A DNA stretch of 64,000 nucleotides from Pseudomonas sp. Irchel s3f7. GTDB lineage: Bacteria; Pseudomonadota; Gammaproteobacteria; Pseudomonadales; Pseudomonadaceae. Of this stretch, positions 1-64,000 are shown piece by piece (position 1 is the stretch's first letter; each line of letters starts with the position of its first letter). The stretch spans positions 62,001 through 126,000 of the forward strand of contig NZ_FYDO01000021.1 of the NCBI RefSeq assembly GCF_900187615.1, given 5' to 3'. The notes beneath the pieces are model-generated. The model was not told the origin of the DNA. It searched no databases and was given only the letters and a program-made list of their open reading frames with translations. The position numbers and the translations under genes are program-made.

Positions 1-269
1 GGCGCCCCGGCGTTGCCATACAACCCCGGGATAAAGGTGCCCGTGGCCGGGTTGCCACTGGGGCTGAACAACACGCCCTGCTCCCCCGGACTCGGCGCCC
101 GCCAGTGACGTGCTTTGCCGGCAGCCAAGCTATGCCAGCGCACCCAGGCACTGACCCAGGCCCCGGCCTTGACCCGCACCCGGGCGGCCAGAAGATCGAC
201 GCCGACCACCACGCAGGGCATCAGCATCGCGGCAATCATCCGGTCGTGTTCAGCGCTGGCGTATCCCAT
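1..269 (-). CDS. Phage baseplate assembly protein V (spike), partial
   Basis: The gene runs off the left edge, so only about the first 89 residues are present. The start ATG follows a GGAGG box at 7 nt and overlaps the end of the preceding gene. The N-terminus (MGYASAEHDRMIAAML) followed by a stretch on charge, current, and the conserved H-W-R-x-P-S-P-G-E-Q-G pattern is typical of P2-type gpV spike proteins, which form the central needle hub of contractile tails. This implies a myovirus-like tail behind the lambda-like head. Family call is from motif memory; the C-terminal spike is not visible. Confidence 0.72.
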   Translation of the reverse strand, partial: MGYASAEHDRMIAAMLMPCVVVGVDLLAARVRVKAGAWVSAWVRWHSLAAGKARHWRAPSPGEQGVLFSPSGNPATGTFIPGLYGNAGA

Positions 270-805
270 GCCAGATCCTCCGGTTGAAAGTAGTGATCTT
301 CATTGCCGGTACCGGTGCAGCCGTCGACGTTCAGGTACAGCGTGCCGGGCGGTTCGTTGGGCCACAGCCACTCGACTTCCCCGAGGTAGATCTGCTGGGT
401 CCACTCCACCGTCCACACGGTGTAACCATCCAGCTCCGGCTTGGTCCAGTCCTGACGCGAGGCCACGAACTGCGCCTGTTCGACGTTATCCAATCCCCAG
501 GTCTGCGCCCTGAGCAGGATCGCGATCTGTGTAGCCAGCTGCGCGCCCAGCTGCTGATGCCGCGCCAGTTCGGGCCCGACGATGGCCCGCACTTCAAAAC
601 GCAGCACCAGCACCGTTTCGCCGGTGCCAATGTCTGTCCCGGGTTCAAATTCCACCGGTTCCAGAAACACGGCGGGCAGCGGCAGTCCGACCCTGCCATC
701 AATTTCAGGACAGGTCGCCACAAAATTCAGCTGCGGCAACGCCTGTCGAATGTGCTCTTCGATCGCCGCGTACAGGACATCGAGCGTCAGTGATTGATCA
801 GACAC
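236..805 (-). CDS. Phage tail/head-completion protein, unassigned
   Basis: A 189-residue soluble protein with no signal peptide or membrane segment. It lies between the gpZ-like gene (8-nt overlap) and the gpV gene (34-nt overlap), so it is translated as part of the late structural operon. Position suggests a tail terminator or tail-completion protein, which in other phages sits between head-tail joining and tail genes. The mixed alpha/beta composition and length fit that class, but I do not recognise a specific family. Confidence 0.6.
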   Translation of the reverse strand: MSDQSLTLDVLYAAIEEHIRQALPQLNFVATCPEIDGRVGLPLPAVFLEPVEFEPGTDIGTGETVLVLRFEVRAIVGPELARHQQLGAQLATQIAILLRAQTWGLDNVEQAQFVASRQDWTKPELDGYTVWTVEWTQQIYLGEVEWLWPNEPPGTLYLNVDGCTGTGNEDHYFQPEDLAWDTPALNTTG

Positions 806-1430
806 GAGTCGTTCCTTTCAGGTATTTGTGCAGTTCAAAGTTCAGTTCCTGCTTGAGCACGACCAGCAGACGCTCGTCGGCTTTTTGCGCCCAGGCATTG
901 AACGGCCCCTCGACGTCTTCGAGCGAGACCTTGGCCTTGGCCAGTGGAAAGCGATCATCGTTTTCCGCGATCCAGCCCGAACTCGTGCCTCCAGCTGCGG
1001 ACGCGCCGCCGGGATAGTCATCCGGATTGAAATGTTTGCTGGCTGTACGGATCCAGATGTCCGCCTTGTTGCCATACACTTTTTTGTAGAAGGCGCCTTG
1101 ATACCGCCGCCCCGCCACCGAGACACCGGCCTTGCCCTGCCTGGGCTTCCCTACCCGGCTGGCTTCCATCGCGTTGACACCGAACCAGAGCTTTCCTGAG
1201 TCGGCGTTGCCTTTGATCGGATAGCTGCGCAGACGCTGACGCACCGCCCGCAATGCGATGCGCTCCTGCCGGCTGGCATCCCTGGCAATACGCGTGGCCA
1301 GCCAGCCCAAGGTCTTGTTGATCGCTCGGCGCTGAGCGGCGGCAACCGCCTTGGGCACCACCTTGGCCAAGTCGTTAAACGCCTGCATGTCCTTGGCCGA
1401 GAGCTGCAAGGTGATTGGTACGGCGCTCAT
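798..1430 (-). CDS. Minor tail protein Z-like phage protein
   Basis: 210 residues, rich in Lys and Arg in the first half (many AxRRAINKTLG-type residues), then a C-terminal helical region. The pattern 'QRRAINKTLGWLATRIARDASRQ' region resembles the lambda gpZ/HK97 gp10 group of tail-completion proteins. The stop overlaps the next gene by 8 nt and the start overlaps the joining protein by 4 nt (ATGA). Role by family: joining or completion of the tail tube. Assignment is moderate. Confidence 0.6.
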   Translation of the reverse strand: MSAVPITLQLSAKDMQAFNDLAKVVPKAVAAAQRRAINKTLGWLATRIARDASRQERIALRAVRQRLRSYPIKGNADSGKLWFGVNAMEASRVGKPRQGKAGVSVAGRRYQGAFYKKVYGNKADIWIRTASKHFNPDDYPGGASAAGGTSSGWIAENDDRFPLAKAKVSLEDVEGPFNAWAQKADERLLVVLKQELNFELHKYLKGTTRV

Positions 1431-1741
1431 GGATTTAACCTCAGGATCAACGCCACCATGCCATCACCACCCGGTTCAATGCCGATCAAGGTGTATTCGC
1501 CCCCGCCATCCAAGGCGGGCAGCTCGATCTGCACCGTTTGCGCTTTTTCAACGCCTGCCGCATCAGCCACACGGACCTCGAAGCAAGGTTCACGCAGCCC
1601 CGTTTTCGTCCGTCCAATTTTTGGCTGCAACCAGGGCGCCGCGAACATGCCCAGCACCCGCCGACCTTCGATGTAGCCGACGTCGGCCAAAGTGTCGAAC
1701 ACCACGCTGTCGATCTGCGCGACCAGGTCTCGAAAGGCCAT
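1427..1741 (-). CDS. Head-tail joining protein (gpFII-like)
   Basis: I choose the ATG at 1741, two bases after the capsid stop, giving 104 residues (MAFRDLVAQIDSVVFD...). A longer reading to 1783 would overlap the capsid gene. The motif 'FDTLADVGYIEGRRVLGMF' and an acidic beta-rich C-terminus resemble small phage attachment proteins of the lambda FII class, and the position directly after the major capsid gene fits. The stop overlaps the gpZ-like gene. Function by family: it sits on the portal ring to accept the tail. Confidence 0.55.
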   Translation of the reverse strand: MAFRDLVAQIDSVVFDTLADVGYIEGRRVLGMFAAPWLQPKIGRTKTGLREPCFEVRVADAAGVEKAQTVQIELPALDGGGEYTLIGIEPGGDGMVALILRLNP

Positions 1742-1743
1742 GC

Positions 1744-2739
1744 TCAGAGCGTCAGCAGGATCTGCGCCCGTGGCCGCGTGCACAGGTGCAACGGGTTGGA
1801 CTGGGCTTCGCCAGACATGCCCTTATTGAACGGCATTGGCTCCAGCTTGCTGTAATACGGCAGGCCTTGGGTGTTGGCCGTCTCCATGTAGTCCGCCGGG
1901 GCAAAGCAGGAGATGTACAGATCCGGTACGCCTTCCGGAATCAGCAAGGCTTGATCGTCATGGATAAAGGCCACCCCGGCGATGCGCCCGCGATAACGTT
2001 CCCAGACAATGCCGCCCAGCTCGAAGCTTTCCCGTGCATCGCCACGCAACTCGGCTGCCTGGATCGTATTGAGGAAGGTTTCTTCAACCGACTTGTGCGT
2101 GATCAGTTTGTCCCAGAAGGTCTTGCCACAGAAGGCCCGCGAACCCGAGCTGGTGACGTTGCCCAATTCATCCTCCTGCATGTCCAGCGCTTCGGCGCAC
2201 TTGACCCGGACTTTTGTGGCTGGGTCGTTCAGGCCCATGGACAGGACTTGTTGCTCCACACCAAACGCCTGATAGATGTTCAGCAGGACCGTGAAACCAT
2301 CCGCATCCAATACCAGGCCGTTGAGTGCGCCCATGCGTTGGAATTCATGGGTGGCATCGAGCTGACGCTTGGCTTTGCCCAGGCGTGCATTGACCACGCC
2401 CTGTACGGCCTGCAGCTCGGTCGCCGTACCAAAGGCACGAATGCCCTGAATTTCATCGGCCTTGATGGTGAAACGCTGCGGCAGGTGCACGGTGTTGAAC
2501 GGAATCATCTGACGCTTGCTCGCGCCGACGACCAGACCCGAGGTGCCACGTTCACCCGCCGGCACCAGGGCCAGGGTGTTGCCGTCCTTTTCGATCTGCA
2601 CGGTCAGGGTGGTGATGCCCTCTTCGCGAAACAGGCCCAGGCTGCTGATGCGGCCCGGCAGGTATTCCTGCTCATTGATCGCCGCCGTCAGCGAGGACAC
2701 AGAAAAAACATCGTCGGTAAAAATGCCAATATCGGCCAT
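1744..2739 (-). CDS. Major capsid protein (lambda gpE-like)
   Basis: 331 residues from the ATG at 2739 with a GGAG box about 10 nt upstream; a longer reading would pass through the upstream terminator hairpin. The N-terminus MADIGIFTDDVFSVSSLTAA, 'INEQEYLPGRI' and the later 'FWDKLITHKSVEETFLN' are characteristic of the gpE-type major capsid family. It assembles the icosahedral shell with gpD decoration. The gene follows gpD, protease, portal and gpW in canonical lambda order. Confidence 0.9.
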   Translation of the reverse strand: MADIGIFTDDVFSVSSLTAAINEQEYLPGRISSLGLFREEGITTLTVQIEKDGNTLALVPAGERGTSGLVVGASKRQMIPFNTVHLPQRFTIKADEIQGIRAFGTATELQAVQGVVNARLGKAKRQLDATHEFQRMGALNGLVLDADGFTVLLNIYQAFGVEQQVLSMGLNDPATKVRVKCAEALDMQEDELGNVTSSGSRAFCGKTFWDKLITHKSVEETFLNTIQAAELRGDARESFELGGIVWERYRGRIAGVAFIHDDQALLIPEGVPDLYISCFAPADYMETANTQGLPYYSKLEPMPFNKGMSGEAQSNPLHLCTRPRAQILLTL

Positions 2740-2753
2740 GAAAGGACTCTCCA

Positions 2754-2783
2754 GAAAAACAAAACCCCGCACAGGGCGGGGTT
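2754..2783 (-). terminator. Intrinsic terminator between gpD and gpE
   Basis: On the minus strand an 8-bp stem AACCCCGC/GCGGGGTT with a 5-nt loop is followed by a T-rich tract (TTTTGTTTTT). It lies after the gpD stop and before the gpE start, inside the head operon. It may set the gpD to gpE ratio or be relevant only to transcripts not modified by antiterminator Q. Confidence 0.7.
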
Positions 2784-2801
2784 GGGAAAAGGGGGACTGA
2801 C

Positions 2802-3146
2802 TTAGCGAACAATCACAAATTGAGCCGCCAAGGCAGCCTCGGCACCAGCATCGAGCCCGGTCAAATGCACCTCGCTGACCTCGGCCAGCCGCACCACCGC
2901 GCTGGCCCGACGTTCCTCGGTCGACTCGCCCAGCGGCCCGTACAAGATGCACGCCGCCACTTCCGTACCATCGATGGCGACGGGATCGTAGGGTGCAAAC
3001 TCATTGGTCGCGGTGACCAGCCCCAGCACCTGGCCGGCATTCAAGGCAGCACCCGCGGCCACCAGAATGGATTCACGAGAGATCTTCCCGGCCCCTTCGG
3101 AGAGCAGAAACTCGCCAGCGTGCAGCGTTTCGTACTTTACGGTCAT
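2802..3146 (-). CDS. Head decoration protein (lambda gpD-like)
   Basis: 114 residues. The pattern 'GEFLLSEGAGKISRESILVAAG' and 'AGQVLGLVTATNEFAPYDPVAIDGTEVAACILYGPL' is the gpD family signature. The trimeric protein caps the capsid threefold axes after expansion and stabilises the packaged head. The start ATG overlaps the stop of the protease gene (ATGA, 3143-3146). A terminator hairpin follows at 2754-2783. Confidence 0.9.
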   Translation of the reverse strand: MTVKYETLHAGEFLLSEGAGKISRESILVAAGAALNAGQVLGLVTATNEFAPYDPVAIDGTEVAACILYGPLGESTEERRASAVVRLAEVSEVHLTGLDAGAEAALAAQFVIVR

Positions 3147-4303
3147 GCTCGTGCTCCTTTTGCAGATTTGGATGACCCACCGTGGGCCGACTGACGGGCC
3201 GCCCAGATCGAGGGGGCATCTGGTTGTTTCGCCTGCACCTTCGGTGCGGGGTCATGATTGAGGGGCAAGCTGTTGTCGATTTCAAAGCCGTTGCCGCTGC
3301 TGACAATCTTGTCGAACAGCCGCGCCCGCACGGCGGGTTCGTCCAGCCCCGCCGCGACAAATTCGGCGCTGAACTCAGGCAACCGTGCCGCGACGCACAG
3401 GTCATGCACCACCTTGGCCCGGGTCAGACCCGCCTGGACGATCTCTTCGCTTTCAAGCTTGGTCGAGCTGAGCAGCGGCGCGACCAGGTTGCTGATCCCC
3501 GACTCGGCACAACGCTGAGTGATCAACAACGCCAACTTGGCCGAGTCGACCACGGGAGCAGGAGCAGGAGCGGGTGGATCGTGTGGCTCCGGCTCCGGAG
3601 TCGGCTCGAGCGCCTCATCAAGTTGGGCCAGCAGTTCGGCCGGTGCGTGCTGGTAACGCTGGAGCACCGCGCCCTGTCCGAGGCAGGCCTTGACCGTGAC
3701 GCCCTCGCCGACCTCATCGGCCAAGCCCAGGGCCACGGCTTCATTGGCGGTGAGCCAGGTTTCTTCATCGACCATGCGCCGCAGCTCGGCTTCATCAATG
3801 TTCGGCGCCTTGGACTTGTAGGCCGCGATAATCGCTTCCAGTGTCTGGTCCAGGGCGTCGGCCACCTTGCGCAAGTCGTCCGCGTCACCCGAGGCATAGG
3901 TCCAGGGGTTGTGGATCATGTACATGGCATTGGACGCGATCACCACCTTGTGGGCACCACACACCGCCACGCTGGCCGCACTGGCGGCCAAGGCATCGAT
4001 ACGCCCGGTGCAACGCTCGCCCAAACGCGACAACGCGTTGTGAATGGCCAGGCCGTCAAACAGGTCACCGCCGATGCTGTTGAACGCGACGATCACCGGA
4101 GATACGCCGTCATCCACGGCGCGCAGGTCTTGCACGAACTGGTTGGCCGTGACACCCCAGTAACCGATCTCGCCATACACGAACACTTCGATGGTGCGCT
4201 GTTCAGCGTCACCGCTGGCCTGCACCGTGTACCAGCTTTTGTCCTGTACCGGCACCCGCTGGCCAGCCTTGTTGTAAATGTGCGGACGCGTGTGTTTGCT
4301 CAT
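3143..4303 (-). CDS. ClpP-like (S14) head maturation protease / scaffold
   Basis: 386 residues. The N-terminal ClpP fold shows 'VYGEIGYWGVTA', 'FNSIGGDLFDGLAIHNAL', the nucleophile region 'ALAASAASVAVCG' and the histidine region 'MYMIHNPW', so the serine and histidine of the catalytic set are present. After residue about 215 a proline-rich linker leads to a helical C-terminal region that could act as scaffold, as in lambda gpC/Nu3. It is translationally coupled to the portal gene (ATGA at 4300) and to gpD. Confidence 0.88.
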   Translation of the reverse strand: MSKHTRPHIYNKAGQRVPVQDKSWYTVQASGDAEQRTIEVFVYGEIGYWGVTANQFVQDLRAVDDGVSPVIVAFNSIGGDLFDGLAIHNALSRLGERCTGRIDALAASAASVAVCGAHKVVIASNAMYMIHNPWTYASGDADDLRKVADALDQTLEAIIAAYKSKAPNIDEAELRRMVDEETWLTANEAVALGLADEVGEGVTVKACLGQGAVLQRYQHAPAELLAQLDEALEPTPEPEPHDPPAPAPAPVVDSAKLALLITQRCAESGISNLVAPLLSSTKLESEEIVQAGLTRAKVVHDLCVAARLPEFSAEFVAAGLDEPAVRARLFDKIVSSGNGFEIDNSLPLNHDPAPKVQAKQPDAPSIWAARQSAHGGSSKSAKGARA

Positions 4304-5784
4304 GTTTGATCCTTGTCGTCGAGCGCCTGAAGGAGGTCGACGAGCGTGCTGTAGTTGAGGCCCTTGCCGCGAGCCCGTTCGGCATCGGCGGCGTTTTCTT
4401 CGTCCACCGTTTCCGCGTCATACCCGGTGCGCAGGACCATCTCGCTGCGCGAGGCGAAGCCTGCGTTGACTTCCATCGTGCGTGACTGAACATCCTGAAC
4501 CGGATGGATATAGGCCCAGCCTTGCGGCACCCAGCGCGTACGCAGGTATTCACGGCGGCGCTGGGCGTAGTCCGGCAACAACACGGCGCCACTGAGCACC
4601 GCCATGTCCATCCAGGCCGCTCGCACCGGGCGACACAGCTGGTGCACATACACCCCAAATTGCAGTTGCTCCAGACGACGCCGAAACTCGGTAAGCACCA
4701 CCCGTAGCGCCCGGTCATTCACGTCACGCATGTCGCCGGTGAGAATCTCGTACGGCATCCCCGCACCGGCGGCCGCGGCCATTAATTGCTGACGCATGAA
4801 ATCCGAATAGTTGTTGCCCGCGTCCGGCGGCGTGGAAAACTCGACCTCCTCCCCGGGCAACAACTCCTGCATGGTCCCGGGCTCCAACGCGACCATGGGC
4901 GTGAAGCCGTCCGAGGCCAGGTTCAGCGGCGCGCCGGTGACGGGATCGATCGGGGTTTGAATGTCATCCGGTGACGGCTTTTTGATGAAGCCGGCGAACA
5001 GGTTGGCCACCTCCTGGCGGAACAACACCGCATCGTCGTAGTTGTCCAGGCTGCGCAGGCGTTTTAGGACCGGCGACAACCGCGGCAAGCCACGCAACTG
5101 ACCCGGCTCGACCGGTTCAAAAATGTGCAGCACCTGGCTGGCCGGCACGCGCACCAGTTGGTTGTAACCACTGTTCAATGACGAGGCGTCGCCGGGATGC
5201 GAGCGATACATCCAGTACGCTACTCGGCGACTGTCCGGACTGAACTCAATGCCAGCACGGATCACATTGCCGTTGCGTGTGGCCTCGAACTTGTCGTGCG
5301 GCACAAATTCCGGGGCCAGCACCTGAAGCTGCAACGGCACCACCAAGCCTTCGTCGAGGCTTCGTGGGCGCAAGCGGACGAAACATTCGCCAGCCGTTTC
5401 CACCGTCCGGGCGATCAGCGCCTGCTGCCCATAGAAGTCGGTCAAGCCATCGGCGTCGGACTCTTCGGCCCAATCGGCCCAGAGTTCCTGCAGCAGGTGC
5501 CGGAGTTCATCGTCCTGGGTTTTCGGCCGTGGCGTGATGCCGGTACCGATCAGGTTGCTGACCCGTTTGTCGATGACGTTGAAGGCGTACGGGTCGTTGC
5601 GCACCGCCGCCCGGGAACGTGAGCGCAGGTTGCGCAATGCCGGAATGGCAATGCTGTTGAAGCCGGCGTCGGGTGCATCCCAACTGGCGGAGCGACGCCC
5701 TTCGGCGGCCCCTTCGTAACTGGCCTTGATGTTCGACGGGAGCAGGAAACCGCTGCGACCCAAGGTGGGAAACTGACGAGCCAT
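4300..5784 (-). CDS. Portal protein (lambda gpB-like)
   Basis: 494 residues. Motifs 'RNLRSRSRAAVRNDPYAFNVIDKRVSNLIGTGI', 'HIFEPVEPGQLRGLPRLSPVLKRL' and 'GAGMPYEILTGDMRDVNDRALRVVL' are diagnostic of the lambda-type portal family. It forms the dodecameric DNA entry channel at one capsid vertex. Its ATG overlaps the gpW stop (TAATG), which gives coupled translation. Length is normal for the family (about 490-530 residues). Confidence 0.93.
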   Translation of the reverse strand: MARQFPTLGRSGFLLPSNIKASYEGAAEGRRSASWDAPDAGFNSIAIPALRNLRSRSRAAVRNDPYAFNVIDKRVSNLIGTGITPRPKTQDDELRHLLQELWADWAEESDADGLTDFYGQQALIARTVETAGECFVRLRPRSLDEGLVVPLQLQVLAPEFVPHDKFEATRNGNVIRAGIEFSPDSRRVAYWMYRSHPGDASSLNSGYNQLVRVPASQVLHIFEPVEPGQLRGLPRLSPVLKRLRSLDNYDDAVLFRQEVANLFAGFIKKPSPDDIQTPIDPVTGAPLNLASDGFTPMVALEPGTMQELLPGEEVEFSTPPDAGNNYSDFMRQQLMAAAAGAGMPYEILTGDMRDVNDRALRVVLTEFRRRLEQLQFGVYVHQLCRPVRAAWMDMAVLSGAVLLPDYAQRRREYLRTRWVPQGWAYIHPVQDVQSRTMEVNAGFASRSEMVLRTGYDAETVDEENAADAERARGKGLNYSTLVDLLQALDDKDQT

Positions 5785-5990
5785 TAGAGTCCCTTGCCTC
5801 CATGGTAAAGCCGCACGACACGCGACCGAGGCCCCGCCGCCGCGATCAGCGAGCTGCGAATTTCGTCGCGCGCCCTGAGCAGTTCGTCGATGTCACGGTA
5901 CTCAACGTTTCGATCCGCGTAGCGCACGATTTTCTCGCCGCGTGCGATTGCCGTCTCGACCGCATCGAGTTGCTGTTGGGTAAAGGCCAT
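5784..5990 (-). CDS. Head-tail joining protein gpW
   Basis: 68 residues beginning MAFTQQQLDAVETAIARGEKI, containing the 'V-Y-R-D-I-D-E-L' type helix pair and the basic C-terminus (PRSRVVRLYHGGKGL). This matches gpW, the small protein added after DNA packaging to close the head before tail attachment. Position between the terminase large subunit and the portal is canonical. Confidence 0.9.
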   Translation of the reverse strand: MAFTQQQLDAVETAIARGEKIVRYADRNVEYRDIDELLRARDEIRSSLIAAAGPRSRVVRLYHGGKGL

Positions 5991-6043
5991 GGGGATCGCT
6001 CTAAAAGAGAAAAACTACGTAAGGTAAAACTGCGTGCTTCCAC

Positions 6044-8050
6044 TCAGCGCCGCTTGAGGTAGCCGCTGCTGGAGCTTCGACGTTGTGGGGGGCGTGCTAC
6101 GGGCAGCGGTGCCACTGCCGGCTTGGCCGGTTGCGGTACGGAATCAGCAGGTGGCTGCCGGGGTGTTACCGGAGCGCTGACACGTTCGACCGTGACGGGT
6201 TTCTCGCCCGGTGGCGCCGCTTGAAACAGCGCGTTTTTCACCCGCTCCCAGTCGTGTTCCTTGTAGCGGTTCAGCCCTAGGTAATGCGCCATCGCCAGGC
6301 TGTACACCATCAGATCGAGGGCTTCGTTGCGCTCCGCTTTGCCCTTGACCCATTCAATTTTTTTGTAGCCTTTGACGTAGCGGGTCACCTTGCGCTCCGC
6401 GACACACTGGGCAAAAAAATCGTCCGGCAGGTCGTTGGCAAAGTGCAATGCACCGGGGCCGTCTTCCACCGGATAGCGGTTGTAAATCCAGTCCTTGGCG
6501 GTGTCGGTACCGATGAGCCATAGCTCTACGCCTTTGCGCTCGGTCTGGCCTTTCCAGGTGACATCCATCATCGATGGCCGCTGCGCAATTACCGGTCGAC
6601 CCGGCTTGCTCGCACCCTTGACCGCGAAGATGTTGCGCCAGCGGCGCAGCCGGCAGAACTGATACACCTCGTCGGTGTGGTTGCCGCCGGAGTCAATGCC
6701 AGCGGCGCGGATCGTCAGCTGCGCACCACATGGATGCGGGTAACGCACCTTGAGTTTGTCGTCGAGCACCGACCAGGTACGCTCATCGGAGGGATCACCC
6801 CAGATCACCTGGTAGTCGATGATCCAGCGCTCCATGCCGGCGCCCCACCCCACCACCATAAACTCCAGACGGTTGGCTTGAACGTCGACCGAGGCGGTGA
6901 GCATCAGCACGGCAAACGGCATCGAACCCAGCCCATAGGTTTCAAGGCGGGCCCGAGCCATCAGCACATCGGCTTTGGTTTGCTCTTGGGCGCTGTCCCA
7001 GACCTTGGCCAGACGGGTGTTATAGAACACCTGCATAGGCTCCAGATCACCGCGGGACATGGCAATCTTGGCCTTTTCGAACTGTTTGGCCAGCGCGGCC
7101 CAACCGGTCCAGCCGGGCGGCGAGTACAACGCATTGAGGTTGAAGCCGACGGTTTCGCCATCGCCCTGGGCATGGGCGCGCCACTCGCCCTTGGCCAACA
7201 TCTCGCCCTTGTGATGCTCTTCGATCAACACATCACAGTCAGACCCGGCGCACTGGTAGTGCGCCAGCTGGCAATCCGCCGAGTAATGCAGGCGCTCCCA
7301 TTCGAGGACCTGCATGTGCCCACAGGTCGGACATGGCACGTAGTAAAAACGCTGGTCGCTGGTTTCGAACAGATCGGCAATGCGCGAGGCGCCCCGGATC
7401 GTCGGCGAACTGGAAAAGTAGAACTTGGCGTTACGGCCAAAGGTACTGCCCCGGGTTTCAGCCAGTTCAATGGGGTCGCCCTCATCACCCACATCCACCA
7501 CCCAGCGATCCACTTCATCACCATAGATGTAGCGAGCCGACAGCTCGGACAGGTTGGCCGCTGAGCCGGCGGTGGTGATGTACAACGAACCACCTTCGAA
7601 CTCCTTGGTGTCCATGGTGTTGCGCGCATCGCGTGCACGGTTCGCCGCCACCCGCTCGCGCAACACCGGGGTGGCTTTGATGGTCTTGCCGATGCGCGAC
7701 GAGACCCGCTTGGCCAACCCCAGGCTGGGCAATAGCGTGAGAATGTTCGACGGCGCCATGTGGATCAGGCCGCCGATCCAGTTCAAGGCAATCTGGGTTT
7801 TCATCAACTGCGAGGCCACCATGGTGACCACGCGCTTGCACGGATGCGCCGGTGACAAACAGCGCATCGGTTCGCGGGCATACGGGGTCCGCGCCGTACG
7901 GTACTGGCCGGGTTCGGCGGCGCCGGCATCGCGTGGGATACGCATGTACTCGTCGGCCCACTGATCGATCCAGAGATCTGGGTCCGGTTGTAGCCCGCGG
8001 AAATGCGCCTCACGGTACACCGCTGCACCATTTGGGATCTCTGAGGGCAT
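6044..8050 (-). CDS. Terminase large subunit (lambda gpA-like)
   Basis: 668 residues. N-terminal translocase domain has a deviant Walker A region ('MVASQLMKTQ') and the Walker B-like 'RYIYGDEVDRW' with 'FYFSSSPTIRGASRI' after it, then the zinc-type cysteines 'CPTCGHMQ...C...C', and a C-terminal nuclease domain ('ASVDVQANRLEFMVVGWG', 'AAGIDSGGNHTDEVYQFC'). It cuts concatemers at cos and pumps DNA into the prohead. It starts 4 nt after the small subunit stop. Confidence 0.93.
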   Translation of the reverse strand: MPSEIPNGAAVYREAHFRGLQPDPDLWIDQWADEYMRIPRDAGAAEPGQYRTARTPYAREPMRCLSPAHPCKRVVTMVASQLMKTQIALNWIGGLIHMAPSNILTLLPSLGLAKRVSSRIGKTIKATPVLRERVAANRARDARNTMDTKEFEGGSLYITTAGSAANLSELSARYIYGDEVDRWVVDVGDEGDPIELAETRGSTFGRNAKFYFSSSPTIRGASRIADLFETSDQRFYYVPCPTCGHMQVLEWERLHYSADCQLAHYQCAGSDCDVLIEEHHKGEMLAKGEWRAHAQGDGETVGFNLNALYSPPGWTGWAALAKQFEKAKIAMSRGDLEPMQVFYNTRLAKVWDSAQEQTKADVLMARARLETYGLGSMPFAVLMLTASVDVQANRLEFMVVGWGAGMERWIIDYQVIWGDPSDERTWSVLDDKLKVRYPHPCGAQLTIRAAGIDSGGNHTDEVYQFCRLRRWRNIFAVKGASKPGRPVIAQRPSMMDVTWKGQTERKGVELWLIGTDTAKDWIYNRYPVEDGPGALHFANDLPDDFFAQCVAERKVTRYVKGYKKIEWVKGKAERNEALDLMVYSLAMAHYLGLNRYKEHDWERVKNALFQAAPPGEKPVTVERVSAPVTPRQPPADSVPQPAKPAVAPLPVARPPQRRSSSSGYLKRR

Positions 8051-8054
8051 AAAT

Positions 8055-8612
8055 TTAACTCGGGGTGACGGCGTGCTCTAGATCCGCCTTTGACACTCGT
8101 TCGGCGTCTTCCAGCGCTTGTCGAATGGCTGCAGTCAAAAGCCTCTCGATTTGCCAGGGGTCGGTCATCCCTGCCATTTCCGGGGCCAGGCGCGGAGGCA
8201 ATCCCAGCAACTGATCACGCACTAGGCGGCCAGCGTTATAGGCTGCATTCTCCACTGCCTTTCGCTCAACGAGTGTGCCCTGCTGGGTATGAAAGTTGGC
8301 CTGCTCTTGCAAGGCCAAATAGTGTTCCCGCATAGCGCGGGCCTTCTGAAAATCCGGCGTCAGTCCCAGCTGATCAGCTTCGATTTCTTCGCCTTCGCTG
8401 GGGGCATCGCGCTGAAGTCGCTGCTGCTCGTGTCGAGCAGCGACGCCGGCTTTACTCGGATCGCTGGTCATCGTCAGGAGCTGATCGCTAGCATTCACGT
8501 CAATCAACCCGGCGCCGTTCACAACCAGCCTTTCATTTTGGACCAATTTACTGATGTGCTGCCTCGACCAGCCCTTCAGTTCGCCGTATTCCTTGCGAGT
8601 TAAAAAAGCCAT
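8055..8612 (-). CDS. Terminase small subunit (Nu1-like)
   Basis: 185 residues. The first 45 residues form a winged helix-turn-helix (MAFLTRKEYGELKGWSRQHI then a SKLVQNERL turn), followed by a long charged helical region and a C-terminal segment that should bind the large subunit. It recognises cos DNA, for which a repeat-rich candidate lies just upstream (8613-8992). Order TerS-TerL-gpW-portal supports the call. Confidence 0.78.
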   Translation of the reverse strand: MAFLTRKEYGELKGWSRQHISKLVQNERLVVNGAGLIDVNASDQLLTMTSDPSKAGVAARHEQQRLQRDAPSEGEEIEADQLGLTPDFQKARAMREHYLALQEQANFHTQQGTLVERKAVENAAYNAGRLVRDQLLGLPPRLAPEMAGMTDPWQIERLLTAAIRQALEDAERVSKADLEHAVTPS

Positions 8613-8992
8613 ACGCCTTCACCTGTTTATTTGCGGGTAACGCGTAACCTTGTCAACTTACTTGACAGGCTTCCCAAGCGTTTATCCGGGAGTTTCATTC
8701 TGAACACCTGAATAGAGCAGATAGGCGTTACGACCAATCGTAGCGGGCCTGTGCTGAGAAATGATGAGGGGAAAAGTACAAACTTTGACGGCTCGAAATC
8801 AGGGATTTGCTGTCAACCTGTCAACCTGTGTCAACTAACTTTCAGACCCTGCCGCTAACGCGTTTGCGCGAGTCTTATGCCCCGTGTTCCTTGGAAGTTG
8901 CCAGGGTCCCCGGTGCATTTGGAAACCTCGAATCCCACCCTGGTTGAAGGCCGCGTTTGAAACGGAGGCAGTCGCAATAGTTTGTTTGAAGA
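8613..8992. other. Gene-free gap with TGTCAAC repeats, candidate cos/TerS-binding region
   Basis: No convincing gene in 380 nt. TGTCAAC occurs at 8651, 8811, 8819 and 8829; the copy at 8651 forms an inverted repeat with TTGACA at 8662-8667. In lambda, cos with its terminase-binding repeats sits immediately upstream of the small terminase gene, which is exactly where this region lies. No homology to lambda cosN was recognised, so this is positional inference. Confidence 0.35.
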
Positions 8993-9439
8993 TCATGCGG
9001 GTAACGCTGCAATCTGCCGGGCAACCTCGTCATGGATCAGTTTCGCCGACCAACTATGCGCGACGAGATCGGTACCCGCTTCCAGCATCGCGGCATCACC
9101 CAAGATGGGAATGGCAGGCTGGTCGCTCAGATCGTTGTAACTGCCCGAGAAGTCCGAAGTCCCACCGCCTATCGCGGTACGCGCAGCGGCGGCGTCGACA
9201 CTCACCAGCACCGCCTTACCAACATCCGAGGCGTCCGTGATGCTCTCCGAGGTGATATCGCCTGGCGTGCCACCGACATTGCTCGATCCCTTCACCACCG
9301 CCTGAAGCACTTGAAAGCCTTCAGTGATGGACACAGGACTGCCGTAAGGCTGCCAACCATCGGCAATGGCCTGTGTCAGCTTGGCCGTCAGCTCCTCTGG
9401 AGTGTTGGCGACGACTGTTTCGTATTGAGTGTAGGCCAT
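8993..9439 (-). CDS. DUF1737-like phage protein, possible head/tail fiber
   Basis: 148 residues. The N-terminal ~35 residues (YETVVANTPEELTAKL, then a QAIADGWQPYG turn) resemble the short DUF1737 fold; the rest is a Gly/Ser/Ala-rich beta region with 'SDLSDQPAIP'-like sequence (NDLSDQPAIP) often found in phage fiber and head-fiber proteins. GAGG box at 8 nt before the ATG. Located between the lysis genes and terminase. Function unproven. Confidence 0.6.
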   Translation of the reverse strand: MAYTQYETVVANTPEELTAKLTQAIADGWQPYGSPVSITEGFQVLQAVVKGSSNVGGTPGDITSESITDASDVGKAVLVSVDAAAARTAIGGGTSDFSGSYNDLSDQPAIPILGDAAMLEAGTDLVAHSWSAKLIHDEVARQIAALPA

Positions 9440-9442
9440 TCT

Positions 9443-9571
9443 CTAAACCTCACGAATGAATGATTGAGCGGTGGGTGGCTGACATGCAGGCGACTCGCCG
9501 CAGTGGATGTAACCCGTTGCGGCATAGGTCAGCAGGAGCATAAGAGGTAGCAACCAAGGGCGATGCTTCAA
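9443..9571 (-). CDS. Putative 42-residue membrane/lysis peptide
   Basis: A short ORF that would start at a TTG overlapping the holin stop (TTGA), then a hydrophobic stretch (PWLLPLMLLLTYAATGY) and two cysteines in a Pro-rich tail (CGESPACQPPTAQ). It ends just where the ribosome-binding site of the next gene begins. Small accessory lysis proteins (Rz1-like lipoproteins) are Pro-rich and follow holins, but no clear lipobox is seen. Could be chance. Confidence 0.35.
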   Translation of the reverse strand: MKHRPWLLPLMLLLTYAATGYIHCGESPACQPPTAQSFIREV

Positions 9572-9903
9572 GGCGACGAATCCGATTTGGGAAACTGGAA
9601 ATCAGCGAACCGGTCAGCCAGAGCGGCAATCTTCTTCACGCCAAGGAAGCCGATGAACACACCCGCCGCTGTGGCGAAGTTCTGCGGTAAGCCGAAGTAC
9701 TCGAGCAACGGGATCAAACCGATGGTAATCAGCGTGCAAAGCGACGCTTCAAGCAGCGCCTGCCGTCGTGTGCCGCCGCCATAAATGATCCGCAAAGCAC
9801 CGACCACGAATGACAATGCTCCGGCGTAGATCGTCGGCGCATGCTGTCCCAGCCACGCGAGAACGAGCAGCCAGGTATCTGGTTTATCGGGCATGTTGGT
9901 CAT
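9568..9903 (-). CDS. Phage holin (lambda S-like class)
   Basis: 111 residues from the ATG at 9903, chosen because GGGAG lies 8 nt upstream. Three hydrophobic segments are visible (WLLVLAWLGQHAPTIYAGAL; then SFVVGALRIIYG; then ASLCTLITIGLIPLLEYFGL and FATAAGVFIGFLGV), ending in a charged tail. 'AGALSFVVGALRIIYGGGTRRQALLE' is typical of Pseudomonas prophage holins. It opens the inner membrane for endolysin; the endolysin gene is not in the window. Confidence 0.8.
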   Translation of the reverse strand: MTNMPDKPDTWLLVLAWLGQHAPTIYAGALSFVVGALRIIYGGGTRRQALLEASLCTLITIGLIPLLEYFGLPQNFATAAGVFIGFLGVKKIAALADRFADFQFPKSDSSP

Positions 9904-9990
9904 CCGGATTTTCTCCCTTTCGGGGAGCGCAATAGATTGGTTCCAGCAACACTTCCCAGCTCGAAGCGAAGGGCGTGGCGGAACCAAAAA

Positions 9991-10018
9991 CGAAAAAGCC
10001 CTGCTCGATGGCAGGGCT
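9991..10018 (-). terminator. Intrinsic terminator upstream of holin (second of a pair)
   Basis: Minus-strand 8-bp stem AGCCCTGC/GCAGGGCT with a 6-nt loop followed by TTTTTCGTTTTT. With the hairpin at 10032-10057 it makes a tandem terminator between Q and the lysis genes, the position of the lambda late terminator tR' through which Q-modified polymerase reads. Confidence 0.78.
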
Positions 10019-10031
10019 CAAAAATGGGCAC

Positions 10032-10057
10032 AAAAAACCCGACTCAATGGCCGGGTT
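10032..10057 (-). terminator. Intrinsic terminator upstream of holin (first of a pair)
   Basis: Minus-strand stem AACCCG/CGGGTT with a ten-base loop and a TTTTTT run. Two terminators in tandem at this place are a strong block to unmodified polymerase entering the late operon. Confidence 0.75.
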
Positions 10058-10248
10058 CTTGAAAGGCGTCTCGCTGCGTTGACAGCAACACACGCTGCTA
10101 TAAAAGCAGGTCTATTCCGCGCGGAAAAGTATTTTCCGCAGTCAATACGAAATTGCCCCTAGCCAGTTGATGCATGAAGTGGGCAAGTTGCTCGCGCGAC
10201 AGGCGGCAATCGGCCAAAATCTGCCGGTCGTAAACGGCAGAAAACGGC

Positions 10249-10409
10249 CCAGGCTGTGTGAAAACGCGGGCACCGCTTTGAAGTGCGCGTTGATACGTAA
10301 AATCTGTCAGGTTGTTCGCAGAAACCGGCTGTAGAAATTGAATAGAAGCGAAAATTTCGCTCTCGTTTCGAGCCGTCGCAGCTCTCAAAAACGTTTTCAC
10401 ACAGCCTGG
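10249..10409. mobile_element. MITE-like repeat, copy 1 (left of the R-M gene)
   Basis: 161 bp bounded by perfect 18-bp inverted ends (CCAGGCTGTGTGAAAACG and its complement CGTTTTCACACAGCCTGG). It contains GATACGTAAAATCTGTCAGG in the middle. A diverged copy in the same orientation lies at 13607-13758. No transposase is present, so it would be non-autonomous. From memory this repeat family is widespread in Pseudomonas, and its minus-strand reading is often annotated as a spurious protein. Confidence 0.7.
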
Positions 10410-10596
10410 ACCAGAAGCGGACAGTTACTGCATACCAGAACCTGGGGCAGTTATGAATCTAACTATCTCTCTTTTGGATGCAGACTATCGCATCCGCCCA
10501 TGTGAAAAATTACAGTTTTTAGCTTCTGGGAATGGTTCAATCCCTGCGTGATTTACTGTTAGCCCCCATCCTTCTGCACGGCTCATAAGAAAACCC

Positions 10597-13554
10597 ATGA
10601 CACCAACCCAATTCATCTCAATCTGGAAATCCAACAAACTCACTGAGCGTGCCGGGGCGCAGTCACACTTTGATGATTTGTGCGAGTTACTCGGCGTCGA
10701 TAAGCCGCGTGATCCCAACAATTACTGCTTCGAACGTGGCGCCAAGAAATCCGGAGGCGGCGATGGCTGGGCCGATGTCTGGAAGCGTGGTCATTTCGCG
10801 TGGGAGAACAAGAAGCCTGGACGTGACCTTGACAAGGCCCTAAAGCAACTAACTGACTATTCCCTGCAACTCGAAAGCCCGCCGCTCCTGGTGGTTTGCG
10901 ACCGTGAGCGCCTCATTATCCACACTGCCTTCACTGGCTACCCTGATGAACCCCGCGAAATTCGTATTGAAGAATTGGTGGATGACAGCAAGCGGCAAAT
11001 GCTCAAGTGGGTGTTTACAGACCCGTTAAAGCTGCGGCCCGAAAAATCTACCGCAGCAGTCACCGAAGAGGCTGCCCGTCGCTTTGCTGACTTGGCCGAG
11101 GCTATGCGCCAGCGTGGGCAAGACAGTAATCAAGTGGCGCACTTCCTCGTGCAATGTCTGTTTTGCATGTTCGCCGAAGACGAAGGTCTGTTGCCTGAAA
11201 GGATTTTCACGGGCCTGCTTACGAGCGCCAAAAGCGACGTAGCGAAGGCCGCCAACCGTATTGCCGCGCTGTTCATGGCTATGCAGGAACCCAAAGGCGT
11301 TTACGGCAACGATGACATCGAATGGTTCAACGGCGGATTATTCCGCCACATTGCCATCCCCACGCTAACGGCCAGCGATCTTGAAACGCTGCGTGCTGCC
11401 TCTGCAGATATGGACTGGCGAGCAATTGACCCTACCATTTTTGGCACGCTGTTCGAACGCGGGCTTGGAAAAATGCGCGCTGCGCTTGGCGCGCATTACA
11501 CGGACACCAACACTATTGCCAAGCTCGTCGATCCGCTGGTACGCGACCCGCTTTTGGTCGAATGGCAAGCGACGCGCGAAAAAATCGTCACGCAAATGGC
11601 CAAGGCCGGTGCGTTCGACGAGGCGAAAGCCGCCGCCGTGAATGTAAAAACTACGGTGCAAGCGAAGAAAGAAATGGAGCGCAAGCTTACCGCTGCAAAG
11701 ACCGCCAGCACCAAAGCATTGAACGAGGCACGCAACCTCTATACCAATTTTCTTCTGCGTCTTAATAAATTTCGTGTACTCGACCCGGCCTGTGGCAGTG
11801 GCAATTTTTTGTATCTGGCACTTAAAGCGCTGCGCGATGTAGAAAAGTGCGCACAAATTGAAGCGCAGGAGCTGGGCCTGCACGCTGAGACGGAATTGCA
11901 GACTGGCCCACACAACATCCTGGGCTTGGAAATCAATGGGTTTGCTGCGGAGCTGGCTCGGGTCACTGTGTGGATTGGCGACATCCAGTGGTGCAGGCAG
12001 AACGGCTGGCGGCATGCAAGCAACCCGATTCTAAAGCCACTGGATGGCGTCGAACATCGTGATGCATTGATGAACACCGATGGCAGCCAAGCCCAATGGC
12101 CTAGCGCGGATGTAATCGTCGGCAATCCACCGTTTATAGGCAACAAGAAGATGCGCGGTGAGTTGGGAGATGCCTATGTGGACGCGGTGCGCCTCGCCTA
12201 TCGAGACAACAACATTGACGGTGCAGACTTTGTTTGCTTCTGGTTCGAGAAAGCACGGCTGCAGATGGAAGCGGGCAAGTTGCAATCAGCAGGCTTGGTT
12301 TCGACCAACTCCATTCGCGGCGGTGCGAACCGCGAGGTGCTTAGTCGAATTTTGGAGAAGTCGCCGATTTTTCTTGCTTGGAGCGATGAAGAATGGTGGG
12401 ACAACGGCGCTGCCGTGCGCGTGTCGATGACGGGTTTCGGACAAAGCACCATCAAACCGAAGCTTGATGGACTTGACGTTGCGGTTATTCATGCCGACCT
12501 GAATTCAGACATTGATGTGACGAACGCATCAATAATGCGAGAAAACTTGAACAAGTCATTTCAGGGTGTCACGCCGCGCGCTGAAGTTCAGAAGAAGCGC
12601 CGCCTTGAGCTTGGACTTCCGAGCGCCACGTTCAACCTCAGCGGGGACGAGGCTAGGAAAATTCTGCGAGAACCAGCCAACGCCAAGGGGGAGCCGATGT
12701 CCGCTGTAGTGCGCCCATATTGGATTGCAGACGAAATCACGACGAGGCCACTTGATCGTTTCATCGTCAACTTCATTGTCCGCGAAAAAAAGGACGCCTC
12801 CCTTTTCGAGTTACCGTTTGGGGCCTTGGAAAACGTGCGACTGAACCGTGCGCAAATGAAAGACGCCCAAGGCTACCCATGGTGGCAGCTTTGGCGGCCT
12901 CGCCCGGCCATGGTCACCGCACTTAATGGACTAACTCGCTACATCTCCATTACGCGAGTATCAAAGCACCATCTTTGCGCATGGACACCTCCTGCCGTTA
13001 CCCCGGGCGATGCACTGGTAGTTATCGCCCGGGACGACGACACCACCATGGGAATACTTCAATCTCGTATTCACGAAGTTTGGGCGCTCAGGCGTGGCAC
13101 GAGCTTGGGAGTCGGAAATGACCCACGCTACACTCACACAACTTGCTTTGAAACTTTCCCCTTTCCCGATGGTTTGACACCTAATATCCCTGCGGTGAAA
13201 TACGAAGACAACGAAAAAGCGAAGGCCATCGCCATTGCTGCAAGCGAACTCATGACGTTGCGTGATCACTACCTCAATCCACCGGACTGGACGGACTGGC
13301 TCATTACCACTGAAGAGGATGCTGCCGGCTTTCCGAAACGCCCAGTCCCTAAGTCAGGCCATGAATTGGACCTGAAAAAACGTACGCTAACTAACCTTTA
13401 TAATAAACGCCCGCAATGGCTCGCACTCACACACGATTCCCTGGATAAAGCTGTCGCAATTGCCTACGGCTGGAATGACTATAGTCCTGAGTGGACGGAT
13501 GAACTCATCCTGCGCCGTCTTCTGGCGCTGAACCTGCAGCGCAGCAAAAACTAG
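10597..13554 (+). CDS. MmeI-like type IIG/IIL restriction-modification enzyme
   Basis: 985 residues, one polypeptide with nuclease, methyltransferase and specificity parts. The N-terminal PD-(D/E)xK site is D60, E70 and K72 (WADVWKRGHFAWENK), the same D-X9-E-X-K spacing known from MmeI. A helical spacer follows, then SAM motif I DPACGSGN at about 396-403 and catalytic motif IV NPPF at about 510-513, which marks an N6-adenine amino-methyltransferase. Residues from about 620 on should hold the target-recognition domain. Genes of the DISARM methylase DrmMI are related, but no other DISARM gene is nearby, and the intact nuclease motif argues for a self-sufficient R-M enzyme. It lies on the strand opposite the phage late genes, between two MITE-like repeats, with lower GC than its surroundings. 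Start ATG has only a weak ribosome site. Confidence 0.88.
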   Translation: MTPTQFISIWKSNKLTERAGAQSHFDDLCELLGVDKPRDPNNYCFERGAKKSGGGDGWADVWKRGHFAWENKKPGRDLDKALKQLTDYSLQLESPPLLVVCDRERLIIHTAFTGYPDEPREIRIEELVDDSKRQMLKWVFTDPLKLRPEKSTAAVTEEAARRFADLAEAMRQRGQDSNQVAHFLVQCLFCMFAEDEGLLPERIFTGLLTSAKSDVAKAANRIAALFMAMQEPKGVYGNDDIEWFNGGLFRHIAIPTLTASDLETLRAASADMDWRAIDPTIFGTLFERGLGKMRAALGAHYTDTNTIAKLVDPLVRDPLLVEWQATREKIVTQMAKAGAFDEAKAAAVNVKTTVQAKKEMERKLTAAKTASTKALNEARNLYTNFLLRLNKFRVLDPACGSGNFLYLALKALRDVEKCAQIEAQELGLHAETELQTGPHNILGLEINGFAAELARVTVWIGDIQWCRQNGWRHASNPILKPLDGVEHRDALMNTDGSQAQWPSADVIVGNPPFIGNKKMRGELGDAYVDAVRLAYRDNNIDGADFVCFWFEKARLQMEAGKLQSAGLVSTNSIRGGANREVLSRILEKSPIFLAWSDEEWWDNGAAVRVSMTGFGQSTIKPKLDGLDVAVIHADLNSDIDVTNASIMRENLNKSFQGVTPRAEVQKKRRLELGLPSATFNLSGDEARKILREPANAKGEPMSAVVRPYWIADEITTRPLDRFIVNFIVREKKDASLFELPFGALENVRLNRAQMKDAQGYPWWQLWRPRPAMVTALNGLTRYISITRVSKHHLCAWTPPAVTPGDALVVIARDDDTTMGILQSRIHEVWALRRGTSLGVGNDPRYTHTTCFETFPFPDGLTPNIPAVKYEDNEKAKAIAIAASELMTLRDHYLNPPDWTDWLITTEEDAAGFPKRPVPKSGHELDLKKRTLTNLYNKRPQWLALTHDSLDKAVAIAYGWNDYSPEWTDELILRRLLALNLQRSKN

Positions 13555-13606
13555 CTTTGGGTCTGCTTTGAGTCGTTTTCTGCCTCTCTTGATGGGCAGA
13601 AAACGG

Positions 13607-13758
13607 TCCAAAACGCTTGCGCTGTTTTGAAGTCTGCGTTGCTACGTAAAATCTGCCAGCGTTTGGTTAATCAGCAGACCGGAAATTTGCGTAGGAGCGC
13701 GATTTTCGTTCCCGTCCTGACTGTAAAACCTGCTCCATAATGTTTTCACACAGCCTGG
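13607..13758. mobile_element. MITE-like repeat, copy 2 (right of the R-M gene)
   Basis: A direct, diverged copy of 10249-10409. Shared blocks are GCAGAAAACGG just before the element, TACGTAAAATCTG in the middle, and TTTTCACACAGCCTGG at the right end. The left inverted end has lost about nine bases (GGCTGTGTG), so this copy should no longer be mobile alone. The 3.2 kb between the copies is the R-M gene. Confidence 0.65.
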
Positions 13759-13766
13759 GTCGATAG

Positions 13767-13795
13767 CAGCCCTACATGATGGGCTGCTTTGGGGC
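13767..13795 (+). terminator. Hairpin right of the R-M cassette
   Basis: A 7-bp stem GCAGCCC/GGGCTGC with an 8-nt loop, followed on the plus strand by TTTGGGGC and then TTTTTT about 9 nt later. It could end the R-M transcript, but the T-run is displaced. Confidence 0.4.
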
Positions 13796-13859
13796 ATTTT
13801 TTCTGGCGATGTGTCGAAGCTTCGACGTCAAATTCATTGCAAACAGGCGGTCGGTTCGA

Positions 13860-14249
13860 CTAAGCAGCTTGCCGCATATCATCGACAGCACAATCAATCC
13901 ACGCCACACCTGCTCTTGCCAGCTCCCGTGTTTTCCCTTCGCTTATGCCGTAGTACTTGCCAACCCGAACCATGGCCCATTTGGCACCGTAGTACAGCCA
14001 AATAATTTCGCCCATCTGTTGATCACGGTGTGCGAGTCTGGCTACAGCATTGTCGATGGCCATTGCCCAGTCGTCGGTGATGCAATAATTTTTACTCGGC
14101 GACACTTGCGGCATCGCCTGGCGCATCAGCGCAAATGTGGGTGAGGTGTAATTGGGTATCCCTGCCCCGTCCGACCGCCACCATCCCCACTGCTCCAACA
14201 AGTACTCGGTATCTCCCAACGGTCGGCCTGCCGGCTTACGAATCATCAT
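13860..14249 (-). CDS. Antiterminator Q-like protein
   Basis: 129 residues from the ATG at 14249 (AGGGG box 9 nt upstream). The pattern 'LLEQWGWWRSDGAG', 'ITDDWAMAIDNAVARL', 'IIWLYYGAKWAMVRVGKYYG' and the closing helix 'TRELARAGVAWIDCAV' matches the phage-82/Q-like antiterminator family (PF06530 type). Such proteins load on RNA polymerase at the late promoter and allow it to pass the late terminators, here probably those at 9991-10057. The R-M cassette now separates Q from those terminators by 3.8 kb. Confidence 0.8.
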   Translation of the reverse strand: MMIRKPAGRPLGDTEYLLEQWGWWRSDGAGIPNYTSPTFALMRQAMPQVSPSKNYCITDDWAMAIDNAVARLAHRDQQMGEIIWLYYGAKWAMVRVGKYYGISEGKTRELARAGVAWIDCAVDDMRQAA

Positions 14250-14253
14250 ACTT

Positions 14254-14574
14254 TCAATCCCCTGTGTAATTTGTGCCGCCTGCACCGCGACGGTTGTTCT
14301 GTTGGTAGTACTTGGCTGGGCCAGATGTCGTTGGACCTCGCTGCAGCAAATCAATTTCGCGCTGAGCCTGCTGCAATTTGAAGCTCAACTGAGTCACCAG
14401 TTCGTCCGAAGAAAGCACCACCCTGCTACCCATAACTACCCAACCTGAGCCATTGCAATCGGTGCAAATCTGCTCATAAGAAATCCCCTGCACCACCGCT
14501 TTGCCTTTGCAGATCGGGCAGGGTTCCAGCTCGATCCGCGGCCACTTAAAACCATGCCCATGCCCTTTATGCAT
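14254..14574 (-). CDS. Small DnaJ-type zinc-finger phage protein
   Basis: 106 residues with one CxxC-GxA / CxxC-GxG pair (CPICKGKA at about 19-26 and CTDCNGSG at about 37-44), the DnaJ cysteine-rich zinc module, and a C-terminal coiled-coil-like helix (LVTQLSFKLQQAQREIDLL). It overlaps the recombinase gene by 8 nt and ends 5 nt before the Q start, so it is cotranscribed with both. Function unknown; DNA or protein binding through zinc is likely. Confidence 0.65.
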   Translation of the reverse strand: MHKGHGHGFKWPRIELEPCPICKGKAVVQGISYEQICTDCNGSGWVVMGSRVVLSSDELVTQLSFKLQQAQREIDLLQRGPTTSGPAKYYQQNNRRGAGGTNYTGD

Positions 14575-15874
14575 GTTTTAAATCCTCGCCTTTAACAAAT
14601 TGCGGAATCGACTCGCAGGCCGCGCCGTTCAAGGCGTCTACGATGTTTTGCGAATCTTCATATCTAGCGCCTGTCTGCTCGTGAATCGCACTAAAGCCGC
14701 GCCCATCTAACCAGTTGTGCCACTTCACCAGAGCCAGCCGGCGCTGCTCTTTGGCCTGGGTGTTGATGTACGTCGAAGCAATCTTGCCGAGCGAGTGGTT
14801 CAGCAGCATCTCGCCGATGTGCCCGTCGATGCCAAGGTCGGTCCAGGCGGTACGCGCGACCTTGCGCAGGTCGTGGCTGGTCCATGCCCCCTGCCCCAAT
14901 CGGGTGAACACCGCGCTGGCCTGGTTATCGCTCAGCGGCAGACCACGGCGTGACGGGAATAGATAGGCACCCTCGTAGCCGTTGGCATGCTGGCAGGTGC
15001 GGTATCGGCGCAACAGCGCGCAGGCTTGGTCGGTCAGCGGTACCCGAAGCTCGGTCTTGCTCTTGGTGTGTTCGGCCGGCAGGAACCACTCACGCTCAGC
15101 CAGCGCAATATCAGCCCAGCGAGATTGGCGGGTTTCGCCGATGCGGGTACCGTGGCAAAGCATCATCAAGGCCAGCATGGCGTCAGACGGCGCACGCTCG
15201 AAACGCTCGGTCAGCTCCTCCATCAGCTCAGGCAGCTGGATATCGCGCAGGCGGGCGGGCTTGGGCAAGATGCGCGCCGTTGTGAAGTGGATGAACTTGA
15301 GTTCGGCCATCGGGTTGATAGGGATCAAGTCCAGTTTGCGGGCCTGACGAAAGGCCCCGGCCAGCAGCCGATACAACTGCTGGACGTACGACAGCGACAA
15401 CGTTTCCTGACCCGGCCACATCAGCCGCTGGTCGAGGGTCTGCGCACTCACCTCGTGTATCAGCAGGTCTTTCAGGCGCGGCTTGAGCTGGCGATTGATG
15501 GCAGACTTGCCGGCCGCACGACGCTTGGCAGAGAGCGCGCGCGAACGGGCCATGCGATCGGCAAACCAGTCCAACAGCTCGCCGACGGTGACCCACCCCG
15601 AAACGCTGGCCGCGCCATCGGCCGCCACGCGTAAGCGCACGGCCGGTAACGCCGCGATCACCTGCTTGGTGGACAGGTCGGGAAAGGCGCCGATGCGGTG
15701 CCACTTCCGTTTGTTCAGCAGGTACCACGACCCGCGCGCGCGACTCTTCGCATAACGGAAGTGCAGTGCGGGGTGACTGGCATCACGCAGATCGCGCACA
15801 TGCTCAAGCTTGGCGTTGCGCTGAATTTCGGCGTCGGACAATTTTACGGTCAAGGTCTTGATCAGGGCGCTCAA
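14567..15874 (-). CDS. Second tyrosine recombinase (replication-module integrase)
   Basis: 435 residues from a TTG at 15874, chosen because GGAGG lies 7 nt upstream and the TTG overlaps the stop of the preceding gene (TTGA). Catalytic residues are visible: R in 'CHGTRIGETRQSRW', H-x-x-R in 'TSHDLRKVAR', H in 'LLNHSLG' and Y in 'STYINTQ'. N-terminal arm and core-binding domains precede. It lies between the DnaC-like gene and Q, far from the prophage end, whereas the terminal integrase is at 27879-29084. It may resolve multimers, invert a segment, or serve replication. Confidence 0.85.
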   Translation of the reverse strand: MSALIKTLTVKLSDAEIQRNAKLEHVRDLRDASHPALHFRYAKSRARGSWYLLNKRKWHRIGAFPDLSTKQVIAALPAVRLRVAADGAASVSGWVTVGELLDWFADRMARSRALSAKRRAAGKSAINRQLKPRLKDLLIHEVSAQTLDQRLMWPGQETLSLSYVQQLYRLLAGAFRQARKLDLIPINPMAELKFIHFTTARILPKPARLRDIQLPELMEELTERFERAPSDAMLALMMLCHGTRIGETRQSRWADIALAEREWFLPAEHTKSKTELRVPLTDQACALLRRYRTCQHANGYEGAYLFPSRRGLPLSDNQASAVFTRLGQGAWTSHDLRKVARTAWTDLGIDGHIGEMLLNHSLGKIASTYINTQAKEQRRLALVKWHNWLDGRGFSAIHEQTGARYEDSQNIVDALNGAACESIPQFVKGEDLKHA

Positions 15875-16098
15875 TCGGTCGCCTCCATTTGGGCGAAACG
15901 GTCCACCACCTCGTACGTTGAAGGCCACATCCACGCGCCATACCGCTTGGCCATGGCCTTGTCTGCGAACAGCACCAAGGCATGGTCTGGTGTATCACTC
16001 AAGTCCAGCTTGAAAGAGCAACAGAACACGGCAAACCGATAGTTTTTCGGATCCGGAACAGCCAAGCGGCGATCAGGTATTTCCAAGCTGATCCCCAT
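15871..16098 (-). CDS. 75-residue phage protein of unknown function
   Basis: Begins MGISLEIPDRRLAVPDPKNY, no membrane segment. Its ATG overlaps the DnaC-like stop (TGATG) and its stop overlaps the TTG start of the recombinase, so translation is tightly coupled on both sides. This coupling is the main evidence that it is a real gene. No family recognised. Confidence 0.6.
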   Translation of the reverse strand: MGISLEIPDRRLAVPDPKNYRFAVFCCSFKLDLSDTPDHALVLFADKAMAKRYGAWMWPSTYEVVDRFAQMEATD

Positions 16099-16880
16099 CA
16101 GAAGCCCTCCTTACCGCGTTGAGATTCCCACTCGAATGTCACGCCAATACAACCGTTTTCGCGGATGCGGTCGACACAGCGCGCACCAATGGCATCGTTC
16201 AGTTCGCTGGGAGACAGGTTGCTGACGATGATCGTTGGCCGGCATTGCTCGTAACGACCGTTGATGATGCTGAACAGGGTCGCCAGCTCGAACTCGCTTT
16301 GCTTGGTCGCACCGACTTCATCGAGCACCAGCAGATCCGCGCCGATCACCTCACGCAGGATGTGCGCCTCGCACTCACCTGAACGATCATTGAACGTCGC
16401 CCGGATCTCGCCGATCAGTGTGCCCACCGTGCGGTAGATCGCTTTGACCATGCATTCGTTGATCAGGTAGTTGGCCGTGGCAATGGCCAGGTGGGTCTTG
16501 CCGGTGCCGACCTTCCCCAGCAGCAACATGCAGCGACCTTCCCGGCGATGTTTCGAAAAGTTGTCGACGTAATCGATGCAGGCATCCAGGGCAATCTGCT
16601 GCGCCGGGTTCGATACGGTGAAGTCGGCGAACGTCTTTTCCGCGAAGCGCTTCGGAATCCGGGCGCTTGAATGCTGGACAATTCGAAACTGAAAGCGCTT
16701 GCGCTCAAGCTCCTGCATGTCGCGTTTGTTGCTCGCGCAGATGGGGCAGCCAGACAGGTCGCCGCTCTTGAGGATGACCGCCGAGTAATCGCCATGATCG
16801 AAGCAACTCGCTGGTTGACGGCCAATGACGCGGAATTTGCGGTCAATCTGAGCGCCGAGATTAGAGACGGAAGGTGCCAT
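16098..16880 (-). CDS. DnaC-like helicase-loader ATPase
   Basis: 260 residues. An N-terminal part has Cys26, Cys45 and Cys48 (CPICASNKRD), then the AAA+ core: Walker A GKVGTGKT (122-129), Walker B LLVLDE (183-188), sensor region 'IIVSNLSP' and an arginine-finger area 'RCVDRIRENG'. It would load the host DnaB helicase at the phage origin together with the O-like protein encoded just upstream, whose 3' end it overlaps by 20 nt. AAGGAG box 7 nt before the ATG. Confidence 0.88.
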   Translation of the reverse strand: MAPSVSNLGAQIDRKFRVIGRQPASCFDHGDYSAVILKSGDLSGCPICASNKRDMQELERKRFQFRIVQHSSARIPKRFAEKTFADFTVSNPAQQIALDACIDYVDNFSKHRREGRCMLLLGKVGTGKTHLAIATANYLINECMVKAIYRTVGTLIGEIRATFNDRSGECEAHILREVIGADLLVLDEVGATKQSEFELATLFSIINGRYEQCRPTIIVSNLSPSELNDAIGARCVDRIRENGCIGVTFEWESQRGKEGF

Positions 16881-17715
16881 TGGCGTTCTCCTTGGTGCCG
16901 GCCTTGTAATCGCGAGTATCGAAACCGGAATGACGACTAGCCGGAAGTGGATGGACGGGACTGGCCGGCTTGTCAGGGAAGATCCCTGTCCATCCGTTGC
17001 TGATCGAAAGCGCCAGAACGGAATCGGGGGCTGGGTGTGTCGCCAAGGCCTTGGCCTGTTGTTCGCAGCTTTTGGCGGTGAGGGGTTTGTGGATTTCCTT
17101 GCGGTGCTGGCACCAGTCGGCCCACACCTCGTCGCTGACGTTTTGTGGCTTGGCTGTCAGCGGGTCGAATTTTGACGATTTGCGGGGCGTGTTTGCGCCC
17201 TGCTTCTCCTGATTACTGGTTACCTGATTGGTACCCTGATTACTGGTACCCTGATTTGTCGGAGATTTTTCCGACCCTTCTCGGATTTTTTTCCGACCCT
17301 GTTCGGATATTTTTCCGACCTTGCTCGGAGATTTTTCCGAGGTAGATCGGATATTTTTCCGACCCTCAAACACATCAGAGGTCGGATATTTTTCCGACCC
17401 ATCCAGCTTGCGATTCCACTCTTTGGCCTTCTCGGTCAAACGAAACAAACTGATGTTTGACGTGTGGGATAGTTCGATCAGCCCGGCGGTCTCGAGCCCT
17501 TTGAGAAGTCGGTATGCGGTGTCTGGTTTGTCGGTGAGCAGGGGCAACTCCTCCACGATCTTTGCCTTGCTCAAGGCAAAGAAAATCCCGTGATCGGTCT
17601 TGATTGGCCTTGCCCAGCTAGGACACTCGTAAACAAACGAAAACAGCAGCGCCTGCTGCGAGTTCAACCCCCACTCCAGCGCTTTCACCTGGTTAATCGT
17701 GATTGTGAACTGCAT
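16861..17715 (-). CDS. O-like replication initiation protein
   Basis: 284 residues. Residues 1-105 form a winged-helix domain (MQFTITINQVKALEWGLNSQ, then 'IVEELPLLTDKPDTAYRLLKGLETAGLIEL'), the middle (about 105-175) is low complexity and repeats Gly-Arg-Lys-Lys-Ile-Arg and Ser-Glu-Lys-Ser-Pro in shifting frames, and the C-terminus (about 190-240) has 'WADWCQHRKEIHKPLTAKSCEQQ', a DnaT/O-like helical unit. The repeats come from an iteron array in the DNA (17259-17400), as in lambda O where ori lies inside the gene. It should bind those iterons and recruit the DnaC-like protein. Confidence 0.8.
   Translation of the reverse strand: MQFTITINQVKALEWGLNSQQALLFSFVYECPSWARPIKTDHGIFFALSKAKIVEELPLLTDKPDTAYRLLKGLETAGLIELSHTSNISLFRLTEKAKEWNRKLDGSEKYPTSDVFEGRKNIRSTSEKSPSKVGKISEQGRKKIREGSEKSPTNQGTSNQGTNQVTSNQEKQGANTPRKSSKFDPLTAKPQNVSDEVWADWCQHRKEIHKPLTAKSCEQQAKALATHPAPDSVLALSISNGWTGIFPDKPASPVHPLPASRHSGFDTRDYKAGTKENANGTFRL
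17259..17400. repeat. Six iterons, candidate phage replication origin inside the O-like gene
   Basis: The 19-bp unit TCGGAKATTTTTCCGACCC, itself an inverted TCGGA/TCCGA with an AT core, starts at 17259, 17281, 17303, 17325, 17347 and 17382. The first five are exactly 22 bp apart (two helical turns) and the sixth is 35 bp further. Because 22 is not a multiple of 3, each copy is read in another frame, so selection acts on DNA, not protein. This is the signature of an origin of lambda type. Confidence 0.85.
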
Positions 17716-17716
17716 A

Positions 17717-18211
17717 TCAACCCTTCCCGCCTAGCGGTCGGGCCGGGCGCTTCGACTTGTGCAACTCAATCAGTGCTGTCACTTCCTCGTGCCGGGCAGC
17801 CAGGTGCTTGGCATGCAAGGCCAAAATCTCCGATGCTTCCACGGCAGTGATTTCGCCATCCTCCAGCGCGAGGGCAAGAAACTGGTCAACCCGGCCGCGC
17901 TTCACAGAAGTACGCAAAGAGCGCTGGTGCATGTCTACGTTGTCCAGATCGCCAACCTCAGGCAGACGCACAAAGACACCGCCGTACATCGCGCAGATGT
18001 AGTCCGGCAGGCGCGTGGTGCCCTGCTCGCTTTCGAGGACGTAAACCTCTTCATCGCTAAGAGGAACAACACCGCCGCTCTCATAAACCTGATTCTTAAA
18101 CCGCTTCAGATCGAGACTGAGGCGAGCTGAAGCGCATACCTGGCCGCCTGGGTATTTCTTTGCGACCTCGATCACCACTGCGCGGCGGGTTTCTAGTACT
18201 GGCGATTTCAT
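17717..18211 (-). CDS. CII-like phage regulatory protein (YmfL/CP76 group)
   Basis: 164 residues with an N-terminal helix-turn-helix ('VAKKYPGGQVCASARLSL', 'LKRFKNQVYESGG') and a helical C-terminal part (QFLALALEDGEITAVEASEI). The 'LPDYICAMYGGVFV' segment is typical of the phage regulatory CII family. First in order after Cro in the right operon, where lambda has cII, so a role in the lysis-lysogeny decision or early regulation is likely. Confidence 0.75.
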   Translation of the reverse strand: MKSPVLETRRAVVIEVAKKYPGGQVCASARLSLDLKRFKNQVYESGGVVPLSDEEVYVLESEQGTTRLPDYICAMYGGVFVRLPEVGDLDNVDMHQRSLRTSVKRGRVDQFLALALEDGEITAVEASEILALHAKHLAARHEEVTALIELHKSKRPARPLGGKG

Positions 18212-18279
18212 TGTCTAGTTTTCTCTCGGCGCCGTTGCGTTCAGAGTTGGCTCATTGAGCAGATTGGTAAAAATTCGTC

Positions 18280-18453
18280 TCACCGTACGGTTCGAGCGGC
18301 TTTGAACTTTCCTTTAGAAAGAATCTGAATTTGGTACTGGCGGGACTCCGGAATTGTTTCCCCCCACATCGTCACGGCGCTTGGATGAATTCCTAACGCC
18401 ACCGCTAGTTTTTTCTTACTACCGAAATGTTCGGCAACCTCCCGCGTATTCAT
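18280..18453 (-). CDS. Cro-like repressor (YdaS/Cro HTH)
   Basis: 57 residues from the ATG at 18453 (GAGGA box at 7 nt). 'MNTREVAEHFGSKKKLAVAL' with 'GIHPSAVTMWGETIPESRQYQIQ' is a Cro-type helix-turn-helix that recognises DNA with the second helix. It is divergent from cI with a 110-bp operator region between them. By analogy it turns off cI and later the early promoters. Longer reading to 18510 would run into the operators. Confidence 0.82.
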   Translation of the reverse strand: MNTREVAEHFGSKKKLAVALGIHPSAVTMWGETIPESRQYQIQILSKGKFKAARTVR

Positions 18454-18483
18454 TGCGCATTCCTCATTCAAAAGCGCCTTAAT

Positions 18484-18553
18484 TTCAGCATGCTGAAGTT
18501 TTGACGTCAACGAGGATTTCAGTGCTCTGCATACTTAAATTCAGCTAACTTAA
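18484..18553. promoter_or_regulatory. OR-like operator set between cro and cI
   Basis: Three sites of one family: TTCAGCATGCTGAA (18484-18497, a perfect palindrome), TTCAGTGCTCTGCA (18518-18531) and TTCAGCTAACTTAA (18540-18553). A TTGACGTCAA palindrome at 18501-18510 may be a -35 region. Related sites occur right of cI at 19721-19778. Confidence 0.6.
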
Positions 18554-18563
18554 TATTGGCGTC

Positions 18564-19217
18564 ATGGACAGACACGAACGTATTGCCCGAGCCATCGCGC
18601 TCAGCGGGAAAAAGAAAGGTGAAATCGCGTCCCTATGTGGGGTTGCGAACTCTGCTGTGACTCAGTGGATTTCAGGGGAAAGTAAAAGTCTGCGCCCAGA
18701 AAATCTTTATGCGTTAGCCAAGGCGACTGGATTCCGCGCTGAATGGCTCGCTATCGGTGAAGGCGAAGAAACGGAGCTTTCCGATTCGAACGTGAAGGAC
18801 ACACGTCAACCGGTAGAGTCGTTTCGATACCCGGTAATCAGTTGGGTTGCCGCTGGTGCATGGGCGGAAGCAATCGAGCCCTTCCCTCCCGGGTTTTCAG
18901 ATCGATACGAGCTATCGGACTACAACTCCAAGGGCCCGGCTTTCTGGCTTGAGGTGAAGGGCGACTCGATGACATCTCCGGTCGGGACAAGCATTACTGA
19001 GGGAACGCTGATCCTGGTTGATACCGAGGCTGACGTTCAGTCCGGAAAACTAGTGGTGGCCAAATTGGCTGACAGTGACCAGGCTACCTTCAAGAAACTC
19101 GTGGATGACGGTGGCCGACGTTACTTAAAGCCTTTGAACCCTGCCTACCCTACAGAGATGTGTGCAGAGAACTGCCGAATTGTTGGAGTCGTGGTTAGGG
19201 CGCTACAAAAGCTATAG
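18564..19217 (+). CDS. CI-like repressor with LexA-type autoprotease (S24)
   Basis: 217 residues. HTH at about 17-45 (KKKGEIASLCGVANSAVTQW), hinge, then the S24 peptidase: cleavage site Ala97-Gly98 (SWVAAGAWAEA), nucleophile Ser135 (VKGDSMTSPV) and general base Lys177 (ATFKKLVDD). It should keep the prophage silent and be cleaved when RecA is activated by DNA damage, so the prophage should be SOS-inducible. Divergent from cro; a terminator follows. Confidence 0.92.
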   Translation: MDRHERIARAIALSGKKKGEIASLCGVANSAVTQWISGESKSLRPENLYALAKATGFRAEWLAIGEGEETELSDSNVKDTRQPVESFRYPVISWVAAGAWAEAIEPFPPGFSDRYELSDYNSKGPAFWLEVKGDSMTSPVGTSITEGTLILVDTEADVQSGKLVVAKLADSDQATFKKLVDDGGRRYLKPLNPAYPTEMCAENCRIVGVVVRALQKL

Positions 19218-19243
19218 GACGTCCAGCTTGTCTGCCTTTATAG

Positions 19244-19268
19244 AGCCCGCCATGTGCGGGCTTTTCTT
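19244..19268 (+). terminator. Intrinsic terminator after cI
   Basis: Stem GCCCGC/GCGGGC with a 5-nt loop, followed by CTTTTCTTCTT. It lies 27 nt after the cI stop. Confidence 0.75.
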
Positions 19269-19427
19269 CTTCGGTCCCCTCAAGTCTTTCACTCCTCTTA
19301 AGTCCGCTGCGTGTGTTTCTCTGTTTGGAACAAAGCTTTTTCAGCTGGCCGAAATGGGATATCCCAGCACGCCAAACATTTGACATTTTATGGGGCGCTT
19401 CCAAACGATAAAACAAAGGATCACTGC

Positions 19428-19679
19428 ATGCATCGTCCCCCTCCTCCTGCCAGCTCAGTTGGGAACTCCTGTGAGCTTATACGCCGACGTATCCAACACC
19501 TGACCTCTGCACCGGATGCACAGAAAACCCAATCCATCGTAATCACCAGGTCAGATGAAGAATCTGCCGATGCGTGGCTGCATATCCTTGATGAAATTGA
19601 AGAAACCGATGGGATCAGAATGGAGCGATTTGAGAGCGGCGCTGTCAGGATCGGATGGCGACAGTACTGCGAATCGTGA
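19428..19679 (+). CDS. 83-residue phage protein of unknown function
   Basis: Start at 19428 chosen for the AAAGGA box upstream; a longer reading would need the space used by the cI terminator. The sequence (MHRPPPPASSVGNSCELIRR, ... 'ADAWLHILDEIEETDGIRMERFE') is acidic in the C-terminal half and has no membrane segment. Its own terminator follows directly, so it forms a separate unit between the two operator sets and would be made in the lysogen if read with cI. No family recognised. Confidence 0.5.
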   Translation: MHRPPPPASSVGNSCELIRRRIQHLTSAPDAQKTQSIVITRSDEESADAWLHILDEIEETDGIRMERFESGAVRIGWRQYCES

Positions 19680-19682
19680 ATT

Positions 19683-19709
19683 GAGCCCGCCAATGAGCGG
19701 GCTTTTTAT
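19683..19709 (+). terminator. Intrinsic terminator
   Basis: Stem GCCCGC/GCGGGC with a 6-nt loop followed by TTTTTATT, immediately after the 83-residue ORF. It separates the cI unit from the left operon. Confidence 0.8.
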
Positions 19710-19720
19710 TGTCTGTTGAT

Positions 19721-19778
19721 TTCAGATTGCTGAATTAATAATTCAGCATGCTTGACTCTTCTATTTCAGCTTGCTTAA
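19721..19778. promoter_or_regulatory. OL-like operator triplet at the left early promoter
   Basis: TTCAGATTGCTGAA (19721-19734), TTCAGCATGCTTGA (19742-19755) and TTCAGCTTGCTTAA (19765-19778), spaced 21 and 23 bp. They share the TTCAG half-site of the sites between cro and cI, so CI and Cro likely act on both. The plus-strand operon to int starts downstream. Confidence 0.62.
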
Positions 19779-19822
19779 ATTAACTCAAGCCAAGCGACAC
19801 CGGCCAGCAGCGAAAGCCGCGC

Positions 19823-19904
19823 CACTCTTTAACAATCAGCGCAACAAACAACAGACCCCATTGCCCCTACCGGCGACCGGCGAGCAGACAGGCCCGAAAG
19901 CCTG
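19823..19904 (+). promoter_or_regulatory. nut-like boxA and boxB in the left operon leader
   Basis: CACTCTTTAACAA at 19823-19835 resembles boxA (consensus CGCTCTTTAACA). About 50 nt later CAGGC/GCCTG (19889-19904) closes a 6-nt CCGAAA loop, boxB-like. Together they would make an antitermination site for polymerase from the left promoter. The 160 nt up to the TerB-like gene hold another hairpin (GCTGCACC 20021-20028 with GGTGCAGC 20039-20046) and no convincing gene. Confidence 0.4.
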
Positions 19905-20075
19905 CCAACGACAGGAACAACCTGGACGGCTGCTCGATGGTGAAACGCCAGAACCGTGTGAATGACCCGGCAAGCAATGCGCCCCGCTCCTCCAGCGGCA
20001 ATAGGACGGACAGCATCACTGCTGCACCTTGGCGACAGGGTGCAGCGGGATGTAACCCACCTCAGAGGAATCACC

Positions 20076-20513
20076 ATGCTCGGTATCGGTAAGAAACTGT
20101 TTGGCGCCAAGCGCGCAGTCAAGAAACTGGAAAATCGCGACCTGATGCAGGCCATCGTCGGTGGCTGCCTTCTGGTAGCAGCAGCGGATGGCGAGATCAG
20201 CAAGAACGAAGCAGCCCAGATCGACATCCAGCTGAGGGCTAACAAGGCGCTCGAACACTTCGGCTCCGAGATCACCAGCACGGTCAATCTGTTTACCGAA
20301 CAGCTGCAAGCCGGCTTCCGACTCGGTCGCATGAACATCCTGCGCGAGATTCGCGACATCAAAAACAACCCGGCCGACGCGGAAGAGGTGTTCGTGAACA
20401 TGCTCACCGTTGCCGAGGGTGACGGCAACATCAGCCCCGAAGAGCTGAAGGTGCTCGCCGAAATCGGAAACGAGCTGGGCCTGCGCCTCAAAGACTTCGG
20501 TATTGAGGCGTGA
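20076..20513 (+). CDS. TerB-like protein
   Basis: 145 residues from the ATG after GAGGA. 'LMQAIVGGCLLVAAADGEIS', 'FTEQLQAGFRLGRMNILREI' and 'VFVNMLTVAEGDGNISPEEL' are the TerB-like all-helical fold with its acidic metal-binding D-G-E/D-G-x-I-S pairs. TerB proteins are known from tellurite-resistance loci and, more widely, from phage and defence contexts; the tellurite role is not implied here. It is the first gene of the left operon, coupled to the next gene by a GTGA overlap. Confidence 0.8.
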   Translation: MLGIGKKLFGAKRAVKKLENRDLMQAIVGGCLLVAAADGEISKNEAAQIDIQLRANKALEHFGSEITSTVNLFTEQLQAGFRLGRMNILREIRDIKNNPADAEEVFVNMLTVAEGDGNISPEELKVLAEIGNELGLRLKDFGIEA

Positions 20514-20716
20514 GGAAGCGGGTGAAGCAGATGCTGGTCTACTCCGGGGCGATTGTTGTTCTGGCAGTGATCGGCAACAGCATCGCCAATCGCGGTTCCT
20601 GCTCCTACTACGGTTTCCAGACAGATCGAGAGACCCGCTACGCCGCCTTTGTTGGTTGCATGGTGCAGGTCAACGGAGCGTGGTTCCCGCGCAATGAAAT
20701 CCGCGTAATGCAGTGA
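20510..20716 (+). CDS. Small one-TM phage protein
   Basis: 68 residues. GTG start overlaps the TerB stop (GTGA); an ATG at 20531 is an alternative. 'MLVYSGAIVVLAVIGNSIA' is a membrane segment or signal anchor, then 'CSYYGFQTDRETRYAAFVGC' with two cysteines that could pair outside the cytoplasm. Coupling to TerB-like suggests joint function. No family recognised. Confidence 0.55.
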   Translation: MRKRVKQMLVYSGAIVVLAVIGNSIANRGSCSYYGFQTDRETRYAAFVGCMVQVNGAWFPRNEIRVMQ

Positions 20717-20780
20717 CGTTTCACTGATGCCGCTTCTTGCAAGGCGGCATTGGGAAACCAACTAACGCAGGAAATGGACA

Positions 20781-20960
20781 ATGCTGATTTTGACTCGCAA
20801 GGTAGGCGAAAGCATCAACATAGGTAACGACATCACGATCACTGTGCTGGGTGTGAGTGGCAAACAGGTGCGCATCGGAACAAGCGCACCCAAGGATGTG
20901 CCGGTGCATCGAGACGAGATCACCCAGCGCATTCAAGCGGGCTTGTCGAAGCCCCAGTAA
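20781..20960 (+). CDS. csrA: Phage-borne CsrA/RsmA translational regulator
   Basis: 59 residues: [20 protein letters not shown] followed by [20 protein letters not shown] and '[12 protein letters not shown]'. The first beta strand LTRKVGE and the VHRDEI segment with the RNA-binding arginine (Arg44) are conserved, so it should be a functional CsrA dimer that binds GGA motifs in mRNA leaders. The ribosome site AGGA and a second GGA (CAGGAAATGGACA) lie right before the ATG, which is typical for autorepression. It is a paralogue of the host rsm genes carried by the prophage, followed by a structured RNA region. Confidence 0.93.
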
Positions 20961-21464
20961 CGAATCAACCAGCGCCAAAACGACAGCCTGTCGCTAACTG
21001 CCAGAGCACCTGATCCTCCCCAGCACCAGGTCGCATCGGAGTGTGATCTGAAGGCCCGCAAGTGAGGGCGTCGGAGAGCGGAACGGAGCTTGCGAGCAGG
21101 TAGCGCTCCGACCAGATCACACCCCGATGCGGACGAACACCCGGCCATGCGCCGGCCACCTGCATCACCGCAACACAGCAGATGAAGCGCAGTAAGCGTC
21201 AACTACATATCGTTGCCAGGATACGGAAGCGGTGCACGTTGAAAGCCCGCGAGGTCATAACGCCTGGTAAGGGGACGACTCGTCAGCCCCTGACATCTGC
21301 AACCAGTTCAATAGGTGTCCACTGCCTGCCCAGTGAGCGAACCAAAGGAAGATGACCATCATGAAATAGACCCTGACCTAAAGCCCTCCAGTAGGAGGCA
21401 CCTGCGATCACGTAGGGAGGTCTTCGTGACGCAAACAAAAGCCCGGGTTATCTCGGGCTTTTTT
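20961..21464 (+). ncRNA. Structured untranslated region, candidate phage RNA with a three-way junction
   Basis: No convincing gene in about 500 nt. The core (21033-21130) folds as a compact three-way junction: an outer 18-position stem (GCATCGGAGTGTGATCTG 21033-21050 with CAGATCACACCCCGATGC 21113-21130, one mismatch) encloses a GCCC/GGGC hairpin (21054-21069) and a GTCGGAG/CTCCGAC hairpin (21070-21112), with almost no unpaired linker. Further hairpins: CCGGC/GCCGG (21141-21155), GGGGACG...CGTCAGCCCC (21271-21290), CTCC/GGAG (21386-21397) and TCACG/CGTGA (21408-21429). A strong terminator ends the stretch. Several GGA motifs occur, also in loops. It lies directly downstream of csrA. RNA nature is inferred from folding only. 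Confidence 0.6.
21441..21464 (+). terminator. Intrinsic terminator of the structured RNA region
   Basis: Stem GCCCG/CGGGC with an 8-nt loop, followed by TTTTTT. Read on the plus strand, as csrA. Confidence 0.85.
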
Positions 21465-21476
21465 ACACCTGCCTTT

Positions 21477-21538
21477 ATTCGTCAGCACTCTCCCCTGCGC
21501 CGAACGGCAACCAGCAGACAGACCGAGTGCTGACGAAT
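21477..21538. repeat. Perfect 14-bp inverted repeat in a leader
   Basis: ATTCGTCAGCACTC (21477-21490) and its exact complement GAGTGCTGACGAAT (21525-21538) enclose 34 nt that contain a smaller GCCG/CGGC hairpin. It lies between the terminator and the 99-residue gene. It could be an operator, an RNA leader or a recombination site. Confidence 0.65.
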
Positions 21539-21565
21539 ACACGCAACCCACATTGAGGATTCGCC

Positions 21566-21865
21566 ATGAACCGAACGATCAGTCAGAGCCCAGCAATCCT
21601 CCAGCGGTTGCGTCTCCGGACTCCCCTGGACACCACCGAAATGTACCAAAACATAGGTCGTGATGAGCCCGTTCGCATAGTGGACTACACCCCGGCGCCA
21701 GGCGGCGGCATCACAGTTGAACTAATCAAGCACTCCACTGGTACGGCAAAGGGTGAGCCTGCCAACCACAACACAGTGAAAGCGTTCGCTCGCACGCTTC
21801 TGCGCTGGACCATCGGCTCGGCGCTCCTGTTGATCCTGTTCGCCTACTTCGGCGCCGGTCATTGA
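21566..21865 (+). CDS. 99-residue phage membrane protein
   Basis: Start after GAGGA. The N-terminal 70 residues are soluble with a proline-rich beta part (VRIVDYTPAPGGGITVELIK); the C-terminus (about 78-97) is a membrane anchor (TIGSALLLILFAYFGAG). This makes a tail-anchored protein facing the cytoplasm. Fifth in the left operon. No family recognised. Confidence 0.6.
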   Translation: MNRTISQSPAILQRLRLRTPLDTTEMYQNIGRDEPVRIVDYTPAPGGGITVELIKHSTGTAKGEPANHNTVKAFARTLLRWTIGSALLLILFAYFGAGH

Positions 21866-21956
21866 AACGGCCCAGCCAGCGGCGACGCCAGCGCATTCGC
21901 CAGGCGCAATTCAATCTTCCACCCAGCGGTCTACTGACCACCCCGGAGAAACAGCC

Positions 21957-22304
21957 ATGTCCACCCCTACCGACACCGCCGAGTTCCTCAACGAGCTGAA
22001 CGGCGGTGTGTTCGCCAGCCAGATTGGCGTCGCCCTTTCCGAAGTAGCCGCCGGGGTCGTTGACCACGGCAAGGCCGGGAAGCTGGTCATCACCCTGGAC
22101 TTCAGCCGGGTTGGCGAATCTAGCCAGGTGAAGATCAAGCACAAGCTCGACTACAAGGTGCCCACCAAGCGCGGCGCTCGCAGCGAGAACGCCAGCCTCG
22201 ACACGCCTATGTGTGTCGGCACCGGTGGAAAAATCACGCTGTTTGCTGAGAACCACGTCCAAATGTTCGACCGCGCACAAGCCCCAATCATTCCCCGCTC
22301 GTAA
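21957..22304 (+). CDS. 115-residue phage protein upstream of DUF2303
   Basis: Soluble: 'FLNELNGGVFASQIGVALSE' then a beta-rich 'GKLVITLDFSRVGESSQVKI' and 'IKHKLDYKVPTKRGARSENA'. It is regularly found just before a DUF2303 gene in Pseudomonas prophages as far as I remember. 24 nt separate the two genes, so a common role is likely, perhaps in recombination or single-strand DNA handling, but there is no direct evidence. Confidence 0.6.
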   Translation: MSTPTDTAEFLNELNGGVFASQIGVALSEVAAGVVDHGKAGKLVITLDFSRVGESSQVKIKHKLDYKVPTKRGARSENASLDTPMCVGTGGKITLFAENHVQMFDRAQAPIIPRS

Positions 22305-22328
22305 ACTCGACCATCAAGGAACTGAACA

Positions 22329-23144
22329 ATGTCTCTGACCAAAGAAGCGATCCAACTCATCACCGACACCGCACTCGAAGCGAGCGGCAAGCAACTGGGC
22401 ACCTACATGCCGGCCGCGGTCCTGCCCGCTGGCAGCCAAGTGATCACGCTGGAAAAATGGCAGGTCGGTCGTAGTCGTTTCCGGGGTATCTACTCCACCC
22501 ATTCGCTGGCTGACTTCAGCGCCTATGTCGCTGACCGGGCGGTAGCGAATGCCAAGGGCTTCATCGATCAGGATGAAATGACCTGCACGCTACTGTTCAA
22601 CCTGGGCACCGATGTTCTGCCTGGTCACGCTGACGACCGCGCAGTACTTCGACTGAAGGCCTCAGCTGGTTACAAGGCAGCTCAGGCGATCGGCGGACGT
22701 GCGATGTCGCAGAAAGATCTCAGCGACTGGATTGAAGACTGGAACCAGTTCCTGTCAGCCACCGATGAAAGCGGACAATCGATGACCATCGCCAAGGCCA
22801 TCGCGGCGGTTCGGACCATCACCATCAAAGCCGCATCCGAATCGGATCACACCGTAGGCGAGACGAGCGCCAGCCGAAGCACGCTCGATCAGATCGAGGC
22901 CCGCAGTAAAGAAACGCTGCCCGCCACGCTGCTGTTCAACGTGATTCCGTACGAAGGGCTGACCGAACAGCAGATCATGCTGCGTGTTTCGGTGATCACC
23001 AGCGGCGCGCAACCGGTGCTGAAATTGCGCTGGGTTGGTGAAGAGGTTCAGCGCGAGGACATCGCCCAGGAGTTCAAGACCGTGCTTCAGAACAAGATCG
23101 GTAGCGCCGCCGCCCTGTCGCTGGGCGCTTTCGATCCAAAGTAA
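22329..23144 (+). CDS. DUF2303 family (YfdQ-like) phage protein
   Basis: 271 residues. 'VITLEKWQVGRSRFRGIYST', 'HSLADFSAYVADRA' and 'ASAGYKAAQAIGGRAMSQKD' followed by 'DWIEDWNQFL' are recognised features of the DUF2303/YfdQ family, which is found in the early operons of many temperate phages. Biochemical role not known. Followed by a 34-nt gap and the 3' end of a convergent moron. Confidence 0.85.
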   Translation: MSLTKEAIQLITDTALEASGKQLGTYMPAAVLPAGSQVITLEKWQVGRSRFRGIYSTHSLADFSAYVADRAVANAKGFIDQDEMTCTLLFNLGTDVLPGHADDRAVLRLKASAGYKAAQAIGGRAMSQKDLSDWIEDWNQFLSATDESGQSMTIAKAIAAVRTITIKAASESDHTVGETSASRSTLDQIEARSKETLPATLLFNVIPYEGLTEQQIMLRVSVITSGAQPVLKLRWVGEEVQREDIAQEFKTVLQNKIGSAAALSLGAFDPK

Positions 23145-23178
23145 GCACTTAGGGCCGGGAGACCGGCCTGATCCAACT

Positions 23179-24006
23179 TCACCTATTGCGCTCGCCCGTG
23201 TCCTTTTCGTCAATTTTAAAGTTGAAGCGAGGGATTTTTATTTTGTACTCAGTCTTGCAGAACTCCGCCTGATAAAGAGCGACATGCTTTCCAATCTCCC
23301 CACTTACCTTTCTCAAAAGCTTATCAAATAAAGCTCCGTCTTTATTTTTCGCCCCCAAAATCAAACCATTCAGCAGACAAGGACGAAAGGGAAATATACC
23401 TGCACCGCCATCATTTTTTATGACTCGACTCTCTTCTTCGTACTCCCACTCTTTCGCTTTGGTTAAGAAGAGAGTATTTAAAATTGTATGACTGTTAGAC
23501 TTTGAGCCATCATTCCTAAATACGGGTCGCTCGGCTTTATATTCAACATCCAGCGCTATCAAGTCTTCATGATTAAAATATAGCTTTCCAGCTGACCAAG
23601 CGTTGGTCGGTATTTTGAATTCCACCACAGCCCCCTTGTGGAAATCCGCATAATGAGACCACATGAGAATACTGTTAGGGATTCTTGATAGTGAAAGGAC
23701 CGAAGCATCCTTCAGCAAATAATCCAGCTGATTGCCGCCTCCCGAGCGGGACTCTAGACGCTTTCGGATCCTGTCTAACTCCTGAATTTTTTCTACACCT
23801 TTCAACAGATTCAACCCTAGCCGATCATACAAAGCAGGATTAGTAGACTTAAGTGAAGATAATTTTGTCCGTGGCGTGGAGGGAAAACAATCAAATGGAT
23901 CATTGAAATCTGAGGGATGTGTAAATTTAACTGTTCGATCAGAAAGAAGTTTTAGAAGACCTTCCTTATTTGGAAGATATTTATAACGGTACATGTAATT
24001 AACCAA
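23179..24006 (-). CDS. DUF2971 family protein, reverse-oriented moron
   Basis: About 275 residues. Start uncertain: a TTG at 24006 has GGAGAGG upstream, and an ATG at 23994 is in frame; the reading to 24108 would collide with the divergent methylase start. 'YRYKYLPNKEGLLKLLSDRT', 'FTHPSDFNDPFDCF' and 'LSLSRIPNSILMWSHYADFH' followed by KGAVVEF is the DUF2971 signature. The family is common on mobile elements and near defence genes; function unproven. The gene is AT-rich and opposite to the operon, the signs of a separately acquired cargo gene. Confidence 0.82.
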   Translation of the reverse strand: MVNYMYRYKYLPNKEGLLKLLSDRTVKFTHPSDFNDPFDCFPSTPRTKLSSLKSTNPALYDRLGLNLLKGVEKIQELDRIRKRLESRSGGGNQLDYLLKDASVLSLSRIPNSILMWSHYADFHKGAVVEFKIPTNAWSAGKLYFNHEDLIALDVEYKAERPVFRNDGSKSNSHTILNTLFLTKAKEWEYEEESRVIKNDGGAGIFPFRPCLLNGLILGAKNKDGALFDKLLRKVSGEIGKHVALYQAEFCKTEYKIKIPRFNFKIDEKDTGERNR

Positions 24007-24107
24007 GCGCACCTCTCCATTAAACCCGTCCGACCTGATCCGCATTTCACAGCGAACCATATAGATACCCGACTTCAACGAATCACGCCAGCCGGCGAGG
24101 ATCTCCA

Positions 24108-25031
24108 ATGCCTACAGCAATCGATTTGTTCGCCGGCCTCGGCGGATGGTCAACCGGTGCCCGAAATGCCGGCATCGACGTACTCTGGGCCGCCAATCAC
24201 TGGCCGATCGCGGTTGAGTGGCACAGCGCGAACCACCCGGACGCCATTCACATCTGCCAAGACCTGCATCAGGCGGACTGGTCGAAGGTGCCGGCCCACG
24301 ACATCATGCTTGCTTCGCCTTGTTGTCAGGGCCATTCGAAGGCGCGAGGTAAGAAGTCCGGGAATGCTCAGCACGACTCATCGCGCTCGACAGCCTGGGC
24401 GGTCGTATCTGCTGCCGAGTTCCACCGACCTGAAGTGGTGCTGGTAGAGAACGTCGAAGAGTTCACGGACTGGGCCTTGTACCCCGCATGGTCGCAAGCA
24501 ATGGCAGCGCTCGGTTACATGCTCGCGCCACATGTCGTTGATTGCGCCGACCTTGGCGTGCCCCAGCACCGCGTCCGTTTGTTCCTGGTCTGCACCAGAA
24601 GCAAAGCACCACTGAACCTTCAACTTCACCAGCGCCGGCATGTTCCTGCTTCATCTTTCATCGATTTCGACGCGGGCAAGTGGAGCAAGGTCTTGAAGCC
24701 TGGCCGAGCTGAGTCGACGTTGCTCCGCGTGAAGAATGGCCGCGAACGCTTCGGTGATCGATTCATCATGCCCTACTACGGATCAGGCTCCGGCCTGACT
24801 GGCCGCAGTTTGGAGCGCCCGATCGGGACCATCACCACGCTAGACCGGTGGGCTCTGGTGCGCGGCGACGAGATGCGGATGCTCTCGGCGAATGAAGCCC
24901 TTGCCGCCATGTCTTTCCCGGCCGACACGAAGCGTCCGGACAATCATCGATTGACCATGCACATGGCCGGCAACGCGGTACCGCCGCTCGCAGGCCAGCG
25001 AATCATCGAAGCGCTCAAATCAGCAGCTTGA
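24108..25031 (+). CDS. C5-cytosine DNA methyltransferase
   Basis: 307 residues. Motif I 'AIDLFAGLGGWSTGARNAG', motif IV catalytic 'ASPCCQGHSKARGKK' (Cys in PC), motif VI 'VLVENVEEF', motif VIII 'GVPQHRVRLFLV', and motif IX-X 'GNAVPPLAGQRIIEAL'. The target-recognition region (about 190-240) is short, as in other phage Dcm proteins. No partner nuclease lies next to it, so it is probably an orphan that protects phage DNA from host restriction. It is divergent from the DUF2971 gene with about 100 bp in common. Confidence 0.93.
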   Translation: MPTAIDLFAGLGGWSTGARNAGIDVLWAANHWPIAVEWHSANHPDAIHICQDLHQADWSKVPAHDIMLASPCCQGHSKARGKKSGNAQHDSSRSTAWAVVSAAEFHRPEVVLVENVEEFTDWALYPAWSQAMAALGYMLAPHVVDCADLGVPQHRVRLFLVCTRSKAPLNLQLHQRRHVPASSFIDFDAGKWSKVLKPGRAESTLLRVKNGRERFGDRFIMPYYGSGSGLTGRSLERPIGTITTLDRWALVRGDEMRMLSANEALAAMSFPADTKRPDNHRLTMHMAGNAVPPLAGQRIIEALKSAA

Positions 25032-25072
25032 CGCCCCCTCGACTATTGCGCAGCAGTGGAAGGCCATAAAGG

Positions 25073-25726
25073 TTATGCGAGTTTTGGCTTTAAATATTGC
25101 TCAATGGCTGCAACGCAGCGATTGAAGCTTTGCCGAAACTCATCACCATCATCGTTTAACTTGTCGAAGATGATCTTAGGCTTGTCCTTTATAACGTCCG
25201 AATAAGTCCTGCGATAATCATCATCTTCGCGGGGGTCCGATGCCATCAGCCAGTATTCAACGTATGTCAAGAAATCATGCTGCATCCTAAATAACGGCTT
25301 GAATAGCTCGCCTAACTCCTTTCCCCAGAGCGCTTCACTTTCAAGCAGAGTTGCATGAATAGGGGCGCGCGCAGCGAACATCGCGTCGAACCTTTTTTGG
25401 TAGCCGCTGCATTTGCGTAAATAGCTTCTTTCGCGAAAAGTCAGATCAGCTCCCTGTTCAGGTTTTAGCTCCAGCTCAGAACCCATCATCGCTGGCGAGC
25501 GGGCGCGCTCAACTGACTCTCTGTACTTGTAGAGTTCAATCAAGGCCTTACGCGCCAGCTCATGATGCGTGGTCCCTCTGAGCTGTCTCTTCCATGTCGT
25601 TAGTCCTTCGATGCCAACATAAAAAGCCAGACCAACACCTAAGGCGCTCGCGACGGTACCAAGGATAGAGAACGCGTCTTTGGTCAACGACCAGTCAACA
25701 TCTGTCAGCGCCAAACAAAAAGACAT
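25073..25726 (-). CDS. One-TM protein of unknown function, reverse-oriented moron
   Basis: 217 residues from the ATG at 25726 (AACAGG upstream). One N-terminal membrane segment (DAFSILGTVASALGVGLAFY, then VGIEG), then a basic patch (TWKRQLRG) and a long charged helical domain. This single-anchor plus cytoplasmic domain layout is often seen in phage-encoded exclusion or host-defence proteins, but no known family is recognised. Between plus-strand genes on both sides. Confidence 0.6.
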   Translation of the reverse strand: MSFCLALTDVDWSLTKDAFSILGTVASALGVGLAFYVGIEGLTTWKRQLRGTTHHELARKALIELYKYRESVERARSPAMMGSELELKPEQGADLTFRERSYLRKCSGYQKRFDAMFAARAPIHATLLESEALWGKELGELFKPLFRMQHDFLTYVEYWLMASDPREDDDYRRTYSDVIKDKPKIIFDKLNDDGDEFRQSFNRCVAAIEQYLKPKLA

Positions 25727-25772
25727 CCTGTTCCCCCAAAAAAGACAGCCAATATACCGACGAGGTATCCCC

Positions 25773-26123
25773 ATGCCCACAGAAAACAATCCGGCGCCAT
25801 TCGAGCGCGAAGAGCGCTACATCGTTCTAAAGCTCAATCGCCTAGCGAAAGATGAGGCTGAGTATCTGCGCGACTGCCAGTCGAAAGCGATGGTCGAGTG
25901 CGTAGTCGTCGAGTCCGACTGGCCTGAATACCACCTTGTGTGGGCCATGATCGAGCATCGAATGGCCGGCAAGTCAGTTCCAGACTTCAATCTCTGGCGT
26001 CGCGCAGATGAATTGCAGCAGCGCCTGAACGCTGCGGATCAGCGGATTGATGAGCTGCTGGCGGAAATTGCAACAGTGCGACAAGGCCCGTGCAAGATGA
26101 TCGTCGGGGATGAACTGCCATGA
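25773..26123 (+). CDS. 116-residue phage protein
   Basis: Starts MPTENNPAPFEREERYIVLK after a GAGG box; a longer frame to 25680 would overlap the divergent moron. The N-terminal half reads 'YIVLKLNRLAKDEAEYLRDC', the C-terminal half is a coiled coil (LQQRLNAADQRIDELLAEIA). Coupled by ATGA to the next gene. No known family; similar small proteins are frequent in the early regions of Pseudomonas prophages. Confidence 0.6.
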   Translation: MPTENNPAPFEREERYIVLKLNRLAKDEAEYLRDCQSKAMVECVVVESDWPEYHLVWAMIEHRMAGKSVPDFNLWRRADELQQRLNAADQRIDELLAEIATVRQGPCKMIVGDELP

Positions 26124-26356
26124 CCAAGCGACCAATAGTCCGAACCACCACCGGTGCGACGGTGACGCTCACGATCGAACTGACCAACCTCGGCAGTTGG
26201 GGGCCAGACTGCATGATCGATCAGGTTTATCGGCAGGCCCGTGAAGCGGCAATCGGTCGCATCAATCGAGCATTCAAAGACGACCAGCGTGGCGTCCGGA
26301 TACTTGGCCCGGTAGTTGTGAAGGCGATAACAACGGATGTCGAGCTGCGCGGATAA
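26120..26356 (+). CDS. 78-residue phage protein
   Basis: ATG overlaps the preceding stop (ATGA). Beta-rich start 'RTTTGATVTLTIELTNLGSW' and a helical middle 'IDQVYRQAREAAIGRINRAF'. No cysteines in a zinc pattern and no TM. Function unknown; coupled with the coiled-coil gene before it. Confidence 0.55.
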   Translation: MTKRPIVRTTTGATVTLTIELTNLGSWGPDCMIDQVYRQAREAAIGRINRAFKDDQRGVRILGPVVVKAITTDVELRG

Positions 26357-26433
26357 TCCCGCAGCAAGAGGAGTACATCTGTACTCCACCCGTAATTTAC
26401 TCCCTCCCCCTTCAAAGTCAGCCGCTATAGAGG

Positions 26434-27030
26434 TCAAAGTGGCGTCACGTTTTCGCCTCCAGCGGCGGGACGCTCAAGATTTCCTGGAACAACTTGAATC
26501 GGGCTTTTGCCTTCAAGAACTCCAGTTGCAGCTGTAACAAGATTCTCCATTCGAGCTTCGTATTGAACATGCGCATTTGGCGAATACCAGCTTTTCTTCA
26601 ATTGGACTCGATCAAACTGATACCCAAGCGACCGCCCCATCGCAAAAAGCAGGTTCACGAATAGCTCGTCGCGTTGAACCCAAAGCGCCTCAGTACTCAT
26701 CGTATTGAGGTTGGCAGGGTCACTTAAATGATCGTGGTACTCCTTCCACGCATCGAGAACGTTTTGGTCCCGTCCAGAAGTCCATTTTCTTCCGAAACCG
26801 ACATAGCCATAAAAAGACAGGTCGATCATGTTAAGCCCGCGAACATGATCAGCGGAAAGACGAGCCCCGCGTGTCGCCATCAACGTGTGAAAAACCTGAA
26901 GTTTCCTTGATCGAGTTTCTTTGAATCGCTCCAACCACTTCTGAGCCTGAACCGCGAGGATTGGGCCTAACAACGTGGCAGAGACGATAACCCAATCAGA
27001 TGCCGTTAGATCTTGAATACCCATCGACAC
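26434..27030 (-). CDS. DUF6680-like membrane-anchored protein, reverse-oriented moron
   Basis: 198 residues (alternative start MGIQ at 27024). N-terminal membrane segment 'DWVIVSATLLGPILAVQAQK', then 'RKLQVFHTLMATRGARLSAD' and 'HVRGLNMIDLSFYG', 'WKEYHDHLSDPANL', which I recall as the DUF6680 pattern. The fold and layout resemble the moron at 25073. Both its neighbours are on the plus strand. Possible abortive-infection or exclusion factor; function not shown. Confidence 0.7.
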   Translation of the reverse strand: MSMGIQDLTASDWVIVSATLLGPILAVQAQKWLERFKETRSRKLQVFHTLMATRGARLSADHVRGLNMIDLSFYGYVGFGRKWTSGRDQNVLDAWKEYHDHLSDPANLNTMSTEALWVQRDELFVNLLFAMGRSLGYQFDRVQLKKSWYSPNAHVQYEARMENLVTAATGVLEGKSPIQVVPGNLERPAAGGENVTPL

Positions 27031-27176
27031 TTCCCTTTATGACTTACCTTTTGAAGATCGTAGCACGCAAGAGAATCGCTATTTCTGTTTTTGGGAATGC
27101 CGCTTAAGTGGCACCAATCATCTGATTATCACCACTCACTACCAGCCTGCCGGTGAACGGCGGGCGAGGAATTCCT

Positions 27177-27656
27177 ATGTCCGCAATTCTTCAGCGTTTC
27201 CACCAGGTCGCCAATGACGCGCTGGTCAAGATCAGCGAACAACTTTGGCCTGACGCCAAAATCACTCTGGTTATCTATACCCCCGGCAAGCCCGAGGAAG
27301 ACATCGTGCTACGGGATCAAGGTTTGAATGATGACGAGGTGGTCGGCACTTTGCACCGTCGCGGCCTGAGCATCGACGGCGACAACACCTACAAGCGCGA
27401 CTTGCTTGATTCAGCCGCGGGAGTGATGGCCTTCGGCGTACAGAATCGGAACCCGCCAGCGGCCGGACACTGGGGCCAGCGTTTCTGGGATATCGGCCGC
27501 GCGGAAGCCGCCGGCAGAGAAGAACTAGTACTGGCTCTCGCGTCCGTCACCAACTGCCTGAGCAAGGCGCTCACTGGTGGAGAGGTATCAGCGGCCACCG
27601 CCGGCGCCGCACTGATCGCTGCCGACGAAGCCCTCACAAAATACGCCCCTCAGTAA
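27177..27656 (+). CDS. 159-residue phage protein
   Basis: ATG at 27177 after GAGGAATTCCT. Starts MSAILQRFHQVANDALVKIS; 'WPDAKITLVIYTPGKPEEDI' and 'LTGGEVSAATAGAALIAADE' are the clearest segments. Soluble, alpha/beta. It stands just before xis and int and may be a regulator or an anti-host protein. No family recognised. Confidence 0.55.
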   Translation: MSAILQRFHQVANDALVKISEQLWPDAKITLVIYTPGKPEEDIVLRDQGLNDDEVVGTLHRRGLSIDGDNTYKRDLLDSAAGVMAFGVQNRNPPAAGHWGQRFWDIGRAEAAGREELVLALASVTNCLSKALTGGEVSAATAGAALIAADEALTKYAPQ

Positions 27657-27693
27657 CCACCTTCTGCCGCCGAGCACGGCATGGAGCATCAAC

Positions 27694-28035
27694 ATGACAG
27701 CAGTAGAACAGATAGCGGTTGAGTACCTGTCCGACAAGGTCGCAGAAAAGAACTTCGCCGAAATGGTCGGAACGACTCGCCGTGCCCTTCAGGGTAAACG
27801 TCAGCGCGGCATCATCCCGAAAGGGGTGTGGAAAGAAATCGATGGGCAAATTTATTACAGCATCAGGAGATACGAGGTATGGCTAGAAAGCCTTTGGGAT
27901 TGCCCGCTGGAGTTGAATTCGCGGGCCAGTCAGTCCGGATTCGCTTCACATGGAAGTTCCGCCGCTGCGAGACCCTCCCCTATCCCCAAACGCCAAAAGG
28001 CATCAAGGCAGCCGCAGATCTTCGCGCTACAGTAA
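27694..28035 (+). CDS. Excisionase-like protein (Xis)
   Basis: 113 residues. The first ~70 residues (VEYLSDKVAEKNFAEMVGTT, 'RRALQGKRQRGIIPKGVWKE') form a winged-helix/excisionase-like DNA-binding unit followed by 'YYSIRRYEVWLESL'; the rest overlaps the integrase gene by 157 nt in another frame and looks unstructured. Position just before int and the small basic nature indicate the directionality factor. The tail may be an artefact of overlap. Confidence 0.65.
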   Translation: MTAVEQIAVEYLSDKVAEKNFAEMVGTTRRALQGKRQRGIIPKGVWKEIDGQIYYSIRRYEVWLESLWDCPLELNSRASQSGFASHGSSAAARPSPIPKRQKASRQPQIFALQ

Positions 28036-29084
28036 GCAGCCTGATCAAGCATGGAGTGATGGACGAGCAGCGTTACGCCGAGCTTTTCCCGAATTCGAAC
28101 TACTCCACGTACTCTGCAACTCCCCTGTTCGGTGGGTACGCACAAACCTGGCTAGACAGCCGAGAAGTAGTGGGCGGTACCCGAAAAAACTACCGGATCT
28201 CCCTGAACATCTATTGGATGCCCCATCTGGCATTGTTGCCCATCGATCAGATCAGTTCGGCGATGGTCCGCAAAATCGTCAGCGAGACACCTTGGAAATC
28301 GTCAACCCTAAAGCGTTCGGTGATACAGCGGCTGCACACGATGTTTGAAAGCGCGGTGAGGGATGAGCTGATTACACGGAACCCAGTCGGCTCGATTGAG
28401 TTGCCGGTCAAGGCAAAAAAACCGGTGGATCCATTTACGGTGGTTGAGGCTGATTTGATCGTTAGGCACTTATATAAGGTGCTGACCGGTTCGATGCTTG
28501 TATACGCGGCCTATTTCGAGTTCGCGTTTTACACCGGCATGCGACCTGGGGAGATAGCGGCATTGCGCTGGGATGAGGTGGACACCGAGGGGCGCGTCGC
28601 CAATGTGTGCAGAATCGTGGCGGACTACAAGATCGAGGAGCGCACAAAAACCCGCGAGTCAAGGCGGGTCATGCTGAATAGTAGGGCCTTAAATGCGATT
28701 AATATGGCCAAAGGTGTGGCAGTGTTAAGGGCGAAGCAGAGTCGTCGGCAGCACAAACAGTCGCCATTTGTGTTCCCGCCCACCAAGAACTTTGAATTCA
28801 TTCAGCAAGCTAGCGTGACTGACAAACACTTCAAGGCAGCACTGGTTGCGTTGAAGATCAGGGGCAGACGGCAATACAACTGCCGGCACACTTACGCTAC
28901 CATGTGCTTAATGGCAGGCATGAACCTTGGGTTCATTGCAAATCAGCTCGGCCACAGCGTGCAAATGCTACTGTCGACCTATGCCCGGTGGATCAACTCC
29001 AGTGAAGACTGGAGCGAAATCGGGAAGCTGGAGCAAAGCCTGATTGGTACAAAATTGGTACAGACAGAAACCGTACCCCTCTAG
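27879..29084 (+). CDS. int: Phage integrase, tyrosine recombinase with Arm-DNA-binding domain
   Basis: 401 residues from the ATG at 27879 (AGGAG upstream). N-terminal DUF3596-type Arm-binding domain 'GVEFAGQSVRIRFTWKFRRC', core-binding SAM-like domain (about 90-180), catalytic domain with Arg in 'YTGMRPGEIAALRWDEV', the 'NCRHTYATMCLMAGM' box II where the usual first His is Asn/Tyr, His in 'LGHSVQM' and the nucleophile in 'STYARWI'. It integrates and, with Xis, excises the prophage. It ends 22 bp before folE, so this is the right prophage end. Confidence 0.92.
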   Translation: MARKPLGLPAGVEFAGQSVRIRFTWKFRRCETLPYPQTPKGIKAAADLRATVSSLIKHGVMDEQRYAELFPNSNYSTYSATPLFGGYAQTWLDSREVVGGTRKNYRISLNIYWMPHLALLPIDQISSAMVRKIVSETPWKSSTLKRSVIQRLHTMFESAVRDELITRNPVGSIELPVKAKKPVDPFTVVEADLIVRHLYKVLTGSMLVYAAYFEFAFYTGMRPGEIAALRWDEVDTEGRVANVCRIVADYKIEERTKTRESRRVMLNSRALNAINMAKGVAVLRAKQSRRQHKQSPFVFPPTKNFEFIQQASVTDKHFKAALVALKIRGRRQYNCRHTYATMCLMAGMNLGFIANQLGHSVQMLLSTYARWINSSEDWSEIGKLEQSLIGTKLVQTETVPL

Positions 29085-29125
29085 AACCCATACGGAATAA
29101 AGCTCTGTGACATTGGAACAGAATT
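29085..29125. other. Probable prophage-host junction (att) at the 5' end of folE
   Basis: The integrase stop and the folE GTG are 22 bp apart. No tRNA gene is near. The att core must therefore lie in this gap or in the first codons of folE, and the folE upstream region is phage DNA. The other att copy is outside the window, so the core cannot be fixed. Confidence 0.45.
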
Positions 29126-29652
29126 ACACGGCGATACTCGGTCAACTTGGCGAGGACGTCTCCCGCGAAGGTTTGCTCGACACGCCAAAACGTGCCGCCA
29201 AAGCCATGCAGTACCTCTGCCGCGGCTATGAACAAACACTGGAAGAAGTCACCAACGGTGCCTTGTTCAGTTCCGATAACAGCGAAATGGTGCTGGTCAA
29301 GAACATCGAGTTGTACTCGTTGTGCGAACACCACCTGCTGCCGTTCATCGGCAAGGCCCATGTTGCCTACATTCCGAGCGGCAAGGTCCTTGGTTTGTCG
29401 AAAGTCGCGCGGATCGTCGACATGTACGCCCGCCGCCTGCAGATTCAGGAAAACCTCAGCCGCCAGATCGCCGACGCGGTCCAGCAAGTCACCGGCGCCC
29501 TGGGCGTTGCGGTGGTGATCGAGGCCCAGCACATGTGCATGATGATGCGCGGTGTGGAAAAGCAGAACTCGTCGATGATCACCTCGGTGATGCTCGGTGA
29601 GTTCCGCGAAAACGCCGCGACCCGTAGCGAATTCCTCAGCCTCATCAAGTAA
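29107..29652 (+). CDS. folE: GTP cyclohydrolase I
   Basis: 181 residues; converts GTP to 7,8-dihydroneopterin triphosphate, first step of folate synthesis, as a homodecamer. Zinc ligands Cys73 and His76 lie in '[20 protein letters not shown]', and the third in '[16 protein letters not shown]'. '[20 protein letters not shown]' is the family block. The start is a GTG (V-T-L-E-Q-N-Y) with no good ribosome site, at the prophage border, which suggests the original leader was replaced on integration. Confidence 0.95.
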
Positions 29653-29667
29653 TTCGCTGCACGAAGA

Positions 29668-29695
29668 AAACCGGCATTCATCGCCGGTTTTTTTT
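29668..29695 (+). terminator. Intrinsic terminator after folE
   Basis: Stem AACCGGC/GCCGGTT with a 7-nt loop followed by a T-run of eight. Confidence 0.88.
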
Positions 29696-29756
29696 CGTCT
29701 GCAAAAAATCAGGTAAGCTGCGCGCCTTTCTTTCTTAGCACCGTGAGGCTTTCAAC

Positions 29757-30128
29757 GTGTTCGTAAAAGCGCTTCGTGTCGGCCTTGGCCAACTGATCAT
29801 CTTCATCGACTTCATCACTCGCCCGGGCAAAATGAAACGCCCCGTCGCCGCTCAGGCTCAGGTCGAATCCGCCGCCAAGGGGCTGACGCTGTATCAATTC
29901 CATGCCTGCCCGTTCTGCGTGAAAACCCGCCGCACCCTGCGTCGCCTGAACGTGCCGGTGGCATTGCGTGATGCGAAGAACAACGAACAGGATCGCCAGG
30001 CCCTGCTGGAGCAAGGTGGCAAGATCAAGGTGCCGTGCCTGCGTATCGAAGAAAACGGCCAGACGACCTGGATGTATGAGTCCAAGGTCATCATTGATTA
30101 CCTGGACAAGCGGTTCGCCGCAGCCTGA
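29757..30128 (+). CDS. Glutaredoxin-like protein with N-terminal membrane segment
   Basis: 123 residues from a GTG. N-terminal hydrophobic helix (LRVGLGQLIIFIDFITRPGK) followed by a thioredoxin fold with the redox pair in 'FHACPFCVKTRRTLRRLNVP' and the cis-proline site 'KIKVPCLRIEENG'. The CPFC pair is glutaredoxin/GST-N like. It probably reduces disulfides or glutathione adducts at the inner face of the membrane. Monocistronic as far as visible. Confidence 0.85.
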   Translation: MFVKALRVGLGQLIIFIDFITRPGKMKRPVAAQAQVESAAKGLTLYQFHACPFCVKTRRTLRRLNVPVALRDAKNNEQDRQALLEQGGKIKVPCLRIEENGQTTWMYESKVIIDYLDKRFAAA

Positions 30129-30250
30129 GGTTTTTGTGGTGCCCTTGCGGACGCCATCGCCAGCAAGCCGACTCCTACGAAGTGGCGGCGCACACAAGAC
30201 TTGTGACCGCCACCCTCCCCTGTAGGAGCCGGCTTGCTGGCGATGAGGCC
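30127..30250. repeat. REP pair (BIME), duplicated copy 1
   Basis: 124 bp with inverted REP units (CGCCAGCAAGCCGACTCC and GGAGCCGGCTTGCTGGCG). The complete block recurs at 30380-30503 at about 95 percent identity, including the middle GGCGGCGCACACAAGACTTG. Confidence 0.9.
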
Positions 30251-30275
30251 GGTTCAGACACCATAAAACCCAGAC

Positions 30276-30304
30276 AAAAATAAACCGGCCCTTGCGCCGG
30301 TTTA
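30276..30304 (-). terminator. Minus-strand terminator belonging to the gene remnant
   Basis: Stem TAAACCGGC/GCCGGTTTA with a T-rich tail (TTTATTTTTGTC) when read on the minus strand. It follows the remnant stop by 7 nt. The plus-strand tail is also T-rich (TTTATTGTTTT), so it may be bidirectional. Confidence 0.7.
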
Positions 30305-30310
30305 TTGTTT

Positions 30311-30382
30311 TCAGGCTGCCTGCGCCTGACGCACAACCGCCGCCAATCGCCCAAGCCCTTCATCCAAACGCGCCGGTTCGAG
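30311..30382 (-). pseudogene. 3' remnant of a lost gene, possibly aminotransferase-type
   Basis: 23 codons and a stop remain: LEPARLDEGLGRLAAVVRQA then QAA. The end '(L)DEGLxRLAAVVRQ' resembles the C-terminus of PLP-dependent aminotransferases of the MocR/AAT type. The stop is followed by the gene's own terminator, and the coding part is cut exactly where REP copy 2 begins. Hence a gene deleted or overwritten between REP pairs. Identity of the lost gene is a guess. Confidence 0.45.
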
Positions 30383-30503
30383 GTTTTTGTGGGGCCCTTG
30401 CGGGCGCCATCGCCAGCAAGCCGGTTCCTACGAAGTGGCGGCGCACACAAGACTTGTGACCCCCACCCTCCCCTGTAGGAGCCGGCTTGCTGGCGATGAG
30501 GCC
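30380..30503. repeat. REP pair (BIME), duplicated copy 2
   Basis: Direct near-identical duplicate of 30127-30250. It truncates the remnant at 30311-30382. Confidence 0.9.
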
Positions 30504-30570
30504 AGCAAGAGCGATATACCGCTATCAACGAAAACTTCGTAAACAAAATCAAAAACATTATTTGCTTTCT

Positions 30571-30580
30571 TTGTATACAA
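30571..30580. promoter_or_regulatory. TTGTATACAA operator upstream of the purine permease
   Basis: Perfect 10-bp palindrome 130 bp before the permease GTG. The same sequence occurs at 33660 and a variant at 33454, in front of the ureide operon. GntR-family repressors bind such TTGTATACAA sites; the regulator gene is not in the window. Confidence 0.55.
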
Positions 30581-30709
30581 AAGCATAATCCACTTCGTGC
30601 GAGTTCCTGACCAAGCGGTCAACAAGTTCGCAAGTGCCTCAAAGGGCCGCTGCCACCCTCATGGGTCCGGCCCTGGAAATAAAAATAAAACTCTTGAGGA
30701 GTACTCGCT

Positions 30710-32059
30710 GTGGAAAGCCGCAAATCCGAAGCATCGACGCTGGATCTTTCGCCGCCATCACGCAATGGCTTGCTAGAACGTCTGTTTAAACTCAGCTTGC
30801 ATGGCACCACGGTGAAGACCGAGCTGATTGCCGGTCTGACAACCTTCATCACAATGGCTTACATCATCTTCGTCAACCCGAACATCATGGCCGACGCCGG
30901 CATCGATCACGGTGCGGCATTTGTCGCCACCTGCATCGCCGCAGCGCTGGGCTGCCTGCTGATGGGCCTGTACGCCAACTGGCCGGTTGGTCTGGCACCG
31001 GGCATGGGGCTGAACGCTTTCTTTACCTACACCGTGGTGGGCACCATGGGCTACAACTGGGAAACCGCGCTTGGCGCGGTATTCGTTTCCGGCGTGTTGT
31101 TCATGATCCTGACCTTCTCGCGGATTCGTGAATGGCTGCTCAACAGCATCCCGGTCAGCCTGCGCTTTGCCATGGGCGCCGGTGTGGGTCTGTTCCTGGG
31201 CCTGATCGGTCTGAAAACCGCGGGTATCGTCGTCGACAGCCCGGCCACCCTGATCAAGCTCGGCTCGCTGCGCGAACCCGGCCCGCTGCTCGCCGCCGTC
31301 TGCTTCCTGATGATCGCCATCCTCAGCTATCACAAAGTGTTCGGCGCGATCCTCATCAGCATCATCACTGTGACCCTGGCCGGTTGGGGTCTGGGCCTGG
31401 TGCACTACGAGGGCATCATGTCTGCGCCGCCTAGCCTGGCGCCGACCTGGATGGCCATGAACGTTGCGGGTGTGTTCAACATCAGCATGGTCAGCGTGGT
31501 CCTGGCATTCCTCTTCGTACACATGTTCGACACCGCCGGCACCCTGATGGGTGTTGCCCAACGCGCCAACCTGGTGGGCGCTGACGGCAAGATCGAAAAC
31601 CTCTCCCGCGCAATGAAAGCCGACAGTGCTTCCAGCGTGTTTGGCGCGGTGGTCGGCGTTCCGCCAGTGACCAGCTATGTAGAAAGCGCGGCCGGTGTCG
31701 CGGCGGGTGGTCGGACGGGTCTTACCGCTGTGACCGTGGGTGTGCTATTCATTGCGGCCATGTTCTTTGCTCCGCTGGCCGGCATGATCCCTGCCTACGC
31801 AACCGCTGGCGCTCTGATTTACGTAGCGATGCTGATGATGGGCGGCATGGCCCACATCGAGTGGGACGAAGCCACCGACAGCATCCCGGCAATCGTCACC
31901 GCGATCATGATGCCACTGACCTTCTCGGTCGCCGATGGTATCGCGCTGGGCTTCATCACCTACGTGGCGATGAAGGCCGGTACCGGCAAGTACAAGGAAA
32001 TTTCTGTCAGCCTGTGGGTGCTCTGCGCGATCTTCATCGCCAAGTTCATCTTCCTGTAA
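30710..32059 (+). CDS. NCS2 (AzgA-type) adenine/hypoxanthine/guanine permease
   Basis: 449 residues from a GTG, about 13 membrane segments. 'TELIAGLTTFITMAYIIFVN', 'LAPGMGLNAFFTYTVVGTMG', 'FLFVHMFDTAGTLMGVAQRA' and 'GVPPVTSYVESAAGVAAGGR' are signatures of the AzgA/COG2252 group, which imports purine bases with protons. These proteins differ from the UraA-like urate carriers such as the gene at 38425. The shared operator type with the ureide operon supports a purine role. Confidence 0.9.
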   Translation: MESRKSEASTLDLSPPSRNGLLERLFKLSLHGTTVKTELIAGLTTFITMAYIIFVNPNIMADAGIDHGAAFVATCIAAALGCLLMGLYANWPVGLAPGMGLNAFFTYTVVGTMGYNWETALGAVFVSGVLFMILTFSRIREWLLNSIPVSLRFAMGAGVGLFLGLIGLKTAGIVVDSPATLIKLGSLREPGPLLAAVCFLMIAILSYHKVFGAILISIITVTLAGWGLGLVHYEGIMSAPPSLAPTWMAMNVAGVFNISMVSVVLAFLFVHMFDTAGTLMGVAQRANLVGADGKIENLSRAMKADSASSVFGAVVGVPPVTSYVESAAGVAAGGRTGLTAVTVGVLFIAAMFFAPLAGMIPAYATAGALIYVAMLMMGGMAHIEWDEATDSIPAIVTAIMMPLTFSVADGIALGFITYVAMKAGTGKYKEISVSLWVLCAIFIAKFIFL

Positions 32060-32085
32060 ACCACCCGCAGTACACGCTTGGAAAC

Positions 32086-32112
32086 AGCCTCACCCCGTCG
32101 GGTGGGGCTTTT
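32086..32112 (+). terminator. Probable terminator after the purine permease
   Basis: Stem GCCTCACCC/GGGTGGGGC with a short CGTC loop and TTTTG tail, 27 nt after the stop. Confidence 0.6.
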
Positions 32113-32131
32113 GTGCAAATGGAGGAAAGTG

Positions 32132-32758
32132 ATGAGTCTGGAAACCTGGTTGTTGTTCAGCGGTGCTGCACTGATAGTGATCCTGATCCCGGGGCCGCTG
32201 TCGTTACTGATGATCAGCAACAGCCTCAATTACGGCTTGCGCCGTTCCTACCCGGCGTTTCTCGGCGGCGTGTCGGCCTCGATCTGCCTGTTGAGCGCTT
32301 CGGCGCTGGGCCTGGGCGCCCTCCTGCTGGCGTCGGAACAGCTGTTCAGCGCCCTGAAAATCCTTGGCGCGCTGTACCTGTTCTATCTCGCGTGGCAGAG
32401 CTGGCAGCAGTCGCGCCTGCCCTCCCATGGCGCCGAAGTCCCTCAGGCGGCGCCGGTACCGCGTTTTCGCGCACTGTTCGGCCGGGCGTTCATGCTGGGC
32501 GCGAGCAATCCGAAGGACATTCTGTTCTTTGCCGCGTTCCTGCCGCAGTTCTTGAGTGCCGAACAGCCGTTCCTGCCGCAGTTGCTGGTGATGATCGTCA
32601 CTTGGACACTGCTGGATCTGGCGTGCAAGCTGGCCTATGGGCTAGGTGCACATGGCGCGGCGCGGTATCTGCGCAGCGGCAAGGGGCAGAGCTGGTTCAA
32701 CCGGATCAGTGCGGGGTTGTTCAGCGGTGCAGGTGCTGCATCTCTGTTGAGCCGTTAA
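32132..32758 (+). CDS. LysE family amino-acid exporter
   Basis: 208 residues from the ATG after GGAGG. Six membrane segments; 'LIVILIPGPLSLLMISNSLN', 'YGLRRSYPAFLGGVSAS' and 'GASNPKDILFFAAFLPQF' are the LysE/RhtB signature. It exports amino acids or analogues; the substrate cannot be read from sequence. It is separated from the permease by a terminator-like hairpin. Confidence 0.88.
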   Translation: MSLETWLLFSGAALIVILIPGPLSLLMISNSLNYGLRRSYPAFLGGVSASICLLSASALGLGALLLASEQLFSALKILGALYLFYLAWQSWQQSRLPSHGAEVPQAAPVPRFRALFGRAFMLGASNPKDILFFAAFLPQFLSAEQPFLPQLLVMIVTWTLLDLACKLAYGLGAHGAARYLRSGKGQSWFNRISAGLFSGAGAASLLSR

Positions 32759-32760
32759 AA

Positions 32761-32854
32761 GCATCGCTGGCAGCCAGCTCCCACAGGTTCAAAGGTGTTC
32801 ACATGTTTTGTGTACGACCCGGACACTGTAGGAGCTGGCTTGCCAGCGAAGGCG
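32761..32854. repeat. REP pair (BIME)
   Basis: Two inverted REP units (CTGGCAGCCAGCTCCCACAG and GGAGCTGGCTTGCCAGC) with about 40 nt between, directly after the lysE stop. Confidence 0.85.
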
Positions 32855-32883
32855 CCAGACCAGACACCCACTTTCTCAAGGAC

Positions 32884-32910
32884 GAAAAAAAGCCCGCAGT
32901 GTGAGCGGGC
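32884..32910 (-). terminator. Intrinsic terminator of the HIU hydrolase gene
   Basis: On the minus strand GCCCGC/GCGGGC with a 7-nt loop then TTTTTTT, 59 nt after the stop of the HIU hydrolase. Confidence 0.82.
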
Positions 32911-32968
32911 GAAAACCAAAGAAGCTATATGCGCAGTCGCTTCCAGGATGTGGCAGCTGCTTGGGGGA

Positions 32969-33322
32969 TCAGCTGCCGCGGTACGTGGAGTAGCTGTAAG
33001 GCGAAATCAACAGCGGCACATGGTAGTGATCCTGCTCGGCAGAGATGCCGAAACGCAGCACCACCACGTCCAGGAAAGCAGGTTCCGGCAACTGGACACC
33101 ACGGGCACGGTAGTAATCGCCCGCGTGAAACTGAACCTGATAGACCCCGGTGCGGTAGTCATCGCCTTGCAGCAGCGGTGCATCGACACGACCATCGCTA
33201 TTGGTTATCGCACTGGCGACCAATTCCAGGTGCGAACCTTCAACGCGGTACAACTCGACCTTGATCGAGCTGCCCGGGCAACCGTGTGCTGCGTCCAAAA
33301 CGTGTGTAGTCAAACGTCCCAT
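32969..33322 (-). CDS. uraH: 5-hydroxyisourate hydrolase
   Basis: 117 residues, normal length. 'RLTTHVLDAAHGCPGSSIKV' is the N-terminal family signature, 'GVYQVQFHAGDYYRARGVQL' the middle, and the C-terminal YRGS is the diagnostic tetrapeptide; the catalytic His9-type, Arg and His residues are present. It hydrolyses HIU, the product of urate oxidation by PuuD, to OHCU, in the cytoplasm. Divergent from puuE with a shared 434-bp control region. Confidence 0.95.
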   Translation of the reverse strand: MGRLTTHVLDAAHGCPGSSIKVELYRVEGSHLELVASAITNSDGRVDAPLLQGDDYRTGVYQVQFHAGDYYRARGVQLPEPAFLDVVVLRFGISAEQDHYHVPLLISPYSYSTYRGS

Positions 33323-33756
33323 TGATTCTGCGCGCCTGCCTGCGTGGAGCAGTCAGACTTCGCGCCTCCCGAAGTCAGTTGAAAAGGAGACCGCATCGAT
33401 TCGAAGCACGAAACGCTGCGGCGAGCGACTGATTAAGACATTTTTCAAAAAAATTGTACACAATAAAAACGACATTTTTAACACCACTTCCGCCCTCCCT
33501 GGATTTTTCGCCAATCTGGCGCTAAAGCCCGCAGATTGTGAACCTTCAAATCAAAAGCTGATGGATCGGGCAGATTTCGTGCGGGCTCACGCCAATAACA
33601 GCAAAAGATGACAGCTGGTGAAAAATGCGAAAATTCAGGCTTACAAATTGAATATAAAGTTGTATACAATCACCACATCGCTGTGACGCCAGCCTGCCAT
33701 CTCCACCCAAGGTGCGTCACACCCACCGATATCACCGAACAAGAAGGAAAACTGCA
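33323..33756. promoter_or_regulatory. Divergent control region uraH/puuE with two palindromic operators
   Basis: No gene is visible. TTGTACACAA lies at 33454-33463, 131 bp from the uraH start, and TTGTATACAA at 33660-33669, 88 bp before the puuE GTG, where it may overlap the -10 region (TATACAAT). AT-rich flanks contrast with the GC-rich neighbourhood. Confidence 0.6.
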
Positions 33757-34683
33757 GTGAGCGCTGACTACCCACGCGACCTGGTCGGTTACGGCAGTAA
33801 CCCTCCGCATCCACACTGGCCGGGCAATGCCCGCATCGCCCTGTCGTTCGTGCTCAATTACGAAGAAGGTGGTGAGCGCAATATCCTGCACGGTGACAAA
33901 GAGTCTGAAGCCTTCCTCTCGGAAATGGTTTCCGCTCAACCGCTGCAAGGCGAGCGCAACATGAGCATGGAATCCCTTTACGAGTATGGCAGCCGCACCG
34001 GCGTCTGGCGGATTCTGAAACTGTTCAAGGAATTCGACATCCCGCTGACCATCTTCGCCGTGGCCATGGCTGCCCAGCGCCACCCGGACGTGATCCGCGC
34101 CATGGTCGATGCCGGGCACGAGATCTGCAGCCACGGCTATCGCTGGATCGACTACCAGTACATGGACGAAGCCCAGGAACGCGAGCACATGCTCGAAGCA
34201 ATCCGCATCCTCACCGAAATCACCGGCGAACGCCCACTGGGCTGGTACACCGGCCGCACCGGCCCGAACACCCGTCGCCTGGTGATGGAAGAAGGCGGTT
34301 TCCTCTACGACTGCGACACCTACGACGACGACCTGCCCTACTGGGAACCGAACAACCCGACCGGCAAGCCGCACTTGGTGATCCCGTACACGCTGGACAC
34401 CAACGACATGCGCTTCACCCAGGTCCAGGGTTTCAACAAGGGCGACGATTTCTTCGAATACCTCAAAGACGCGTTCGACGTGCTGTACGCCGAAGGCCGC
34501 GACGCCCCGAAAATGCTTTCGATCGGCCTGCACTGCCGCCTGATCGGCCGTCCGGCGCGTCTGGCGTCGCTCAAGCGCTTTATCGAATACGCTAAAAGTC
34601 ATGAACAGGTGTGGTTCAGCCGTCGCGTCGACATCGCACGTCACTGGCAAGAAACCCACCCGTACACAGGGGCCGCCCAATGA
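33757..34683 (+). CDS. puuE: Allantoinase PuuE (polysaccharide-deacetylase type)
   Basis: 308 residues from the GTG at 33757 (AAGGA upstream). 'VGYGSNPPHPHWPGNARIAL', 'FVLNYEEGGERNILHGD', 'HEICSHGYRWIDYQ' and 'CDTYDDDLPYW' identify the cofactor-free PuuE, which is unrelated to metal-dependent AllB allantoinase and to the GABA gene of the same name. It opens allantoin to allantoate. Overlaps uraD by 4 nt. Confidence 0.94.
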   Translation: MSADYPRDLVGYGSNPPHPHWPGNARIALSFVLNYEEGGERNILHGDKESEAFLSEMVSAQPLQGERNMSMESLYEYGSRTGVWRILKLFKEFDIPLTIFAVAMAAQRHPDVIRAMVDAGHEICSHGYRWIDYQYMDEAQEREHMLEAIRILTEITGERPLGWYTGRTGPNTRRLVMEEGGFLYDCDTYDDDLPYWEPNNPTGKPHLVIPYTLDTNDMRFTQVQGFNKGDDFFEYLKDAFDVLYAEGRDAPKMLSIGLHCRLIGRPARLASLKRFIEYAKSHEQVWFSRRVDIARHWQETHPYTGAAQ

Positions 34684-35195
34684 GCACCTTTCAAACCGTT
34701 AAACCTTCGACCCTGAGCCGCGAGGCCTTCGTTGCCGCTTTCGCCGACATCTACGAACATTCGCCATGGGTGGCCGAGAAGGCCTTCGACCTGGGCCAGG
34801 ACGCTTCGATCGACCAGATCGAAACCCTGCACCAGCGCATGAGCGACATCCTGTTGAGCGCCGATCATGAAAGCCAGCTTGAGCTGGTCGTCGCTCACCC
34901 GGACCTGGCCGGCAAAGCCGCCGTCCAGGGCCAACTGACCGAAGCCAGCACCAATGAACAGGCTGGCGCCGGTATTCACCAATGCACGGCCGAAGAGTTC
35001 CAACGCTTCACCGAGCTGAACGACGCCTACAAAGCCAAGTTCAAGTTTCCCTTCATCATGGCGGTAAAAGGCAGCAACCGGCATCAGATCCTCGCAGCGT
35101 TCGAAACGCGCATTCACAACTCGGTCGATACCGAATTCAAATGCGCGCTGGCCGAGATCAACAAGATTGCGTTGTTCCGTTTACTGACCCTATAG
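34680..35195 (+). CDS. uraD: OHCU decarboxylase
   Basis: 171 residues. Start ATG overlaps the puuE stop (ATGA). 'FADIYEHSPWVAEKAFDLGQ' carries the catalytic His, followed by 'LVVAHPDLAGKAAVQGQLTE', 'SSNEQAGA'-like 'ASTNEQAGAGIHQCTAEEFQ' and 'FPFIMAVKGSNRHQILAAFE'. It decarboxylates OHCU stereospecifically to S-allantoin. So urate, HIU, OHCU, allantoin, allantoate are all covered here. Confidence 0.94.
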   Translation: MSTFQTVKPSTLSREAFVAAFADIYEHSPWVAEKAFDLGQDASIDQIETLHQRMSDILLSADHESQLELVVAHPDLAGKAAVQGQLTEASTNEQAGAGIHQCTAEEFQRFTELNDAYKAKFKFPFIMAVKGSNRHQILAAFETRIHNSVDTEFKCALAEINKIALFRLLTL

Positions 35196-35281
35196 CGAGC
35201 CTTGCCCGAGTGTTAAAAACGCGAAAACACCCAGGGCACTGCAAGCATCCCAAGCCACTTATTTAAAGGCAGACAAGAAGA

Positions 35282-36277
35282 ATGAAAGCTTACGCCGTAC
35301 CTTTCGAGAAGTTCGTCAACCTGGCCGACGCCCGCCTGGGCACCAAAATCATCTCGGTCACCGATGACTGGTTCGCAGACGCCAACCGTCTGTTCCAACC
35401 GACCCCGGCCGTATGGAAGGAGGGCGTGTTCGATGACAACGGCAAGTGGATGGACGGCTGGGAATCGCGCCGCAAGCGCTTCGAAGGCTTCGACAGCGCA
35501 GTGATCCGCCTGGGCGTGCCCGGTTCGATCAAGGGCGTCGACATCGACACTTCATTCTTCACCGGCAACTTCCCGCCATCGGCCTCTCTGGAAGCCTGCT
35601 TCCTGGCCTCGGGCGAGCCTGATGAAAACACCCAGTGGACTGAAGTGCTGTCCGCCGTCGAGCTGCAAGGCAACAGCCACCACTTCCACGAAATCAACAA
35701 CGACCAGTCGTTCAGCCACCTGCGCTTCAACATCTACCCGGATGGTGGCGTGGCCCGCCTGCGCGTGTACGGCATTCCGTTCCGCGACTGGTCCGCTGTC
35801 GGTGACAATGAGCAAGTCGACCTGGCCGCAGCCCTCAACGGTGGCCGCGCCCTCGCCTGCTCCGACGAACACTTCGGCCGCATGAGCAACATCCTCAACC
35901 CGGGCCGTGGCATCAACATGGGCGACGGCTGGGAAACTGCACGTCGTCGTACACCGGGCAATGACTGGGTCATCGTCGCGCTGGGTCACCCGGGCGAGAT
36001 CGAGAAAGTCATCGTCGACACCCTGCACTTCAAAGGCAACTACCCGGACACCTGCTCGATCCAGGGCGCGTTCGTGAAGGGCGGTACCGACAGCCAGATC
36101 GAAACCCAGTCGCTGTTCTGGCGTGAACTGTTGCCAGCACAAAAACTGGAAATGCACGCTGAGCACACCTTCGCCGAGCAGATCAAGGCACTGGGCCCGA
36201 TCACCCACATCCGCCTGAACGTGTTCCCGGATGGTGGTGTGAGCCGCCTGCGCGTTTTGGGCAAGGTCGCTAAATAA
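35282..36277 (+). CDS. alc: Allantoicase
   Basis: 331 residues with the two jelly-roll repeats of the family: '[20 protein letters not shown]' ... '[20 protein letters not shown]' in the first and '[20 protein letters not shown]' ... '[19 protein letters not shown]' in the second, each ending in '(F)PDGGV(A/S)RLRV'. It hydrolyses allantoate to ureidoglycolate and urea. 86 nt after uraD, same operon. Confidence 0.95.
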
Positions 36278-36292
36278 GCGCTGATGGGAAAC

Positions 36293-36362
36293 CTGTAGGA
36301 GTCGGCTTGCTGGTGATGGCGCCCTTACCGACGCCATCGCCGGCAAGCCGGACTCCTACAAA
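36293..36362. repeat. REP pair
   Basis: Inverted REP units between alc and allA (GTAGGAGTCGGCTTGCTGG and CCGGCAAGCCGGACTCCTAC). As RNA this makes a long hairpin inside the presumed operon. Confidence 0.85.
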
Positions 36363-36400
36363 AGCTGCACACCAACACATTTGAGATTAAGTAGAACAGC

Positions 36401-36904
36401 ATGCGCACATTAACGATTGAACCGCTGACCAAAGAAGCCTTCGCCCCTTTCGGTGACGTGATCGAAACCGACGGCAGCGATCACTTCATGATCAACAACG
36501 GTTCGACCATGCGCTTCCATAAACTGGCCACGGTCGAAACCGCCAAGCCAGAGGATAACGCGATCATCAGCATCTTCCGCGCCGACGCGCAGGACATGCC
36601 GCTGACCGTCAGCATGCTGGAGCGCCATCCGCTGGGCAGTCAGGCTTTCATTCCACTGCTCGGCAACCCCTTTCTGATCGTGGTCGCGCCCGTTGGCGAT
36701 GCACCTGTATCAGGCTTGGTCCGCGCCTTCGTCACCAACGGCAGGCAGGGCATCAATTACCATCGCGGCGTTTGGCACCACCCGGTGCTGACGATCGAAA
36801 AGCGGGATGACTTCCTGGTGGTTGATCGCAGTGGCACAGGCAATAACTGCGATGAGCATTTTTTCAAAGAGGATGAGCGTTTGATCCTCGCCCCCCACCA
36901 ATAA
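36401..36904 (+). CDS. allA: Ureidoglycolate lyase
   Basis: 167 residues. 'LTIEPLTKEAFAPFGDVIET', 'ISIFRADAQDMPLTVSMLER', 'HPLGSQAFIPL' and 'GINYHRGVWHHPVLTIEKRD' identify AllA of the cupin fold. It splits ureidoglycolate to glyoxylate and urea, the last step of the ureide pathway in this operon. Confidence 0.94.
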   Translation: MRTLTIEPLTKEAFAPFGDVIETDGSDHFMINNGSTMRFHKLATVETAKPEDNAIISIFRADAQDMPLTVSMLERHPLGSQAFIPLLGNPFLIVVAPVGDAPVSGLVRAFVTNGRQGINYHRGVWHHPVLTIEKRDDFLVVDRSGTGNNCDEHFFKEDERLILAPHQ

Positions 36905-36954
36905 GAGAAGGTCTGATCACTCGACAACAGAGTGACAGGCGAGAGGTAAAGACT

Positions 36955-38259
36955 GTGGAAGCACATCTGTTGGAATGGCTGAACCTAAGCGTGCGCTGGG
37001 TTCATATGATTACTGGCGTGGCCTGGATCGGTGCGTCGTTCTATTTCGTCTGGCTGGAAAACAACCTCAATCGGGTCAACCCGAAAAGCGGTCTGGCCGG
37101 TGATTTGTGGGCGATCCACGGCGGCGGTATCTACCACCTGGAAAAATACAAACTGGCTCCACCGACCATGCCGGACAACCTGCACTGGTTCAAATGGGAA
37201 GCCTACTTCACCTGGTTGTCGGGTATCGCGCTGCTGTGCGTGGTGTTCTACTCCAACCCGACGCTCTACCTGCTGGCTCCGGGCAGCACCCTGAGCGGGC
37301 CTGAAGGCGTGGCCATCGGTATCGGCTCGCTGTTCATCGGCTGGTTCATCTACTCCTTCCTGTGCGACTCGGTCCTGGGCAAACGCCCTGCCCTGCTCGG
37401 CGCAATCCTGTTCGTCCTGATCATCGCCGCGGCCTACGGCTTCAGCAAAGTGTTCAGCGGTCGGGGTGCGTACCTGCACGTCGGCGCGATCATCGGCACC
37501 ATCATGGTCGGCAACGTGTTCCGCATCATCATGCCGGCGCAACGCGCGCTGGTGGCGGCGATTGCCGAGAACCGCACGCCGGATCCGGCCCTGCCGGCCA
37601 AAGGCCTGCTGCGTTCGCGTCACAACAACTACTTCACCTTGCCCGTGCTGTTCATCATGATCAGCAACCACTTCCCGAGCACCTACGGCAGCCAGTACAA
37701 CTGGTTGATCCTGGCCGGGATCGCGGTACTGGCCGTGTTGGTGCGTCACTACTTCAACACCCGTCACGACAGCCACAAGTTTGCCTGGACCCTGCCGGTG
37801 GCAGCGGTGGGCATGATCTGCCTGGCTTATGTGTCCGGTCCGAAGCCGATGTCCAGCGCCCCTGAAGTGGCCAAGGCCCCTGCTGCCATCGAGTACCAGC
37901 CATTGCCGGAAACTGCAGTGGGCGGTGGCTTGAAACCGGCTGAAGCCAAACCTGCCGAGACACCTGCAACCGCTCCGGCTCAGGCATCCAACGCCGGTCC
38001 CGGTTTCGGCAAGGTGCACAGCGTGATTCAGGAACGTTGCTCGGTTTGCCATTCGGCCAAGCCAACCAGCCCGCTGTTCAGTGCGGCCCCTGCCGGTGTG
38101 ATGTTCGACACCCCCGAGCAGATCCGCCAGAACGCAGCGCGGATTCAGGCGCAAGCCGTCACCAGCCAGATCATGCCACTGGGCAACATCACGCAGATGA
38201 CCCAGCAGGAACGTGACCTGATCGGTGCGTGGATTGCGCAGGGAGCCCAGACCAACTGA
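36955..38259 (+). CDS. puuD: PuuD: membrane urate oxidase with C-terminal cytochrome c domain
   Basis: 434 residues from a GTG. About eight membrane segments (e.g. WVHMITGVAWIGASFYFVWL, 'LGAILFVLIIAAAYGFSKVF', 'FIMISNHFPSTYG'), a proline- and alanine-rich linker (about 300-345) and a C-terminal cytochrome c domain with the heme motif C362-S-V-C365-H366. PuuD oxidises urate to HIU and passes electrons to the respiratory chain through the heme, so no hydrogen peroxide is formed. It replaces soluble uricase and HpxO here. Confidence 0.92.
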   Translation: MEAHLLEWLNLSVRWVHMITGVAWIGASFYFVWLENNLNRVNPKSGLAGDLWAIHGGGIYHLEKYKLAPPTMPDNLHWFKWEAYFTWLSGIALLCVVFYSNPTLYLLAPGSTLSGPEGVAIGIGSLFIGWFIYSFLCDSVLGKRPALLGAILFVLIIAAAYGFSKVFSGRGAYLHVGAIIGTIMVGNVFRIIMPAQRALVAAIAENRTPDPALPAKGLLRSRHNNYFTLPVLFIMISNHFPSTYGSQYNWLILAGIAVLAVLVRHYFNTRHDSHKFAWTLPVAAVGMICLAYVSGPKPMSSAPEVAKAPAAIEYQPLPETAVGGGLKPAEAKPAETPATAPAQASNAGPGFGKVHSVIQERCSVCHSAKPTSPLFSAAPAGVMFDTPEQIRQNAARIQAQAVTSQIMPLGNITQMTQQERDLIGAWIAQGAQTN

Positions 38260-38271
38260 TTCATCGTTAAA

Positions 38272-38362
38272 AGCATCGCCAGCAAGCCGGCTCCTACGGA
38301 TTTATGTCGTTCACAAATGAAGCGACCGACCCAAAACCTGTAGGAGCCTGCTTGCTGGCGAT
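38272..38362. repeat. REP pair (BIME)
   Basis: Inverted REP units (GCCAGCAAGCCGGCTCCTAC and TAGGAGCCTGCTTGCTGGCG) between puuD and the urate permease. Confidence 0.85.
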
Positions 38363-38424
38363 CAACCGCGCAGCGGTTGCCTGACGCACAAAATCAAAAG
38401 AATAAAAAAGATCCGAGGTGTTGC

Positions 38425-39783
38425 ATGTCCGAGCTATCCGCAGCGCGCATCCCCGACGCACCCGCCATTCAGCGTTTGCCCCTTTTGCAACTGATCCTGG
38501 TCGGTTTGCAACATGTTCTGCTGATGTACGGTGGCGCCATCGCGGTGCCGCTGATCATCGGACAGGCCGCTGGCCTGAGTCGTGAAGAAATCGCCTTTCT
38601 GATCAACGCCGACCTGCTGGTCGCCGGGATCGCCACCATCGTCCAGTCCCTCGGTATCGGCCCCATGGGCATCCGCATGCCGGTGATGATGGGCGCCAGC
38701 TTCGCCGCCGTCGGCAGCATGGTCGCCATGGCCGGCATGCCCGGGATCGGTCTGCAAGGGATCTTCGGCGCAACCATCGCCGCCGGGTTCTTCGGCATGA
38801 TCATCGCGCCGTTCATGTCCAAAGTCGTACGCTTCTTCCCACCGCTGGTGACCGGCACGGTCATCACCTCGATCGGTTTGTCGCTGTTCCCCGTGGCCGT
38901 GAATTGGGCCGGTGGCGGTGCGAGTGCCACTCAATTCGGATCCCCCATTTATCTGGCCATTGCCGCACTGGTGCTGGGCACCATTCTGTTGGTGCATCGT
39001 TTCATGCGCGGCTTCTGGGTCAACATCTCTGTCCTGATCGGCATGTGCCTGGGCTACGTGCTCTGCGGCCTGATCGGCATGGTCGACCTGAGCGGCATGG
39101 ATCAAGCGCCATGGCTGCAATTCGTCACCCCGCTGCATTTCGGCATGCCGAAATTCGAACTCGCGCCGATCCTCTCGATGTGCCTCGTGGTGGTGATCAT
39201 TTTTGTCGAGTCCACCGGGATGTTCCTCGCGCTGGGCAAGATCACCGGCCAGGAAGTCTGCCCGCGCATGCTGCGTCGTGGCTTGCTGTGTGACGCCGGC
39301 GCCTCGTTCTTCGCCGGGTTCTTCAACACCTTCACCCACTCCTCTTTCGCCCAGAACATCGGCCTGGTGCAGATGACCGGCGTGCGTTGCCGTTCGGTGA
39401 CCATCGTCGCCGGCGGCTTGCTGATCGTCTTGAGCCTGCTGCCCAAAGCCGCGTTCCTGGTGGCCTCGATTCCACCCGCGGTGCTGGGTGGTGCAGCGAT
39501 TGCGATGTTCGGCATGGTTGCCGCCACCGGAATCAAGATTCTCCAGGAAGCGGACATCGGTGACCGTCGCAATCAATTGCTGGTGGCGGTGAGCATCGGC
39601 ATGGGCCTGATCCCGGTGGTGCGTCCGGAGTTTTTCGCCCACCTGCCATTGTGGATGAGCCCGATCACCCACAGCGGTATCGCCATGGCCACGCTCAGTG
39701 CGCTGACACTGAACCTGCTGTTCAACATCCTCGGCGGCGCAGAACGCGCGGCCATCAACGATTGCCAGGCCCACTCGCACTAA
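38425..39783 (+). CDS. NCS2 urate/xanthine permease (UacT-like)
   Basis: 452 residues from the ATG at 38425. 'LQHVLLMYGGAIAVPLIIGQ' and 'AAGLSREEIAFLINADLLV', 'NTFTHSSFAQNIGLVQMTGV' with the NAT motif region 'QNIGLVQMTGVRSR'-like QNIGLVQMTGVRC, about 12 to 14 membrane segments. This NAT/NCS2 group imports urate or xanthine with protons. Next to PuuD and the ureide genes urate is the likely substrate. Confidence 0.9.
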   Translation: MSELSAARIPDAPAIQRLPLLQLILVGLQHVLLMYGGAIAVPLIIGQAAGLSREEIAFLINADLLVAGIATIVQSLGIGPMGIRMPVMMGASFAAVGSMVAMAGMPGIGLQGIFGATIAAGFFGMIIAPFMSKVVRFFPPLVTGTVITSIGLSLFPVAVNWAGGGASATQFGSPIYLAIAALVLGTILLVHRFMRGFWVNISVLIGMCLGYVLCGLIGMVDLSGMDQAPWLQFVTPLHFGMPKFELAPILSMCLVVVIIFVESTGMFLALGKITGQEVCPRMLRRGLLCDAGASFFAGFFNTFTHSSFAQNIGLVQMTGVRCRSVTIVAGGLLIVLSLLPKAAFLVASIPPAVLGGAAIAMFGMVAATGIKILQEADIGDRRNQLLVAVSIGMGLIPVVRPEFFAHLPLWMSPITHSGIAMATLSALTLNLLFNILGGAERAAINDCQAHSH

Positions 39784-39798
39784 GAAAAAACGCAAACC

Positions 39799-39889
39799 CT
39801 GTAGGAGCCGGCTTGCTGGCGAAGACGATGTACCGGACGACATCGATGCTGGATGTTCTGGACCCTTCGCCAGCAAGCCGGCTCCTACA
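39799..39889. repeat. REP pair (BIME)
   Basis: Inverted REP units (TAGGAGCCGGCTTGCTGGCG and GCCAGCAAGCCGGCTCCTAC) between the urate permease and the first Tsx-like porin. Confidence 0.88.
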
Positions 39890-39939
39890 AGGTCAGGGTT
39901 TGCCTGCGCCTGAAAAATAAAAACAAGAGGGAGCAACAG

Positions 39940-40725
39940 ATGATACGGACACAAACCAACCTGCTGTTGAGTGCTGGCCTGCTGGCCGCGAGTCAAGCCA
40001 TGGCCGGCGATCTACTGCTGTGGCAGACCAACAGCCTGAGTTATCTGTATGGCAAGGATTTCGCGGTCAACCCGTCGATCCAGCAGACGATAACTTTCGA
40101 GCACGCCGACCGCTGGAAGTACGGCGATAACTTCATGTTCATCGACAGCACCTACTACAACGGCGAGAAAGACCGAAACAAAGGCGTCCACGCCTATTAC
40201 GGCGAGTTCAGCCCGCGCCTCTCTTTCGGCAAGATCTTCGACCGTCGTTTCGAATTCGGCCCGATCAAGGACGTGCTGCTGGCCATGACCTACGAGAACG
40301 GCGAAGACGACACCGAGGCCTACCTGATTGGCCCCGGTTTCGACCTCGCGGTACCAGGCTTCAACTTCTTCACCTTGAACTTCTATAACCGCCAGACCGA
40401 GGGTTCGCGCCCCGGCGATGATGTCTGGCAGATCACACCCGCCTGGTCCTACACCCTTCCATTGGGCAAATCGAACTTGTTGATCGATGGCTACATCGAC
40501 TGGGTCGTGGATAACGACCAGAACTCAAACGGCACCTACCACGCCAACGTCCACGTTAACCCGCAAATCAAATACGACCTGGGCAAAGCCTTCGGCTGGC
40601 GTGAGAAACAGGTGTATGTCGGCGCCGAGTACAGCTATTGGAAAGACAAGTACGGCATCCAAAACACCCAGAACTTCGACACGAATGAAAACACCACCAG
40701 CTTGCTGGTGAAGGTGCATTTCTGA
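39940..40725 (+). CDS. Tsx-like outer-membrane nucleoside channel, paralogue 1
   Basis: 261 residues from the ATG at 39940 (GAGGGAG upstream). Signal peptide cleaved after ALA-type 'SQAMAG'; the mature beta-barrel has 'LLLWQTNSLSYLYGKDFAVN', 'ITFEHADRWKYGDNFMFID' and ends in 'LLVKVHF', a terminal Phe as in outer-membrane proteins. Tsx-type channels pass nucleosides and bases, which fits the purine locus. Confidence 0.88.
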   Translation: MIRTQTNLLLSAGLLAASQAMAGDLLLWQTNSLSYLYGKDFAVNPSIQQTITFEHADRWKYGDNFMFIDSTYYNGEKDRNKGVHAYYGEFSPRLSFGKIFDRRFEFGPIKDVLLAMTYENGEDDTEAYLIGPGFDLAVPGFNFFTLNFYNRQTEGSRPGDDVWQITPAWSYTLPLGKSNLLIDGYIDWVVDNDQNSNGTYHANVHVNPQIKYDLGKAFGWREKQVYVGAEYSYWKDKYGIQNTQNFDTNENTTSLLVKVHF

Positions 40726-40925
40726 TGCTGCCTCGCAATAGCGCCCAAACCGTGTCATCGGCGCGCCATTGCGGAGCACTTGAGACCTGGCCGAGGAGTC
40801 AGTATTCTCCGCGGCCGCCCGAATCCGGTTTAAAAAAAAGCCCGGATGTAAATCCTGACCAGAAAGCCAGCTTATCCCGGCCCTGGACGGTATCAAGGCA
40901 ACCCAAAAACACTCTCAATCGACTG

Positions 40926-40954
40926 CTCCCGGGCCGTCGAACGGGAGTTTTTTT
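40926..40954 (+). terminator. Intrinsic terminator between the Tsx paralogues
   Basis: Stem CTCCCG/CGGGAG with a 10-nt loop followed by TTTTTTT. The rest of the 377-nt gap (40726-41102) holds no gene; a promoter for paralogue 2 must lie between 40955 and 41090. Confidence 0.8.
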
Positions 40955-41102
40955 GCTTTTTGAAAGCCTTGGCACAGCTGTTGCGCAGCGCAATAAAGCT
41001 GACCGAATGGATGATCGTTTAATGCTGCAAGAACAGGCGTCACACCAGAGCGCCGACCATAAAAAAATAACGTGGAACCACCTACTTTTTGGGAGCAACC
41101 GA

Positions 41103-41888
41103 ATGAAACGTACGTGCACTAGCCTGATGCTGGCAGGGTCGATGCTGGCCGGGGGCCAAGCCATGGCCGGCGAGTGGCTGCAATGGCAGGACAACAGTCT
41201 GACCTACCTTTACGGCAAGGACTTCCAGGTCAACCCGCGCATCCAGCAGACGGTGACCTTCGAGCACGCCGATGGCTGGAAATACGGCGACAACTTCTTC
41301 TTCATCGACAAGATCTTCTACAACGGCGAAGAAGACTACTACGCCGGAGAAAACACCCACTACGGTGAGTTCCAGCCGCGCCTGTCGTTCGGCAAGATTT
41401 TCGACCAGAAATTCGAGTTCGGCCCAATCAAGGACGTCTTGCTGGCCATGACTTATGAGTTTGGCGAAGACGACACCGAATCGTACCTGGTAGGTCCTGG
41501 TTTCGACCTGGCCATTCCTGGCTTCGACTACTTCCAGTTGAACTTCTACAACCGTCACACCGAGGGCGGCCGTCCGGGTGACGATGTCTGGCAGGTCACA
41601 CCCGTTTGGTCCTACACCGTCCCGGTCGGAGATTCGAACATCCTGATCGACGGCTACATGGACTGGGTCGTCGACAACGATGTGAACGACGAAGGCGAAT
41701 ACCACGCCAACCTGCACTTCAACCCACAGGTCAAATATGACCTGGGCAAGGCGCTGAACCTGGGTGCCAAGCAACTGTACGTCGGTGTCGAGTATGACTA
41801 CTGGAAAAACAAGTACGGGATTGAAGACAGCCAGGGCTTCAAGACCGATCAGAGCGTGACCAGCTTCCTGGTCAAGGTTCACTTCTGA
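41103..41888 (+). CDS. Tsx-like outer-membrane nucleoside channel, paralogue 2
   Basis: 261 residues from the ATG at 41103 (GGGAG at 8 nt); the long upstream extension of the frame has no start support. Same layout as paralogue 1: signal peptide ending 'GQAMAG', then 'EWLQWQDNSLTYLYGKDFQV', 'VTFEHADGWKYGDNFFFID', closing 'FLVKVHF'. The two are clearly a tandem duplication that has diverged, chiefly in loops such as residues 70-80. Confidence 0.9.
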   Translation: MKRTCTSLMLAGSMLAGGQAMAGEWLQWQDNSLTYLYGKDFQVNPRIQQTVTFEHADGWKYGDNFFFIDKIFYNGEEDYYAGENTHYGEFQPRLSFGKIFDQKFEFGPIKDVLLAMTYEFGEDDTESYLVGPGFDLAIPGFDYFQLNFYNRHTEGGRPGDDVWQVTPVWSYTVPVGDSNILIDGYMDWVVDNDVNDEGEYHANLHFNPQVKYDLGKALNLGAKQLYVGVEYDYWKNKYGIEDSQGFKTDQSVTSFLVKVHF

Positions 41889-41889
41889 T

Positions 41890-41990
41890 CCTGTAGGAGC
41901 GAGCCTGCTCGCGATGAACTAGAGAACGCCACGGGGGGTCAGGCTCCCAGCGTCATCGTTAACGTCCATCGCGAGCTTGCTCGCCCCTAA
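41890..41990. repeat. REP pair, variant type
   Basis: Inverted units of the GGAGCGAGCCTGCTCGCGA variety between convergent genes; the right unit overlaps the patatin stop region. Confidence 0.75.
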
Positions 41991-43141
41991 ATCAACCCCA
42001 GAAACCGGCACAACTCGCCCTTCTTGGCGAGCGCATCCCTGCGCCCCAACTCAATCAACTCGCCGCAATACCCCGCCTCGAACAGCAGATAACTCAGCAC
42101 CCCCGCCCCGCTGGTCTTGGTCGCACCCGGCCCACGCAAAAATAGACGCAACGCCGCCGGCAGCTCTTGGCGATGACGCGCAGCAATCTCGTCGATCGGC
42201 TGGCTAGGTGAAATCACCAGTACCTCCACGGGCGCCACACCCAGCGCACGGATCGGCGTGCCGTCGGGCATCAGGTGACTGAACTGGTTCAGGCGTTGCA
42301 ACAGTTCGATATCGCTTTCCAGGCTATCAATGAAGGTACTGTTGAGCATGTGCCCGCCGATTTGCGCCAGGGTTGGCTGCTGACCGGTGTACGTACGCAG
42401 CAAGGGTTGCTCGGGGTCGACGCCGCGGGGGTTGCCGCTGACACCCACCACCAGCACCCGGCTCGCGCCCAGATGCAACGCCGGGCTGATCGGTGCCGAT
42501 TGGCGAACCGCGCCATCGCCGAAATACTCTGCGCCGATCTTCACCGGGGCAAACAACAGCGGAATAGCCGAACTGGCGAGCAAATGATCAACGGACAACT
42601 GGGTCGGAACGCCAACACGCCGATGGCGCAGCCAGGCGTCGATTTTTCCACCGCCCTGATAGAAGGTGACCGCTTGACCCGACTCATAGCCGAACGCCGT
42701 CACCGCCACGGCCTGCAACTGCTGCTGGGCAATGGCTTCGGCGATGCCGTTCATGTGCAATTTGTCGTTGAGCAAATCCCGCAGCGGTGAACTGTTGAGC
42801 AACGCCACCGGCACCTGAGCGCCGATGCCTAACAAGCTGTGGCTGACAAAACGACTGGCCTGGCCGATCACCCCGGGCCAGTCACTGCGCAGCACCAGAT
42901 GACTGCGAAAACCCTGCCAGAAGGCCGTCAGGCGCTCGATGGCGCCCCGAAAGTCCATCGCCCCACTGGCGAGGCTGACGGCGTTGATCGCGCCCGCCGA
43001 GGTGCCGACGATCACCGGAAACGGATTGCGCGCTCCCGGCGGCAGCAATTCGGCGATTGCCGCCAGCACCCCGACCTGATACGCCGCCCGAGCCCCGCCG
43101 CCGGAAAGAATCAACCCTGTAACCGGTTCAGCAGAACTCAT
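41987..43141 (-). CDS. Patatin-like phospholipase
   Basis: 384 residues. Oxyanion 'LILSGGGARAAYQVGVLAAI', nucleophile elbow 'VGTSAGAIN' (GxSxG) and catalytic Asp in 'EYFGDGAVRQSAPISPALH' are all present. No signal peptide. A cytoplasmic Ser-Asp lipid acyl hydrolase similar to RssA-type proteins. Substrate unknown. Its start lies 34 nt after the acyltransferase stop; the two genes may be cotranscribed. Confidence 0.85.
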   Translation of the reverse strand: MSSAEPVTGLILSGGGARAAYQVGVLAAIAELLPPGARNPFPVIVGTSAGAINAVSLASGAMDFRGAIERLTAFWQGFRSHLVLRSDWPGVIGQASRFVSHSLLGIGAQVPVALLNSSPLRDLLNDKLHMNGIAEAIAQQQLQAVAVTAFGYESGQAVTFYQGGGKIDAWLRHRRVGVPTQLSVDHLLASSAIPLLFAPVKIGAEYFGDGAVRQSAPISPALHLGASRVLVVGVSGNPRGVDPEQPLLRTYTGQQPTLAQIGGHMLNSTFIDSLESDIELLQRLNQFSHLMPDGTPIRALGVAPVEVLVISPSQPIDEIAARHRQELPAALRLFLRGPGATKTSGAGVLSYLLFEAGYCGELIELGRRDALAKKGELCRFLGLI

Positions 43142-43174
43142 CGCAACGCTCCATGGTGCTTGGGAAACGGTTAC

Positions 43175-44107
43175 TCAACCGCGCTTGGCGTACAACTTGG
43201 GCTCACCCGGTGGACGGCTTTTGAAGCGGCGATGCGCCCACAGGTATTGCTCGGGATGCTCGCGCAGGACGCTTTCGATCCATTGGTTGATGCGCAGGCA
43301 GTCGGCCTCTTCGGTTTCGCCGGGGAAGCCCTCGAGCGGCGCATGGATCACCAGACGATAACCGCTGCCATCCGCCAGACGCTCCTGGGTGAACGGCACC
43401 ACCAGCGCCTTGCCCAGCCGCGCAAACTTGCTGGTGGCCGTCACGGTGGCGGCCTGGATGCCGAACAGCGGCACGAAGATGCTTTGCTTGGCGCCGTAGT
43501 CCTGATCCGGTGCGTACCAGATCGCCCGACCCGAGCGCAGCAACTTGAGCATGCCGCGCACGTCTTCACGCTCAATCGCCAGCGAATCGAGGTTGTGCCG
43601 TTCACGACCCTGACGCTGGATGTAATCGAACAACGGGTTCTTGTGCTCGCGGTACATGCCATCAATGGTGTGCTTCTGGCCGAGCAGCGCCGCGCCGATT
43701 TCCAGCGTGGTGAAATGCAGTGCCATCAGAATCACGCCCCGGCCCTCACGCTGGGCCTGCTGCAAATGCTCCAGCCCTTCGATGTGTGCCAGGCTCGCCA
43801 GCCGTTTGCGCGACCACCACCAGCTCATCGCCATTTCAAAAAAAGCGATGCCGGTCGAGGCGAAGTTTTCCTTGAGCAGGTGTTTGCGCTCGGCAGCGGT
43901 CATTTCAGGAAAACACAGTTCCAGGTTGCGCCTGGCAATGCGCCGTCTGTCGCCGGCCACGCGATACATCAACGCACCCAGGGCGCGACCGGTCCACAGC
44001 AATGCCGGATACGGCAACTGGACGATCAGCCACAACAGCCCCAAGCCACACCACAGCGGCCAGAAACGTGGAGATAGAAATGCTTTTTGAAAACGCGGGC
44101 GGTCCAT
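43175..44107 (-). CDS. Lipid A lauroyl acyltransferase (LpxL/HtrB-like)
   Basis: 310 residues from the ATG at 44107. One N-terminal membrane anchor (PLWCGLGLLWLIVQLPYPAL), then the acyltransferase motif H-x4-E in 'LMALHFTTLEIGAALLGQK', 'IDGMYREHKNPLFDYIQRQG', 'APDQDYGAKQSIFVPLFGI' and 'EQYLWAHRRFKSRPPGEP'. It adds a secondary acyl chain to Kdo-lipid IVA at the inner membrane. The frame stays open up to 44653, but that part overlaps minC and is not coding. Divergent from minC. Confidence 0.92.
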   Translation of the reverse strand: MDRPRFQKAFLSPRFWPLWCGLGLLWLIVQLPYPALLWTGRALGALMYRVAGDRRRIARRNLELCFPEMTAAERKHLLKENFASTGIAFFEMAMSWWWSRKRLASLAHIEGLEHLQQAQREGRGVILMALHFTTLEIGAALLGQKHTIDGMYREHKNPLFDYIQRQGRERHNLDSLAIEREDVRGMLKLLRSGRAIWYAPDQDYGAKQSIFVPLFGIQAATVTATSKFARLGKALVVPFTQERLADGSGYRLVIHAPLEGFPGETEEADCLRINQWIESVLREHPEQYLWAHRRFKSRPPGEPKLYAKRG

Positions 44108-44225
44108 TAATGCTTCCGGAATGACAATGGCCGCGCATTCTACATCGTTCGACCCGGCTTGCGGCCTGCGGGCGTTCTCGTTATAAGTCTCGGCACTTTT
44201 AGTGACAAGTCGTTGTATGCCGACC

Positions 44226-44963
44226 ATGAGCCAAACCGAACAGCTAGACCAAGATCCCGTGTTCCAGTTAAAGGGCAGCATGCTGGCCATTACGGTGCTG
44301 GAACTGGCCCGTAACGACCTCGAAAGCCTTGATCGGCAGCTGGCCGCCAAGGTCGCCCAGGCACCCAACTTCTTCAGCAACGCGCCGCTGGTACTGGCCC
44401 TGGACAAACTCCCGGCCAGTGAAGGTGCCGTCGATCTGCCGGGGCTGATGCGCGTTTGCCGCCAGCATGGCCTGCGTACCCTGGCGATCCGCGCCAGCCG
44501 CATCGAAGACATCGCCGCCGCCATTGCGGTCGACTTGCCGGTGTTGCCACCGTCCGGTGCCCGGGAACGCCCCCTGGACCTGATCGAAGGCGAACCGAAG
44601 AAAAAACCGGAAAAACCGCCCGAGCCGACCATCAAGCCGACGAAAATCATCACTTCGCCAGTACGCGGTGGCCAGCAGATTTATGCCCAGGGCAGCGATC
44701 TGGTGGTGATCTCCTCGGTCAGCCCGGGGGCGGAACTTCTCGCCGATGGCAACATCCATGTATACGGGCCGATGCGTGGTCGCGTGCTGGCTGGTGTCAA
44801 GGGTGACAAGAAGGCAAGGATTTTCTGCCAGCAAATGAGCGCTGAATTGATCTCGATTGCAGGCCATTACAAGGTTTCCGAGGACCTGCGCCGCGACCCG
44901 CTGTGGGGTTCGGGCGTGCAAGTCAGCCTATCGGGCGATGTGTTGAACATCATTCGTCTTTAA
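44226..44963 (+). CDS. minC: Septum-site determining protein MinC
   Basis: 245 residues from ATG 44226 ([20 protein letters not shown]). N-terminal FtsZ-inhibiting domain to about residue 110, a proline-lysine linker ([18 protein letters not shown]), and the C-terminal beta-helix that binds MinD ([20 protein letters not shown], '[16 protein letters not shown]'). It blocks Z-ring assembly near the poles. First of minCDE; 203 nt precede minD. Confidence 0.95.
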
Positions 44964-45166
44964 CGGATACTGCCGCATTTTCCAAGCATCTCGAAAACGT
45001 AGCGAAAACGGCTCAAACGAAGTAGGAAAAAGGTCAACAGCAGTGTTTACCGGGGGTAGGCATCGCTCAAAACCCAATTCCAGCCAAGGCTGTCCGACTG
45101 CAGTAGTTTTTAAAGAGATGTTTTTCAGGGGCTAAAAAAGTCCTTTTTCCTTAGGGGTGAAACACC

Positions 45167-45979
45167 TTGGCCAAGATTCTCGTGGTTACATCCGGCAAGG
45201 GTGGTGTGGGTAAGACCACCACCAGCGCCGCTATCGGTACCGGCCTCGCTCTGCGCGGCCACAAAACAGTGATCGTCGACTTCGACGTGGGCTTGCGTAA
45301 CCTTGACCTGATCATGGGATGCGAGCGCCGCGTAGTGTATGACTTCGTCAACGTGGTCAACGGCGAAGCCAACCTGCAACAGGCCCTGATCAAAGACAAG
45401 CGCCTGGAAAACCTCTACGTGCTGGCCGCCAGCCAGACTCGCGACAAAGACGCGCTGACCGTCGAAGGCGTGGAAAAAGTCCTGATGCAACTCAAGGAAG
45501 ACTTTGAGTTCGTGGTCTGCGATTCCCCGGCCGGCATCGAGAAAGGCGCCCACCTGGCCATGTACTTCGCCGATGAAGCGATTGTCGTGACCAACCCGGA
45601 AGTGTCCTCGGTTCGAGATTCCGACCGCATGCTCGGCCTGCTGGCCAGCAAGTCCCGTCGCGCCGAACGCGGCGAAGACCCGATCAAGGAACACCTGCTG
45701 ATTACCCGTTATCACCCGGAACGTGTGAGCAAAGGCGAAATGCTCGGCGTAGAAGACGTCAAGGATATCCTCTCGGTGACCCTGCTCGGCGTGATCCCTG
45801 AATCCCAGGCGGTGCTCAAGGCATCCAACCAGGGCGTTCCGGTGATTCTCGACGACCAGAGCGATGCCGGCCAGGCCTACAGCGACACCGTAGATCGCCT
45901 GCTGGGCAAGACCGTGGATCATCGATTCCTTGATGTACAGAAGAAGGGATTCTTCGAGCGCCTGTTTGGAGGCAACTAA
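45167..45979 (+). CDS. minD: Septum-site determining ATPase MinD
   Basis: 270 residues from a TTG start with AGGGGTG upstream. Deviant Walker A 'SGKGGVGKTTTSAAIG', switch I/II 'VDFDVGLRNLDLIMGCERRV' and 'CDSPAGIEKGA', and a C-terminal amphipathic membrane-targeting helix (LDVQKKGFFERLFGGN). It binds the membrane as ATP dimer, recruits MinC and is released by MinE. The TTG start may keep its level low; the 203-nt gap before it has no gene. Confidence 0.96.
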   Translation: MAKILVVTSGKGGVGKTTTSAAIGTGLALRGHKTVIVDFDVGLRNLDLIMGCERRVVYDFVNVVNGEANLQQALIKDKRLENLYVLAASQTRDKDALTVEGVEKVLMQLKEDFEFVVCDSPAGIEKGAHLAMYFADEAIVVTNPEVSSVRDSDRMLGLLASKSRRAERGEDPIKEHLLITRYHPERVSKGEMLGVEDVKDILSVTLLGVIPESQAVLKASNQGVPVILDDQSDAGQAYSDTVDRLLGKTVDHRFLDVQKKGFFERLFGGN

Positions 45980-45982
45980 GCA

Positions 45983-46237
45983 ATGAACCTTTTTGACTTC
46001 TTTCGTGCCAACAAAAAGCAAAGCACCGCGTCGGTAGCGAAAGAGCGTCTACAGATTATCGTGGCGCACGAACGCGGCCAACGCAGTACCCCGGACTACC
46101 TGCCGGCCTTGCAGAAGGAACTGGTCGAGGTAATCCGCAAGTACGTCAATATCGGGTCCGATGACGTGCATGTCGCTCTGGAAAGCCAGGGCAGCTGCTC
46201 GATTCTGGAACTCAATATCACCCTGCCAGATCGCTGA
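45983..46237 (+). CDS. minE: Cell-division topological specificity factor MinE
   Basis: 84 residues, 3 nt after minD. N-terminal amphipathic start [20 protein letters not shown], anti-MinCD helix ([20 protein letters not shown]) and a beta C-terminal dimer domain ([20 protein letters not shown]). It stimulates MinD ATPase and drives pole-to-pole oscillation. Confidence 0.96.
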
Positions 46238-46245
46238 GTCGATCC

Positions 46246-46405
46246 GACAGGAGCCACGGCGGCTCGATCATTTGGGCGCCCCTTTTTTGTAGGAGCCGGC
46301 TTGCCGGCGATGCAAGCAGCGCGTTGTAACTGTTACAACGCATTGATGCCATCGCTGGCAAGCCAGCTCCTACAGGCAGGGCGTCAAATGATCGAGCCGC
46401 CGTTG
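46246..46405. repeat. REP pair nested inside a long inverted repeat
   Basis: GGCGGCTCGATCATTTG-type arms at 46256-46274 and 46386-46403 (the complement AAATGATCGAGCCGCC) flank a complete REP pair (46288-46374), whose centre is itself a hairpin (GTTGTAACTGTTACAAC). The outer arms could be the minE terminator or a single larger element. There is a T6 tract (CCTTTTTTG) after the left arm. Confidence 0.7.
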
Positions 46406-46428
46406 GCATTTGTTACGAGGCTGTTTTA

Positions 46429-47064
46429 ATGCCGCTGTCCAACATCCACATCCTCCATGAGGACGCTGCCGTACTGGTGGTGAACAAGCCAACCCTGTTG
46501 CTCTCGGTCCCTGGCCGGGCCGATGACAACAAGGACTGCCTGATTACCCGCCTGCAGGAAAACGGCTACCCGGAAGCACGAATTGTCCATCGACTGGACT
46601 GGGAAACCTCCGGCATCATTTTGCTGGCCCGTGACCCGGACACCCATCGCGAGCTGTCTCGGCAATTTCACGACCGCGAAACCGAAAAGGCCTACACCGC
46701 CCTGTGCTGGGGTCAACCGGAACTGGACAGCGGCAGTATCGATCTGCCCCTGCGCTACGACCCGCCCACCAAGCCACGCCACGTGGTCGATCATGAGTTC
46801 GGCAAACATGCCCTGACGTTCTGGCGTGTGCTGGAGCGGTGCGGCGACTGGTGCCGTGTCGAGCTCACCCCGATCACTGGCCGCTCCCACCAGTTGCGCG
46901 TGCACATGCTTTCCATCGGCCATCCGCTGCTGGGTGACGGGCTCTATGCACATGAGCAGGCGCTGGCGGCCTGGCCACGCCTGTGCCTGCACGCAAGCAT
47001 GCTCAGCTTCACGCACCCGCAAAGTGGCGAACGCTTACTCTTCGAGTGTCCCGCACCTTTTTGA
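46429..47064 (+). CDS. RluA-family pseudouridine synthase
   Basis: 211 residues, short form without S4 domain. Catalytic motif 'ARIVHRLDWETSGIILLARD' (HRLDxxTSG with the active Asp), 'KAYTALCWG' and 'ELTPITGRSHQLRVHMLSIG', 'HPLLGDGLYA'. Family role: isomerises uridine in 23S rRNA (746) and tRNA (32) for E. coli RluA; the exact target here is not sequence-readable. Follows minE in many pseudomonads. Hairpin with TTTCATTTT at 47087-47119 closes the operon. Confidence 0.9.
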   Translation: MPLSNIHILHEDAAVLVVNKPTLLLSVPGRADDNKDCLITRLQENGYPEARIVHRLDWETSGIILLARDPDTHRELSRQFHDRETEKAYTALCWGQPELDSGSIDLPLRYDPPTKPRHVVDHEFGKHALTFWRVLERCGDWCRVELTPITGRSHQLRVHMLSIGHPLLGDGLYAHEQALAAWPRLCLHASMLSFTHPQSGERLLFECPAPF

Positions 47065-47086
47065 GTGACACCTGAGCCCCACCTGA

Positions 47087-47119
47087 AAACGCCCTTCCTT
47101 TGAAGGGCGTTTCATTTTC
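47087..47119 (+). terminator. Intrinsic terminator after rluA-like gene
   Basis: Perfect 11-bp stem AAACGCCCTTC/GAAGGGCGTTT with a CTTT loop then TTTCATTTTC. Confidence 0.85.
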
Positions 47120-47187
47120 AGTTACAAAAAAACACAACATAAAAGCAGCGTTAAAATATTGTCAAAAAAATGTAAACAAAAGTAAAA

Positions 47188-48063
47188 TTGTGGCACTCCG
47201 ACATCATTCAGGCCGCCCCCGTGCTCAGCAGTAAAGCGCTCCAATGCGACTACCCCGTGACCTTTGTTTTCGGCAGCACGACCCTTCACCTGAGTGAACA
47301 GCTGAGCATCGAAGCACGTCAGGCCCTCGAACAACTCATCAAAAAACGACGCGCCCAAAAACTCACTCGTGCAAGCGCACCATTGGTTTCGGGCAAAACG
47401 CCATTGTTTGCAAAGGTCCAGCCGCTGGACACATTCAAGGCCAAACTCCGGGTAAGCCTGGGTAAACCGCAGCGCAATGGGCGATTCGACTGGCCGCTGG
47501 AGGAGCTGATCAATACCCATGAAGCGCAGCGTCGAGGCATACAAATGCCACCGCTGCAAGGCTATGGGTACACCAGAAACCGACTGGGATTGACCCAGGA
47601 ATACTTCATTCTCACGCACCTGCTCGATGGTTATGTGGATGGCGTGCAGTGGCTAAAACGCAACCCGGGCGACGTTGAAACCTTCATTCAGAACGCCTTC
47701 GAGCTGTTGCAGTCCCTGTCCCGAAAGAACATCACGCACATGGATTTCTGGGCTGGCAACATCATGATCGGCGAAATGCCGCAGCAACCACTAAAAGCCA
47801 TCGACTTTGAAAACTGCTTCGCCGACCAAACCCATCATTTCAGCGAAACACTCGGCTTCCAGCTCGGTTTCTTCTATCGCCGGGACATCTACAAACTCAT
47901 CACCGAAGCGAACTACGATCGCCTTGTAGACGAGCACATCCGACAGTTTCCGGACCTATCGCGGCAGAAATTCGACGAGGTCTACCACGCGAGCAAGCAT
48001 GAACATATTGGCCGCAAACAACGTCGCGAAATATTCCTTAATGGCAATCTGATCATCGGCTGA
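47188..48063 (+). CDS. WaaP-like/lipopolysaccharide kinase-fold protein
   Basis: About 291 residues from a TTG at 47188; a GTG at 47221 is another possible start, and neither has a strong ribosome site. Kinase-fold catalytic residues: '[20 protein letters not shown]' (H-x-D-x4-N) and the metal site 'KAIDFENCF'. '[20 protein letters not shown]' is the hinge region. It is related to Kdo/heptose kinases (KdkA, WaaP); the substrate is unknown. The upstream region is AT-rich. Confidence 0.65.
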
Positions 48064-48149
48064 CAGAGGCTCCCGGGTATTGCGAAAGCACTTGCCCAAT
48101 GCGCGGGGCCAATGCGTTAAACTGGCGCCATTGCTGTCTGGAGCTGCTT

Positions 48150-49439
48150 ATGCGCGAAGAGTTGAACCAAGGCCTGATCGATTTCCTCAAGGCCTCCCCT
48201 ACCCCATTCCATGCCACCGCCAGCCTGGTTCAGCGTCTCGAAGCGGCGGGCTATCAACGCCTCGACGAACGCGAACCGTGGAACACCGAAACCAACGGTC
48301 GCTACTACGTCACCCGTAACGACTCTTCAATTGTCGCGATCAAGATGGGCCGTCACTCGCCGCTGCACGGCGGCATTCGCCTGGTCGGCGCCCACACCGA
48401 CAGTCCCTGCCTGCGGGTCAAGCCACAGCCGGAACTGCAACGTCAGGGTTTCTGGCAACTGGGCGTCGAAGTGTATGGCGGTGCGCTGTTGGCCCCGTGG
48501 TTCGACCGTGACCTGTCCCTGGCGGGCCGCGTGACCTTCCGCCGTGACGGCAAGGTCGAGAGCCAGTTGATCGATTTCAAGGCCCCCATCGCGATCATTC
48601 CGAACCTGGCCATTCACCTCAATCGTGAAGCCAACATGGGTTGGCCGATCAATGCCCAGACCGAGCTGCCACCGATCCTCGCGCAATTTGCCGGTGACGA
48701 GCGCGTGGACTTCCGCGCCGTGCTCACGGATCAACTTGCCCGCGAACACGGTTTGAACGCCGACGTGGTGCTCGATTACGAGCTGAGTTTCTACGACACC
48801 CATAGCGCCGCGGTCATTGGCTTGCACGGTGACTTCATCGCCGGTGCGCGCCTCGACAACCTGTTGTCCTGCTACGCCGGCCTGCAAGCGCTGCTCACGG
48901 CAGATACCGACGAAACCTGCGTGCTGGTTTGCAACGATCACGAAGAAGTCGGCTCGTGCTCGGCCTGCGGTGCCGACGGCCCGATGCTCGAACAAACCCT
49001 GCGTCGCCTGTTGCCTGAAGGTGACGAATTCGTACGCACCATTCAGAAATCCCTGCTGGTCTCGGCCGACAACGCCCACGGTGTGCACCCTAATTACGCC
49101 GACAAGCACGACGCCAACCACGGCCCGAAACTCAACGCCGGCCCGGTGATCAAGGTCAACAGTAACCAGCGCTACGCCACCAACAGCGAAACCGCCGGTT
49201 TCTTCCGCCATCTGTGCATGGCTGAAGAAGTGCCGGTGCAGAGCTTCGTGGTGCGCAGCGACATGGGTTGCGGCTCGACCATCGGCCCAATCACTGCCAG
49301 CCACCTGGGCGTACGCACCGTGGATATCGGCTTGCCGACGTTTGCGATGCACTCGATCCGTGAACTGTGCGGCAGCCATGACCTGGCTCACCTGGTCAAA
49401 GTGCTGAGCGCGTTCTACGCCTGCCGAGAGTTGCCGTAA
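48150..49439 (+). CDS. apeB: M18 family aminopeptidase
   Basis: 429 residues from ATG 48150 (GGAG box). Dinuclear zinc residues are in '[15 protein letters not shown]' (His, Asp), '[20 protein letters not shown]' (Asp), '[18 protein letters not shown]' (Glu-Glu) and the final '[14 protein letters not shown]' (His). It removes N-terminal residues from cytosolic peptides as a dodecamer. Name used in Pseudomonas for this family. Confidence 0.93.
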
Positions 49440-49446
49440 CCATACC

Positions 49447-49548
49447 CTGTAGGAGCGAGCGAGCTCGCGATGGACGTGAACGATGACGGGGGTTGCCTGA
49501 ATAATCGCGGCGCCCTTGAGTTCATCGCGAGCAAGCTTGCTCCTACAG
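49447..49548. repeat. REP pair, variant type
   Basis: Inverted units TAGGAGCGAGCGAGCTCGCG and TCGCGAGCAAGCTTGCTCCT between apeB and the small membrane gene. Confidence 0.8.
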
Positions 49549-49614
49549 TAGCAACCGGCGGCCCTTCCAAAAGCCACCTAGACTTTCAAATATACCTTCG
49601 ACAAGGCTGTTTTC

Positions 49615-49791
49615 ATGATCTCGATGTCTACGTTCCAAGCCATGCTGATCCCGATTCTTGCCGGGATGCTCATGCTGGCCATCGGCTTCAACTTTCGCGA
49701 CAAAAATATCGGCGTGTTCACCATGTGGATCGGCATGCTGACGATTTTGGCCACGGTCATCTTCAAGATCCTCGCCAAACTCAACGAATAA
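49615..49791 (+). CDS. 58-residue two-TM membrane protein
   Basis: Starts MISMSTFQAMLIPILAGMLM with AAGG upstream, continues LAIGFNFRDKNIGVFTMWIG and MLTILATVIFKILAKLNE. Two hydrophobic helices joined by a charged turn (RDKN). It stands between apeB and the large MscS channel and is read in the same direction with 78 nt to the latter, so it could be a small partner of the channel. No family name known to me. Confidence 0.65.
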   Translation: MISMSTFQAMLIPILAGMLMLAIGFNFRDKNIGVFTMWIGMLTILATVIFKILAKLNE

Positions 49792-49869
49792 ATCCTCCCA
49801 CCCGGCTCGCATTGGTTTAGACGGGCTCGTACACTCGGTCGATCCGCTCCTTGCGAGGTTGACCGCCTA

Positions 49870-52026
49870 GTGTTCGCTCGTCTTTTCGCCCTGCCATGCT
49901 CCTTCCTGATCTGCCTGATGATGCTGCTGCCGATGGCGCCTGCCAACGCGGTCGGTTTGCCGGGCCTGCTCAGCAGCCAGACCAAAGCCCAGCCCGAAGC
50001 ACAGGAACCGCTGGGGCAATCCCTGGACGAAGTGATCAAATCACTGGAGAACGATGAGCAACGGGCCAAGTTGCTGGCGGACCTTAAAAAACTCCGGGAC
50101 GCCACCAAAAAAGCCCAGCCTGTCACCGAAGAAGGCGTACTGGGTTTGATTGGTGGAACCCTGGCCAGTCTCGAAAAGAAACTGTCGGGTGACGACAGCC
50201 CGCTCACTCGCTGGTCCAGCGAACTTGATCAAGCCCAGGAGGAACTGGCCGCGCTGGCACTCCCGGCCAATGAATGGCTGCCGATGATCTTCGCCTTTGC
50301 CATGATCCTGATGGTCTGGAGCCTGCTGGCCGCCGCATTGATCTGGCTCAGCCATCGCGTACGCATGCGCTTCGGCCTCACCGAAGAACTGCCGCAGCAC
50401 CCCAAGGCACTGGACATGCTGCGCTTTGCGTTGCGCAAGCTTGGGCCATGGCTGATCGCGTTAGTCATCACCGTTTACATGAGTTACGCCCTGCCCTCGT
50501 CCCTGGGTAAAAGCCTGGCGATGGTGTTGGCGTATGCGCTGGTGGTCGGCACCTGTTTCTCGGCGATCTGCGTGATTGCCTTTTCCCTGCTCGATGGTCC
50601 GCACCGCCACCGCGCCTTGTACATCTTGCGTCACCAGGCCTTCCGGCCGCTGTGGCTGATCGGCAGTTTCGCTGCATTTGGCGAGGCCCTGAGCGATCCG
50701 CAATTGATCAACAGCCTCGGCAGTCATCTGGCCCACACCGCCGCAACCGTCGCCAACGTTCTGGCGGCGTTGTCCACGGGATTGTTCATCTTGCGTTTCC
50801 GGCGCCCCATCGCTCATTTGATCCGCAATCAGCCGTTGTCACGACGCCTGACCCGCCGCGCACTCAATGACACGCTCTCGATTCTGGGGACCTTCTGGTA
50901 CGTACCAGCGCTGGTGCTGGTCGGCATTTCGCTGTTTGCCACGTTTATCTCGGCCGGCGACACCAGCACCGCACTGCGTCAGTCGCTGATCTGCACCGTG
51001 CTGCTGGTGTTGTGCATGGTCATCAACGGACTCGTCCGCCGTCATGGCCTCAAACCGCAGCGCAGTATCAAACGCCATGCGTTTTATTCCGAACGCCTGA
51101 AAAACTTTTTCTACACCATCGCCCACTTGCTGGTCTGGCTGGCTTTCATCGAACTCGGCCTGCGGGTCTGGGGGCTGTCGTTGATCCGCTTCACTGAAGG
51201 CGACGGCCATGAGGTCAGCATCAAGTTGTTCAGCCTTGCCGGAACACTGCTGTTTGCCTGGCTGATCTGGATTCTCAGCGACACCGCCGTGCATCACGCC
51301 CTTACCCGCTCGCGCAAAGGCCTGGCCAATGCCCGCGCCCAGACGATGATGCCGCTGATCCGCAATGTGCTGTTCGTGGCAATTTTCATCGTCGCGCTGA
51401 TCGTCGCCCTGGCGAACATGGGCATGAACGTCACCCCACTGCTGGCCGGTGCCGGTGTGATCGGCCTGGCCATCGGTTTTGGTGCGCAGTCGCTGGTGGC
51501 TGACCTGATCACCGGGCTGTTCATCATCATCGAAGACTCCCTGGCCATCGACGATTACGTGGATGTCGGCGGCCATCTCGGCACGGTCGAGGGCCTGACC
51601 ATCCGCACCGTGCGCCTGCGGGACATCGACGGCATCGTCCACACCATTCCGTTCAGCGAAATCAAGAGCATCAAGAACTACTCCCGGGAATTCGGCTACG
51701 CGATTTTCCGCGTCGCAGTGCCGGCCAACATGGACATCGACAACGCGATCAAGCTGATGCGCGACGTCGGCCAGAAAATGCGCACCGATCCGCTGCAACG
51801 ACGCAACATCTGGTCGCCACTGGAGTTTCAGGGGGTGGAAAGTTTCGAGTCCGGCAACGCGATTCTTCGTGCAAGGTTCAAGACCGCGCCGATCAAGCAA
51901 TGGGAAGTGTCGCGGGCGTTCAACCTGTCACTCAAGCGTCATCTGGATGAGGCCGGACTGGACTTGGCGACACCGCGAATGAGTATTCAGGTGATCACTG
52001 CCGGTGGCGGCTCGCAGAGCGAGTAA
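49870..52026 (+). CDS. Large MscS-family mechanosensitive channel (YbiO-like)
   Basis: 718 residues from a GTG. Signal peptide (LFALPCSFLICLMMLLPMAP), a periplasmic Gln-rich helical part to about residue 135, nine to ten further membrane segments, and the MscS core with pore helix 'LAGAGVIGLAIGFGAQSLVA' followed by the beta domain 'DDYVDVGGHLGTVEGLTIRT' and 'RLRDIDGIVHTIPFSEI'. It opens under membrane tension to release solutes on hypo-osmotic shock. Confidence 0.92.
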   Translation: MFARLFALPCSFLICLMMLLPMAPANAVGLPGLLSSQTKAQPEAQEPLGQSLDEVIKSLENDEQRAKLLADLKKLRDATKKAQPVTEEGVLGLIGGTLASLEKKLSGDDSPLTRWSSELDQAQEELAALALPANEWLPMIFAFAMILMVWSLLAAALIWLSHRVRMRFGLTEELPQHPKALDMLRFALRKLGPWLIALVITVYMSYALPSSLGKSLAMVLAYALVVGTCFSAICVIAFSLLDGPHRHRALYILRHQAFRPLWLIGSFAAFGEALSDPQLINSLGSHLAHTAATVANVLAALSTGLFILRFRRPIAHLIRNQPLSRRLTRRALNDTLSILGTFWYVPALVLVGISLFATFISAGDTSTALRQSLICTVLLVLCMVINGLVRRHGLKPQRSIKRHAFYSERLKNFFYTIAHLLVWLAFIELGLRVWGLSLIRFTEGDGHEVSIKLFSLAGTLLFAWLIWILSDTAVHHALTRSRKGLANARAQTMMPLIRNVLFVAIFIVALIVALANMGMNVTPLLAGAGVIGLAIGFGAQSLVADLITGLFIIIEDSLAIDDYVDVGGHLGTVEGLTIRTVRLRDIDGIVHTIPFSEIKSIKNYSREFGYAIFRVAVPANMDIDNAIKLMRDVGQKMRTDPLQRRNIWSPLEFQGVESFESGNAILRARFKTAPIKQWEVSRAFNLSLKRHLDEAGLDLATPRMSIQVITAGGGSQSE

Positions 52027-52028
52027 CT

Positions 52029-52057
52029 CTGTAGGAGCTGGCTTGCCAGCTCCTACA
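52029..52057. repeat. Compact REP palindrome between convergent genes
   Basis: TGTAGGAGCTGG/CCAGCTCCTACA, a perfect 12-bp stem with a 4-nt loop. It lies between the convergent ends of the channel and the regulator gene. It lacks a clear T-run, so termination is possible but weak. Confidence 0.75.
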
Positions 52058-52066
52058 AAAGCCGCG

Positions 52067-52783
52067 TCAGACCACATCGACGCCGACATGAATCGCATCA
52101 TGCCGCCAGAACTCCAGGTCGCAGTCGATCAAGCGTTCATGCTGGTCATAGTTGACCCGGGCAATCTGTAATCCCGGGCTACCGACCGATACTTTCAATG
52201 CCGCCGCCGCGTCCACCGACAACGCCGTCGGCACAATTTCAAACCGCACCCGGCCGTAATGCAGATCGTAGTGCCGCGCATACAGTTCGGTAATCGACTG
52301 ATTCAAGTCGAAATCGAGAATCCCCGGAAAGTACTGCGGATTGAGGTAGTGCTCCACATACAGCACCAGTCTGCCGTCAATTCGCCGTGAACGGCAGATC
52401 TGGATCACGCTCGACAGCGCCGGCAATTGCAGCCAGGCACAGACTGCCGCCGACGCTGGCTGCAAGCGTGCCGAAATCACCTCCGTAGACGGCTCCCGCC
52501 CTTGCGCACTGACCATCGCGTGAAAGTGGCTGCGTTGCATCAGGTTGTACGCCAGGCGCGGTGGCGACACGAACCAGCCGCGGCGCTCTTCGCGATAAAT
52601 CTGCCCTTGCGATTCCAACTGCAACAACGCTTCGCGCACGGTAATGCGCGTGGTGCCGAACAACTCACTGAGTTTGCGCTCAGCCGGCAACTTGCTGCCG
52701 GGCGTCAGCAAACCATGGACGAGCTGTTCCTGAAGCACCTGGCCGATGGCTGTCACCGCTTTTGTTGCCTCATCGCGCATCAA
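52067..52783 (-). CDS. GntR-family regulator with UTRA effector domain
   Basis: 238 residues. N-terminal winged helix 'LTPGSKLPAERKLSELFGTT' + 'RITVREALLQLESQGQIYRE' is GntR type; from about 85 the UTRA ligand domain ('HFHAMVSAQGREPSTEVISA', 'YVEHYLNPQYFPGI', 'CDLEFWRHDAIHVGVDVV'). Divergent from the ABC operon, which it most likely controls. Similar UTRA regulators (PhnR) serve phosphonate operons. Confidence 0.9.
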   Translation of the reverse strand: MMRDEATKAVTAIGQVLQEQLVHGLLTPGSKLPAERKLSELFGTTRITVREALLQLESQGQIYREERRGWFVSPPRLAYNLMQRSHFHAMVSAQGREPSTEVISARLQPASAAVCAWLQLPALSSVIQICRSRRIDGRLVLYVEHYLNPQYFPGILDFDLNQSITELYARHYDLHYGRVRFEIVPTALSVDAAAALKVSVGSPGLQIARVNYDQHERLIDCDLEFWRHDAIHVGVDVV

Positions 52784-53132
52784 CGTTACCTTCCTGGACT
52801 AGACCAGCACTGTTTCGGGGCAGAACCGCACTGCAAACGGGTTCAATCAATAGCGTGCAAGCGTAGGCAGTGCAGATGACCGATAGATGACAAAGCCGCT
52901 GAACGGTCGCGTTAACGGTCTGCAAGACATCGGCCAAGTCCCTTGTACTCCGGGGCCTTGGCCATGGTCTACGCTTACCTGGCCCCCAGTGATACCGGAC
53001 GTCAAAGACGCCTGCCGGGTGAAGAGCGACATCAAAGTGTCATCCAGCCCCCTTAGATTGGCTCAGGTATTGCTGACCTAGACCAACACAAACCGCAATC
53101 ACAGCGTTGAACACGACCCAAGGAGCTTCGGA
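52784..53132. promoter_or_regulatory. Divergent control region with CTAGACCA sites
   Basis: CTGGACTAGACCAG at 52794-52807 (imperfect palindrome, right before the regulator ATG) and TGACCTAGACCAACA at 53074-53088 share CTAGACCA; a TGGTCTA half-site is at 52965-52971. These could be the GntR/UTRA operators. No gene in these 349 bp. Confidence 0.5.
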
Positions 53133-54197
53133 ATGAAAAAGCTTTTCCTGGCATCACTGTTAGGCTCGACCATCGCAATGTGCACCGCCGCCATGGCGGC
53201 AGATGACCTCAAAACCCTGGAAGCCGCTGCGAAAGCGGAAGGCGCCGTCAACAGCATCGGCATGCCTGACAACTGGGCCAACTGGGCCGGAACCTGGAAA
53301 GACCTGAGCGACAAGTACGGCCTCAAGCACATCGACACCGACATGAGCTCGGCCCAGGAAATCGCCAAGTTCGCCGCCGAAAAAGACAACGCCAGCGCCG
53401 ACATCGGTGACGTGGGTGCAGCGTTTGGCCCGATCGCGGTCAAGCAAGGCGTGGTCCAGCCCTACAAGCCTTCGACATGGGATCAGATTCCGGCCTGGGC
53501 CAAGGACAAGGACGGTAACTGGGCACTGGCCTATACCGGCAGCATCGCGTTCATCATCAACAAGAAGTTGCTGCACGGTTCCGAAGCGCCGACCAAATGG
53601 GCCGATATCAAGACCGGCAAATACAAAGTATCCATCGGTGACGTGAGCACCTCCGCACAAGCGGCCAACGGTGTTCTGGCCGCGGCGCTGGCCAACGGCG
53701 GTGACGAGAAGAATGTCCAGCCCGCCCTGCTGATGTTCGCTGACATCGCCAAGCAAGGTCGCCTGTCGATGGCCAACCCGACCATCGCCACCATGGAAAA
53801 AGGCGAAATCGAAGTCGGCGTGGTCTGGGACTTCAACGGCTTGAGCTACAAGGCCAAGATGGCCAATCCTGATGACTATATGGTGCTGATCCCGTCCGAT
53901 GGTTCGGTCATTTCCGGCTACACCACCATCATCAACAAATACGCAAAAAACCCGAACGCCGCCAAGCTGACCCGCGAATACATCTTCAGCGACGCCGGCC
54001 AGATCAACCTGGCCAAAGGCAATGCCCGTCCGATTCGGGCCGACCACGTCACGCTGCCGGACGAAGTGAAGTCCAAGCTGCTGCCGAACGAGCAGTACAA
54101 AAACGTGACGCCGATCAAAGACGCAGACGCATGGGAAAAGACCTCCAAGGCCCTTCCTCAGAAGTGGCAGGAAGAAGTCATTATCAACATGCAGTAA
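53133..54197 (+). CDS. ABC transporter periplasmic substrate-binding protein
   Basis: 354 residues. Signal peptide MKKLFLASLLGSTIAMCTAA then MAADDLKTLE. 'GDVSTSAQAANGVLAAALAN', 'VVWDFNGLSYKAKM' and 'SDAGQINLAKGNARPIRADH' are typical of family-1 (Fbp/polyamine/phosphonate) binding proteins. First gene of the operon, followed by the phosphatase, two permeases and the ATPase. Candidate ligands are small phosphorylated compounds such as 2-aminoethylphosphonate; this is from gene context only. Confidence 0.85.
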   Translation: MKKLFLASLLGSTIAMCTAAMAADDLKTLEAAAKAEGAVNSIGMPDNWANWAGTWKDLSDKYGLKHIDTDMSSAQEIAKFAAEKDNASADIGDVGAAFGPIAVKQGVVQPYKPSTWDQIPAWAKDKDGNWALAYTGSIAFIINKKLLHGSEAPTKWADIKTGKYKVSIGDVSTSAQAANGVLAAALANGGDEKNVQPALLMFADIAKQGRLSMANPTIATMEKGEIEVGVVWDFNGLSYKAKMANPDDYMVLIPSDGSVISGYTTIINKYAKNPNAAKLTREYIFSDAGQINLAKGNARPIRADHVTLPDEVKSKLLPNEQYKNVTPIKDADAWEKTSKALPQKWQEEVIINMQ

Positions 54198-54205
54198 TGC
54201 TGCAT

Positions 54206-54293
54206 CTGTAGGAGCCGGCTTGCTGGCGATCCAGACACTGCGGTCTGTTTGATCACCGCGGCGATGCATTCGCCAGCAAGCCGGCTCCTACAG
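54206..54293. repeat. REP pair (BIME)
   Basis: Inverted REP units (TAGGAGCCGGCTTGCTGGCG and GCCAGCAAGCCGGCTCCTAC) between the binding-protein gene and the rest of the operon. It may protect or terminate the highly expressed first cistron. Confidence 0.85.
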
Positions 54294-54332
54294 GCTTGAC
54301 GATTTTTCACGTTTTGCGGAGTCCCATTCCCC

Positions 54333-55139
54333 ATGAAGCACAACGTCATCCTTGTCGTGCTCGACGGCCTCAACTACGAGGTCGCCCGCCACGCCATGGG
54401 ACACCTGCAGGCCTACGTCGGCGCAGGACGCGCAGCGCTCTACAAACTGCAATGCGAACTGCCGGCCCTGTCGCGACCGCTGTACGAATGCATCCTCACC
54501 GGCGTCACGCCGATCGACAGCGGCATCGTCCACAACCAGGTCTCGCGTCTGTCCAATCAGCGCAGCATCTATCACTACGCCACCGAGGCCGGTCTGACGA
54601 CTGCGGCGGCGGCCTATCACTGGGTCAGCGAGCTGTATAACCGGTCGCCCTTCGTGGCCGCTCGCGATCGTCACACCGACGACCCGACACTGCCGATCCA
54701 GCACGGGCATTTCTACTGGAACGATCACTACCCGGATTCCCACCTGTTCGCCGACGCCGAAAACCTGCGCCTGCGCCATGTACCGAACTTCTTGCTGATC
54801 CACCCGATGAACATCGACGACGCCGGGCACAAGCACGGTCTCGACACCCCGCAGTACCGCAACAGTGCCCGTTCGGCCGACATTATCCTGGCTGACTACC
54901 TGCAAGGCTGGCTTGACGCCGGTTATCAGGTCTTGGTGACCGCCGACCACGGCATGAACAACGACCGGTCACACAACGGCTTGCTCCCGGAGGAACGTGA
55001 AGTGCCGCTGTTCGTCCTCGGTGACGCCTTCAGTTTCGATGCCGGGGCTGCTCCGAAACAGACCGACATCTGCGGCACCGTCTGCGAGTTGCTGGGCGTG
55101 CCCCACGACAAACCGGCCTGCCGGGAGCTGTTGAAGTGA
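54333..55139 (+). CDS. Cytoplasmic alkaline-phosphatase-superfamily hydrolase
   Basis: 268 residues, no signal peptide. 'NVILVVLDGLNYEVARHAMG' (metal Asp), nucleophile region 'CELPALSRPLYECILTGVTP' (Ser where most have Thr), 'LIHPMNIDDAGHKHGLDTPQ' and 'VTADHGMNNDRSHNG' (metal ligands). Nucleotide pyrophosphatase/phosphodiesterase branch, similar in layout to phosphonoacetate hydrolase but shorter. Located inside an ABC import operon, so it should act on the imported compound. GTGAG overlap with the permease. Confidence 0.82.
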   Translation: MKHNVILVVLDGLNYEVARHAMGHLQAYVGAGRAALYKLQCELPALSRPLYECILTGVTPIDSGIVHNQVSRLSNQRSIYHYATEAGLTTAAAAYHWVSELYNRSPFVAARDRHTDDPTLPIQHGHFYWNDHYPDSHLFADAENLRLRHVPNFLLIHPMNIDDAGHKHGLDTPQYRNSARSADIILADYLQGWLDAGYQVLVTADHGMNNDRSHNGLLPEEREVPLFVLGDAFSFDAGAAPKQTDICGTVCELLGVPHDKPACRELLK

Positions 55140-55981
55140 GTCCCATGATCCGCAGCAAATGGTTGGCAGCCCTGTGCCTGGTACCTTTCGCACTGTTCTT
55201 CATCGTGTTCGAAATTGCCCCGTTGATCTGGGTGATGATCAACAGCCTGCAATCGGAAGAGTTCGGCTGGGGCCTGGGCAACTTCACCAAGATCTTCAGC
55301 TCGAAGTTTTACCTGCAAGCGATCCAGTACAGCCTTGAGATCAGTTTCTGGTCCAGCGTGTTCGGCATCATCATTGCCGTACTCGGCGCGTATTCCCTGC
55401 GCCGGGTCGATTCGAAGCTGCGCAACTTCGTCAACGCCTTCGCCAACATGACCAGCAACTTCGCCGGCGTGCCCCTGGCTTTCGCGTTCATCATTCTGCT
55501 CGGCTTCAACGGCAGCTTCACCATCATGCTCAAACAGGCCGGGATCATTCAGGATTTCAACCTGTATTCGAAAACCGGGCTGATCATTCTCTACACCTAC
55601 TTCCAGATCCCCCTCGGTGTGCTGTTGCTCTATCCAGCCTTCGATGCCCTGCGTGAAGACTGGCGCGAATCCGCCGCGCTGCTCGGTGCCAGCGGCTGGC
55701 AGTTCTGGCGGCACATCGGGTTGCCGGTGCTGACCCCGGCGTTGCTCGGCACCTTCGTGATCCTGCTGGCCAACGCCCTCGGCGCCTACGCCACGGTGTA
55801 CGCCCTGACCACCGGCAACTTCAACGTGCTGCCGATCCGTATCGCGGCGATGGTCTCGGGTGATATTTCCCTGGATCCGAACCTGGCCAGCGCCCTGGCG
55901 GTGGTACTGGTGGCGTTGATGACCCTGGTGACCATCGTGCATCAACTGTTGTTGAAGAGGAGCTACAATGTCTCGCGCTGA
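55136..55981 (+). CDS. ABC transporter permease 1
   Basis: 281 residues (GTG at 55136 overlapping the previous stop, or ATG at 55145). Six membrane segments; coupling loop 'YPAFDALREDWRESAALLGA' + 'SGWQFWRHIGLPVLTPALLG' is the EAA motif that contacts the ATPase. Binding-protein-dependent importer, inner membrane; its partner is permease 2, with which it overlaps by 14 nt. Confidence 0.9.
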   Translation: MSPMIRSKWLAALCLVPFALFFIVFEIAPLIWVMINSLQSEEFGWGLGNFTKIFSSKFYLQAIQYSLEISFWSSVFGIIIAVLGAYSLRRVDSKLRNFVNAFANMTSNFAGVPLAFAFIILLGFNGSFTIMLKQAGIIQDFNLYSKTGLIILYTYFQIPLGVLLLYPAFDALREDWRESAALLGASGWQFWRHIGLPVLTPALLGTFVILLANALGAYATVYALTTGNFNVLPIRIAAMVSGDISLDPNLASALAVVLVALMTLVTIVHQLLLKRSYNVSR

Positions 55982-56768
55982 ACTGGGGCCTGTCGGCGTC
56001 TACCACCGCGTCGTGGTGTATGTACTGTTTGCGATCCTGCTGTTGCCACTGCTCGGGACGTTGATCTACTCGATCTCCAGCAGTTGGTCGGCGACCGTCC
56101 TGCCCAGCGGTTTCACCTTCAAGTGGTACATCCAGCTGTGGAGCGATCCGCGTTTTCTAAATGCCTTCGGGCAGTCGTTGCTGGTCTGCGTCGGCTCGCT
56201 GGTGCTGTCGGTGGTGCTGATTTTGCCGCTGCTGTTCGTGGTGCATTACCACTTCCCGAAACTCGACGCGCTGATGAACATCCTCATTCTGCTGCCCTTC
56301 GCCGTGCCGCCGGTGGTGTCGTCGGTGGGGCTGTTGCAGCTCTATGGTTCAGGGCCGTTCGCCATGGTCGGAACGCCGTGGATCCTGATCGGTTGCTACT
56401 TCACCGTAGCGCTGCCGTTCATGTACCGGGCGATCACCAACAACCTGCAAGCGATCAACCTGCGTGACCTGATGGACGCCGCCCAATTGCTCGGTGCCAG
56501 CACCTTTCAAGCGGCTTTCCTGGTGGTGTTGCCGAATTTGCGCAAGGGCCTGATGGTCGCGTTGCTGCTGTCGTTCTCGTTCCTGTTCGGTGAATTCGTG
56601 TTCGCCAACATCCTCGTCGGCACCCGCTACGAAACCCTGCAGGTCTACCTCAACAACATGCGCAACAGCAGCGGTCATTTCACCAGTGCGCTGGTGATTT
56701 CCTACTTCTTCTTTGTGCTGGTTCTGACCTGGATCGCCAATATCTTGAACAGGGACAAAAGCGAATGA
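55968..56768 (+). CDS. ABC transporter permease 2
   Basis: 266 residues. Six membrane segments; EAA loop 'LRDLMDAAQLLGASTFQAAF' + 'LVVLPNLRKGLMVALLLSFS'. Forms the heterodimeric channel with permease 1. Overlaps permease 1 and the ATPase gene (ATGA), a coupled set. Confidence 0.9.
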   Translation: MSRAELGPVGVYHRVVVYVLFAILLLPLLGTLIYSISSSWSATVLPSGFTFKWYIQLWSDPRFLNAFGQSLLVCVGSLVLSVVLILPLLFVVHYHFPKLDALMNILILLPFAVPPVVSSVGLLQLYGSGPFAMVGTPWILIGCYFTVALPFMYRAITNNLQAINLRDLMDAAQLLGASTFQAAFLVVLPNLRKGLMVALLLSFSFLFGEFVFANILVGTRYETLQVYLNNMRNSSGHFTSALVISYFFFVLVLTWIANILNRDKSE

Positions 56769-57754
56769 GCTATGTCAGCGTCCAACATCTTCAGAAAAGC
56801 TTCGCGGGCACCACGGTGTTCAGCGACATCAATTGCGAAATCCAGAAAGGCGAGTTCGTCACCCTGCTCGGCCCGTCCGGCTGCGGTAAATCCACCCTGC
56901 TGCGCTGTATCGCCGGCCTGACGTCGGTAGATGGCGGCAAGATCCTGCTCGATGGCGTCGATCTCGTGCCCGTGAGCCCGCAGAAACGCGGGATCGGCAT
57001 GGTCTTCCAGAGCTATGCGCTGTTTCCCAACATGACGGTGGAACAGAACGTCGCGTTCGGCCTGCGCATGCAAAAGGTCAATGCCGATGACAGCCAGAAA
57101 CGCGTCGCCGAAGTGCTGAAGCTGGTGGAGCTCAATGACTTTGCCGCGCGCTACCCGCATCAGCTCTCGGGCGGTCAGTGCCAGCGCGTCGCCCTCGCCC
57201 GCTCCCTGGTGACCCGGCCACGCCTGTTACTGCTGGATGAGCCGCTGTCGGCCCTGGACGCGCGGATTCGCAAGCACCTGCGCGAACAGATCCGTCAGAT
57301 TCAGCGCGAACTGGGCCTGACCACGATTTTCGTCACACACGATCAGGAAGAAGCCCTGACCATGTCTGACCGGATTTTCCTGATGAATCAGGGAAAAATC
57401 GTACAAAGCGGTGACGCCGAAACCCTCTACACCGCCCCCGTGGATGTGTTCGCCGCCGGCTTCATCGGCAACTACAACCTGCTGGATGCCGACAGTGCCT
57501 CGAAACTGTTGCAGCGACCGATCAGCAAGCGCATCGCCATTCGCCCGGAGGCCATCGAGTTGAGCCTCAACGGCGAACTGGACGCGCAAGTGCGAAGCCA
57601 CAGCTTGCTGGGCAACGTGATTCGCTACCGGGTCGAAGCCCGGGGCGTGGAACTGGTCGTGGATGTGCTGAACCGCTCGGCGGCCGACCTGCATCCCGAT
57701 GGTCAGCGGCTGGCGCTTTCCATCGATCCGACCGCCCTGTGTGAGGTAGCCTGA
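56765..57754 (+). CDS. ABC transporter ATP-binding protein
   Basis: 329 residues. Walker A GPSGCGKST, Q-loop 'GMVFQSYALFPNMTVEQNVA', signature LSGGQCQRVALARSL, Walker B 'LLLLDEPLSALDARIRK' and 'IFVTHDQEEALTMSDRIFLM'. C-terminal TOBE-like domain from about 240. PotA/UgpC/phosphonate type importer ATPase. Signature Cys in GGQCQ instead of the usual Gln-Gln is a small variant. Confidence 0.93.
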   Translation: MSYVSVQHLQKSFAGTTVFSDINCEIQKGEFVTLLGPSGCGKSTLLRCIAGLTSVDGGKILLDGVDLVPVSPQKRGIGMVFQSYALFPNMTVEQNVAFGLRMQKVNADDSQKRVAEVLKLVELNDFAARYPHQLSGGQCQRVALARSLVTRPRLLLLDEPLSALDARIRKHLREQIRQIQRELGLTTIFVTHDQEEALTMSDRIFLMNQGKIVQSGDAETLYTAPVDVFAAGFIGNYNLLDADSASKLLQRPISKRIAIRPEAIELSLNGELDAQVRSHSLLGNVIRYRVEARGVELVVDVLNRSAADLHPDGQRLALSIDPTALCEVA

Positions 57755-57788
57755 TGACTTTGCTGACGCTGAAGAGAGAACCGCACTG

Positions 57789-58442
57789 ATGGCCCTGGCA
57801 ATTTTTGATCTGGACGAAACCCTGATCCACGGCGACTGCGCCTCACTGTGGAGCGAGCAAATGGTCCGCCTCGGCTGGGTCGATGGCGAATCGTTCCTGC
57901 GTCGCGACAAGGAATTGATGGATGCCTACGGCAGGGGCCATCTGGCCATGGAGGACTACATGGCCTTCAGCCTGGAACCGTTGATTGGTCGTACGCCTGA
58001 GGAGGTCGCGCACTTGGTGGGTCCGTGGGTGGAGGACTACATCGAGCCGATCATTTTCAGCGACGCGACCAAAACCATCGCCGCGCACCGCAAGGCTGGC
58101 GACCGGATTTTGGTGATCTCCGCTTCGGGTACCCACCTGGTCGGCCCCATCGCCGAGCGCCTGGGCATCGACGAGATTCTCGGCATCGAACTGGAAGTGG
58201 CTCATGGCGTTTACAGCGGCCATACCGTTGGCACCCTGACCTACCGCGAAGGCAAGATCACCCGCTTGCTGGCGTGGCTGGATGCAGAAGAGGAAAACCT
58301 CGAAGGCGCGAGTTTCTATTCCGACTCACGCAATGATCTGCCGCTGTTGCTGAAGGTGGATTACCCGCACGTGGTCAACCCGGATCCGGTGTTGCTTGAG
58401 CACGCCGAAAAAGCTGGCTGGCCGATCCATCACTGGAAGTAA
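57789..58442 (+). CDS. HAD-IB family phosphatase
   Basis: 217 residues, 34 nt after the ATPase gene. 'LAIFDLDETLIHGDCASLWS' (nucleophile Asp, DxDxT), 'ILVISASGTHLVGPIAERLG' (motif II Ser), 'GKITRLLAWL' (Lys) and 'FYSDSRNDLPLLLKVD' (motif III-IV Asp). SerB-like group; removes phosphate from a small metabolite. Last gene of the import operon, so it may act after the alkaline-phosphatase-like enzyme. Confidence 0.88.
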   Translation: MALAIFDLDETLIHGDCASLWSEQMVRLGWVDGESFLRRDKELMDAYGRGHLAMEDYMAFSLEPLIGRTPEEVAHLVGPWVEDYIEPIIFSDATKTIAAHRKAGDRILVISASGTHLVGPIAERLGIDEILGIELEVAHGVYSGHTVGTLTYREGKITRLLAWLDAEEENLEGASFYSDSRNDLPLLLKVDYPHVVNPDPVLLEHAEKAGWPIHHWK

Positions 58443-58450
58443 CCTGAACC

Positions 58451-58542
58451 CTGTAGGAGCTGGCTTGCCAGCGAATGCGGTGTGTCATTCAACGATCCAT
58501 TGACTGACACGACGCCTTCGCGGGCAAGCCGCGCTCCTACAG
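58451..58542. repeat. REP pair (BIME)
   Basis: Inverted units (TAGGAGCTGGCTTGCCAGCG and CGGGCAAGCCGCGCTCCTAC) between convergent genes. Confidence 0.85.
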
Positions 58543-58553
58543 GTCCGGTGTTG

Positions 58554-59516
58554 TCAGCTCAGGCTTTCATCAATCACCAACACCACTTTCCCCGCCACGT
58601 TGTTACTCGCCAGCTCGGCAAACGCGGCCTCTGCATCCTTGATCGAAAAAGTCTTGGCCAACTGCGGACTCAATCGCCCTTCGGCAAACAGCGGCCAGAC
58701 ATGCTGGCTCAAATCACTGAACAGATCTGCCTTGAACTGATCATCACGACTGCGCAGGGTTGAGCCCAGCAACTGCACACGTTTGGCCAGCACCTGGGCC
58801 AGATCGAGTTTGGCCTCACGCCCGCCCATCAATCCAATCAGCACCCAACGCCCGTCCTGGGCCAGCAGCTTGAGGTTCAACGCCGCGTAATTACCACCCA
58901 CCGGGTCGAGAATCACATCGAAGGGGCCCAGATCCCTCAGGCTCTCCAGGTCGCCGTTACGCACCACACCGCCCTGCGCCCCCAGCGCTTCGCAATACGC
59001 CAGACGCTCAGCGGACCCGACGCTGACCCAGCACGGGTTACCAAACGCCTTGCACAGCTGAATGGCAGCTGAACCGATTCCACTTGCCCCGGCATGCAGG
59101 AGAACTTTCTGACCCGGTTTGAGCGCAGCCAATTGAAACAAATTCAGCCAGACTGTTGCATAAACCTCGGGCAATGCGGCGGCCTCAACTAACGACAGCC
59201 CATCGGGAACCGGCAGTACATGCCGTCCGTCGACAACCACCTCTTCGGCCATCCCGCCCCCGGCCAGCAAGGCACAAACCCGATCGCCCACCTTCCACGA
59301 GGAGCCTGGGCCGACTTCACTGATCACACCGGAACACTCTAGGCCGAGCACTTGGCTAGCCCCTGGCGGCGGCGGATATAGGCCCGCTTTCTGCAACAAA
59401 TCGGCGCGATTGAGACCCGCTGCCGACACTCGGATGCGAACTTGCCCTACATCGCACGTAGGACTCGGCTCTTCAACCCACACCACTTGACCGTCAACGC
59501 CTTGCAATGCTTTCAC
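58554..59516 (-). CDS. NAD(P)H quinone oxidoreductase (PIG3/Qor-like MDR)
   Basis: 320 residues. Zinc-free medium-chain reductase: 'RVSAAGLNRADLLQKAGLYP' + PPPGAS, 'LLHAGASGIGSAAIQLCKAF' (NADP site) and 'DVILDPVGGNYAALNLKLLA'. Reduces quinones or enones with NADPH. Convergent with the HAD gene and divergent from prc. Confidence 0.9.
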   Translation of the reverse strand: MKALQGVDGQVVWVEEPSPTCDVGQVRIRVSAAGLNRADLLQKAGLYPPPPGASQVLGLECSGVISEVGPGSSWKVGDRVCALLAGGGMAEEVVVDGRHVLPVPDGLSLVEAAALPEVYATVWLNLFQLAALKPGQKVLLHAGASGIGSAAIQLCKAFGNPCWVSVGSAERLAYCEALGAQGGVVRNGDLESLRDLGPFDVILDPVGGNYAALNLKLLAQDGRWVLIGLMGGREAKLDLAQVLAKRVQLLGSTLRSRDDQFKADLFSDLSQHVWPLFAEGRLSPQLAKTFSIKDAEAAFAELASNNVAGKVVLVIDESLS

Positions 59517-59654
59517 AGTGCCTCCATAGTGAGTCTGGACTGAGCCCGAAGCTGTAGCGCCGGGCTTTTTGCATTATGCGACCGGCTCCCAAAGAACCGG
59601 CGACTTCAAAGACGGCCTAATATGCGTTATCAATTGTCCCCGCGTCGAATCAGC

Positions 59655-61736
59655 ATGAAGCATTTGTTCCCCAGCACCGCACTCGCCCTATTCATTGGCA
59701 TCGGCTTGCTGCCGTTGTCGAGCAATACATTCGCAGCCAATAGCTGGGACAAGCTTCAACCCGATCGTGACGAAGTGATCGCCAGCCTGAACGTCGTGGA
59801 GTTGCTCAAGCGCCACCACTACAGCAAGCCGCCACTCGATGATGCGCGCTCGGTGATCATCTACGACAGCTACCTCAAGCTGCTGGATCCGTCGCGCAGC
59901 TACTTCATGGCCAGCGACATTGCCGAATTCGATAAGTGGAAGACGCAGTTCGACGACTTCCTCAAAAGTGGCGACCTCAACGCCGGCTTCACCATCTACA
60001 AGCGCTATCTGGACCGCGTCAAAGCGCGTCTGGACTTCGCCCTTGCCGAGCTGAACAAAGGCGTCGACAAGATCGACTTCACCGCCAAGGAAACCTTGCT
60101 GATCGACCGCAAGGACGCTTCGTGGCTCAAGTCCACCGCAGAACTCGATGACCTGTGGCGCAAACGCGTCAAGGACGAAGTCCTGCGCATGAAGATCGCC
60201 GGCAAAGACTCCAAGCAGATCCAGGAAACCCTGACCAAGCGCTACAAGAATCAGTTGGCGCGCCTGGACCAGACCCGCGCGGAAGACATCTTCCAGGCGT
60301 ACATCAACACCTTCGCCATGTCCTACGACCCGCACACCAACTATCTGTCGCCGGATAACGCGGAAAACTTCGACATCAACATGAGCCTGTCCCTGGAGGG
60401 CATCGGCGCCGTGTTGCAGAGCGATAACGACCAGGTGAAAGTCGTGCGCCTGGTGCCGGCAGGTCCGGCCGACAAGACCAAGCAGGTTGCACCGGCCGAC
60501 AAGATCATCGGCGTTGCCCAGGGCAACAAAGAGATGGTCGATGTGGTCGGCTGGCGTCTGGACGAAGTGGTCAAGCTGATCCGTGGCCCGAAAGGCACCG
60601 TGGTCCGTCTGGAAGTCATCCCGGCCAGCAATGCGCCGAACGACCAGACGTCCAAGATCGTGCCGATCACCCGCGAAGCGGTGAAGCTTGAAGACCAGGC
60701 TGTGAAGAAGTCGGTGCTGAACCTGAAACAGGACGGCAAGGACTACAAGCTCGGGGTCATCGAGATTCCGGCCTTCTACCTGGACTTCAAGGCCTTCCGC
60801 GCTGGCGATCCGGATTACAAGAGCACCACTCGCGACGTCAAGAAGCTGCTGACCGAGTTGCAGAAAGACAAAGTCGACGGCGTCGTCATCGACCTGCGCA
60901 ACAACGGTGGCGGTTCCTTGCAAGAGGCCACCGAGCTGACGAGCCTGTTCATCGACAAAGGGCCGACCGTGCTCGTGCGTAACGCCGATGGCCGCGTCGA
61001 CGTACTGGAAGATGAAAACCCGGGTGCGTTCTACAAAGGCCCGATGGCGTTGCTGGTCAACCGCTTGTCCGCATCGGCTTCGGAGATTTTCGCCGGCGCC
61101 ATGCAGGACTATCACCGCGCTTTGATCATCGGCGGCCAGACCTTCGGCAAAGGCACCGTGCAGACCATTCAGCCGCTGAACCATGGCGAACTGAAGCTGA
61201 CGCTGGCCAAGTTCTACCGGGTTTCCGGCCAGAGCACCCAGCATCAGGGCGTCCTGCCGGACATCGACTACCCGTCGATTATCGACACCAAGGAAATCGG
61301 TGAAAGTGCCCTGCCGGAAGCCATGCCGTGGGACACCATCCGCGCAGCCATCAAGCCAGCGGCCGATCCGTTCAAACCGTACCTTTTGCAGCTCAAATCC
61401 GAGCATGACGTACGTACAGCCAAGGACGCGGAGTTCGTGTTCATCCGCGACAAACTGGCACTGGCGCAGAAGCTGATGTCCGAGAAAACCGTCAGCCTCA
61501 ATGAAGCCGAACGTCGTGCCCAGCACGCGGACATCGAAGCCAAGCAACTGGCCATGGAAAACATCCGTCGCAAGGCCAAGGGCGAAGAACCGCTCAAAGA
61601 GCTGAAGAAAGAAGACGAGGACGCTCTCGCGGCCGAGGATGACAAGACCAAGCCGGAAGATGATGCCTACCTGAGCGAAACCGGGCGGATTCTGTTGGAC
61701 TACCTGAAACTCAATACGGCGGTGGCGAAACACTAA
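59655..61736 (+). CDS. prc: Carboxy-terminal processing (tail-specific) protease
   Basis: 693 residues from ATG 59655, which begins a clean signal peptide (MKHLFPSTALALFIGIGLLP ... FAANS); ATG 59622 is an alternative. PDZ domain about 230-330 (LSLEGIGAVLQSDNDQVKVV), protease core with Ser in 'VNRLSASASEIFAGAMQDYH' and Lys in 'IGGQTFGKGTVQTIQPLNHG' (S41 Ser-Lys dyad), then an acidic-basic C-terminal domain. Periplasmic; trims proteins with nonpolar C-termini. In P. aeruginosa the orthologue is AlgO, which helps activate AlgU-dependent alginate genes. Confidence 0.95.
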   Translation: MKHLFPSTALALFIGIGLLPLSSNTFAANSWDKLQPDRDEVIASLNVVELLKRHHYSKPPLDDARSVIIYDSYLKLLDPSRSYFMASDIAEFDKWKTQFDDFLKSGDLNAGFTIYKRYLDRVKARLDFALAELNKGVDKIDFTAKETLLIDRKDASWLKSTAELDDLWRKRVKDEVLRMKIAGKDSKQIQETLTKRYKNQLARLDQTRAEDIFQAYINTFAMSYDPHTNYLSPDNAENFDINMSLSLEGIGAVLQSDNDQVKVVRLVPAGPADKTKQVAPADKIIGVAQGNKEMVDVVGWRLDEVVKLIRGPKGTVVRLEVIPASNAPNDQTSKIVPITREAVKLEDQAVKKSVLNLKQDGKDYKLGVIEIPAFYLDFKAFRAGDPDYKSTTRDVKKLLTELQKDKVDGVVIDLRNNGGGSLQEATELTSLFIDKGPTVLVRNADGRVDVLEDENPGAFYKGPMALLVNRLSASASEIFAGAMQDYHRALIIGGQTFGKGTVQTIQPLNHGELKLTLAKFYRVSGQSTQHQGVLPDIDYPSIIDTKEIGESALPEAMPWDTIRAAIKPAADPFKPYLLQLKSEHDVRTAKDAEFVFIRDKLALAQKLMSEKTVSLNEAERRAQHADIEAKQLAMENIRRKAKGEEPLKELKKEDEDALAAEDDKTKPEDDAYLSETGRILLDYLKLNTAVAKH

Positions 61737-61801
61737 TGGCAATTTAATGTTGACGCTCCCCGGAGCGTCATCAAATAGTCATCATTCTGTCGTGAAATAC
61801 G

Positions 61802-61848
61802 GGACTGGGCGTGCTCTTGAAATCAAGGGTACGCCCAGTCCTTTTTTT
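61802..61848 (+). terminator. Intrinsic terminator after prc
   Basis: 11-bp stem GGACTGGGCGT/ACGCCCAGTCC, loop 18 nt, then TTTTTTT. A shorter GACGCTCC/GGAGCGTC hairpin without T-run is at 61752-61769. It ends 17 nt before the next ATG. Confidence 0.9.
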
Positions 61849-61864
61849 GTCGCCAGAGATTGCC

Positions 61865-63655
61865 ATGACTACCACCGAACAGCTGAGTGCCTTGAGCTCA
61901 ATCCTGACTCACGGCGGATTGCACAGCCTGTTCCAACCGATCATCAGCCTCTCTGAACGCCGAATTCTCGGCTACGAAGCCCTCAGTCGCGGTCCGTCCA
62001 ACAGCCCACTGCACTCCCCGCTCGCGTTGTTCGCCGTCGCCCGACAGGCCGGGCGCCTGAGCGAGCTGGAAATCGCCTGTCGCGAGAGCGCGTGCCGACG
62101 GTTCAATGAGCAGCAACTTCCGGGCAAGCTGTTCCTCAACGTATCCCCCGAATCCCTGCTCGAAGCGGCCCACCAACCGGGGCGAACCCTGCAGCTTCTG
62201 CAAGACTTCGGTATCCCGCCAAGCCAGGTCGTGATCGAGCTGACCGAACAGACACCGACCGACGATTTCCAGTTGCTGCAAACTGCGCTGCATCACTACC
62301 GGGCGATGGGATTTTCCATCGCCCTGGATGATCTGGGCGCGGGCTATTCGAGTCTGCGCTTGTGGTCCGAGTTGCGGCCGGACTATGTGAAAATCGATCG
62401 GCACTTCATCGACGGCATTCACCAGGACGCACTCAAACGGGAATTCGTCGGTTCGATCCTGCAAATCGCCAGGGCATCGCGGGCACAGGTGATTGCCGAG
62501 GGCATCGAATTGCCCGAAGAGCTCGCAGTGTTGACCGAGATGGGCGTGGATCTGGTTCAGGGGTATTTGCTCTGCCGGCCACAGGAACATCCGCCACGCG
62601 ATGCCCGAGCCATGATGCCCCGACAAGACAGCTTCGCCGTTGCGCTGAACGACGAAGGCAGCGACCTCAGCGCCCTGCTGAACGATCAACCCGCCGTCGA
62701 CCGCGACACCCCGACCGCCACCGTGCTCGAAGCCTTTCGCCGTCAATCCAACCTGAACTCGCTGGCGGTACTCGATGAGCTCGGCCAGCCGTGCGGCATC
62801 GTCCACCGCCATTCGCTCTCGGACGCCCTGCTCAAGCCCTTTGCCACCGACCTGTTCGCCCGCAAGCCGATCAGCCGCCTGATGAACGATGACTTTCTCG
62901 CCGTAGAGCTGAACCAGTCGCTGCAACAAGTCAGCCGCCTGATCACCAGCCGCGCCCGCCAGCGCATCGAAGAGGATTTCATCATCACCCTCAACGGTGG
63001 CTATCTGGGACTCGGCCGAGTGATTGATGTACTCAAATTGATTACCGAACTGAAAATCCAGCAGGCCCGCTACGCCAACCCGCTGACCCTCCTGCCGGGC
63101 AACGTGCCGATCCAGCAATGCCTGACGCGGCTGTTGCAACAGCAACGGGAATCAGTGATTTGCTACGTCGACATCGACAGCTTCAAACCCTTTAACGACA
63201 TCTACGGCTACGGTCGCGGCGACGAAGTCCTGCTGTGCCTGGCGCAATGCCTGAACGACCGCATCGACCCGTCCCGGGACTTCGTCGGCCATATCGGCGG
63301 TGACGACTTCCTGCTCGTGCTCGGCCCGGAAGACTGGCGCAAACGCTTGAACCAACTGCTCGACGACTTCCAGAGCCAATGCCGGCGCTTCTACCGCAGC
63401 GAACATCTGGAAGCCGGTTGCTTCATCGCCCCGAACCGCCAGGGCCAGCGCCAGGAATTTGCGTTGCTATCGCTGTCGATCGGCGTGGTGCATTTGCATC
63501 CGCAGGCTTGTCAACGACTTGATGCGAGTCAGTTGGCGGAGTTGGCGTCACAGGCCAAGCATCATGCGAAAAATGTGCAGGGGTATAGCGTGCATGTGAT
63601 GGATAGCTTGGCGGTGCCCGGACACGAAGCGACATTGCTGGCAGGCCATCGCTGA
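61865..63655 (+). CDS. EAL-CBS-GGDEF cyclic-di-GMP protein
   Basis: 596 residues from ATG 61865; the frame upstream runs through the terminator. EAL domain first: 'RRILGYEALSRGP' (E38-A-L), 'NVSPESLLE', 'VIELTEQTP', 'ALDDLGAGYSSLRLWSELRP', 'DYVKIDRHFI', 'IAEGIE', so phosphodiesterase residues are intact. CBS pair about 260-380. GGDEF domain last with H-I-G478-G-D-D-F482, where Asp replaces the usual Glu. The order is unusual since EAL mostly follows GGDEF. It has the same place after prc as PA3258 in PAO1, from memory. Confidence 0.93.
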   Translation: MTTTEQLSALSSILTHGGLHSLFQPIISLSERRILGYEALSRGPSNSPLHSPLALFAVARQAGRLSELEIACRESACRRFNEQQLPGKLFLNVSPESLLEAAHQPGRTLQLLQDFGIPPSQVVIELTEQTPTDDFQLLQTALHHYRAMGFSIALDDLGAGYSSLRLWSELRPDYVKIDRHFIDGIHQDALKREFVGSILQIARASRAQVIAEGIELPEELAVLTEMGVDLVQGYLLCRPQEHPPRDARAMMPRQDSFAVALNDEGSDLSALLNDQPAVDRDTPTATVLEAFRRQSNLNSLAVLDELGQPCGIVHRHSLSDALLKPFATDLFARKPISRLMNDDFLAVELNQSLQQVSRLITSRARQRIEEDFIITLNGGYLGLGRVIDVLKLITELKIQQARYANPLTLLPGNVPIQQCLTRLLQQQRESVICYVDIDSFKPFNDIYGYGRGDEVLLCLAQCLNDRIDPSRDFVGHIGGDDFLLVLGPEDWRKRLNQLLDDFQSQCRRFYRSEHLEAGCFIAPNRQGQRQEFALLSLSIGVVHLHPQACQRLDASQLAELASQAKHHAKNVQGYSVHVMDSLAVPGHEATLLAGHR

Positions 63656-63664
63656 CGGCGCCGA

Positions 63665-63763
63665 CGCCATCGCGGGCAAGCCACGCTCCCACAGGCTCGG
63701 TTTTGATCACACATTCTGTGATCGACTCAAGACCTGTGGTGAGCGTGGCTTGCCCGCGATGAG
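63665..63763. repeat. REP pair, variant type; rest of window empty
   Basis: Inverted units CGCGGGCAAGCCACGCTCCC and GTGAGCGTGGCTTGCCCGCG. From 63764 to 64000 no gene or clear signal is seen apart from an AAGGAG sequence at the very end. Confidence 0.75.
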
Positions 63764-64000
63764 GCCCGTTCAATTGACGTAAATACTTAAGAACCCGCAG
63801 ACCCCACCTGCAACCTCTGCCCGATCACATTCAGCATGTCACAGCCGTCACGCAACGGAATGGCACAGATTCCACGCCCTGCCACTCAATTTGCAGTGAC
63901 ATGCAAAAGACTATCGATGAGGTCTGCTCTGCACCAGTTCATGGAAACCGCTACGTTTTGAAGGAGTTTTCCGAAGACCTTGCCCGGAAATTTCGTACAT

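Follow-up and report, generated by a model that had tools for sequence, protein, structure and literature searches.

The locus raises the question of what kind of sequence follows csrA in a prophage of Pseudomonas sp. Irchel s3f7, within the 64,000-nt stretch of DNA analyzed here (the window). Structured phage RNAs as such are already known, and the sequence-only reading had proposed a candidate new one at this site. We conclude that positions 20966-21464 are almost certainly a real, conserved and modular RNA, a larger feature than first described (Table 1). The segment 21025-21140 folds at -58 kcal/mol, against a mean of -38.1 for shuffled sequences (z -5.97; none of 200 shuffles as stable), and the entire 504 nt gave a z of -3.50 (none of 100 shuffles as stable), in agreement with the claim that the region is more ordered than a spacer. 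The anatomy described in that reading also held: a closing stem with arms of 19 nt each, 95% complementary and 62 nt apart, encloses two abutting hairpins, and an intrinsic terminator lies on the plus strand, although it was absent from the output of a consensus scan of 19900-22000. Three features go beyond that reading: a candidate operon start upstream, a minigene at 21361-21369 and a core that is exchanged between relatives.

Table 1. Features of the RNA and of the region upstream, in window coordinates.
Feature	Position	Strand	Basis
Perfect palindrome GCTGAATTAATAATTCAGC, candidate repressor operator	19729-19747	.	sequence
Candidate early left promoter TTGACT...TAAATT	19752-19781	+	sequence; pattern in relatives
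boxA CTCTTTAACA	19825-19834	+	sequence; same strand in relatives
Hairpin CAGGC-CCGAAA-GCCTG, possibly boxB	19889-19904	+	sequence
5' part of the RNA frame, with hairpin 1 at 20981-20993	20966-21032	+	sequence
Closing stem, left arm	21033-21050 (21032-21050 as 19-nt arm)	+	repeat detection, covariation
Exchangeable core of the window phage, two abutting hairpins	21051-21112	+	fold, core comparison
Closing stem, right arm	21113-21130 (21113-21131 as 19-nt arm)	+	repeat detection, covariation
3' part of the frame: GGACGA, hairpin 21140-21155, CCTGCAT	21131-21165	+	several unlike hairpin sequences here in relatives
Hairpin CCACTG..CAGTG, 5' of the minigene	21319-21335	+	sequence
Shine-Dalgarno-like AAGGAAG (GGAGG in many relatives)	21345-21351	+	sequence
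Minigene ATG AAA TAG	21361-21369	+	sequence; ORF comparison
Hairpin CACG-TAGGGAGGTCTT-CGTG	21409-21428	+	sequence; motif conserved after minigene
Intrinsic terminator AAAGCCCGGGTTATCTCGGGCTTTTTT	21438-21464	+	sequence

A coding region was rejected. Open frames spanning the whole block numbered 12-25 per reading frame in 168 family entries among the matches listed, compared with 19-29 in shuffled sequences, and the combined lengths of stem and core, sorted by their remainder modulo three (26, 19 and 13 of 58, among the matches listed), showed no preference for multiples of three. The region thus lacks a credible gene, as the sequence-only reading had claimed, and no conserved coding ORF across it was found in the 168 entries. 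Membership of a known Rfam family was likewise rejected. Rfam 15 gave no match in the window at gathering score, in keeping with the earlier statement that the family was not a known one; at E ≤ 1, positions 19200-21600 matched only Trp_leader (19650-19710, below its cut-off), a match that rests on a terminator. Twenty related loci gave two Rfam matches only, both off the element: Proteo-phage-1 and RT-15, on the minus strand of related contigs (L316 1809-1887 and L285 6490-6681). The large structured phage RNAs GOLLD and ROOL resemble the element in size and in lacking an assigned function, and GOLLD is described as having a conserved and a less conserved part, binding ribosomes in pull-downs and being able to carry tRNAs (cited part of PMC12286853). 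The element differs from both in its exchangeable core within a fixed stem, its early-operon position and its minigene, and the GOLLD and ROOL covariance models had no match at gathering score in the window or the 20 related loci. Given this and the apparent early left position, the suggestion of a GOLLD-like lytic RNA was dropped. A tRNA or tRNA-like identity was rejected since neither ARAGORN (60 loci; one tRNA, outside the element) nor the tRNA families of Rfam detected a cloverleaf on the element in the loci given to them. Among the open-licence papers listed on phage RNAs, early regions, minigenes, CsrA and put, no title or abstract opening describes such an element, and we know of no other case in which a constant RNA frame hosts exchangeable cores by the dozen.

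Relatives are numerous. By BLAST, 14 of 57 genomes (counting the source genome) and 11 phage records contain partial relatives, with matches mostly within 20966-21186, 21292-21370 and 21410-21571. Both ends of the frame were present in at least 163 distinct elements, at least 151 of them from viral contigs, 7 from genomes, 4 from phage records and 1 from a further genome. These derive from four pattern scans of viral contigs (at least 120 rows each) and from nhmmer profiles of the two frame ends, which gave at least 180 pairs in at least 172 loci; entries were retained only if nhmmer found both ends. The resulting 170 entries of distinct sequence represent 163 elements, seven being doubled by two 5' matches to one 3' end. 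Core clustering, gene assortment, boxA and flank comparison were recounted without the doubled elements, and the counts of flanking frames, hairpin variants, loops, core folds, promoters, ANGGA motifs and ORFs refer to the 170-entry set. In all counts the elements are not independent. With a covariance model, the element was detected in 44 of 149 Pseudomonas genomes (the source genome included) and in 1 of 194 genomes drawn from the order, namely the source genome (four of the 194 were Pseudomonas), so under strict filters the family looks confined to the genus. The host genome carries two copies (contigs C20 and C49) and the window one; a short-pattern scan of genome contigs matched the element only in L206 among its loci.

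Alignment of the relatives indicates a fixed RNA frame that is supported by compensatory changes. The sequence-only reading had proposed looking for such changes in the stems of homologous loci; among 27 frames, 13 of 23 frame pairs vary on both sides. The covariation score was 0.398, against 0.106 in shuffled alignments and at most 0.094 with slid partners, the signal being lost when partners were slid along. Paired cells amounted to 95.0% (shuffled 78.1%; 0 of 500 as high), and 89 cells were altered in both partners, against 25.8 after shuffling. Four or five different pair types occur at certain positions; the third pair of hairpin 1 is A-U in 13 frames, U-A in 11, G-C in one and unpaired in one. 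The 27 frames were hand-picked from 46 non-redundant ones, leaving out those with an extra module, odd or truncated ends or a mis-set anchor (29 of the 170 entries had been set aside for want of an anchor). Because of this choice by hand, all 46 were also counted without selection. Their closing stem was 93.8% paired, against a mean of 78.6% and a highest value of 81.9% when the arms were re-dealt 200 times; the inner ten pairs reached 92.8% (re-dealt mean 67.6%, highest 76.7%). In 117 distinct rows of the whole set, among the matches listed, the stem was 95.2% paired. The outer seven pairs (GCATCGG/CCGATGC) are nearly invariant and, having served as anchors, provide no evidence. At the positions of hairpins 2 and 3, the relatives fold hairpins of several dissimilar sequences. 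Five relatives (L015, L273, L055, L269, L277) carry an extra module, CTATACCGG..GGTTAACCCACCCGA or near it, between hairpins 1 and 2. Together, the covariation, the many relatives and the lack of an Rfam match bear out the proposal of a candidate new phage RNA.

What the stem encloses is far less constant, and sequence comparison indicates that the core is exchanged from phage to phage inside the fixed stem. Among the matches listed, core length between the arms ranges from 27 to 131 nt, and 140 cores fall into 43 BLAST clusters, 22 of them singletons (after removal of duplicate elements and of entries whose stem has fewer than 11 pairs). Clustering by k-mers, which splits near-relatives such as L032 and L330, skipped 11 of the 170 entries and includes a few mis-set 3' anchors, gave 64 clusters in 159 entries among the matches listed. 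The 62 core bases of the window matched no phage record by BLAST. Cores assort freely with upstream genes: 98 elements among the matches listed comprise 44 upstream-gene clusters and 35 core clusters, and the commonest upstream gene accompanies 9 core clusters over 15 elements. Given this free assortment, an RNA fixed to one partner protein, as in type III toxin-antitoxin systems, was rejected for the upstream genes. Among the matches listed, cores are unlike despite similar upstream flanks in 30 of 42 pairs, despite similar downstream flanks in 44 of 59, and in 4 of the 7 phage pairs in which both flanks are alike.

The cores themselves fold barely better than shuffles (mean z -0.37, 61 representatives), so many may lack a compact domain. 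Within seven aligned core families (6 to 13 members each, among the matches listed), compensation is rare, affecting 6 of 53 pairs in the best case. Two hairpins with complementary, kissing-type loops occur in 7 of 58 core clusters and in none of 40 shuffle rounds; these seven represent only three loop types (GCUGA/UCAGC, ACUGA/UCAGU, GCCAA/UUGGC). Two core families share 14-15 nt with host tRNA T-arms (30 of 57 tRNA loci compared), a likeness to tRNA that stops short of a cloverleaf; strict T-arm hairpins were detected in 1 of 58 core clusters (shuffle mean 0.08, maximum 1). Mimicry of rRNA was rejected, the 13 nt shared with 23S rRNA in one family (23S compared) being too little. As a separate observation, 43 nt resembling 23S rRNA (86%) lie at about 1480-1560 of L533 (contig C50 of the source genome), by eye between two ribosomal protein genes, perhaps as an autoregulatory leader. 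Some relatives also carry a likely second module after the first (L022 4838-5560, L003 1090-1770), with a stem GCAGATG/CATCTGC and loops that look complementary, and a like module sits within the stem of the first in some others.

The surroundings of the element suggest when it would be transcribed. It lies in what looks like the early left operon of lambda-like Pseudomonas phages, behind the candidate operator and promoter and a boxA (CTCTTTAACA) that we take to be of the rrn antitermination type. Repressor, element and integrase share one strand in the window, and the lambda left arm has a like strand arrangement of repressor, early element and integrase. From this order and the layout of operator and promoter, we infer that the lysogen would not express the RNA and that it would appear early after induction. 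Terminator-like sequences lie on the cI side (19242-19265 and 19683-19710). Among the matches listed, 73 of 120 elements have a boxA upstream on the same strand and none has one on the opposite strand, and a sigma-70-like promoter precedes the boxA in 39 of 79 entries (downstream controls 0 of 79, opposite strand 3 of 79), at 71-83 nt in twelve examples. With a boxA close to the start of its presumed transcript, the element resembles rrn and nut antitermination, from which it differs in that the boxA lies 1.1 kb upstream and outside it. The leader after boxA likewise differs among relatives, in several dissimilar versions that suggest it may be modular too (L086, L265, L323, L294 and others; 14 examples). 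In 98 of 127 usable entries among the matches listed, the start of the element coincides with the stop codon of an open frame 60 codons or longer (opposite-strand control 33 of 170). In the window, the genes 5' of the RNA (20076-20960) encode a TerB-like protein, an unknown protein and CsrA, with relatives in 5, 2 and 5 of the 170 entries, respectively, among the matches listed.

Toward its 3' end the element frequently carries a minigene. Among the matches listed, 78 of 147 relatives have a ribosome site and an ORF of at most four codons within 500 nt; the corresponding figures are 5.7% for shuffles and 4 of 147 for the opposite strand. Lengths stop sharply after three codons (one codon, 34; two, 30; three, 16; four, 1), and the codons vary (ATG-stop, ATG AAA TAG, ATG CAC AAG TAA and others); minigene length is conserved far more than its sequence. 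In the window, an ATG at 21352, in frame with the minigene ATG, would extend the minigene to five codons. Within 800 nt the count is 79 of 147 among the matches listed; 49 of these are followed by a terminator-like site, at a spacing of 55-105 nt in 41. A motif ACRTA-N1-4-GG occurs at most 85 nt after the minigene in 32 of the 79, against 1.7 in shuffles, among the matches listed. The bar minigenes of lambda likewise combine a ribosome site and a very short ORF on a transcript of the phage; the minigenes here differ in being tied to a structured RNA and often to a terminator, with one to three codons of varied sequence.

On this sequence evidence, we tentatively favor, at less than even confidence, an early RNA that acts in trans, bears exchangeable domains and engages ribosomes. 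In lambda-like Pseudomonas phages it would be transcribed early, from the left promoter; boxA would carry polymerase through the region that is not translated, and a fraction of the transcripts would stop at the terminator. The frame would then offer a host or defence factor a single domain drawn from a large exchangeable stock, and the start-stop minigene would hold or drain ribosomes or initiator tRNA at the RNA, as lambda bar minigenes do. Action in trans is favored because the core is exchanged where early proteins are also exchanged, and because a cis switch would have no need of dozens of cores. Several observations weigh against it: the cores fold weakly, and many of them may therefore lack a compact structure; within 500 nt, no such minigene was found in 69 of 147 relatives among the matches listed; the narrow spacing between minigene and terminator would suit a cis role equally well; many relatives have a stronger ribosome site than the AAGGAAG of the window, part of which is base-paired in the predicted fold; and the kissing-loop clusters reduce to three loop types. 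Still more doubtful is the wider idea of an RNA effector platform, in which one scaffold is kept and RNA domains are traded like small anti-defence proteins, so that each phage would make a different RNA early in infection, often tied to the ribosome by the minigene. Cores acting in trans would be an RNA counterpart of anti-defence genes, and cores acting in cis would constitute a new kind of early-operon control; the minigenes offer a handle on ribosome engagement.

The main rival, which we consider rather improbable, is a cis antiterminator functionally analogous to put of phage HK022, in which the nascent frame would bind polymerase and let it pass 21438-21464 into the rest of the early operon. 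The element lies behind a candidate early left promoter, its terminator is followed by same-strand genes, and a consensus scan of 19900-22000 detected no sigma-70 promoter, all of which would fit. The put RNAs, also elements of the early left operon, act in cis downstream of PL and PR; however, they measure about 70 nt with two stem-loops, putL lies just after PL, and the cited part of PMC9378689 mentions no exchangeable core. The frame is larger, begins about 1.2 kb after the promoter and occurs once in the window; an exchangeable core would not be expected of put, and a boxA is already present upstream. This contrast is one of described size and place. A ribosome-controlled terminator, in which initiation at the minigene would decide whether the terminator 55-105 nt downstream works, fits that spacing (41 of 49 cases, among the matches listed) and the conserved motif in between, and has a precedent in axe-txe, where a two-codon ORF acts in cis on the following gene (cited part of PMC8708949). 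It is nonetheless unlikely: the longest exact complement to the terminator arm averaged 3.67 nt, against 4.03 in shuffles (42 elements; exact Watson-Crick pairs only, arm position approximate), so no exact arm-sequestering sequence was found, and the cores would be left unexplained. Within the scope of that test, a classical leader-peptide attenuator, with its alternative pairing to the terminator arm, likewise gained no support.

We give little credence to the idea that the element serves the upstream early gene as a 3' region that stabilizes or insulates, its cores drifting freely. Its start at the stop codon of the upstream frame (98 of 127 usable entries, as above) and the weak structure of the cores would agree with this, but free drift would not give recurrent core families or minigenes. 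Very improbable is a DNA-level recombination site whose conserved arms serve the exchange of genes and cores, the RNA being incidental: cores and flanks are indeed exchanged, and the element start AACAACCAGCGCC resembles the sequence after boxA in some relatives, yet compensation in the inner arm pairs would be needless for recombination by homology, and minigenes and terminators imply a transcript. We give hardly any credence to the CsrA decoy suggested by the sequence-only reading. That reading was right that the RNA follows csrA, since a true csrA (20781-20960, Pfam E 1.7e-25) adjoins it in the window, and 20961-21466 contains four ANGGA motifs, although shuffles contain 2.2 (sd 1.4) and the count is within chance. 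Among the matches listed, however, 5 of 163 elements, the window's own included, have a csrA in the 4 kb upstream (upstream flanks are sometimes short, with 1 kb or more in 139 of 170 entries), and the gene is directly adjacent in the window only; its place next to the RNA is incidental. CsrA/RsmA decoy RNAs have repeated, conserved ANGGA motifs, whereas in frame plus core these are rarer than in shuffles (0.26 per entry against 0.91; 170 entries among the matches listed). The gene itself is recorded on 9 of 185 Pseudomonas phages in the cited part of PMC7366521.

Beyond the terminator, just 5' of the next gene, the window contains a 21-nt inverted repeat with a 34-nt loop that includes GGCAACCAGC (21470-21545), and similar stretches are present in several other phages and prophages.
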